Part shown: positions 1-34,915 of the stretch, piece after piece
Numbering within the stretch: the stretch's first letter is position 1
Layout: every line of letters starts with the position of its first letter
Assembly: GCA_013416795.1 (NCBI GenBank)
Contig: RQSC01000030.1
Coordinates: 318,369-353,283, forward strand
DNA: 34,915 nucleotides
Source of the DNA: Prasinococcaceae sp. CCMP 1430
Lineage: Eukaryota > Prasinodermophyta > Palmophyllophyceae > Prasinococcales > Prasinococcaceae
Direction: 5' to 3'
Translations under genes and position numbers: made by a program
The notes under the pieces: model-generated
The model's input: the letters and a program-made list of their open reading frames with translations, nothing else
What the model was told of the DNA's origin: nothing
Databases searched by the model: none

Positions 1-243
1 GGCGGCGGCGCCGTCGGCGGCGCCCGCCTCCGCCTCTGCGCGCGCCGCGCGCGCCTCCGCTCGTTTTCGCGCGACGCGGAGCGCGTTTAGGTTCAATCGT
101 TTGGGTTTCATAGTCAGGGTCCAATATAGGGTCCAAAATGCATGTAAATGCTACTGAACGTACTGTAAAAAGCTTTTTTACACTGCACTGTACTTCGAAC
201 TCGCACCAACGCGCGCGAAGGCACGGAGAAAAGCCCGCACAAA

Positions 244-269
244 GGTGTACGTACGTACGTACGTACACC
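244..269. repeat. 26-bp perfect palindrome of GTAC units
   Basis: A perfect inverted repeat built on a (GTAC)n core and flanked by GGT/ACC, so the whole 26 bp equals its own reverse complement. It could extrude as a cruciform or simply be a tetranucleotide microsatellite. Confidence 0.9.
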
Positions 270-514
270 ACCACCACCCGAGCTCATTTAGGTTTGATAA
301 TTGAGGTTTGAATATGTAGGGTTCCCAAAAAAAATCGCACGGATTCGCGACGGCGCGCGCCGAATCCCGTGAAACCGGGCGTCGAAGGGTGCGGCGCGCG
401 CGGCCCGGCGCGCGCGGGCGTCCGCGGAATTCGAAGCGCGCGCGCGCGGGCCTCTCGAAGCCGCGCGAGTGCGGTGTGATGGGCCGGGCGCCCCGAGCTG
501 GACCGCCCGGGCGC

Positions 515-737
515 ATCAAAATAATATTCCGTAAAAAACTTTCACGGTGCTGTAAATAAAAGTATGAAATACGCGGAAGCAACGAAAAAAGAGTGGCCAT
601 TTTGGGAGGTAGGACTCTCTCGAAATCAAAATAATATTACGTAAAAAAATTTCACGGTGCTGAAAATAAAGTATGAAATACGCGGAAGCAACGGAAAAGA
701 GCGGCCACTTTCGGGAGGTTTGACTCTCTCTCTCGCG
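515..737. repeat. Tandem duplication, about 110-bp period
   Basis: Two adjacent copies start at 515 and 625. Both begin ATCAAAATAATATT(C/A)CGT and continue through a shared stretch (ACGCGGAAGCAACG) to GGGAGGT followed by ACTCTCTC. Copies differ by scattered substitutions and small indels, for example CGTAAAAAACT against CGTAAAAAAAT. They are clearly AT-richer than their surroundings. The divergence suggests an old duplication rather than an assembly copy. Confidence 0.85.
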
Positions 738-1277
738 CGCCCCTGGAGAGGCGCGGCGCGGCGCGTGGAGCCGCGCGAGGTGCGCCCCGTCTGGGAGACC
801 ATGGACGGGCGGGAGGCGCGCGGGCCGCTGAGGCCGTACGACGCGTGCTGGGCGGGATGCTGACTGAAGAAGCTGGGGGGGGGAGCATCCGTGATGGTAG
901 AGGAGAGGAAATGAATTGCCTCAACCGCGCGCTCGACCTATTCAACACGGCCGTGGTGAGCCCCACATAGTACGTGCTCGTCACCACGCTGAGCGTCCTC
1001 GCCGAGGCCATCATGTGCGGCGAGCTGGGCGGGCTGGGCGGCGTGCGGAAGCTGGGCGAGCTCAGCGGCTTCACCACCGTCCTCGTCGGCGTCTTCCTGC
1101 TGCGGGGGTGTAGAAAGGACGAGAGCGCGGAGAAGCTGCTGAGCGAGCTCAGCGGCCTCCTGCCTGCGCGCCGGCAAGAGAGCCAGATGCCCTGACGCGC
1201 TCGGGGTGTGGGGGGGCTTCGAGCGGTTGGGGAAGGCGGTCCACGCGCGGCCGCCGCGGGTGCGAGGGCGCTTGGTA

Positions 1278-1326
<49 letters not shown>
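1278..1326. repeat. Poly-G homopolymer, 49 nt
   Basis: An uninterrupted run of 49 G on the plus strand. It can form G-quadruplexes, and its exact length is unlikely to be assembled reliably. Confidence 0.95.
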
Positions 1327-1329
<3 letters not shown>

Positions 1330-1387
1330 CGCGGCCCTGTAGTCTACACACACCTGTACTGTAACATGCTCAAGAAAACGCACTCGA

Positions 1388-1867
1388 CTAACCGGAGGTG
1401 TGCGCGCGTCTGAGCAGCGCCGCGGCGGCCCCGACGCGGTCATGCGCGTCCCACCGGTGGGCAGATTCCTCGGCGAGTTGGAGCGCCGTGCGGCCGTCGG
1501 CATTGCGGGCGGATGCGTCGGCGCCCGCCTCGAGCAGCACCAGCACGCAGTCGGCGGAGCCGCGTCTGCCGGCGCGGTGCAAGGGTGTGTTGCCCTCGAC
1601 GTCAGCCTTCTCAATGTCGGCGCCCGCCTCGAGCAGCAGCCGCACGCAGTCGGGAGAGTCCCAGCCAGCTGCGAAGTGAAGAGGCGTCTCGCCGTCCACA
1701 TTAGCCTTGTCCTTTTCGGCGCCCGCCTCGAGCAGCAGTCGCACGCAGTCGGCGCTGCTGCCTTCTGCTCCCGGGGCGCACTTTTTTGTCGGCCACAAAA
1801 AAGTCACGCGTCGCCCGCGCCGCGTCGCGCTCTCTTTGCGCGCGCGCGAAAAGAGCGCCGCTGTCAC
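1388..1867 (-). CDS. Ankyrin-repeat protein fragment (3' exon)
   Basis: The minus-strand frame encodes about three and a half ankyrin repeats with the consensus DCVRLLLEAGA..DKA...G.TPLH.AA, followed by a divergent last repeat (TALQLAEES) and a short tail ending RRAHTSG before the stop at 1388. The repeats begin abruptly in mid-repeat near position 1763, beside several AG dinucleotides (around 1763-1775) that could be a splice acceptor. The upstream part of the frame is Arg-rich, has no ATG and looks non-coding. Ankyrin repeats mediate protein-protein contacts; no partner can be inferred. It may be the last exon of a longer gene or a decayed copy related to the gene at 5700-6965. Confidence 0.6.
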   Translation of the reverse strand: MTAALFSRARKESATRRGRRVTFLWPTKKCAPGAEGSSADCVRLLLEAGAEKDKANVDGETPLHFAAGWDSPDCVRLLLEAGADIEKADVEGNTPLHRAGRRGSADCVLVLLEAGADASARNADGRTALQLAEESAHRWDAHDRVGAAAALLRRAHTSG

Positions 1868-2600
1868 ATCGCGCGCGCACGAGCGAGCAAAAGAGCAAAA
1901 AAGTGTTTGATCAATACCGGGTTTTCGTGCACTCGAACCGATGGCCTTGCTTAACTTGTCACGTGAAATACACGTGCGTAAAGAGTTATTAGCTCCACGC
2001 TCTAACCAACTGAGCTAATCGATCAAGCCTGTGCGCTCGCGAAAATTGGAGCTCATCAACGTATGTGTCAAAATGCCGGCAAGGATCGCGGCCGCTCCGC
2101 TTCGACCGCCCTGCGCACGCACTCTGCCTGCCCCCCGCAGCGCTCGGCGCGGCGCAGGCGCCCGCCCGCGGAGGGGGCCGCCGATCCCATCGGATCCGAT
2201 CCGCCCTTCTCGGCGTGGAAGGCACAGCCTCCATCGAAGAGGGCTCGCTCATCGTCCGCACGACGGGTCGCCTCCAGCCAGCAGCCCGAGAAATTCTTTC
2301 AGGTAGCCTTTTACCACAAAAGGGTTTACAGCACGCGAGATGGATGGGCCGCGCGGCGCACCACCGCTGGCGCCGCTCGATGGCGGACGCGGGGGTCCGG
2401 GGGGGGAACGCCCGCCACAACCGCCACACCCGCCCCCCTCCCCCTCCCCCTTTCCTCCCCCACCCCACGTACTCCCCAACCCCCCCCTCGCGCGCTCCTG
2501 AGCTCGCTCGCACGCCTCCGACGCCCAGCCCGCTCCACGCCTGGGCGAAGGAGAGCGCGAGGACCGAGCCACGCCCCCACTTCCCCCGTCGACGACAGCG
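1868..2600. other. Intergenic region upstream of threonine dehydratase
   Basis: Apart from the tRNA-like sequence at 1908-2024 I see no confident gene. TCAAAATGCC (2068-2077), a near copy of the recurring decamer, contains an ATG at 2073. The reading from that ATG is Ala/Pro/Arg-rich and could be a transit-peptide exon of threonine dehydratase, but no clear donor was found. The interval 2400-2500 is a long C-rich tract. Confidence 0.4.
1908..2024 (-). tRNA. tRNA-Ile(AAU)-like sequence, probably a pseudogene or SINE head
   Basis: Read on the minus strand from 2024, the 5' acceptor strand GATCGAT is followed by TA, a perfect D-arm (GCTC AGTTGGTTA GAGC; A-box TAGCTCAGTTGG), then an anticodon arm with loop CTAATAA (anticodon AAT). 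The 3' acceptor strand ATTGATC at 1915-1909 pairs with the 5' strand (one G-U), and a T run on the transcript strand follows at 1902-1897, like a Pol III terminator. The GGTTCGA B-box core is present, but the T-stem does not pair, four of five anticodon-stem pairs form, and the middle is too long. It contains a CACGTG-TATTT-CACGTG hairpin in place of a normal variable loop. This fits a degenerate tRNA or a tRNA-derived SINE better than a working tRNA. Confidence 0.5.
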
Positions 2601-2651
2601 ACGACGACACCGTCGACGACCACCCCCCCCCCCACCCACACACCCACACAA

Positions 2652-4206
2652 CCTCCGACGTTCGAGGACGTGTCCACCGCGGCGTTCCGCATCCGCGAGC
2701 GCACCGCGCGCACGCACTGCCACCGGTCGGAGGCGCTCTCCGCGGCGACGGGCGTCGAGCTGTACCTCAAGCACGAGCACAAGCAGCGCACGGGGAGCTT
2801 CAAGGAGCGGGGCGCGTGCTACGCGCTGCTGACCCTCTCCGCGGAGGAGCGCGGGGCGGGCATCACCGCGGCGTCGGCCGGCAACCACGCGCTCGCCCTG
2901 GCCGCGCACGCGGGCGCGCTCGGGCTGGAGGCGCACGTGGTGATGCCGACGACGGCCCCCCTCACCAAGATCGCGCGCTGCCGCTCGCTGGGCGCGGACG
3001 TGGTGCTCCACGGCGAGACCATCGCCGACGCCGCCGAGTACGCGCGCGAGCACTTCGTGTCGCGCGGCTGCAAGTACGTCAACGGCTTCGACGACCCGGC
3101 GATCATCGCGGGCGCGGGCACCGTCGGGCTGGAGCTCCTGGAGCAGGTGAAGGACCTGGACTACATCGTCGTGCCGGCCGGCGGGGGGGGGCTGCTGGCG
3201 GGCATCCTGCTGGCGGCCAAGACGCTCGCCCCGGCCGTCAAGGTGGTCGGCGTGGAGCCCGAGCGCTGCGCGAGCCTGTCGGCGGCCCTCGCGGCCGGCG
3301 AGCCCACGCTGCTGGAGGTGCCGGGGCCGACGCTCGCCGACGGCCTCGCCGTGCCGTGCGTGGGGCCCACCTCCTTCGAGGTCATCCGGCCGCTCGTCGA
3401 CGACGTGGTCACCGTGTCCGAGCAGGTGAGGGAAAAGCGCGCGCCCCCATCGGGCTCCTTGCGGGGCGGGATGGCAGTGCGGACGAGGGGCGAGGAGGAG
3501 CCCCCTCCCCATGCCCCTTACCCCCCCCCCGTTCCCGCCCATGGCGCGAGAGTCTGACGACGACGGGCGCCGTGGCCTCCGCGCCACCCTTCCCACACAC
3601 ACACACACCCTCTCTCTTGGCTCGCCGGCGCCACGCAGGACATCGCCGTCGCGGTCTTGCGGCTGATGGAGACCGAGCGCATCGTGCAGGAGGGCGCCGG
3701 CGCGGCGGGCCTGGCGGCGGTGCTCGCCGGCCGCATTCCGGGGCTCGCGGGCAAGAGGGTGGGCGTGCCGCTCTGCGGCGCGAACATCGACAGCACGGTG
3801 CTCGGGCGCGTGATCGACCGCGCGCTGGTGTACGACTCGCGCCTCGTGCGCTTCAGCGCGGTGGTCTCCGACAGGTGCGCGCGCGCGACGCCGACCGCTG
3901 GCCGCCGACCGCTGGCCGCTGGCCGCTGGCCGCTGAGCGCTGGCCGCTGAGCGCTGACCGCCGAGCGCTCGCCGCTGAAGGCCCGGGGGCATCGCCGAGC
4001 TCACGGCCGTGATCGCCAAGGCGGGCGCATCGGTCAAGGACATCTACCACGAGAGGTCGTGGCTGCAGTACGACCCGGTGCACGCGGTGGAGTGCGTGCT
4101 CTCGGTGGAGCTCACCGGGCCGGAGCACAAGGTCAAGCTGCGCGAGGCGATGCAGGCGGCCATCGATTCGAAGAGGGTGCACTCGTGGGGTAACATCAAG
4201 CTGTAG
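2652..4206 (+). CDS. Threonine dehydratase (threonine ammonia-lyase), PLP-dependent with C-terminal ACT domain
   Basis: Deaminates L-threonine to 2-oxobutanoate, the entry step to isoleucine or a catabolic step. Exons read as ...-3425, 3639-3874 and 3981-4206, with GT-AG introns (GTGAGG..CGCAG and GTGCGC..TGAAG) that keep frame. Visible motifs are TGSFKERGA (the PLP Schiff-base lysine), SAGNHALALA, and the phosphate loop GGGGLLAG. Exon 3 encodes a single ACT domain starting DRPGGIAELTAV, the usual allosteric site. About 405 residues are visible, close to single-ACT family members. The reading PTFEDVSTAAFRIRER before the core matches the normal N-terminus of the family. However, an in-frame stop at 2499 and the lack of an ATG mean a first exon lies upstream, with its acceptor somewhere in 2502-2660. 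Related serine/threonine deaminases or serine racemase are alternatives; the ACT domain favours threonine dehydratase. Confidence 0.88.
3887..3980 (+). repeat. 7-bp minisatellite forming an intron
   Basis: The second intron of threonine dehydratase (3875-3980) consists almost wholly of about a dozen 7-nt units of the types CCGCTGG, CCGCCGA, CCGCTGA and GCGCTGA. The splice acceptor AG is supplied by the end of the last unit (CGCTGAAG). Confidence 0.85.
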
Positions 4207-4340
4207 CCCTCGCAGCAGGGCGCGCTCCAAACGCTCCCACCGATTCGATCCGAAGAGCTCGCACTGCAAGTGGGGTACCTACCGGCAAGCAAGCTTCCTC
4301 TTCGTCCTCGCGGGTCGCGCTCCAAACACTCAAAACTCGC

Positions 4341-5093
4341 TCACGGCAGCCTCTCGAGCGCGGGTTCGCGCGCCTTGGAGGTGATGCGCCGCGTGCAGCA
4401 GGCCATGAGGGCGCCCAGCACGGAGAACTGGGCGCCGCTGAGGACGCCGAAGGCGATGGCGGCCTTGTAGAGGCTCTCGTTCCAGCCCGAGGCGCCCGCG
4501 TCGCCGTGCGCGAGCTGGAAGAGCCGCAGCGAGCCCAGGAAGGCGAAGGAGGCGTTGAGGAGCACGAGGCCCGTGAAGACGGTGGCGCCCGTCGCGATGC
4601 CGAAGCCGCGCCCCGCGTTGTAGCTGTCGCTCACCATCATGAGGAGGACGAAGACGGTCACGAGCGCTTTTTTTGGTTCGTTGCGTTCGGCGCGCGGAGA
4701 GGGGTCCGAAGGGAGGCGCGTCAGCCGGGTCTGTGGTGGCGGCGCGCGCAGGCGCGCGCGCGCGCGTGGGGGGAGGGGCGGGGAGGTCGGGGGAGGTCGA
4801 GCGTGCGCCTCGCGCGCTTGGATAGCAACACCCTAACTAAAAAGCCGCCCCTCACCGGTGTCGACGATCGTGCCGACCACCGCCACCGAGGTCACGGCGT
4901 ACAGCGCCGACGCCTGGTCCCTGTACGCGTCGCACAGGTCGCCCCCGCTGCACTGGTCGCCGCTGAAGGCGCCGTAGGTGTCGGCCGCGGCGCCGTAGCC
5001 CACCCCGACGAAGACGGCGGCGCAGGCCGCCGCGAAGAAGAAGAGCGTCAGGAACGCGCAGCGGAGGGAGAACCTCGACGACGACGACGACAT
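4341..5093 (-). CDS. Small tetraspan (four-TM) membrane protein
   Basis: Two exons on the minus strand, 5093-4856 and 4666-4341, joined across a GT-AG intron (ACCG|GTGAG ... AAAG|CGCTC), encode 187 aa from an ATG with the start MSSSSSRFSLRC. The product has four hydrophobic segments, at roughly residues 10-32, 58-90, 100-125 and 140-165. The splice falls inside TM2 and restores a continuous hydrophobic helix (GTIVDT/ALVTVFVLL). A short lumenal or extracellular loop after TM1 has two cysteines (QCSGGDLC). The layout recalls MARVEL-type or claudin-like tetraspan proteins, but I see no diagnostic motif, so function is unknown. It converges with threonine dehydratase, with 134 bp between the stop codons. 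Confidence 0.72.
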
Positions 5094-5418
5094 GGCGGTG
5101 GGTGGGGGCGACACCGGGGTCTCGGCTTTGGTCACTGGGAGGCGCTTGTTGGCCGGCGCCGACGGTGCGTGGATGCGCCCGCCCGCCCCGAGGCGCCCGC
5201 CCCGTCTGTGGCGCCCGCGGCGCCGCGGCGGCGTCCAATCGGCGCGGAGGCGAGCGAGAGCACCCCAGGCACGCGTGCGCGAGCATGCCCATTTTTTGGC
5301 AGGGCGGCAATTGATCGTCATAGATAACTCAACATATTCCATTCGTTTGGGTCGGCGAGCACCACACCGCTCGACTCGCCACGTTCTAGAGCTCCTGGAA
5401 GCTTAGTCCGCACGCCGT
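5094..5418. other. Intergenic region upstream of the tetraspan gene
   Basis: This holds the presumed promoter of the minus-strand tetraspan gene. An AT-richer patch at about 5290-5345 (TTTTTTGG, ATAACTCAACATATTCC) stands out. No gene seen. Confidence 0.5.
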
Positions 5419-5502
5419 TCACGCCGCCTCCTTGAGAGCGGTCATGTACTCCCCAAGGGCCCACAGAGGGAAGATGTTCCTGTACTGCGCGTAGGTGATC
5501 AT
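5419..5502 (-). CDS. Orphan terminal exon or 27-residue ORF of unknown function
   Basis: On the minus strand an ATG at 5502 opens 27 codons to a TGA at 5419, starting MITYAQYRNIF and ending EYMTALKEAA. The amino-acid mix (Tyr, Asn, Phe, Trp, Ile, Met) is unlike the Arg/Pro/Ala noise typical of random frames in this DNA, and CTCGCAG directly before the ATG is a good splice acceptor. I read it as the last exon of a minus-strand gene whose other exons are missing. The ambiguous base at 5540 lies 38 bp upstream, so the rest may have been lost at an assembly join. I do not recognise the family. Confidence 0.4.
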   Translation of the reverse strand: MITYAQYRNIFPLWALGEYMTALKEAA

Positions 5503-5539
5503 GCTGCGAGATCCGCGCGGGCGCGCCCGTCAGCGGCGA

Positions 5540-5540
5540 N
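5540..5540. other. Ambiguous base (N)
   Basis: A single N in a CG-dinucleotide-rich stretch between the orphan exon and the ankyrin gene. It may mark a collapsed gap. Confidence 0.95.
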
Positions 5541-5699
5541 ATGCGCGCGCGCCCCCCGCGCGCGCGCGGCGGGCGGCGCCAGTGCGGCGACACGGCGCGA
5601 CAAGGGGGTTAAGGGGGCAGCCTCCACCCCACCCCAGCCCCACCCCCTCGCTCGTCGGCCGCCGCCCCCGACGCGCGCGCGCTCGTCGTACAGGCGACG

Positions 5700-6965
5700 A
5701 TGGCCCACGCGGGCGGCGGCAGCGGAGGAGCGGGAGGAGCGGGAGGAGCGGGAGGCTCAGGCGACGCGCCGCGGCGCGCGCGCAAGGCGCTGCTGCTGGC
5801 CACGCAGGCGCTCGGCGCGATGGGCGAGGCGTGGGCGGAGCGCGATGCCCTCAGGGACGAGATCCAATGGGCCAGAGAGATAAGGTGCCACGGAGCGACC
5901 GAGCGAGCTGGCGCGACGGACGCCCCGCGCGCCGCGGACCGCGGCGCCGGCAACCGGGCGCTGCTTCCGGATGCCCCTCCTTGCGCGGCGTCGGCGGAGC
6001 GCGCGCACCAGGCGCTGCTACTGGTCACGCAGGCATTGGGCGTGAGCGCCGACGCCGTGCGGGAGGCGCGCGCCGAGCGCGACGCGGCCCAGGAGGAGCA
6101 CGACCGGTGCATAGAGGCTCTACACGGGGAGCTGTTACTCTGGCATGCGGTCAGGGACGGCGCGGATATCGCCCTCCGGAACGCGCTGTCGCGCGGCGCG
6201 AATGCGGACGCAGAGATCGTTGCGGGCCCCTACACGCTGTCGAACGCCACGTACTGGCAATATCAGAGCATAGGGTTTGCTGGCACCGCCCTGGGCCTCG
6301 CGGCGCGCGAGGGCAGCCTCGGCTGCCTGCGGCTGCTGCTCGCTGCCGGCGCCGACAGGGACAAGGCGGACCGCCTCAGAGGCTGGACGCCCCTGCATCG
6401 CGCGGCTCGGAGCCGGAGGGCGGACTCGCTGCGGCTGCTGATTGAGGCGGGCGCCGACGTGGACAAGGCCAACCTCGACGGGTCGACGCCCCTGCATCAG
6501 GCGGCCAAGCGCGACAGCGCCGAGTGCCTGCGGCCGCTGCTGGAGGCCGGCGCCGACGTGGACAAGCCAAACAGCGGCGGGTCGACAGCGCTGCACCACG
6601 CAGCGTTGCGCGAAAACGCCGAATGCCTGCGGGCGCTGCTGGAGGCCGGCGCCGACGTGGACAAGGCCAACCGACACGGGTGCACGCCCTTGCATCACGC
6701 GGCGGCGCGCGACAGCGACGACTGCCTGCGGCTGCTGCTCGAGGCCGGCGCCGACGAGCACAGGGCGGCCTTCGACGGCTCGACGCCGCTGCACCACGCG
6801 GCGCGGTACGGCGGCGCGGACTGCGTGCGGCTGCTGCTCGAGGCCGGCGCCGTCGCGTCCGCTTGCGACGATTTCGGCGACACGCCGCTCGACCTCGCCG
6901 AACGCAACAAGCACAAGGAGGCCGCAGCGCTGCTGCGCCCGTATGCCGCCCCCGGCGCGCCGTAG
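5700..6965 (+). CDS. Ankyrin-repeat protein with duplicated N-terminal coiled-coil module
   Basis: A single-exon gene from ATG 5700, 421 aa. After a Gly/Ala-rich start come two related helical modules: residues about 25-56 (ARKALLLATQALG...AERDAL) and about 100-140 (AHQALLLVTQALG...AERDAAQEE), an internal duplication separated by a charged, Ala-rich linker. From about residue 190 there are seven ankyrin repeats of the form TPLHxAAxRxxxxCLRxLLEAGADVDKAxxxGS; the first and last are degenerate. The repeats are very similar at DNA level (CTGGAGGCCGGCGCCGACG recurs), pointing to recent repeat expansion. The likely role is a binding scaffold; no enzymatic domain or membrane segment is visible. It resembles the fragment at 1388-1867, so the two may belong to one local family. 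Confidence 0.85.
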   Translation: MAHAGGGSGGAGGAGGAGGSGDAPRRARKALLLATQALGAMGEAWAERDALRDEIQWAREIRCHGATERAGATDAPRAADRGAGNRALLPDAPPCAASAERAHQALLLVTQALGVSADAVREARAERDAAQEEHDRCIEALHGELLLWHAVRDGADIALRNALSRGANADAEIVAGPYTLSNATYWQYQSIGFAGTALGLAAREGSLGCLRLLLAAGADRDKADRLRGWTPLHRAARSRRADSLRLLIEAGADVDKANLDGSTPLHQAAKRDSAECLRPLLEAGADVDKPNSGGSTALHHAALRENAECLRALLEAGADVDKANRHGCTPLHHAAARDSDDCLRLLLEAGADEHRAAFDGSTPLHHAARYGGADCVRLLLEAGAVASACDDFGDTPLDLAERNKHKEAAALLRPYAAPGAP

Positions 6966-8039
6966 ACGGGCCGAGCCCGTCGAGGAGCCGCCCGCACGCG
7001 CCCGCAACGCCATAAACGCGCGTGTAGTACAGTACAGAATGTGTGTCCCATGGTGATGCACGGCGCCCTCCCGTGCGATTGGACGCGCTCACGTGCGTTT
7101 TGACGTGGCTATGCCCGTGCGTGCGATGTGACACGCCGCTTCTTTTCGATCTTTCGGTTGCAGTTCTCGAACTGTCTTTCTCTCTGGCGCGCGTGTTCGA
7201 CCGCCCCCAGACGCCGAGAGAGCGCCTCCGTGCGAGCTCGCCTCCTGCACGACGAAGATACAGTTCAATGGACGGACGCACGCACGCGCATGCAGTAGAT
7301 TTAGATTTGCCACCTGCCCGTATCACACACAGCTAACTGGCACCCATCAGATTTGGATACGCGCGGCGCATCGGATAACGCCATCAGAACGAAGGCGCGC
7401 GGCGCGCGGCGCGCGCGAGCGAGCGCGAACGCGCGGCGAGGCCGGAAGGGGCGCGGGGGGGGGAGGGAGGCGCAGCAGCAGCGCTCCCTCCCCCCCTTCC
7501 CCCTCCTCCCGACAACAAAAACAACAACAGCGTCGCCTCTCGGTGCCACACAGCGCCCGCGCGCCGTGCGCCACCGGCGGGCGAGGGCCGGCGGCGTGCG
7601 CGTCCGCCGGGCGGAGCAGTGTCAGACCACCCATTCCACTCGCGCGCGTGCGCCAGGCGCTCTGCCACCCTGCCGCCCTCTTTGCCCTCCCGTCAGCCCG
7701 CGGTGCCGCCGCGCCCACGGATGAGCGCTCCGCAGCAGCCGCCCAAATCTGGATTTGGATTTCGCCGAGCGCGGCAAGCTGACGGCGACGCGTTTGTGCC
7801 GTGGCCGCCCCGAGCAGCCAGGCCTGAGATCGCCGTGCTGACCCTCGGCAGAGGTTGGGATGGCGCCGCGGCCGCACACGTTTCGGGCGCCGCGGGCGTG
7901 CGGGGTGGGTCTCGTGGGCCGACTGCATTGGGTAGCGCGGCGGCTGCCTGGACAGGTACATGCGCTATTACTCTGCATCAGTGTCGTCAGCAACGGGTGC
8001 GGGTAGCGAAAGTTGCGGAAGGCAGAATTACAGTCACTA
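6966..8039. other. Intergenic region between the ankyrin gene and MetRS
   Basis: No confident gene. TTTTGACGTG at 7098-7107 recurs at 15831-15840. A plus-strand frame from ATG 7721 (about 121 codons, MSAPQQPPKSGFGF...) shows no known domain and runs into the antisense of the MetRS 3' end; I regard it as unsupported. Purine/pyrimidine-rich tracts lie at 7450-7510. Confidence 0.5.
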
Positions 8040-10748
8040 CTACCGAATGGTACCGCCCGCAACGGAGGACGTGCACGGTCCCTTAGAAGTGCCAAAGCCC
8101 ACGCCCTTGTACTGGGCCACGCCGCCCGCGTCGGTCTTGAGCTCAGGCTGCACTGCGTCCCACTGCTTTTTCTTGGGATTGAGCACCTCGTCCGGCTCGC
8201 CCGCATAGCCCTCGAATGCCACGCGCTCGCCGGGCTCGACGCCTTCTGGTGGTATCACAAAGTCCACGGTCGCGCCATCTTCGCTCGACGCGCAGAGCAC
8301 CATGCCCTGCGAGGCGATCCCGCGCATCTTGCTCGTCTTGATGTTGGCGAGGACCAGCACGCGCGCGCCCATCATCTGCTCCTCAGTCTTGTGCTTGACG
8401 AGGCCCGATACGATCGTGCGTGGTTCGTCCTCGCCTACGTCGATCTTCTCCACGTACAATGAGTCGGCATCAGGGTGACGCTTCACCTCGACAATCTTGC
8501 CCACCACGATGTTGACTGCAGACACGTCCATGCGCGCGGGCGCGGGTTTGCCCTTACCCTTGCCCGTCGCAGCCGCAGGCTTGCCGTCCTTGCCCCCTTT
8601 CGCTGCCCCGGCGCCGCCCTTGCCCCCCTTCGAAGCGGCGGCCGTCGCAGCCTTCTTGTCGCTACCCGTCGCCGCAGTGCCCACCGCGCTGCGCGCCTTC
8701 TGGTCGCCTGCGAACTGAGCGCGGAAGTTGGCAACCTGCTCGTCGGTCATCTGCGAGAAGATGGGCGCGGGCGATCCCAGCGTGTGGCCCGCCTTGAGAA
8801 GCAGGTGTGGCCTCGTGCAGCGCTCGGCGAAGTCCGCGTCCCGCAGCGACAGGGGTCCGCCGGCCGCCAGCACCTCGCCAGAGTCAGCCTCGGCGAAGCC
8901 CAATTGGCCCATCACCTTGCGCGTGAAGGACGGCATGAAGGGCGTCAGCATGGCGCACAGCACGGCCACGAGGCCCGCCGCCGCGGCGACCACCTCCTCA
9001 CAGCGCGTCTTGTCAGTCTTGAAAAGCACCCACGGCGCAGTCTCCTGCAGAAAGGCGTTGCCGGCCTTGGAGACCAGCATTGCGACCTTGAGGCCGTCCT
9101 TGATGCGGATTTTCTCCATGTTCTCGACGTACTCGGCCACCAGCGGCGCAATCTTCTCGCCGAGCGCGACACCGTCGGCCGAGTCGGCGGCAACCTGCGG
9201 CACGACGCCGCCCAGGCGCGCCTTCATGAAGGACAGCGCACGGTTGACAAAGTTGCCAAGGTTGGCCAGCAGCTCCGAGTTGTTCTTCATCGCTAGGTCG
9301 TCCCACACGAACATCGAGTCCGCCGACTCGGGGCGGTTGACCAGGAGGTAGTAGCGCCACACCTCGGCGGGGATGCCCGTGGACTTGGCGTCATTGCCGA
9401 AGACGCCCACGCCGCGCGACTTTGAGAACTTGCCGCCCTCGTAGTTGAGGTACTCGCACACCGAGATGGCGCGCATCATGGTCCAGTCCTCGCCGCTGCC
9501 CAGCAGGGTCGAGGGGAAGATCACGGTGTGGAAGGGGACGTTGTCCTTGCCCATGAACTGCACGAGCTCCACGTCGTTCTCCGCGGGATTCTTCCACCAC
9601 TTCTCCCACTCGTCTGTGTACGCTGCTGTGATGGAAATGTAGCCGATGGGCGCGTCGAACCACACGTAGAACACCTTGTCTTCGTAGCCCTCCCGTGGCA
9701 CAGGCGTGCCCCAACGCAGGTCGCGCGTGATGCAGCGCGTCTTCAGACCCTGCTTGAGCCACGAGTTGGTGACCGCCACGCAGTTGCTCGACCAATTGCC
9801 GCGTGTGGAGGCGTCCTTCACGTAGGCGTTGAGCTTGTCCTCCACGCGCGGCAGGTCGAGGAAGATGTGCTGCGTGGAACGCACCTCGGGCGTCTGGCCG
9901 TTGGCCTTGCAGCGCGGGTTGATGAGCTCGGTCGGGTTGAGCAGCGCGCCGCAATTGTCGCACTGGTCACCGCGCGCGTCCTCATATTTGCACTTGGGGC
10001 ACGTCCCCTCCACCAGCCGGTCGGCGAGGAAGCCCACCGACTCGTGGTACAGCTGCTGTATCGTGTCCTCGTGCGTGTTGCCTGCCCTTTCGCACGCACG
10101 GAAGATGCCCTGGCAGATGTCCGACTGCGCGGGCGTCGAGGTGCGGCCGAACTCGTCGAACTCGATGCCGAACCACTCGTAGATGTCCTTGTGAATGGCA
10201 TGGTACTTGTCGCAGATCTGTCGGCACGACAGCCCCTCCTCCATGGCCTTGGTCTGCGTGGCGGTGCCGTACTCGTCTGTGCCGCACACGTACACCGTGT
10301 TGTACCCACGCGCGCGGCAGAAGCGCGCGTAGACGTCCGCGCTCAGCACGCAGCCGATGATGTTGCCCAGATGCGGCACGTTGTTCACGTAGGGCAGCGC
10401 CGAGGTGATGAGCACGTTGCGCGCGCCCTTGACCGGAAGGCGCGGCGGCGTCACGCGCAGGCCCGCCGCTGCGCGCAAGCCGGCGGTGAGCGCCGCGGGG
10501 TCATCGCCAGCGGCCTTGAGCGCTGCGCGTGCTGCGGGCGAGCCGCCGACTGCCGCCGCCCACTTCGCGATGGCCGCCGGCAAGGCCACGCCAGAGGCGC
10601 CCGCCAGGCTCGCCCAGCAGCACAAGTCTGCAGCGCCCGGGGCGCCGCCGCCGCTCAAAAACGCCCCGCCGCCAAGCAGTCCCGCAAGCTCCTCGCATGC
10701 CGCGGCGAGGGCGCGCGCGTCGCGTCGAAGCGCGAGCGAGAGGAGAGC
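8040..10748 (-). CDS. MARS1: Cytosolic-type methionyl-tRNA synthetase with GST-C-like N-terminal and EMAPII-like C-terminal domains
   Basis: Charges tRNA-Met with methionine. The frame is open from just after a TGA at 10751-10749 to the TAG at 8040, about 902 codons without an intron. In order: a GST-C-like helical segment (about 1-75; EELAGLLGGG...AADLCCWASLAG), the class I Rossmann core with a HIGH-type motif (HLGN, about 127), a zinc knuckle (CPKCK...QCDNC, about 250-270), a KMSKS-type motif (KFSKS, about 441), and the helical anticodon-binding domain. An Ala/Gly/Lys linker and a C-terminal EMAPII/Arc1-type tRNA-binding domain follow (VGKIVEVKRHPDADSLYVEK, from about 740). There is no ATG before the core, so a short first exon must lie upstream; GCTGAG|CTCTCC near 10748 is a candidate acceptor. 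Its 5' end abuts the divergently transcribed gene at 10897. Confidence 0.95.
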   Translation of the reverse strand, partial: ALLSLALRRDARALAAACEELAGLLGGGAFLSGGGAPGAADLCCWASLAGASGVALPAAIAKWAAAVGGSPAARAALKAAGDDPAALTAGLRAAAGLRVTPPRLPVKGARNVLITSALPYVNNVPHLGNIIGCVLSADVYARFCRARGYNTVYVCGTDEYGTATQTKAMEEGLSCRQICDKYHAIHKDIYEWFGIEFDEFGRTSTPAQSDICQGIFRACERAGNTHEDTIQQLYHESVGFLADRLVEGTCPKCKYEDARGDQCDNCGALLNPTELINPRCKANGQTPEVRSTQHIFLDLPRVEDKLNAYVKDASTRGNWSSNCVAVTNSWLKQGLKTRCITRDLRWGTPVPREGYEDKVFYVWFDAPIGYISITAAYTDEWEKWWKNPAENDVELVQFMGKDNVPFHTVIFPSTLLGSGEDWTMMRAISVCEYLNYEGGKFSKSRGVGVFGNDAKSTGIPAEVWRYYLLVNRPESADSMFVWDDLAMKNNSELLANLGNFVNRALSFMKARLGGVVPQVAADSADGVALGEKIAPLVAEYVENMEKIRIKDGLKVAMLVSKAGNAFLQETAPWVLFKTDKTRCEEVVAAAAGLVAVLCAMLTPFMPSFTRKVMGQLGFAEADSGEVLAAGGPLSLRDADFAERCTRPHLLLKAGHTLGSPAPIFSQMTDEQVANFRAQFAGDQKARSAVGTAATGSDKKAATAAASKGGKGGAGAAKGGKDGKPAAATGKGKGKPAPARMDVSAVNIVVGKIVEVKRHPDADSLYVEKIDVGEDEPRTIVSGLVKHKTEEQMMGARVLVLANIKTSKMRGIASQGMVLCASSEDGATVDFVIPPEGVEPGERVAFEGYAGEPDEVLNPKKKQWDAVQPELKTDAGGVAQYKGVGFGTSKGPCTSSVAGGTIR

Positions 10749-10896
10749 TCAGCCGGCGTCGCGGGCGTTGGCGCGGGCGTCGATGCGGGCGTTGACGCGG
10801 GCACCGGCGAGCCGCCCGCAAAGAAGGTGGCTGAGGGCACGACGCGCGTGGGCAGCGAGGGCGACCGAGCTAACTTAACGCCCACCCGCCCACCAG

Positions 10897-11733
10897 TGGG
10901 CACGCGGCTGGAGGTGCTCTGGGAGCTGCACGACGACGGCGTTGGCGGCGGCACCGAAGCGCGGCCGAGCGTCCGGCACGTGTGGTGGAGCTGCAGGGTG
11001 GACGCGCACGACGGTTATGGCGCGGCGTGCGAGACGGGCGTTGAAGGGCCGGTCGGCGCGCGCGCGCATCTGCTGTACGACGCCATGCACGGCTTCGCGC
11101 AGGAGCGCCTGCTGGTGACTTTCCTAGACGAGGATACCCTGCAGGACGAGTCGAGTGGGGCGCGCCTGCGCTGGCGCCGAGAGGGTGAGGCGTTTGTGCT
11201 CGAGGCAGCCGTCGGTGTGGATGGCGGCACGACGACCCTCGCCGAGGTCGTGGAGGCCCAGAATGCCGCCGATGCGGAGGCAGGGGTCGGGCTCGAGGAG
11301 GCGGCCACGGAGGCCATGGGCACGCTGCCTCATGTTGCGCAGGTGGGAGCTTGCGCCGCGAATGCGTGCGCCTCGGCACGCGTGTTTTCGCACGGAGCCC
11401 ATCCACTGCGTGCATGCCGCGCTCAGCTGGCGCGCGCGTTCGCACTGGGGGAATGCCAGGTTGTCCCTGCCGTCGCTTGCGATACTGACTATGACGCTTG
11501 CGCTGCGCCGACTGCGATGGCTTTCGTGACCATCCCACCACCCCTGCGTGTCCATACCTGCGCGCACGCGTACGCATTCCTAGGTGCGCATGGCCATGGC
11601 CTATCGCGACATGTCCGACTTTGTGAAGGCGAGGCTCAAGAAGCTGGTCGACGAGCGAGGCGCGGGCGCGGAAGTGAGCGCGGACGACATCCAGGCGCTC
11701 GTGCACGAGTACCAGGAGCGCATCGCGTCGTGA
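10897..11733 (+). CDS. Putative Tudor/PWWP-like domain protein
   Basis: Two exons, 10897-11342 and 11584-11733, joined in phase 0 by an intron with GTGGGA donor and CCTAG acceptor; the stop is at 11731-11733. Exon 1 starts after a good acceptor (CTAAC branch-like site at 10870-10874, then CCACCAG). It encodes a beta-rich domain with VGTRLEVLWELHDDG, VWWSCRV, LLYDAMHGF and LRWRREGE, a pattern like small SH3-like chromatin-reader barrels (Tudor/PWWP/Agenet class). The second exon adds an alpha-helical tail (MSDFVKARLKKLVDE...LVHEYQERIAS). The first exon and start codon are not identified; the upstream plus-strand reading is Lys/Arg-rich and would overlap MetRS in antisense. The fold assignment is tentative. 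A 17-bp unit containing the stop codon is duplicated in tandem (11727-11760). Confidence 0.6.
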
Positions 11734-11954
11734 ACGGCCCTGGGTCGTGAACGGCCCTGCCCGCCCGGGCGGGGGGAGGCGGCGCTTCCCAAGAGACGCG
11801 CCCTGCGCTCGAGGGCGCAGCCTCCGCTCCCAGCCCCTCCCCCCCGACGCCGGGCCAGGCACCACCTCCCCGGCGCCTCGCGCCCGCCCGGCCTCGCGCG
11901 CGCCCTCGCGCACGTGTCGCGCGCGCGCGGCACTCGCGAGCACAGTGCGGCAAG

Positions 11955-12686
11955 ATGAGCGACGCCTGCCAGCAGTACTTCATCGATGAGGCGTGCCTGT
12001 ACGAGTGCGACGAGCACGCCGGCCGCTACCGCAAGCATGAGAACTGCTCGGACCCGGACGGCAACCACTGGCAGATCNCCGGCGACGAGGGCCGCGGAGG
12101 CAAGCGCAAGGCGGCGGCCGAGCCGGCGGCGGCCGAGCCGGCGGCAGCCGGGGCGGCCGAGCCTGCGGTGGCAGCAGCAGCCGAGCCGGTCGCGAAGAAG
12201 GTCAAGAAGGCCAAGAAAGAGAAGAAAGAGAAGGAGAGGCGAGACAAAAAGAAGGAGAAGAACCAGGGGGCTGACCAGCAGCAGCAGCAGCCGGTCGATC
12301 CGATAGAAGAGGAGCGGCGCGCGGAGCTCGGGGAGGCGGCGCGCGCAGCGGGCGAGGCGGCGCGCGCGGCGCGAGAGGCGGCGGAGAGCGCGCAAGTCGC
12401 TGCGAAGTGCGCCGCCGTGGCGGCCTACATCCACGACTGGGACGCGCGGGGCTCGGGCTCTGGTTGGAAGTTCAACAAGAACCTGCAGGGCTTTCTTCTG
12501 AAGCACTGGCGCGAGGCGGACATCATCGAGGAGGCGATCTTTGACAAAGCACTGGCCTACTTGAAACCCCTGAAGGGCGGCGCTCGGGACGCGCTCATCG
12601 CAAAGGCCAAGGAAGTGAACGGCGATGGCAACGAGGCGGACCGCGCCCAACGGCTGCTCCAGGCTCTCGGCGTGGCCTCCGAGTGA
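11955..12686 (+). CDS. WKF-domain protein (C7orf50-like) with folate-receptor-like N-terminal piece; possible chimera
   Basis: An ATG at 11955 opens 243 codons. Residues 1-41 are cysteine-rich and match the folate-receptor-like family (ACLYECDEHAGRYRKH, then NHWQI). Codon 42 contains the ambiguous base at 12078. After it come Ala/Glu/Pro repeats, a very Lys-rich stretch (KKVKKAKKEKKEKERRDKK), an Ala-rich helix, and from about residue 165 a WKF domain (GWKFNKNLQGFLLKHW, then LAYLKPLKGGARDALI) closing with RAQRLLQALG, as in the nucleolar C7orf50 family. The C-terminal two thirds are therefore a likely nucleolar WKF protein. The N-terminal part is normally extracellular and disulfide-rich, has no signal peptide here, and stops just before the usual MPIKAS continuation. 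A base call or join error at the N is as likely as a true fusion. Confidence 0.8.
   Translation: MSDACQQYFIDEACLYECDEHAGRYRKHENCSDPDGNHWQIXGDEGRGGKRKAAAEPAAAEPAAAGAAEPAVAAAAEPVAKKVKKAKKEKKEKERRDKKKEKNQGADQQQQQPVDPIEEERRAELGEAARAAGEAARAAREAAESAQVAAKCAAVAAYIHDWDARGSGSGWKFNKNLQGFLLKHWREADIIEEAIFDKALAYLKPLKGGARDALIAKAKEVNGDGNEADRAQRLLQALGVASE
12078..12078. other. Ambiguous base (N) inside a coding region
   Basis: The N sits exactly where homology switches from folate-receptor-like to the WKF-type protein. Confidence 0.95.
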
Positions 12687-12851
12687 GACTGCGTGCGACG
12701 GCCGCGGCTCGTAAGTAATCATCTAGGCTAGAGACGGAGACACGGGGACGCGTTGCAAGCGCAGCGCGCGTCTGCGCTCGCGCGCGGCCCAAACCTCCCT
12801 GGGGTCACCACCACGCGAGGGGTATTACATGCTGTACGACCGCGCGTCACA

Positions 12852-15585
12852 CTACGAGTCGGTCACGAGGCAATCCGAAAGCGTCGAGCTGAGCCTCTCC
12901 ATGAGCGCGTCGATCTCCGCGGGCGGCGCACCTGAGCCAGCCTCCGAGCCGTCACCAGCGCCACCTCGCCCGGCTGAGGCGTCTGCAAGCTGCACCTCGA
13001 GCTCGTCAATGCGCGCGCGCAGGTCATCGCTCTCGCGCCGCGCCTCCCCCAGAGCCTCCTGCATCGCCTGCTCGGCGGCCGCGGCCGCAGCGCGCGCCGC
13101 AAGCTCGCCGGCCTCCTCTGCCGTGCGACGCGCCTGCGCGAGCTCCGAACGCAGCGCCGCTGCCTGGCTGGCGCCAGCGGCAAGCGCGCGCTCAGTTGCC
13201 TTCGATGCGCGCGCATCGGCGACGGCCGAGGCAGCACGTGCCTCAGCGTCGGCGGCGTCTGCTTCAGCCTTCTGGAGACGCGTCTCGAGGGCCGCCACGC
13301 GCTGGCGCATTGCCTCGACCTGCTTCTCAGCATGCTCTTTGGCGGACAGCGACTCGCTGGCCGACGCATCCGACGCGGTCTTCGCAAGCTGCAGCATCTG
13401 TGCCGACTTGGCCTCGCGCTCCTTCGCCTCCGCTTGCGCAGCCTCGGCCTCGCTCTTCAAGCGTGTAATCTCGCGGTTGAGACGCTCCGCCTCCGCTTGT
13501 GCGGCGGCGGCGGCCACCTCCGCCTCCTCCCCGAGCTCTGCAATCCTCTGCTCAAACTCTACCCTGGCGAGCCGCGCGGTCTCGCGTGCCTCGGCAAGTT
13601 GCGCCTCGCTGCGCCGCACCACCTCGCGCTCGCGTTCTATGGCACCCTCGCGGCCTTCACTGGCTGCAGCGGCCTCCTGTGCAGCTGCAGCCATGCGCTT
13701 CACAGCCTCACCGCGAGCTTCCTTCGCCTCCGCCTCCATCGTAGAGGCGTGCTCTTTCGCAGACGCGAGCTCCTCCCGCATCGCCGTCCGCTCTTCCTCC
13801 AGCAGCGACAAGGACTCCTTGGCGGAGGCAAGCTCTTCTGCTACCTTCGCAAGCTGTGCCTCAGCCTCGGCGGCGCGTTTCTCGAGCAGTGCCGCGTCAT
13901 TGCGTGCGCCGACGAGCTGCTCGGCTGCCTCGGCAACTTCCGCCTCCAGCCTTTTGGTCCTCGCCTCGGCCGACTCAGTGCCCTCAAGTGCACGCGAGAG
14001 CTCTTCCTGTACCTTGGCAAGCGTGCTGGTCGCCTCCTTGCTACTCTCGCGTGCGGTCACGAGGTCCTCCTCCGCCTGTCGCATGGCGCTCGACGCGTTC
14101 TCCCTCTGCTCGACAGCGGCAGCAGTCATGGTGCGCTCGGCTTCTGCTCTCGCTGCGGCGAGCTCGTCGGTGGCTGCCGAGGCCCTCTCCTCTGCGGCCT
14201 TGGTCGCGACCTTGGCCCCCTCGAGCTCTTTCTGCAGCCCCGCAGCTCTTTTCCGAGCCGCTGCTGCCTCCTGCTTTGCCTCATCCAGCCGCGTCTCGAA
14301 GTCCTCTCTCGTCACACCTGTCGAGTCCGAGGCGCGCACAGCCGCATCGGTGAGAGAAGCCTCGGCGACGCCGAGCTTCGCCCTCGTGCTCGCATGCTCG
14401 CGCTTCTCGGCCTCCAAAGCCGCCTCGAGCTCATTCACCTCCTTAGCCGAGGCACCGTCCGCGGAAGCAACGGCGCTGTCGTCGACTAAAGGGTCCGGAG
14501 CATGGGCCGATGCGTCCTTTGAGCCGCGTCTCTTTTGTTTGCGGCCTCTCCTGCCCTTGCTCTGTTGCTGCCGGCCCTCTGCCTGATCGCCTGCCTGCGA
14601 TGCGGCACCCTCAGCACCTTGGTCTTTCGCAGCGGCAGCAGCCTTGGCAGCCTCGACTGCTCTTCGGAGCTTAGCCATCTCCTCCTCGGCCGTAGCCGCT
14701 GCGGCCGCGGCATCCTTTCGAAGCGCCTCGACCTCTTTGGCGGATGCGACCGCCGCGGACTCGACAGCCTTCTGAAGATCCGCGATCTCTGCCGCAGCTT
14801 TCTCAGTGGCCTCCTCTGCAGCGCGCTGCAGTCGTCCCTTCTCCTCCTGCTCTGCCTGAAGCTGCTGCCTGAGAGCACGCGCCTCCTCGCTAGCGCTCGA
14901 GGCCTCCTCTTCTGCGCGCGCACGATCCCTCCGCGCCTCGTCCAAGCTAGCACGCGCATCGGCCTCAACCTCGTTCGCGCGCGCTTCCGCCTCGTCGGCG
15001 CGTCGCCGTTGATCGGCCGCGTCGGCAGCTGCCGCGGCGAGAGCTTTCACGCTACCATCGCCGTCTACACTGGTCTCGGGGGCCAGATTCGCATTCGCCG
15101 GCAGCGCTGGCTCCGCACCGCCGAGCGCGAGCTGCGGCGCGAGCTATGTCAGCCGCGCGCGCGTTGCGAGCGCGTTCATGAATTCCCCCCACTCAGGCGA
15201 GCAAAGGCGGGCCCGGGAGCGCACACGGCGCACGCAGCCCTCATGCGCCCACTCGCGCGCATTTGTGCGCACGTACGTGAGCGAGATGCCCTCTTGGCGC
15301 GCTCTTTGCTGCCCCATTGTCAACCGCGGCGCCGTCCGCGGCGATGGCGCTGATCACCGACGCAGAGCCGCGCATGAAGCTTAGCGCGGCGGACGCGCCC
15401 TTCCTCGCAGCAGCAGCGGCGGCCTCGGCGGCCTCCTTGCTCATAGCCGCGGCCTCTTCCGCGACGGCGGCCGCCGTCAGGTCCTCATCCTCCTCGCTGT
15501 ACATCTCGTCGCCGGACTCCTCCTCGCCGAGCACGGCATCCTCGACACGCGCGAGCGCTTGCGATGCAGCGCTGAAGAAGTTCAT
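12852..15585 (-). CDS. Golgin-like long coiled-coil protein
   Basis: Two exons, 15585-15277 and 15131-12852 (intron GTACGT...CGCAG, phase 0), encode about 862 aa from an ATG. The N-terminus, MNFFSAASQALARVEDAVLG, is a short amphipathic helix followed by an acidic patch (EEESGDEMYSEEDEDL). This resembles the N-termini of golgins such as TMF1 or other vesicle-tether proteins. Nearly all of exon 2 is heptad-rich coiled coil (Ala, Glu, Arg and Lys dominate), broken once near residues 225-265 by a basic/polar linker (GRRGRKQKRRGSKD). The C-terminus ends PAEIDALMERLSSTLSDCLVTDS. Low-complexity coiled coil makes homology assignment weak, so tethering at Golgi or endosomal membranes is an inference from the N-terminus and length. 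TCAAAATGCA lies about 240 bp upstream of the ATG in the same orientation. Confidence 0.75.
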
Positions 15586-16060
15586 CGCGGCCGCCGCGCG
15601 CGCGCCACGTGCACGCGTCAGCCCGGCGCGCACGCGTGCGGAGTGGGTGTGGCTGAGGGGTGGCTGCGGCGGCGGCGGTGGCCCGCCGAGGGGCCGCGCG
15701 CACTGCCCCCGGGGACGGTCTGCCCTGCCCCCCACAGCGCGCCGCACGCGGGTGTGGCACAGCGTGCGACCGCGCTTGACCTTCCTCCAACAGCCTCACA
15801 CGAAACACCGCACTCCCTGCATGCAATGCATTTTGACGTGTGAATGAGAAAACAAAAATCAGGTTGAAGCGGGCGAGGTGGCGCCTCTCTAGCTCTCTAG
15901 TTAGCTAGCTAGCGACCGCCGCACGTGGCGCCCACGGCGCCTCACCCGCGCGACAGACACAGAGGTCGGCGTAGCTGTCGCGTGCGAGCAGGGTTCCCTC
16001 CCTCACTACTCCCAGCAGGGGGCCAAACGCCACTACGTGGTCCACGTAGTGGCGACCGCG
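15586..16060. other. Intergenic region between golgin-like and SMIM8-like genes
   Basis: It contains the presumed golgin promoter. TCAAAATGCA on the minus strand (15836-15827) lies within ATGCATTTTGACGTG, followed by an AT-richer patch (15838-15862). A TAGCT/CTAG-rich low-complexity stretch sits at 15888-15913, and a long hairpin at 16028-16054. Confidence 0.55.
16028..16054. repeat. 13-bp perfect hairpin just after the SMIM8-like stop
   Basis: Arms CGCCACTACGTGG and CCACGTAGTGGCG flank a single T, so the stem is perfect over 13 bp. It lies 7 bp past the minus-strand stop codon (16061) and would form a strong stem-loop in the 3' UTR. Confidence 0.85.
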
Positions 16061-16342
16061 CTACCGCAGCACCTTCCCTGCGGCGAGCTCGGCCGCCGCG
16101 CGCTCCCTCGCGCGCTGCTGCTGCCAGCGCCACGATTTGTAGTTTTCAACACCAAGGTACACGCACACCCCGACGAACACGCTCGTGCCGACGGCGGCGA
16201 GCGCGCGCTGGCCCGCCGTCGGCCGCGCGAAGAGCTCGAAGTTGACCGCTCGGAAGAAGGTCGTGTTCTCGCGCCCGCCCGCGCGAAAGACGCGCGTCGC
16301 CGCGTCGTCCAGGCGCTTGGCGAGCGGCTCGGCGTCGGGCGC
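16061..16342 (-). CDS. SMIM8-like small integral membrane protein
   Basis: The minus-strand frame ending with TAG at 16061 gives about 93 residues. It runs from APDAEPLAKRLDDAATRVF through TTFFRAVNFELFARPTAGQR and a single TM helix (ALAAVGTSVFVGVCVYLGV) to ENYKSWRWQQQ and a charged tail. The FRAVNFELF..P block followed by one TM segment matches the small integral membrane protein 8 family. The 5' end is unresolved. The nearest ATG (16358) is off by one base from this frame; a single-base difference in the CGGGGCG run would make it the start, or an intron exists. Function of the family is unknown. Confidence 0.7.
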   Translation of the reverse strand, partial: APDAEPLAKRLDDAATRVFRAGGRENTTFFRAVNFELFARPTAGQRALAAVGTSVFVGVCVYLGVENYKSWRWQQQRARERAAAELAAGKVLR

Positions 16343-16901
16343 CCCGCCGGCGGGGCATGGCTGCGCTGCGTTTTTTGCACGCGGACGCGAAGGCGCCGCC
16401 GGCGACGCCTGTGGCCCCCGCCGCAGCGCGGCAGGCCGCCGTCAACGCACCCACCGACACGAGAAGGAGGTTACGGGTTTATCATTAGGGTCATGCGCAT
16501 CGAAACGGGTTCAAATGATGAGGCGCAAACGCATGCGTTTTCGTACGAGGGTCGGCCGAAGCCCTCACTGCAGGCGGATAAGATGAGCATTTGGGGGTGG
16601 CACCCTGCTGGGGGTGCCACAGCGACGCTGCGGTGTCTGCGTGCTCCATGGGATCGCCTGCGGCGGCGATGGCGCTTCTGCGGCGTGGCGCGGCCCTCGG
16701 CGCGAGGTGCGGCGCGGCGGCGGCGGCGGCGGCGGCGTTTACGATTTACGCGCGCGCGGCGCGCGGCGCGGCGCGGCGCGGCGGTGTACTGCGGCGCGCG
16801 GACTTATGGCCCGGGGCCCTCGCTGCGCGCCGTCTAACGCGGTGTGGGCTGACGCTCGAGCGGCGCTCTGATGCACACGCGCACGCGCGCGCTTTGCTTG
16901 C
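16343..16901. other. Intergenic region upstream of leucine aminopeptidase
   Basis: It holds a perfect 14-bp palindrome AAACGCATGCGTTT (16527-16540) in an AT-richer patch, a 9-bp hairpin GTGGCACCC/GGGTGCCAC (16597-16620), and a GGC microsatellite (16709-16737). The frames here are low complexity; no gene seen apart from a possible first exon of the SMIM8-like gene. Confidence 0.5.
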
Positions 16902-18715
16902 ATGGTCAATGCGAGCAGCCCGCGCGCCCTGCCCACCTCCCTGCGCGCGCGCGCAGTCGCGTCGAGCGCATTGAACTCTACGGCGGAGGCGACGACACCA
17001 CTTTGGCCCGTCAGAGCTGGTGCGGATGCTCTCGATGCGCTCGCTGCGGAGCAACCTGCGGCCGCCGCATGGGCGCGCGCGACTGGGTTCGATGGATCTT
17101 GCGGAGCAACGTGCTATGTTCCCGGCGAGGGCAACCCCGCTGCGCCTGCTGCCGTGCTCTTTGGCGTTGGCGACGGCAGCGAGCCGCACCAGGCTGCTGG
17201 TGCTCTCCCTGCCGCGCTGCCGGCGGGCACGTACGCGCTCGAGACACTGCCCGGAGGCGCAACTTTCGACGTGGACGAGGCGGATGCCGCGCTGGGCTTC
17301 GCGCTGGGGGCGTACACTTTCAGCACGCACAAGGGGAGAAAGGATGCCAAGGGCAACAGCGACGACGATAGGTGCGGAACGCGCAGCTTACTGGCGCGCG
17401 TGTAGTCGTGCTGAGACGAAGACTGATCCAAATCATTGGGTGCGCGCGCAGGGCCACCTTGCGCGTGTCTGAGGGGACGGCAGAAGCACTCGCGCCCATA
17501 GTTTCGGGTGTGGTTCTCTGTCGCGACCTCATCAACACTGCGCCGAATGCCATGGGCCCTGCGGAGCTCGCCGCCGCCGCGCAAGCACTGGCGGAAGAGT
17601 ACGACGCGCGCATCGAGGTGATCACCAACACCGCCGATCTGCTCGAGCGTTTCCCAATGGTTCACGCCGTGGGACGCGCGGCAGCCCCCGGTCGCGAGCC
17701 TCGCGTCGTTGACATGTGCTGGGGTAGCGAGTCGGCGCCCAAGGTCACAATCGTCGGCAAGGGCGTGTGCTTCGACACGGGCGGGCTGGACGTCAAGCCT
17801 CCGGCGGCGATGGGAAACATGAAGAAGGACATGGGTGGCGCTGCCAATGCGCTGGGCCTCGCCAAGATGGTGATGGCAAGCGGCGTGAACGTGCGCCTGC
17901 GCGTGCTGCTTGGCTGCGTGGAGAACTCAATCGGCCCTGACTCGTTTCGCCCGAGCGACGTGCTCACGGCCGCCAACGGTATCACCGTCGAGGTGGGCAA
18001 CACTGACGCCGAAGGCAGGCTGGTCATTGCTGACGCGCTCGCGCTCGCCGACGAAGAGGTACGTGCAGCAGGCGCGAGCCCACGAGCACGATGGCGCATT
18101 CGCGTTCCAATGCGCGCACTGACCCCTTCACCCCTTCCCCCCCTCGTAACCCCCTCGCCCCACTGTCGCTCCCTGGACCATGCTCTGTCCAGGAGCCCGA
18201 GCTGCTGCTCGACCTGACTACCCTGACTGGTGCGCACCGCGTGGCGCTGGGCTGGGACCTCCCTGGCGTGTTCACTGATGACGAGGAGCTGGCCGCGGAG
18301 ATCGCGCGCCACTCGGAGCTCGCGCGTGACCCCACCTGGCGGCTCCCGCTGTGGAAGCCATATGCCAAGAAGCTGGCATCCAAGGTGGCCGACACCAACA
18401 ATATCTCGACGGGTGGCCTCGCGGGCGCTATCACTGCAGCGCTCTTTCTGCAAAAGTTCACGCCCAAGACCGCCAAAAAGGGATATTGCCACATCGACAT
18501 GAATGGGTACGTGCGCGGCAAGCAGGAGACAGAGCAAATGAGCGCGAGCTGTGCGCGAGCGCCGATGCGCGCGGCAGATGCAATGCTGACGCTCATCTCC
18601 GCGCAGGTGGAATGCTGGGCAGCCCATCCTCGGTGCCATGGGCGAGGGTGGCGAAGCACAGAGTGTGCGCGCGTTCCACTCGCTGATGCTCGAGCGCTAT
18701 GGCACCGTCAACTAG
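16902..18715 (+). CDS. Leucyl aminopeptidase, peptidase family M17
   Basis: Removes N-terminal residues from peptides with a two-metal centre. Four exons (16902-17371, 17452-18058, 18193-18506, 18607-18715) join in frame to 499 aa from ATG 16902. Introns have donors GTGCGG, GTACGT and GTACGT and CAG acceptors. The N-terminal domain is divergent (about 1-150). The catalytic domain shows VGKGVCFDTGGLDVKP (about 256; metal-binding Lys and Asp, plus the catalytic Lys of DVKP), KKDMGGA (Asp ligand), NTDAEGRL (about 339; Asp/Glu ligands and catalytic Arg) and LLLDLTTLTGA. The C-terminus has GWNAGQPILGAMGEGGEAQS. No clear transit peptide can be claimed. The length is close to the usual 480-520. It converges with the ZRANB3-like gene 99 bp away. 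Confidence 0.92.
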
Positions 18716-18814
18716 TGCTTCGGGTCAGGGCCAAGGGGGGGGGGAGGAGGCGGGGGGGACCCAGTGGGTATACATACAAGAAATTACACACAATGTGGAA
18801 TGATCGCCCGACTC

Positions 18815-21800
18815 TCAGCGCGCTCGCCGTGCTCGCTTGCGCAGCTGCCGTGCATGCGTGGCAGCCGCGCCGCGCACGTCATCCTTAAAGTCGTCCTGGT
18901 CGCTGCCTATCAGCTTCAGCACCAGCTCCTCGTCATCCCCCTCGCTGTCCTGGCAGCCGCCCTCGTCACTGTCCCCGCCGTCGACGACGTCGCCATCGTC
19001 GCTCAATAGATCGATGGTCTCGGGCGCAGCCCCCTTTGCGACAGCAGCCTCTCGCCGGCGCTGTTGCTCTCTCTTGAGAACGTCATCGATACGCCGCTGG
19101 CCCTTGGGCCGCGCTGTTCGCCGCTCGTCTGCGCGCTGCTTCGCTTGCTCCTTCGTCACGTTGGCATGGCAAGGCGTGCATAGCGTGCGCATGTTGGCTA
19201 CGGTGCACAGTCCTCCTCCTCGAAAGACGGGTACGATATGGTCGGCCTGCCACGCGTACCCCTCCACTGGCGACGCCACCAACCGCTCCAGTGACTTCTT
19301 GGACGACGTGCCGGCAAACTGCGGCGCCACGCGCAGCGCTATATCACGCCGGCGGGCGAGCGCTGCCACGCGCTCGGCGCCACGTTCAGGTGCGCGTATC
19401 GCCGCCAACCGCCGTACGAGATCTACGCAGTCCAGCTTGCACAGCACGCACATACCGCGCTCGAGCTTCCGCAGCTCGTTGCGGAGCCCTGCGGAGCACG
19501 CCATCTCGCGCTCGCGCAGATGGCACGCCCGGCTGCAGAAGAGCTCGGCACGGCAGCTCAGCTTTGCTTCAGGCCTGCGCGCGTGTGGCAATTCGTAGCC
19601 GCTCATGCAGAGCACACACAGTCGCGTACCCGCGTCGCTAAATGGTTGCTCGGCCTCGATGACCTTGGCCGCTTGGTCAGTGAAGCGCACGGTGTGGACC
19701 GTCGCACCCGCAGGCATTTCCGCGGCCGTGTCAGCGAGTCCGGCGTGGCGCACTGGTCTCGAACCTCCAGAGCGGGCGCCGCCTACGCGGGCCGACTGGG
19801 CGGCCCGCGCTGCGGCCTTCTCCTCGGCATCCAGAGCCGCCAGCTCTGAGGTGAGCGGCGGCTGCAGCAACCTACCGACCAGCCTGCGCCGATCGTACGC
19901 GCGCAGCATGCGCCACTCCAACGCGAGCTCGCGCACGATCGCACGCGCGGACGAGCTGCCACAAAGTGGCGCCGGGAGCTCCTGGATCGCGGCCGCCTGC
20001 TGGGCGGTGACGCACCCTGCGACAGGTTCCTCCAGCAGCGCCTGCTGGGGCAGCACGTTCACGTGCATGGGGCGCGAGCCATCAGCGGCATGGTGCAGGT
20101 GCAGCCGGCCAGTGTGCCCGCTGACCTCCACCCAGAGCGCGGGAGCATCGGTACCACTCGCCGCCGCCGGCTTCGAGGGGAGATCGGGCTGAGGTGGCGC
20201 TACAGCCACCATCTGCGTGAGAACGACCCCCTTCGAGTCGAGGGGCGCAGCAGACGCGCTCACGTCCCCGTCCACAGGAGGAACCACCTGAGCGGTGCCC
20301 TCGAGGTGCGCTGGTGGCTCGAGAGGCTGCGAGCAGAAGCCGTCGAGGGCCGTGGCGGGCGCCGTCGGCCTAGCCTGCGGCTTGTCCTCGTCCCCGGAGG
20401 CTTCGAAGTTGAGCTTCAGGTCCCCACGCACGCCATCCTGGGCCACACGCGCTGCGTCAGCGCCTGCGCCCTCTTCGTGGTCGACGACCGCATCGATGCG
20501 GATGGACATCGTGCCCTTCTCCAGAGCAGTCTCGCCTGATCGCACCACCTGCAGCATGTCCATGCTCTGCGCGAGGCGCTGCCAGCGCAGCTCCTCGGCG
20601 GAGCCCCTTGCCACCAGGATGTGCACGAGCACCGACGATTTTACGCCACGACGGTGCGCGCGATCCTCGGCCTGTTGTAGGAGGGCTGCTTCCTCGGGAA
20701 TCTCGGCAAAGACCACCGCAGACGCTGAGCTGAAATCCAGGCCCGTCGAGGCTGACTTGATGCCCAGGATAGCAACACGCACCGCAGGATCCGATCTGAA
20801 ACGAGCCACCAGCTCCTGCCGCTCAGCTGCTGGCACTGTGCCGTCAATGCGCACGAAGCCCACACCGCAGCGCTCAATGGGGCCCGACTGCAATTCGTCC
20901 ATCACGGCGTGGTGATGCGCGAAGACGACTATCTTGTGCGACTCCTCCGAGCCATCCAGGATGCCCTTGAGCCACTCGCCGACGGCATTGACTTTCTTGA
21001 GGCCAAGCTGTTGCCAGAAGTGTCCTTCGCGCCTGAATCGGCGCTGGGACGCAGACAAGCGGCTACCGTCCCCATCCCCGTCCAGCTGGTGCTCCTGCGA
21101 CCAGACTGGCTCCGCGTCGGGGTCGTAGAGCTCCATCTGCATCAGCACCTCGTCTGCAGCGGTGACCATGCCCTCTGCCTCTGGGCACACCAAGCGCACC
21201 ACCTGCCGTCGCTTCGGGGGTAGCTCGGCAAGCACCTCCTCCTTCCGCCGTCGGATCATTATGCACTCGCGCAGCAGCGCGTGTAGCTCGGGAAGGCGCT
21301 GACCACCGCGCATCTCGTAGTGGAAACCCTGCCGGTACCGGCCGTTGCGCACCAGCTTCCGCTCGCAGTACGCGTTGGCAAACGCGGCCTTGCTGTTGCT
21401 CAGAAGCTGCGGCCACAACACTTCGGCCTGCACAAACAGGTCGTAGGGGCGGCTGAGCGCCGGTGTGCCGCTGAGCATGACGACGCGCGGGATTTTGCGC
21501 AGCACCTTCTCCACGGATGCCACGATCTTGTTCTCGCCGTGGCTGAGCGATCCGGTGCGCAGCGCGTGCGACTCGTCGGCGATGGCAACCGCCCAGGGCG
21601 TGGCCAGCATCTCGGCCTCCAATCGCTGCACCATATTATAGCTCGTTATGACCGCGCGCGGTTTGTGCGCAAGCCCACTCAGGCGGTCCTCGCTACCGAA
21701 AACGATGTGTATATCTCCCGGGCGAAGCTGCGGCACCCAGCGCTCGATTTCCTCAGCCCACATGAGGCGCAGACTCGCGGGCAGAATCACCAGAACGCTC

Positions 21801-22963
21801 CCTTCATGGCGGTACGCTGATGTGATTGCAATGGCCTGCAGCGTCTTGCCAACCCCCATGTCATCGGCGATGAGGCACCTGCCGTGCCGGCGCAGGCCAA
21901 AGCGCACGCCGTCACACTGGAAGGGGAGCAGGCGTCGCCGCAAGTCCGGCGGGATACGCGCGAATGCGCTGGTGACCTCGCCCTCGGATGCAAGTCTCGT
22001 GGGTAGCTCAAGCAGCGCTGCGCGCACCCACGGGGGGCTAGCACTCACGACTTGCGCGGGCGGCCCTGGCGGTAGCGGCGTGCCCGGCGGCATGCCGTAC
22101 ATCCACGCGTCGATGGCACCTAGAGCGCCTTTGACTGTCTCCTCGTCCCGCAGGGCGAAGTGCAGTGCGTCTGGAGGCACTTCGCCGATATCTTCGCTAC
22201 GGCACGCCGCACTGCCCTCGAACGCGTCCGCAGGCGGCGAACACACGCGGACCCCACGTCTGTCAGCGAGTGCTGCGAGCACGGGCGCGAGTAGCATCGC
22301 GAGACCGCCAGCGTTCCTCACACTCTCTTCGGCGCCAGGTGCCGGGATGAGTCTGAATCGGTCCCTCGAGACGATCTCCTGCCAGAGGGAAATGCTATGC
22401 AATCCCTTTTGCTGCTGGTGGTATCCGTGGTGCGCAGTCGCACGAGACGTCGTCACCGCTGGCCTGAATGCTCGCGACTGGGGCGCCGACCCGCCGGCTG
22501 CAAGCCCGTTGAGGCCAGCGGGAGAACCCGTCGGTGTTCGTCCCGTGGGAGTCGAGCGCATACTTCGACCCCCGGTCGGGAGAGGCTGCGTCTGGATCGC
22601 ACGCGGTCCTTGCTGTACATCGGTGATGAGCTGCGGCAACGCCTGCGCCGGCTGCTGCTGCTGCTGCTGCTGCTGCTGCGGCTGCTGGAATGTGTTTGAG
22701 CGCGCGACGGCAGGCTGTTGAATCGTCTCCGCCTGCACCTGCGCCGAGGCTTGCGGCGGCGGTGGCTGCTGTCGGGCTTGCGGTTGGGCCTGCAACGCCG
22801 CACGGCGTGCGAGAGCGGCGCGACGATTCGCATCCACGCGTGCGCGCTGCTCGAGGCTCAGCCCAACGTCGGGGCCTGCGCTCTCGCCACCGGCGCATAC
22901 ACCTGGCGCACCAGCGCTTCCGCCGGCGCTCCTGTCGCCGTCGCCGGCGCACACCTCCGCCAT
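18815..22963 (-). CDS. ZRANB3-like SNF2 annealing helicase with C-terminal HNH nuclease
   Basis: A single-exon gene from ATG 22963, 1382 aa. Near the N-terminus is LSLEQRARVDANRRAALARR, then a Gln/Pro-rich region with nine consecutive Gln. The SNF2 ATPase has a Q-type motif (LLPFQCDGVRFGL), Walker A DDMGVGKT (about 368) and DESH box (about 463). The helicase C lobe follows (KIVVFAHHHAVMDEL; STGLDFSSASAVVF, about 743; QAEDRAHRRG, about 770). After a long linker come a Cys-rich segment (LCVLCMSGYELP...FCSRACHLRERE) and an HNH nuclease (CVLCKLDC about 1174, ADHIVPVF about 1241, then NMRTLCTPCHANVT). The order SNF2 then HNH is that of ZRANB3, which remodels stalled replication forks and cuts DNA in an ATP-dependent way. 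A canonical NZF ubiquitin-binding finger is not evident; the Cys-rich segment may replace it. It ends in an acidic stretch and a basic tail. Confidence 0.9.
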   Translation of the reverse strand: MAEVCAGDGDRSAGGSAGAPGVCAGGESAGPDVGLSLEQRARVDANRRAALARRAALQAQPQARQQPPPPQASAQVQAETIQQPAVARSNTFQQPQQQQQQQQQPAQALPQLITDVQQGPRAIQTQPLPTGGRSMRSTPTGRTPTGSPAGLNGLAAGGSAPQSRAFRPAVTTSRATAHHGYHQQQKGLHSISLWQEIVSRDRFRLIPAPGAEESVRNAGGLAMLLAPVLAALADRRGVRVCSPPADAFEGSAACRSEDIGEVPPDALHFALRDEETVKGALGAIDAWMYGMPPGTPLPPGPPAQVVSASPPWVRAALLELPTRLASEGEVTSAFARIPPDLRRRLLPFQCDGVRFGLRRHGRCLIADDMGVGKTLQAIAITSAYRHEGSVLVILPASLRLMWAEEIERWVPQLRPGDIHIVFGSEDRLSGLAHKPRAVITSYNMVQRLEAEMLATPWAVAIADESHALRTGSLSHGENKIVASVEKVLRKIPRVVMLSGTPALSRPYDLFVQAEVLWPQLLSNSKAAFANAYCERKLVRNGRYRQGFHYEMRGGQRLPELHALLRECIMIRRRKEEVLAELPPKRRQVVRLVCPEAEGMVTAADEVLMQMELYDPDAEPVWSQEHQLDGDGDGSRLSASQRRFRREGHFWQQLGLKKVNAVGEWLKGILDGSEESHKIVVFAHHHAVMDELQSGPIERCGVGFVRIDGTVPAAERQELVARFRSDPAVRVAILGIKSASTGLDFSSASAVVFAEIPEEAALLQQAEDRAHRRGVKSSVLVHILVARGSAEELRWQRLAQSMDMLQVVRSGETALEKGTMSIRIDAVVDHEEGAGADAARVAQDGVRGDLKLNFEASGDEDKPQARPTAPATALDGFCSQPLEPPAHLEGTAQVVPPVDGDVSASAAPLDSKGVVLTQMVAVAPPQPDLPSKPAAASGTDAPALWVEVSGHTGRLHLHHAADGSRPMHVNVLPQQALLEEPVAGCVTAQQAAAIQELPAPLCGSSSARAIVRELALEWRMLRAYDRRRLVGRLLQPPLTSELAALDAEEKAAARAAQSARVGGARSGGSRPVRHAGLADTAAEMPAGATVHTVRFTDQAAKVIEAEQPFSDAGTRLCVLCMSGYELPHARRPEAKLSCRAELFCSRACHLREREMACSAGLRNELRKLERGMCVLCKLDCVDLVRRLAAIRAPERGAERVAALARRRDIALRVAPQFAGTSSKKSLERLVASPVEGYAWQADHIVPVFRGGGLCTVANMRTLCTPCHANVTKEQAKQRADERRTARPKGQRRIDDVLKREQQRRREAAVAKGAAPETIDLLSDDGDVVDGGDSDEGGCQDSEGDDEELVLKLIGSDQDDFKDDVRGAAATHARQLRKRARRAR

Positions 22964-23803
22964 CCGCACACCTCCGCGGCCGGACCTCTCTACCGTCGCC
23001 GCTGACGTCTCGCCGCGAACATCTCCGCGCCGTCACCTCCGCCAAGGGCACGAACCCCGCGGGCGCCGCTCGGCAGGGCGCAACGTGGCGTGGCGGGGCA
23101 GGCGCCGCGCTCTCGCGCCCCCCCCGGGCAGCGCGCGGCGCGCCCGCCGCCTTCTGCGACGCGGGACGCGGCGGGTCGCTACGGCCGCAGCGGCAGCGGC
23201 CTCTCGCACGCAGGCGGGTGAGCGGCACGCGTCGGCGGAGTGTGTGTGTGGTGGTGGTGTGTGTGTGTGGGCGGGTGACACAGCGCGCCTGCCGCGCACT
23301 CTGGCGCGCGCGTTCTCGCGCGCTCGCCCGCCCGCCATCAAAACGCATCCCAACGGCCCCCTCGCCTCCTCGCATGCATTCTGATGGAGAAGTTCAGCGC
23401 AGAGAAACCGCGCGAAAATCACATCAAAATGCAAGGCGTGATTGTCCCCGCTGGGACGGATACGTACGTTCCAGCTCCCCCCAAGCTGGCTCCCCCCCCC
23501 GCATGCAAAGTGGTGTAGGGCGGCGGATTCCAGTGCGCTGGCGGGGGAAGCCATTTTGACCTGAAAATGCATAATGAGGAACCCTCTCGTCCAAAATGTG
23601 ACCTTTTTGCACCTTCAGTATCCGAATTAACCTCAAATCACTGTTAGGGTACCAAACGCGTGTTCCCCGACGCGCGCGGGCGCGGCGGACCCGAATCGCG
23701 CCGCGGGCGCTGCGCAGCGGCGCAGCGCGGCGCGGCGGCGCGTGCGCGCCGCGCGGCCGCCACTGCGCGCGTGGAAGGGGGGGCATGGGCGAGAGGGGGG
23801 GGG
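22964..23803. other. Divergent intergenic region (ZRANB3-like / zinc-finger gene)
   Basis: No gene is supported. It contains a GT microsatellite (about 23240-23271), TCAAAATGCA (23424-23433), a related TGAAAATGCA (23562-23571) beside an inverted CATTTTGA (23552-23559), and an AT-richer patch at 23560-23660. This probably carries promoters for both flanking genes. Confidence 0.55.
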
Positions 23804-24660
23804 ATGGGGGGTTTTCGCGCAGGATCTGCCGCGGACATCAACGACAAGCTCGACAAGCTCGAGCAGATTCTGAGCCAGCTGAGCCAGCGGAACGAGGGCC
23901 TGATTGCAGCGCTGAAGAGCACCACAGGAGGCACACACCCCACCGTCACCACAGGCGAGGGGGAGCCCACAGGCGCACGCGGGCCCTCAGGCGCACGCGG
24001 GCCCGCACAGCGCACGCCGCCCACAGCTGAGAGCGGCATCCTGGCCACCGGCGGTGAGGACGTCGGGTTCGATCTGAGAACTGCTACGAAGGAGAGCATT
24101 GGCCAGCTTGTTGGGTGCAGGGTGAACATCTACAAGCGTAAGGCCACGTGCATTCATGTGTACTGCGTCGCCAGAAGGACTCAGTCTTGCAACTTCGCCG
24201 CCGTCGTAAATCAGAAAGGCGACGTGCACGTGAAGGTGTGTCAGCGCGCGCGCACGCCACCTCACCGCCTGCGCGCGCGCGTCCACGTGCGCATGCAACT
24301 GGCTGCTGATACAACCACCACAGAGACGGCATGCAGATTCGTGCAACGGTGGCGCAGGCATCCCGTTCGACGTGAAGCCGTCCGAGCGGACGAGGCTCTT
24401 CGCTGGCCACCCCAAGCTCCTACAGGCCTGCTACGCGCACGTCCAGCACGGGCGCGGTATGTCTGATGTCTGGAAAGAGATAAGTGCAGGCAAGCACAAG
24501 CGTGAGGACCTGCCTCGGCGCAACTCCGGGGAGTGGTGGGCGTGGAGGAAGCAGGCCGAATCCTGGATCGCTCGCGCGCGCGTGCACGTGCGCATGCAAC
24601 TGGCTGCTGATACAACCACCACAGACACGGCATGCAGTCCCCGCTAATTCTTGCCTCTAG
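23804..24660 (+). CDS. Putative FLYWCH/WRKY-type zinc-finger protein with introner-like introns
   Basis: Three exons are proposed: 23804-24235, 24324-24581 and 24625-24660, about 241 aa from ATG 23804. Both introns are GT-AG (GTGTGT...CACAG and GTGCAC...CACAG). The first is needed because the coding frame changes across it. Near the N-terminus is a short coiled coil (INDKLDKLEQILSQLSQ), then a Gly/Pro-rich linker. A Cys/His-rich module, CVARRTQSCNF ... DVHVK|RRHADSC, has the C-x6-C ... H-x3-C spacing of FLYWCH/WRKY-like fingers, a fold common in DNA-binding domains of MULE-type transposases. Exon 2 adds a basic, Trp-containing region (GEWWAWRKQAESW). If intron 2 is retained, the frame still closes at 24647 with a similar length. 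Transposon-derived origin is possible; function is unknown. Confidence 0.5.
24272..24336 (+). repeat. 65-bp direct repeat, copy 1 (3' part of intron 1)
   Basis: It matches 24573-24637 at 63 of 65 positions (differences at 24283 and 24325). It covers the 3' part of intron 1, its CACAG acceptor and the first 13 nt of exon 2. Confidence 0.9.
24573..24637 (+). repeat. 65-bp direct repeat, copy 2 (putative intron 2)
   Basis: Second copy, 301 bp downstream. It spans the whole proposed 43-bp intron 2, its acceptor and the following 13 nt. Directly after the gene, ACTAGTACTA occurs twice (24665-24686). Confidence 0.9.
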
Positions 24661-24731
24661 TCGACTAGTACTAAACTAGTACTAATTTGTGCTAGAGTCC
24701 TACTTTCATCAGGACCACGAACATGCGCGCC

Positions 24732-26212
24732 TCACATCTTAGCAAGCACCGCCTTGCCGAGCGCGATGGCGCCAAACGTCGCTGTCGCGTACCCCAGCAC
24801 GCCCACCAGGATGCCCGGCACGAGCAGGGAGCGCCAGCCCTTGGCGGTGGCGAAGCCAGCGGCGGTGGTGGGCCCGCCGACGTTCGCATTGGAGGCGACC
24901 AGCACGTCGCGCCGCGGCAGGCCCAGGAGACTGCCCGCGCCGAGGGCAACGCCTAAGTGCACTGCGATTTGTACGAAGCAGAAGCAGAAAAGCGCCGGTG
25001 CAGTGCGGAGGACCTCGACCACAGAGCCCGCCGACGCGCCGATAGCGGCGAAGAAGCTTTGTGAGGGATGTCAGCCGCGAGCACGCGGTCGTGCATCCAC
25101 ACCAGCACACCTTTTCTGTGTAGCGAAGACAGGCGCGCATACACCCATCGCGCACGCGCGCGTACGCACATCATCATGACGATAGTGGAAAGGCCCTCCG
25201 CTGACGGTACGAGGGGTGCCAGTTGTTTTGGCGCAATCGTCGCCAGCACCACCGACAAGGCCGTGATGGCCACCAACGAAAACGCCGGGAAGCCCGCCGC
25301 GCGAGCCAACGACGTGCCTGCCCAGCAAAGCGCCGCCGAGAGCGCAAGCGCGGTTGCACCGTGCAGCACATTTACGTCCGCGCGCTGCGCACCGCTCTCC
25401 CCGAGCTCGGCGCCCTCAGCTCCCCCGGCCGCCCTGCCCTCGGCCCCATTGCTGATGCTGGTACTCGCTGCCTCGGGCTCGTCGGGGGGGATTCCTCGCG
25501 CCAGATAGAAGAGGGTCGAGAAGTACGCTGCGCACAGGAGGTTGTCGGCAGCGAGGCCGCTCGCGACGACTCCCGGCGACACCTGGAGGGCCTCTGCGAC
25601 TGCAACGTAGTTCACCGCGCCTCCGACGTGGCGCGCCGCCAGCGCGCTCGCCACCTTCCAGCCGTCCTCCCCCAGCGCGCGAAGCGGTGCCACCGCGTAC
25701 GCTGCGAGCGTGCCCACGACTGTGCCAAGCGAGCCCACGCCGAAGGCAAGTAGAAGACGGCCCGTGCTTCGCAGCACCTTTCGCATGTCGGCGCTCAGCA
25801 GCAGCATGGGGATGGCGAGCGGCAGGAGGGCGCTGTTGACTGTTCCGTACGCAGCGGCGCTGGTGGGGAGCACGCGCGCGTTCGAGAGCGCCAGCGCGAG
25901 GAGCGTTGACACGAGCGGGCCGCTCAGGGCCTTGCCGGCGGCGGTGCGCTCGGACCAGAGCCCGCCCGCGCCACACACGAGCAGCATCGTCCACACACCC
26001 CACGGGTCCGTCGACGAAATCAGCGCCTGCGCCTGCGGCGCTGCTGCTGCGGCTGCGGCGGCGGCGGCGCGCGGTGCGCATCGCCTCGGTGCTCGCGCCA
26101 CTGAGCGCCACGTCCGGCTGCCCGCAACGCGGCCGGCTGGACTCACTGCGAGCGGCGCACGGGCTGCTGCAGCAGCCGTCGCGCTTCGCGTGGCGATCAG
26201 CGGACCCACCAT
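24732..26212 (-). CDS. DUF819 (YjcL-like) integral membrane protein with transit-peptide-like N-terminus
   Basis: Two exons, 26212-25170 and 25056-24732 (donor GTGCGT, acceptor AAAG, phase 2), encode 455 aa. The ATG at 26212 starts an Ala/Arg/Ser-rich, acid-free leader of about 60 residues followed by an Ala run, typical of a plastid or mitochondrial transit peptide. The body has about ten hydrophobic helices. DUF819 signatures are [20 protein letters not shown], the [16 protein letters not shown] block, [10 protein letters not shown] across the splice, and [20 protein letters not shown] near the end. A polar, Ala/Gly/Ser-rich loop ([14 protein letters not shown]...) splits the helices in the middle. 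Family members are predicted transporters of unknown substrate. It diverges from the dehydrogenase gene. Confidence 0.85.
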
Positions 26213-26269
26213 CGCACCTTTCGCCAAGCCCTCCCCGCCCCCCCCGCACGCGCCGGCAGGGCGCGGTGC

Positions 26270-27337
26270 GTGCGGGGTGTGGAACACGGTTGGCGCCTGG
26301 CTGGTAGTACGTGTTGCGCGCTCTCGCCCCGGCAAGCGGCTCGGCGGCCTTCGCGGCGCCACAAGCGGCGCGCGGACGCTGCGGGGTTGGGCGCGCCCGC
26401 CACCCTCTCTTGGCTCGTGCCGCGGCTGCGGGGGGCTGGGGCGCGCCGAGATCGCGGCGGGTGCCGCTACCGCAGTCCCGCGGGCGCCAGCGCGGGGGCG
26501 CGCGTGCGAGCGCGGCCTGCCGACGTCGCTGCGCGCTGGTCGCTCGAGGGCGCAACCGCAGTGGTGACAGGAGCGTCGAAGGGCATCGGCCTAGCGGCCG
26601 CGCGCGAGCTTGGTGCCCTGGGCGCGAAGGTGCTGCTGGTTGCGCGCACCGAGTCCGACGTGCGCGGGGCGGCCGATGCGCTGTGCGGTGAGGGCGTCGA
26701 GGCCGTCGCTCTCGCTGTCGACATCAGCACCGCGGCGGGCCGCGCCGCGGTCGTGCGCACAGTGGACGAAGAGCTGGGGGGCGCGCTCGACGTGCTGGTA
26801 AACAACGCGGGCACCAATGTCCGCGCGTGTGCCCTGGAGCAGTCCGCCGACGACTACCGCAAGATATTCGACCTCAACGTTGACGCGGCCTACGAGCTCA
26901 CACGTGCGTTGCACACGCATCTCTCCTGCTCGGCGCGGGCAAGCGTGGTCTTCGTCGGTAGTGCCGCGGGCGTCGCCTCCACTGGCAGCGGCGCGGCATA
27001 TGGCATGTCCAAGGCAGCGCTGGCGTCGCTCACGCGGACCCTTGCCTGCGAGTGGGCCTCGGACGGCGTGCGCGTGAACTGCATCGCGCCGTGGATCACA
27101 CGCACGCCACTACTGGAGGAGGCGCTCAAGCAGGGCGGGGGCTCGACACTCGCCCCCCCGCTCCGGGCCACGCCGCTCGGGCGCGTGGCGGAGCCCGCGG
27201 AGATGGGCGCGGCCATTGCATTCCTAGCCATGCCCGCGAGCTCCTACATCACCGGCATCACGATGCCCGTGGACGGCGGCCTGCTATGCAATGGCTTTGT
27301 CGGCGCGTGCGGGAGCTTTGCGCCGCCGGCAGTGTAG
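26270..27337 (+). CDS. Short-chain dehydrogenase/reductase, tropinone-reductase-like
   Basis: NAD(P)-dependent oxidoreductase of the classical SDR family. Visible motifs are the TGASKGIG cofactor loop (start of the core at about 26537), NNAG, the catalytic Ser and Tyr-x3-Lys ([18 protein letters not shown]), and the [13 protein letters not shown] segment. The C-terminal [13 protein letters not shown] is typical of the tropinone reductase/3-oxoacyl-ACP reductase subgroup. The core is about 265 aa, normal length. The frame is open upstream to 26270, but that stretch is Arg-rich and has no ATG, so the real start is probably in an unseen exon. The substrate cannot be told from sequence. It lies divergently from the DUF819 gene. 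Confidence 0.88.
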
Positions 27338-27486
27338 CGCTTGCGCTTGCCCTGCGCTCCCTCCGCTTTGTACTCCATGTTATTATACGTCGCCGCGCCG
27401 CCGCCGCAGCGAGACCCTCGCCGCCCGCGACGACGGCGCGGTGACGCCCGCGCCCGCGCCCACACCCATACCAGCACGTAGCTGCG

Positions 27487-27966
27487 TCATCGCTTGGGCG
27501 TCTGCGGCGCTGCGTCGCGCTGAGTTTGTGCCGGCTGAGGCTTGGCGTCCGCAGCCGGCTCATAGAGGCCGATCATGTGCCCGTCCGGCGCGCGCAGCGC
27601 TGCCGCACGACCGTGCGGTGGGTACTTGATGGGCCCGTCGAGACGCGCCCCCGCACGCAGCGCCGCGTTAACCACCGTGTCGAGGTCGTCGACGTCGAAC
27701 GACAGCATGGGCGAGTACCCAACCGAGAGCGCAGCCTCTGACTCCGTGTGCAGGAGCGCGAGGGTGGAGCCCCCTCCCGCGTCGAGCTCGGCATAGCGCA
27801 CCTCGCTCTCGTCCTCGTGCGGATCCCCTTCCCCGAACGCGTGCTCGCGCGCACCCCTCCCTGCAGAGGCTGCGCCGGCCTCGGCGAGTCCGAGCGCGTC
27901 GCGGTAGAAGCGCAGCGCCGCGGGCACCGAGCGCTGCAGCAGCAGCACGCGCCGCAGCGCGGCCAT
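27487..27966 (-). CDS. Glyoxalase/vicinal-oxygen-chelate fold protein
   Basis: ATG 27966 opens 159 codons. RVLLLQRSVPAALRFYRDALGL, the ELDAGGGSTLALLHTE strand and SVGYSPMLSFDVDDLDTVVN...AGARLDGPI form two beta-alpha-beta-beta-beta halves. The end has RAPDGHMIGLYEP, typical of the VOC superfamily (glyoxalase I, dioxygenases, resistance proteins). Possible metal ligands are in the ELDAG and GLYEP strands. The C-terminal 20 residues are Gln/Pro-rich and disordered. Specific activity is unknown. It is divergent from and close to the gene at about 28042. Confidence 0.82.
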   Translation of the reverse strand: MAALRRVLLLQRSVPAALRFYRDALGLAEAGAASAGRGAREHAFGEGDPHEDESEVRYAELDAGGGSTLALLHTESEAALSVGYSPMLSFDVDDLDTVVNAALRAGARLDGPIKYPPHGRAAALRAPDGHMIGLYEPAADAKPQPAQTQRDAAPQTPKR

Positions 27967-28041
27967 CGCCGCCCCGTCCCGCCCGAAGCAGAAGGCGACC
28001 GTCGCCGCCGCCGTCCGCTCGGCCGCGGGCACCGCGCTCAG

Positions 28042-28714
28042 CGTGCCCGCGCCCAAGGCGCGCGCGGCCGTGGACGCCGCGGAGGACGCGCTGTTCTCCG
28101 CCGACGGCGCAAAGGCCAGGGCGGCCGTGGACGCGCTGGTCGACGCCATCGCCGACCCGGACGACGCGTCCGTCGACCGGGCGTACGACTCCCTCGTGGC
28201 CGTGCTCGAGACCGCCGACAAGGACAAGGTGGAGGCGGCCGCGAACGCCGTCCTGGACGCCGCGCTGAGCGTCAACAAGGCCGCGGCCATCGGCACGGCC
28301 ACCAAGCTCACCGGCTTCGCCGACCCCAAGCTCATCGAGGCCGCGCTCAAGGCGGGCGACGCCGTGGCGCCCGAGCTCGTGGCGACCGCCAAGTCGACCG
28401 CCACGACGGCGGCGTGCCGCCGGCGGCGGCGCCAGCAGCGCGCCGCGGGCCTCGTCGTGGCGCGCAATACGTCCGGCGGCGCGGACTCGACGGCCTCCGC
28501 GCCCTCCGCCAGGGCCGTCCGCCAGCCCCCCGCCGGGACCAACTTCGGCTCGATCGCCGAGCGCGCCAACTACCAGCGCCCGGGCACCGTCAAGTTCAGG
28601 GCCAGCACGCCCGCGCCGAAGAAGAAGGCGACGAAGGCCTCCGGCGGCTCCCTCTTCGGCAAGAAGCAGGCGCCGCCGCCGCCGAAGAAGAAGAAGGCGT
28701 TCGGCCTGTTCTGA
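28042..28714 (+). CDS. Ala/Lys-rich helical protein of unknown function
   Basis: The frame ends at TGA 28714 and encodes about 220 residues. It has an alpha-helical Ala/Asp/Lys-rich N-terminal half with repeated blocks (AAVDAAEDALFSADGAKA, RAAVDALVDAIADPDD), a basic Arg-rich break (CRRRRRQQR), a disordered middle, and a tail of Lys clusters with two FG-type endings (SLFGKKQ, KKAFGLF). No ATG is in frame nearby; GCGCTCAG|CGTGCCC (28041) is a candidate acceptor, so an upstream exon is expected. I do not recognise the family. Composition differs from random frames (few Arg/Pro in the helical half), which supports coding. Confidence 0.6.
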
Positions 28715-28829
28715 GGCGCCCCCTCGGCGGGGAGGCAAGCACGAGCCGCGGACAGACGAGACACAGACCGCCGCGACGGCGCGGCGCCCGAGCGCGCGCG
28801 CGGCGGGACGAGCGAGGGGCCCCCTCCTC

Positions 28830-28845
28830 TTTTTTTTTTTTTTTT
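28830..28845. repeat. Poly-T run, 16 nt
   Basis: A homopolymer between the convergent 3' ends of the Ala/Lys-rich gene and SF3B3. Seen on the minus strand it is an A run about 80 bp beyond the SF3B3 stop. Confidence 0.9.
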
Positions 28846-28924
28846 AAAGCCGCGCCAGATCTTCTTCCCCCGCGCGCATCCCCGCGCGCGCATCCCCGCG
28901 GCCGTCCGCCAACCCGAGAGGATC

Positions 28925-31900
28925 TCACACCACGAGCTCCCGCCGCGACTCGAGGCGCTTGAGCACCTCGCTGGGCGTCGCGTCGAGCTGCTCGGCGATG
29001 GACCTCTGCTGGTCGCGGCCGAGCGCGGCGTACTGCTCGCAGAGGTCGCCGTCGATGACGTCCTTGACGGGCGCGAAGTACGAGCGGTACCGCAGGTGGT
29101 CGTTGCCGCACAGCGGCGGCCCGGCCTGGCGCATGTGCATCTCGAGGTGGCTGAAGAAGTCGACCTCCTCGCGATTCAGGAAGGGCGTCATGGCGCCCAG
29201 CGCGCCGCCCACGGTGGCGTACAGCAGCGACTGCGTGCCGCCGGCCTGCATCTCCGCGCGCTGGATGGCCGTCACGGTGTCGCCCACGTGGAACATGGTG
29301 GCGCACTCGATCTTGTGCGGCGCGCCGTTGAGCCGCTCGGGCCCGCGCTTGGACGACCCGCCGGTGGGGTCCTCCTCGGCGACGCCCGACACCTCGGCGG
29401 GCAGCCGCACGACGAACATGTTGCCGAAGCGGTCGCCGCCCGCCATCGTGTCGTAGTCGACGTACTCGGCGGCCGTCAGGTAGCGCGGCGCGGTGTCGTC
29501 GGCGAACACGTGCAGCTGGTTCTCCGCCGCGCGGTACAGCCCGTAGTGGAAGCTCTCCTGGCCGTCGCCCACGTAGACGCGGTCGCCCTGCGCGTGCAGC
29601 GTCTTGATGAAGGTGGGGATGGCGCGGTTCTCGCACTTGCGCAGCAGCTTCTTCTTGCCCATGTCGTACAGGCGCAGGTGGGAGTCGACGCCCGCCAGCA
29701 GCCTCCCCTGGAAGGCGCACAGCGCGCCGACGACCCCGCCCACCTCCGTCGAGTGCAGGTGCTCCAGGCGCTTGCCCTCGTCCTCGAAGCGGTACAGCCG
29801 CACGTGGCCGGTGCGGCACGACCGCGGCGCGAACGACAGCCCCGTGGCGGTGCCCACCGCCAGCAGCGTGCCCTCGCCGCCGCCGCCGCCGCCGAAGCGC
29901 ACCGTGCACGCGCACAGCGCGGCCTCCCCCTCGCCCAGCTCGACCTTGCAGGTGGTCTCGCCGTCCGAGGCCATCACGCGCACGCACGACACCCACGCGC
30001 CCTTCTCCGCGCGCGGCTCGCCCAGCTGGTCGTCCGCCAGCTCGCCGGCGGACGACGCCAGGTCTCAGCGCTCTACGTCCCTGGCGACCTTTGCGGACTC
30101 GATAAGGCGATCGGGATACGACGCGGCTGGGAGGTGGGTACCGGCTGCGACACGCTGGCACTGAGCCTGTCGTGTAGCGCCGTACTAGGGATCGCGCAGG
30201 AATATCCCGCGGTCGCGTGGGCCTTGTGGCGCGAGACGGCGGTGCAGGCGGGAATCACCGCGGAATGGCTGGTCGGCTTGGGCCGACGCGAACGAGGCCA
30301 TCACGCGCACGCACGACACCCACGCGCCCTTCTCCGCGCGCGGCTCGCCCAGCTGGTCGTCCGCCAGCTCGCCGGCGGCCCCGCCGGCGGCCCCGTCGGC
30401 GGCCGTGTCCATCATCTGCGCGGCGTCCGCGCCGCCGCCGGCGGCGCCCGCCTGCCGGCTCGCCTCCTTGCGCAGCTCCGCGCGGCGCTCGGCGCTGGGC
30501 GCCCGGTGGTCGGCCTCGACCACCACCAGCGTCTTGTGCTTGGGGTGGTGGCACATGGCGCGCGGCGTGTACTGCAGGGGCGTGCTCGACGCGTTGAACG
30601 CCTCGCCCAGCCGCTCGAGCGTCAGGATGCGCAGCTCGTCGCCCGCCGTGGCGACCACGCCCTCCTGGCACTGGCTCGAGCAGAACGCCGAGGTCGAGTC
30701 CAGCGCGTCGTAGGACAGCGGCGCGAGCTGGAAGCGGCCCTGCCACGCGTAGCCGCACCACGGCCGCGCCGAGAGGGCCATCAGCGCGGGGCGGCCGCGC
30801 ACGACGGTGCGCGACAGCTGCGGCGCGCGCGCGCCGAGGAAGCGGGTGCGCACGTCCGACAGCGCGCCGGTGGCGGGGTCGACCTCGGCGCGCAGCAGCA
30901 CGCCGTTGGCGAGGCCCACGTTGAGGAACAGCGTGGGGGGCGCGTCGGCGGTCCCCTCGAAGGGGAACAGGCACACGCTCTCGGGCAGCGCGGGCGCGGC
31001 CTGCGTCGCCTTCGGGTGGAACATCTCGGCGGGGTCGAGGGAGAAGAGGCGCACCGTCGAGTCGTACGCGCCCACGGCGAAGAACGCCGACCGCCTGCTG
31101 CCCTCGGCGAGCGGCGCGATGTCCAGCGCGGCGACGTCGCCCGCCAGGTCGCGCCGCTCCACCTCCGCGAGCGTGCCGAGCGTGTCCAGCTCGAAGTACA
31201 CCAGCTCGCCGCCCGACATGGCCACCACCACCTGGCCGGCGTTGGCCGCGACCTTGGACACGCGCTTGCGCCCGGGCGCCGCCCACTCCACCAGGCTGCC
31301 GTTCGTGCGCACGTGGCGCAGGCCGCCGGCGTGCACCTGCAGCATGGAGCCGTCCGACAGCAGCTGCACGTGCAGGGTGGCGACGTCGCCCTTCAGGCCC
31401 GAGTCGCTCACCTCGGCGACGGTGTCGCCCACCGCGAGCACCAGCGTGCCGTTGGTGAAGCTCACCACGATGTACTTGTCCTCGGCCGCGTCGACGCCCT
31501 TGCGCACCGTCCACACGCCCGTGGGGGTGCCGGGCAGCGGCGAGCGCGCGAGCTCGGACACGCTCAGACCGGGGCGCATCACGCGCAACGACGAGCGGTG
31601 CCCGCGGCCGCAGAGGGCGTACACCTGCTTGGTGTCCTCGTTGTGCAGGTTCTCCACCTTCATCGCGGTCACCGGGCTGAGGCTCTCCACCTCGTCCACC
31701 AGCGCCAGGTTCTTCAGGGGGCGGGGCGTGAAGAACACGGGCTCGAAGCCGCCCTCGGTCTCGACCAGCTGCTTGGACGAGCACTTCACGTCGGCGGCGT
31801 CGCCGATGCCGGCGAACGAGTAGAAGCCGTGGTTGCCCATCTCCGACGCCGCGAAGAGGTGGCCGTTCTTGAGGATGGCGAGCGCGCTGCAGGTGGGGAT

Positions 31901-33159
31901 GGTGTCGAAGTAGAGGATCTCGAGCTCGGTCACCTTGCTGTCCTCGCCGTACTCGAGCGAGACCTTGTACACGTCGCCGTACTCGCTCTGCACCAGGAAG
32001 AAGAACAGGCCCTTCTGCCTGTGCAGCGAGGCCGCCGTGATGAGGCAGCCGCGCTCGGGCGGCAGGTCCTTGCGGCGGGGGATGACCGCGCGCACGTCGG
32101 CGTGGTCGCGGTTCTTGTATATTATGAAGTTTTCGGCGCACACCACCACGCCCGAGGGGCCGTCGCCGCCGCCCGGCACCGCCAGCACCAGGTTCGCGCC
32201 GTTGTCGACGGGGTCCGACCACACGCGGCTCACGTGGTTCAGGCTGAGGTCGAGCTCGTAGTACACGAGCGACTTCTGCGCCGCGCGGGCAGCGCTGCCG
32301 GTGGGGTCGGCGTCGGCCTCGGCGTGGTCCAGCTCGATCGCGGCGAACACGGGGTTCTCGTAGCCCACGTCGAGCGCGCACAGCGCGAAGGTGATGGTCG
32401 CCGTCTTGTGCGCCTCGAGGGGCGACGAGATGGTCAGGCGCGCCTCGCCGTCCCGGTTGAAGACGTACACCATCTTCTGCTTCTCAAGGGCCGCCAGCAT
32501 GCACGCGCGGCCCTTCGGGTCGCTCGCCGTGAACTGCGATCGGGGGCGCCAGGCAGAGGGCGCGGGCGCGGGGGGTCAGAGGGCGCTCGCACAGGGCGCG
32601 CGCGCGCGGGCGGCCGCCGGGATCGCTTGCGCGCAGAGTCCGCCATGGTTTAGGGTTGGAACGGGAAAGTTCCAGCGCGCGAGCGCGCGAGCGCTTCCCC
32701 CCACCACCCCCACCCTCCCGACCGCCCCTCCCCAGCCGCTCCTTCCCCTCCTCTTCCACCGGAGCGCACGATCGGGGCGCGGGCGGCGACCGCGATGCGC
32801 CTCACCTCGCCCGGGACGATCCGCCTGCATCCCGACTTGCCGAACGTCTCCTGGTGCAGCTTCTCGAAGCCGTTCTTGTCGGCGTTGAACTCGAGCACGA
32901 CGATGCGCCCCGAGTCGGAGCCGACGACGAGCTGGTCCTTCTCCCCGCCCGTGAGGCGAAGGGGGGCGAGCGAGCGCACGCATCCGAACACCTCCACGGA
33001 GCACACGCTCTGCACGCGCCCCTGCTCGTCGGGCCGCAGCAGCTCCAGCGTCTTGCCGCGCGCGACGACGACCTCGTGCGCCTTCGCGCCCGAGAAGTTG
33101 CCGTACGCGGCGCCCGTCACGGCGCCCGCCGGCTGCAGCGTGAGGTTGTACAGGAACAT
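28925..33159 (-). CDS. SF3B3: Splicing factor 3B subunit 3 (SF3b130, CPSF_A family)
   Basis: U2 snRNP component that holds the SF3b complex together at the branch site. Exon 1 is 33159-32806 (MFLYNLTLQPAGAV ... KSGCRRIVPGE, donor GTGAGG). Exon 2 starts at 32533 (CGCAG|TTC, FTASDPKGRACMLAALEKQK). It continues through the WD-like beta-propellers with hallmark blocks RLTISSPLEAHK, NDPTG-type ADPTGSAA, PGGGDGPSGVV, FFTPRPLKNLALVDE and LNGVLLR-type VGLANGVLLR. The C-terminal CPSF_A part has YDMGKKKLLRKCEN, FADDTAPRYLTAAEYVDYDT, DRFGNMFVVRLP and VIDGDLCEQY, ending at 28925. A 241-bp insert with flanking 86-bp repeats interrupts it at 29966-30378. A GT-AG intron (30258-30064, CGCG|GTGATT ... CTGAG|ACC) would keep frame but leave about 35 extra residues, with ELADDQLGEPRAEKG present twice. 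Total about 1255 aa. Confidence 0.93.
29966..30051. repeat. 86-bp direct repeat, copy A, within SF3B3
   Basis: Identical to 30293-30378 (offset 327). On the minus strand both copies encode GELADDQLGEPRAEKG..VSCVRVMAS in the SF3B3 frame; related proteins have this segment once. Confidence 0.92.
30052..30292. mobile_element. 241-bp insert between the SF3B3 repeats, candidate intron-forming insertion
   Basis: Unique sequence with more mixed composition than its surroundings. On the minus strand it has in-frame stops but also a usable donor (30258) and acceptor (30065-30064). On the plus strand a frame is open across all of it (for example GWEVGTGCDTLALSLSCSAV), of no recognised family. No terminal inverted repeats were noticed. 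Calling it mobile is an inference from the flanking duplication. Confidence 0.3.
30293..30378. repeat. 86-bp direct repeat, copy B, within SF3B3
   Basis: Copy adjoining the upstream SF3B3 coding sequence; see 29966-30051. The coding frame runs into it directly from exon 2. Confidence 0.92.
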
Positions 33160-33820
33160 GGCAGCGGCGCGGCCGCGCGTGCGCCGCGCCGCGCGGCCCG
33201 ATCCCCCTGCCTCCCCTCCCTCCCGATCGGAGCCCGCCCGCCCGCCAGCCGCAGGCAGCGCGCCGCGCGCGCGCCGCGCGCGCCGTGTGCCGGCCCCGGA
33301 GCAACCCCTCCCCCCAATACGAAGAGCGGGGGAGGGAAAAACCAAAACGCCCCAACCCGCGAACAAAATCGAGCTCAAAATGCATGCGAACGCACTCGTC
33401 TTCGCGGAACCGGCGATTCGTACGTATTGGGAAGGCACGACATTGGCGCGAAGCAAGAGCGAAACCCCACCCCAAACATGAACCGCAACCCCGCACCGAA
33501 GGGGACAGGTGTTTCGGATGGGCAACCAAATTCGATCGATCCGCGGGTTCCGCGTCTTCTGTGCCGCNGAGCGGCCGCGCCTGGCGCCTGCGCGGCGCGG
33601 CGGGGCCAATGATCTGCGCTGCGACGCCGGTGCGACGCAAGTGGGACCTCGGGGCGCGCTGCTGTTGCAGCGCGGCGCGAGCGGCAGCGCACGGCAGGCC
33701 GCTGACCCCCCTGCTCCCGACCCCCTCTTCAACCCCCCACCCACCCCACCCACCTACGCAACACGCACGCGCGCGCGCGCCATCCCATCACCCGCGCTCC
33801 CGCTCCGCGGCGCCGCGCAG
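33160..33820. other. Divergent promoter region, SF3B3 / eIF3j
   Basis: Contains GC-rich 5' flank of SF3B3, then an AT-richer section (33325-33560) with TCAAAATGCA (33375-33384) and CGTACGTA-like sequence, the N at 33568, and a T/C-rich stretch leading into the eIF3j acceptor. The first eIF3j exon must lie here, but I cannot place it. Confidence 0.5.
33568..33568. other. Ambiguous base (N)
   Basis: A single N between the SF3B3 and eIF3j genes. It could hide the missing first eIF3j exon if it stands for a closed gap. Confidence 0.95.
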
Positions 33821-34679
33821 ATGACGACGACTTCGAGGTGGACCTCCCTCCTCTCCCGGGTGCCGCGGCCGAGGAGAAGAAGGACGGCCTGAAGTGGGAG
33901 GGTGAGGACGAGGAGGAGGAGGAGCCCGCGGCCGTCGCGTCCGCCCCGTCCGTGCCGCGCCCGGCGAAGAAGAAAACGCTCAAGGAGAAGCTGCGCGAGC
34001 GCGAGGAGGCCGAGCAGAGGAAGGCCGTCGAGCGCGCAGCCAAGGTCGACCCGCTCGCCGACAAGCTCAACAAGCAGAGGCTCGTCGAGCAGTCGGACTT
34101 CGCGGCGGCCAAGGACACCTTCGGTGGTGCGGATGCGGGCGACAGCGCGCTCGACAGCTTCCTGCCGAAGACCGAGGCCGACTTCATCGAGTACGCGGGT
34201 ATGGTCGCTGCCAAGCTGACCAACTACGACAACAGCGCGTACTACAAGGTGCTGCTCAAGGAGGTGCTGCGCAAGGCGACGGAGAACCTGTCGTCGGAGG
34301 AGACCAAGCAGATCTCGACGTCGATGACGGTGCTCGTCAACGAGAAGCAAAAGGAGGAGAAGGCCAAGCAGGGCGACAAGAAGAAGAAGAAGAACCAGAA
34401 GAAGGCCGTCGTGATGGACCGCGACGACGAGTACGAGATGTTCGGGCCGGGCGGCGGCAACACGGGCTACGCGGACGAGTGCGTGCCGCGCGCGCGCGAA
34501 CGCGAGCGAGCGCTGGGACGCCGTGCGCGCCACCACCGTGCGCCCTCAGGCTTCGACGGTCGCTGCTGCGCGTGCGGTCCGCAGCCGGTGTGGCGCCCAT
34601 CAAAGTTGCTGACGCGCCCGCCCCGCCTGGCCGCTCGCCGCTCGCCTCCCCTCTCACGCGCAGGTATGACTTCATGTAA
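33821..34679 (+). CDS. EIF3J: Translation initiation factor eIF3 subunit j
   Basis: Loosely bound eIF3 subunit that sits at the 40S decoding centre. Exon 33821-34478 begins after a CGCGCAG acceptor with DDDFEVDLPP, then an acidic region (WEGEDEEEEEP) and PAKKKTLKEKLREREEAEQ. The conserved helical core follows (DPLADKLNKQRLVEQSDF, then DSFLPKTEADFIEYAGMV, YYKVLLKEVLRKATENL), then a Lys-rich tail (KKKKKNQKK) and DDEYEMFG. The last exon, 34664-34679, after a 185-bp intron (GTGCGT...CGCAG), supplies only five codons and the stop, giving the family C-terminus YDFM. About 225 aa are visible; the start codon is in an unseen upstream exon. Confidence 0.9.
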
Positions 34680-34823
34680 AGAGCCCACCTCGTTCGCCCG
34701 CGCCGTTCGCACGCGCGCCAGCTCCCTCCGCCGCCAGGCCGCGAGGCCCAGCGATGCGCTCCGTGCCCGCGCCCGCCGCCCGCTCGCGTGCGCGCGGGGT
34801 GGGTTGGGTGGCAGCGTGATTAC

Positions 34824-34837
34824 TAGGGTTAACCCTA
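34824..34837. repeat. Telomere-type palindrome TAGGGTTAACCCTA
   Basis: A perfect 14-bp inverted repeat made of TAGGGTT joined head to head with AACCCTA, downstream of eIF3j. It is short and may be chance. Confidence 0.6.
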
Positions 34838-34915
34838 ACGCGCGCAACCGCAACCGCGCCAGCCACCCCGCATCGGTGGGTTCGCGACCCGCGGCGCCCG
34901 GGGCCGCCGGGGGGA

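Follow-up and report, generated by a model that had tools for sequence, protein, structure and literature searches.

How new spliceosomal introns originate is an old open question, most cases being either unrecognisable or part of large introner families. The locus described here raises it on a small scale: is a short, near-identical repeat at an exon–intron border the trace of an introner, and which of its copies are introns? The window, the whole stretch of 34,915 nucleotides that was analysed, corresponds to C77:318369-353283 in an assembly of 24.5 Mb and 145 contigs (labelled C77, C78 and so on), and its G+C content is ~70%. Within it, positions 24272-24336 and 24573-24637, lying 301 bp apart, agree without gaps at 63 of 65 positions, just as an earlier note on this DNA had reported. 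The left ten bases of this 65-bp repeat are a CG run that carries little information, but over its right 40 bases the sequence is complex. With a 26-mer taken from the non-simple 3' part, a genome search at up to 3 mismatches found three forward matches and none in a backwards control, so the repeat is real rather than a product of chance. Both copies read ...CACCACAG followed by 13 nt (AGACGGCATGCAG in copy 1, ACACGGCATGCAG in copy 2), and RVHVRMQLAADTTTT reads in both alike. The features of the locus, all given in window coordinates, are as follows:

23840-24235, forward strand: coding sequence of the host gene (for an orphan protein) upstream of the intron, ending ...NQKGDVHVK; stop-free translation, best coding frame in 24062-24235
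24236-24323, forward strand: copy 1, probable complete 88-nt GT-AG intron GTGTGTCAGC...CACCACAG, phase 0; 84/88 identical to C78:313407-313494, and frame join
24236-24245, forward strand: intron 5' end GTGTGTCAGC, for which folding predicts a helix of 10 pairs, G-U included, with GCTGATACAAC close to the 3' end
24305-24312, forward strand: GCTGATAC, a candidate for the branch-point region, 12-14 nt upstream of the acceptor; proposed from sequence inspection, identical in C78
24324-24336, forward strand: 13 nt of exon (AGACGGCATGCAG) duplicated along with the intron 3' part; common to 24625-24637, absent from C78
24324-24648, forward strand: downstream coding part of the host gene, RRHADSCNGG...SPR, with stop TAA; open frame, best coding frame in 24324-24572
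24573-24637, forward strand: copy 2, a fragment comprising 52 nt from the 3' end of the intron (24573-24624) and the 13-nt exon tail (24625-24637); 63/65 identical to 24272-24336

Searching the genome with the repeat unit recovered a third place, C78:313443-313495, and there the similarity extends well beyond the 65-bp repeat. Aligned with window positions 24235-24324, the C78 locus is identical at 86 of 90 positions, which comprise the full 88 nt (84/88; C78:313407-313494, on a different contig from the window) and one base on each side. These two extra matching bases are due to chance. The unit therefore begins and ends at splice sites in the 90-nt alignment, as is expected of a transposed intron, and the 13-nt exon tail common to both window copies is absent from C78. 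Outside the unit, the flanks of the C77 and C78 copies are identical at only 7 of 40 positions upstream and 16 of 40 downstream, with no BLAST match beyond. When the C78 exons are joined, from the sequence before the GT to that after the AG (...VVPTLRVDSVVPQQDIYL running into MKLDVQGYEHEVIRGASKLF...), an FkbM methyltransferase domain (PF05050) spans the junction at 1.3e-7, and for a longer reconstructed protein the values are 1.4e-9 with PF05050 and 1.8e-13 with TIGR01444. Taken by itself, the downstream exon gives an FkbM match at 0.0019 only, the upstream exon by itself gives no FkbM domain match, and the translation read through the 88 nt gives no domain match at all. Since removal of the 88 nt restores the FkbM domain, the C78 unit is most probably an intron. 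Near-identical introns (84/88) thus occupy non-homologous positions in genes with unrelated flanks, a configuration characteristic of introners. With similarity that ends no more than one base from either splice site, and with unrelated flanks, the comparison points to the probable copying of an entire spliceosomal intron from one gene to another, unrelated one.

The copy in the window can be read in the same way from its reading frames. The last codon before the copy 1 donor is AAG. By codon statistics, the best coding frame of 24062-24235 ends in GDVHVK and that of 24324-24572 reads RRHADSC..., both being open, and the two join only when 88 nt (1 mod 3) are removed. This bears out the claim, made in the earlier note, that a frame change across copy 1 calls for an intron. 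The training set for these statistics, the FkbM exon together with two light-harvesting genes, was small (582 codons), and the frame result for copy 1 is accordingly to be taken as support, not proof. Were copy 1 retained, the frame would continue to a TGA at 24464-24466. Both full copies have GT-AG splice sites, and the logic of frame and domain favours their splicing; copy 1 is thus probably spliced in vivo. Both insertions, C77 and C78, lie in coding sequence in the sense orientation and in phase 0, and their spliced frames are continuous.

The host protein in C77 is an orphan, having no Pfam or NCBIfam match, and no paralogue of its gene was found in the genome apart from a stretch around the first visible exon: window positions 23733-23942 (L050), which cover the upstream part and that exon, recur as an 84% copy within repeat-rich surroundings at C80:17532-17732, and the orphan gene might have come in together with mobile DNA or close to it. 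Just upstream of the gene, positions 23453-23535 hold a dispersed non-coding repeat (GTTCCAGCTCCCCCC...GCATGCAAAGTG), with copies of 83-96% identity on C88, C76, C137 and C67. A viral origin was considered and rejected, as neither a 24-mer nor the host-gene protein had a match in IMG/VR; a search of Rfam matched no known RNA family. The FkbM gene in C78 likewise has no paralogue in the genome, and neither gain is polarised, there being no paralogue of either gene with which to compare it.

Copy 2 has a different history. It includes none of the first 36 nt of the intron, hence no proper donor, and the coding frame runs open through it to the TAA at 24646-24648. Because 13 nt from the exon that follows copy 1 are part of it, it represents a local duplication rather than an independent insertion, and by its sequence it reads as coding. 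It does keep the acceptor, and splicing from a cryptic donor is possible in principle. Of the four sites that vary between copy 1 and C78, three have the copy 1 base in copy 2 and the fourth has the C78 base. The simplest order of events would therefore place the copying between C77 and C78 first, followed by three substitutions, then the 65-bp duplication and finally one more substitution in copy 1; that transposition preceded local duplication is the order to which parsimony points. The true second intron thus lies on another contig, and the pair seen in the window is one intron and a local fragment of it. Of the introner idea put forward in the earlier note, the part that stands is that copy 1 is an intron with a near-identical full copy in an unrelated gene; the part that falls is that the two window copies were independent insertions. 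Its further proposal of adjacent introns, with one of 43 bp at copy 2, finds no support, the 5' part being missing and the frame open to the TAA. That both window copies are spliced, as introns of 88 and 43 nt, we regard as highly improbable: sequence inspection does show that copy 2 retains the branch-point region and acceptor, with GTGCAC as a possible donor, yet copy 2 has no proper donor, an open frame runs through it to the stop, and the copy 1 exon sequence within it is at odds with an independent insertion.

An introner family should be visible as many copies at exon–intron borders, the check that the earlier note had proposed. Whole-genome pattern and DNA searches instead recovered two full copies and one fragment in 24.5 Mb, a count to be read with the assembly gaps (N), which leave room for a few missed copies of the 88-nt intron. 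Searches with the 5' end, with the 3' end, with the centre of the 5' half, with the two ends separated by a gap and with the entire C78 locus, 3-mismatch and gapped patterns included, all agree. Because the DNA search skips very common words and could miss high-copy families, we also compared ~195 kb all-against-all without filtering, and found no intron-like or introner-like family in it. Comparison of the window with the genome revealed no other introner family either, its matches being an ankyrin gene family, segmental duplicates, low-complexity sequence and one dispersed non-coding repeat. Two further candidates were discarded: an excess of the GTGTGTCAGCGCGCGC pattern over control (256 versus 154) reflects GT/CG-rich simple sequence and no element, and a 40-bp match at C21:64297-64336 is simple sequence rather than a copy. 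The families defined in PMC9860276 have at least 5 copies per genome, above the two full copies and one fragment found here within the limits set by the assembly gaps. For this sequence, a mass invasion is rejected by the DNA, 3-mismatch and gapped searches alike, and a Micromonas-like introner invasion is not supported in this genome; a nascent or dying low-copy introner is possible.

Other repeats in the window are of different kinds. Positions 32593-33012 (420 bp, coding-like in content) are 100% identical to C72:196706-197125 on the other strand and represent a very recent segmental duplicate or transferred piece, and 5229-5539 (311 bp) is a recent duplicate with 99% identity to C51:87270-87580. 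A perfect 86-bp direct repeat with differing flanks occurs at 29966-30051 and 30293-30378, 327 bp apart. Ankyrin-repeat coding sequence at 1396-1769 (reverse strand) and 6300-6900 (forward strand) has many relatives genome-wide, notably in a cluster at C52:56000-64000. As for the organism, the genome yields 22 matches to PF00504, chlorophyll a/b-type light-harvesting proteins, which indicates an alga with a green-type plastid. Two of its LHC proteins have as best match the LHCI chains of the Euglena gracilis photosystem I structure 9vfj, followed by green-plant LHCs; for L063, one of two light-harvesting proteins singled out (L063, L064), the Euglena gracilis LHCI polyprotein units are far the closest among solved LHCs (1.8e-93 versus 2.9e-54).

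The termini and insertion sites bear on the route of copying. Predicted folds have a z of about -2 in both full copies, and the predicted helix would bring the donor beside the candidate branch point. Its 10 pairs are reached by 0.5-0.7% of dinucleotide shuffles; counted as a Watson-Crick inverted repeat, leaving out G-U, the match between the ends has its equal in 2.7% and 6.5% of shuffles and is subterminal, stopping short of the 3' terminus. The full copies are too alike for a covariation test of this helix. No target-site duplication of at least 3 nt flanks either copy, the most being 2 nt in C77 ('AG') and 1 nt in C78 ('G'), a trait shared with fungal introns of the reverse-splicing type (PMC8469720); the 3-9 bp duplications of DNA-transposon-type introners are thus lacking in both, and with n = 2 copies their absence is weak evidence on mechanism. 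The empty site AAG/A in C77 fits a proto-splice site and CTG/A in C78 fits one poorly. Tandem genomic duplication creates an intron bounded by duplicated exonic AGGT, and no direct repeat flanks copy 1.

Taken together, we think it probable that one intron was recently copied between unrelated genes, most plausibly by reverse splicing, and that a 65-bp local duplication followed. This reading builds on what can be taken directly from the sequences, namely the whole-intron identity, the precise boundaries, the unrelated flanks, the restoration of frame and domain in C78 and the copy count. An 88-nt spliceosomal intron would have been copied precisely between the FkbM-family methyltransferase gene in C78 and the orphan gene in C77, in either direction: the excised intron RNA would have entered a transcript, or coding-strand DNA that lay exposed, through reverse splicing at an exonic position, and reverse transcription with subsequent recombination or repair would have fixed it there. 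Exact ends, sense orientation, phase 0 and no duplication beyond 2 nt are what reverse splicing, reverse transcription and recombination would leave. Transposition of introns by reverse splicing is discussed in PMC3443670 and has been proposed for Micromonas in PMC3879977; here it is the likeliest candidate for the route of the copy. Later, ordinary template switching, to which the CGCGCGCG run may have contributed, would have placed a second copy of 65 bp, the intron 3' part and 13 nt of exon, at a distance of 301 bp downstream, and this duplication would have lengthened or replaced the C-terminus of the host protein. We infer both reverse splicing as the route and template switching for copy 2. 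On a variant of this scenario, which strikes us as quite unlikely, the unit is a just-born mobile intron: pairing of the donor with the branch-point region would have disposed an ordinary host intron to reverse splicing, and we would be seeing it at the two-copy stage, ahead of an introner burst or in place of one.

The main rival explanation is a true introner family at very low copy, nascent or nearly extinct, in the form of a small non-autonomous DNA transposon carrying both splice sites. Introners are recognised by near-identical introns in unrelated genes, the ends share a 10-pair inverted match, and some families lack target-site duplications, end-to-end identical ones with neither these nor TIRs being known (PMC9860276). 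We nonetheless hold it to be unlikely, there being two full copies only and no target-site duplication, while the inverted match is subterminal and, when G-U pairs are left out, not significant as a DNA repeat (2.7% and 6.5%); intergenic and antisense copies are also lacking, though n = 2 says little on this point. Very unlikely, in our view, is the capture of a piece of another gene's intron during double-strand-break repair, as an RNA- or DNA-templated patch that was intron-sized by chance. Such repair is a proposed mechanism of intron gain (PMC3443670), and the local 65-bp duplication attests to templated insertion at this very locus, but a random patch would not start and stop within one base of both splice sites; with excised intron RNA as its template, the proposal merges with intron transposition by reverse splicing. 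Local duplication alone, by which the repeat would have nothing to do with introns, explains copy 2 correctly and survives for it; as a complete account it is scarcely tenable and is refuted by the full C78 copy, which sits in an unrelated gene, ends at splice sites and yields a domain upon its removal. A single intron-transposition event is therefore the likely reading, the low copy number setting the intron apart from introner families.

Copied once, recently and from end to end between two unrelated genes, with no target-site duplication, the intron offers a rare, clean case of probable intron transposition outside mass invasion. Four differences in 88 nt mark it as young, and sister strains may still be without one copy, which would make direction, timing and mechanism testable.

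Among known systems, the introners of Micromonas (D-IE and ABC-IE; PMC3879977, PMC4815162, PMC9860276) share with the present intron a green-lineage algal host, sense GT-AG introns and full-length identity between unrelated genes, and the short ABC-IE (64 +/- 7 nt) are of similar size to its 88 nt. Micromonas, however, has 164 to thousands of copies against two here. The introner-like elements and symmetrical sister (stw)introns of Hypoxylaceae (PMC8469720) also insert seamlessly without target-site duplications, and these proliferating fungal (stw)introns likewise have ends able to pair; their inverted repeats are 45-55 nt long and their copies number in the tens, whereas here a 10-pair helix falls short of the acceptor and there are two copies. 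Copy 2 recalls the tandem genomic duplication route (PMC3443670, PMC4974935) in being a local duplication that brings an extra acceptor, but duplication did not make copy 1, and copy 2 finds no support as an intron. In the Oikopleura dioica pairs recounted in PMC3879977 and the Mycosphaerella cases given in PMC3443670, very few near-identical whole introns are attributed to reverse splicing, as we propose for this intron. The members of an Oikopleura pair lie within one gene, whereas the two introns described here, known from DNA alone, occupy unrelated genes on different contigs.
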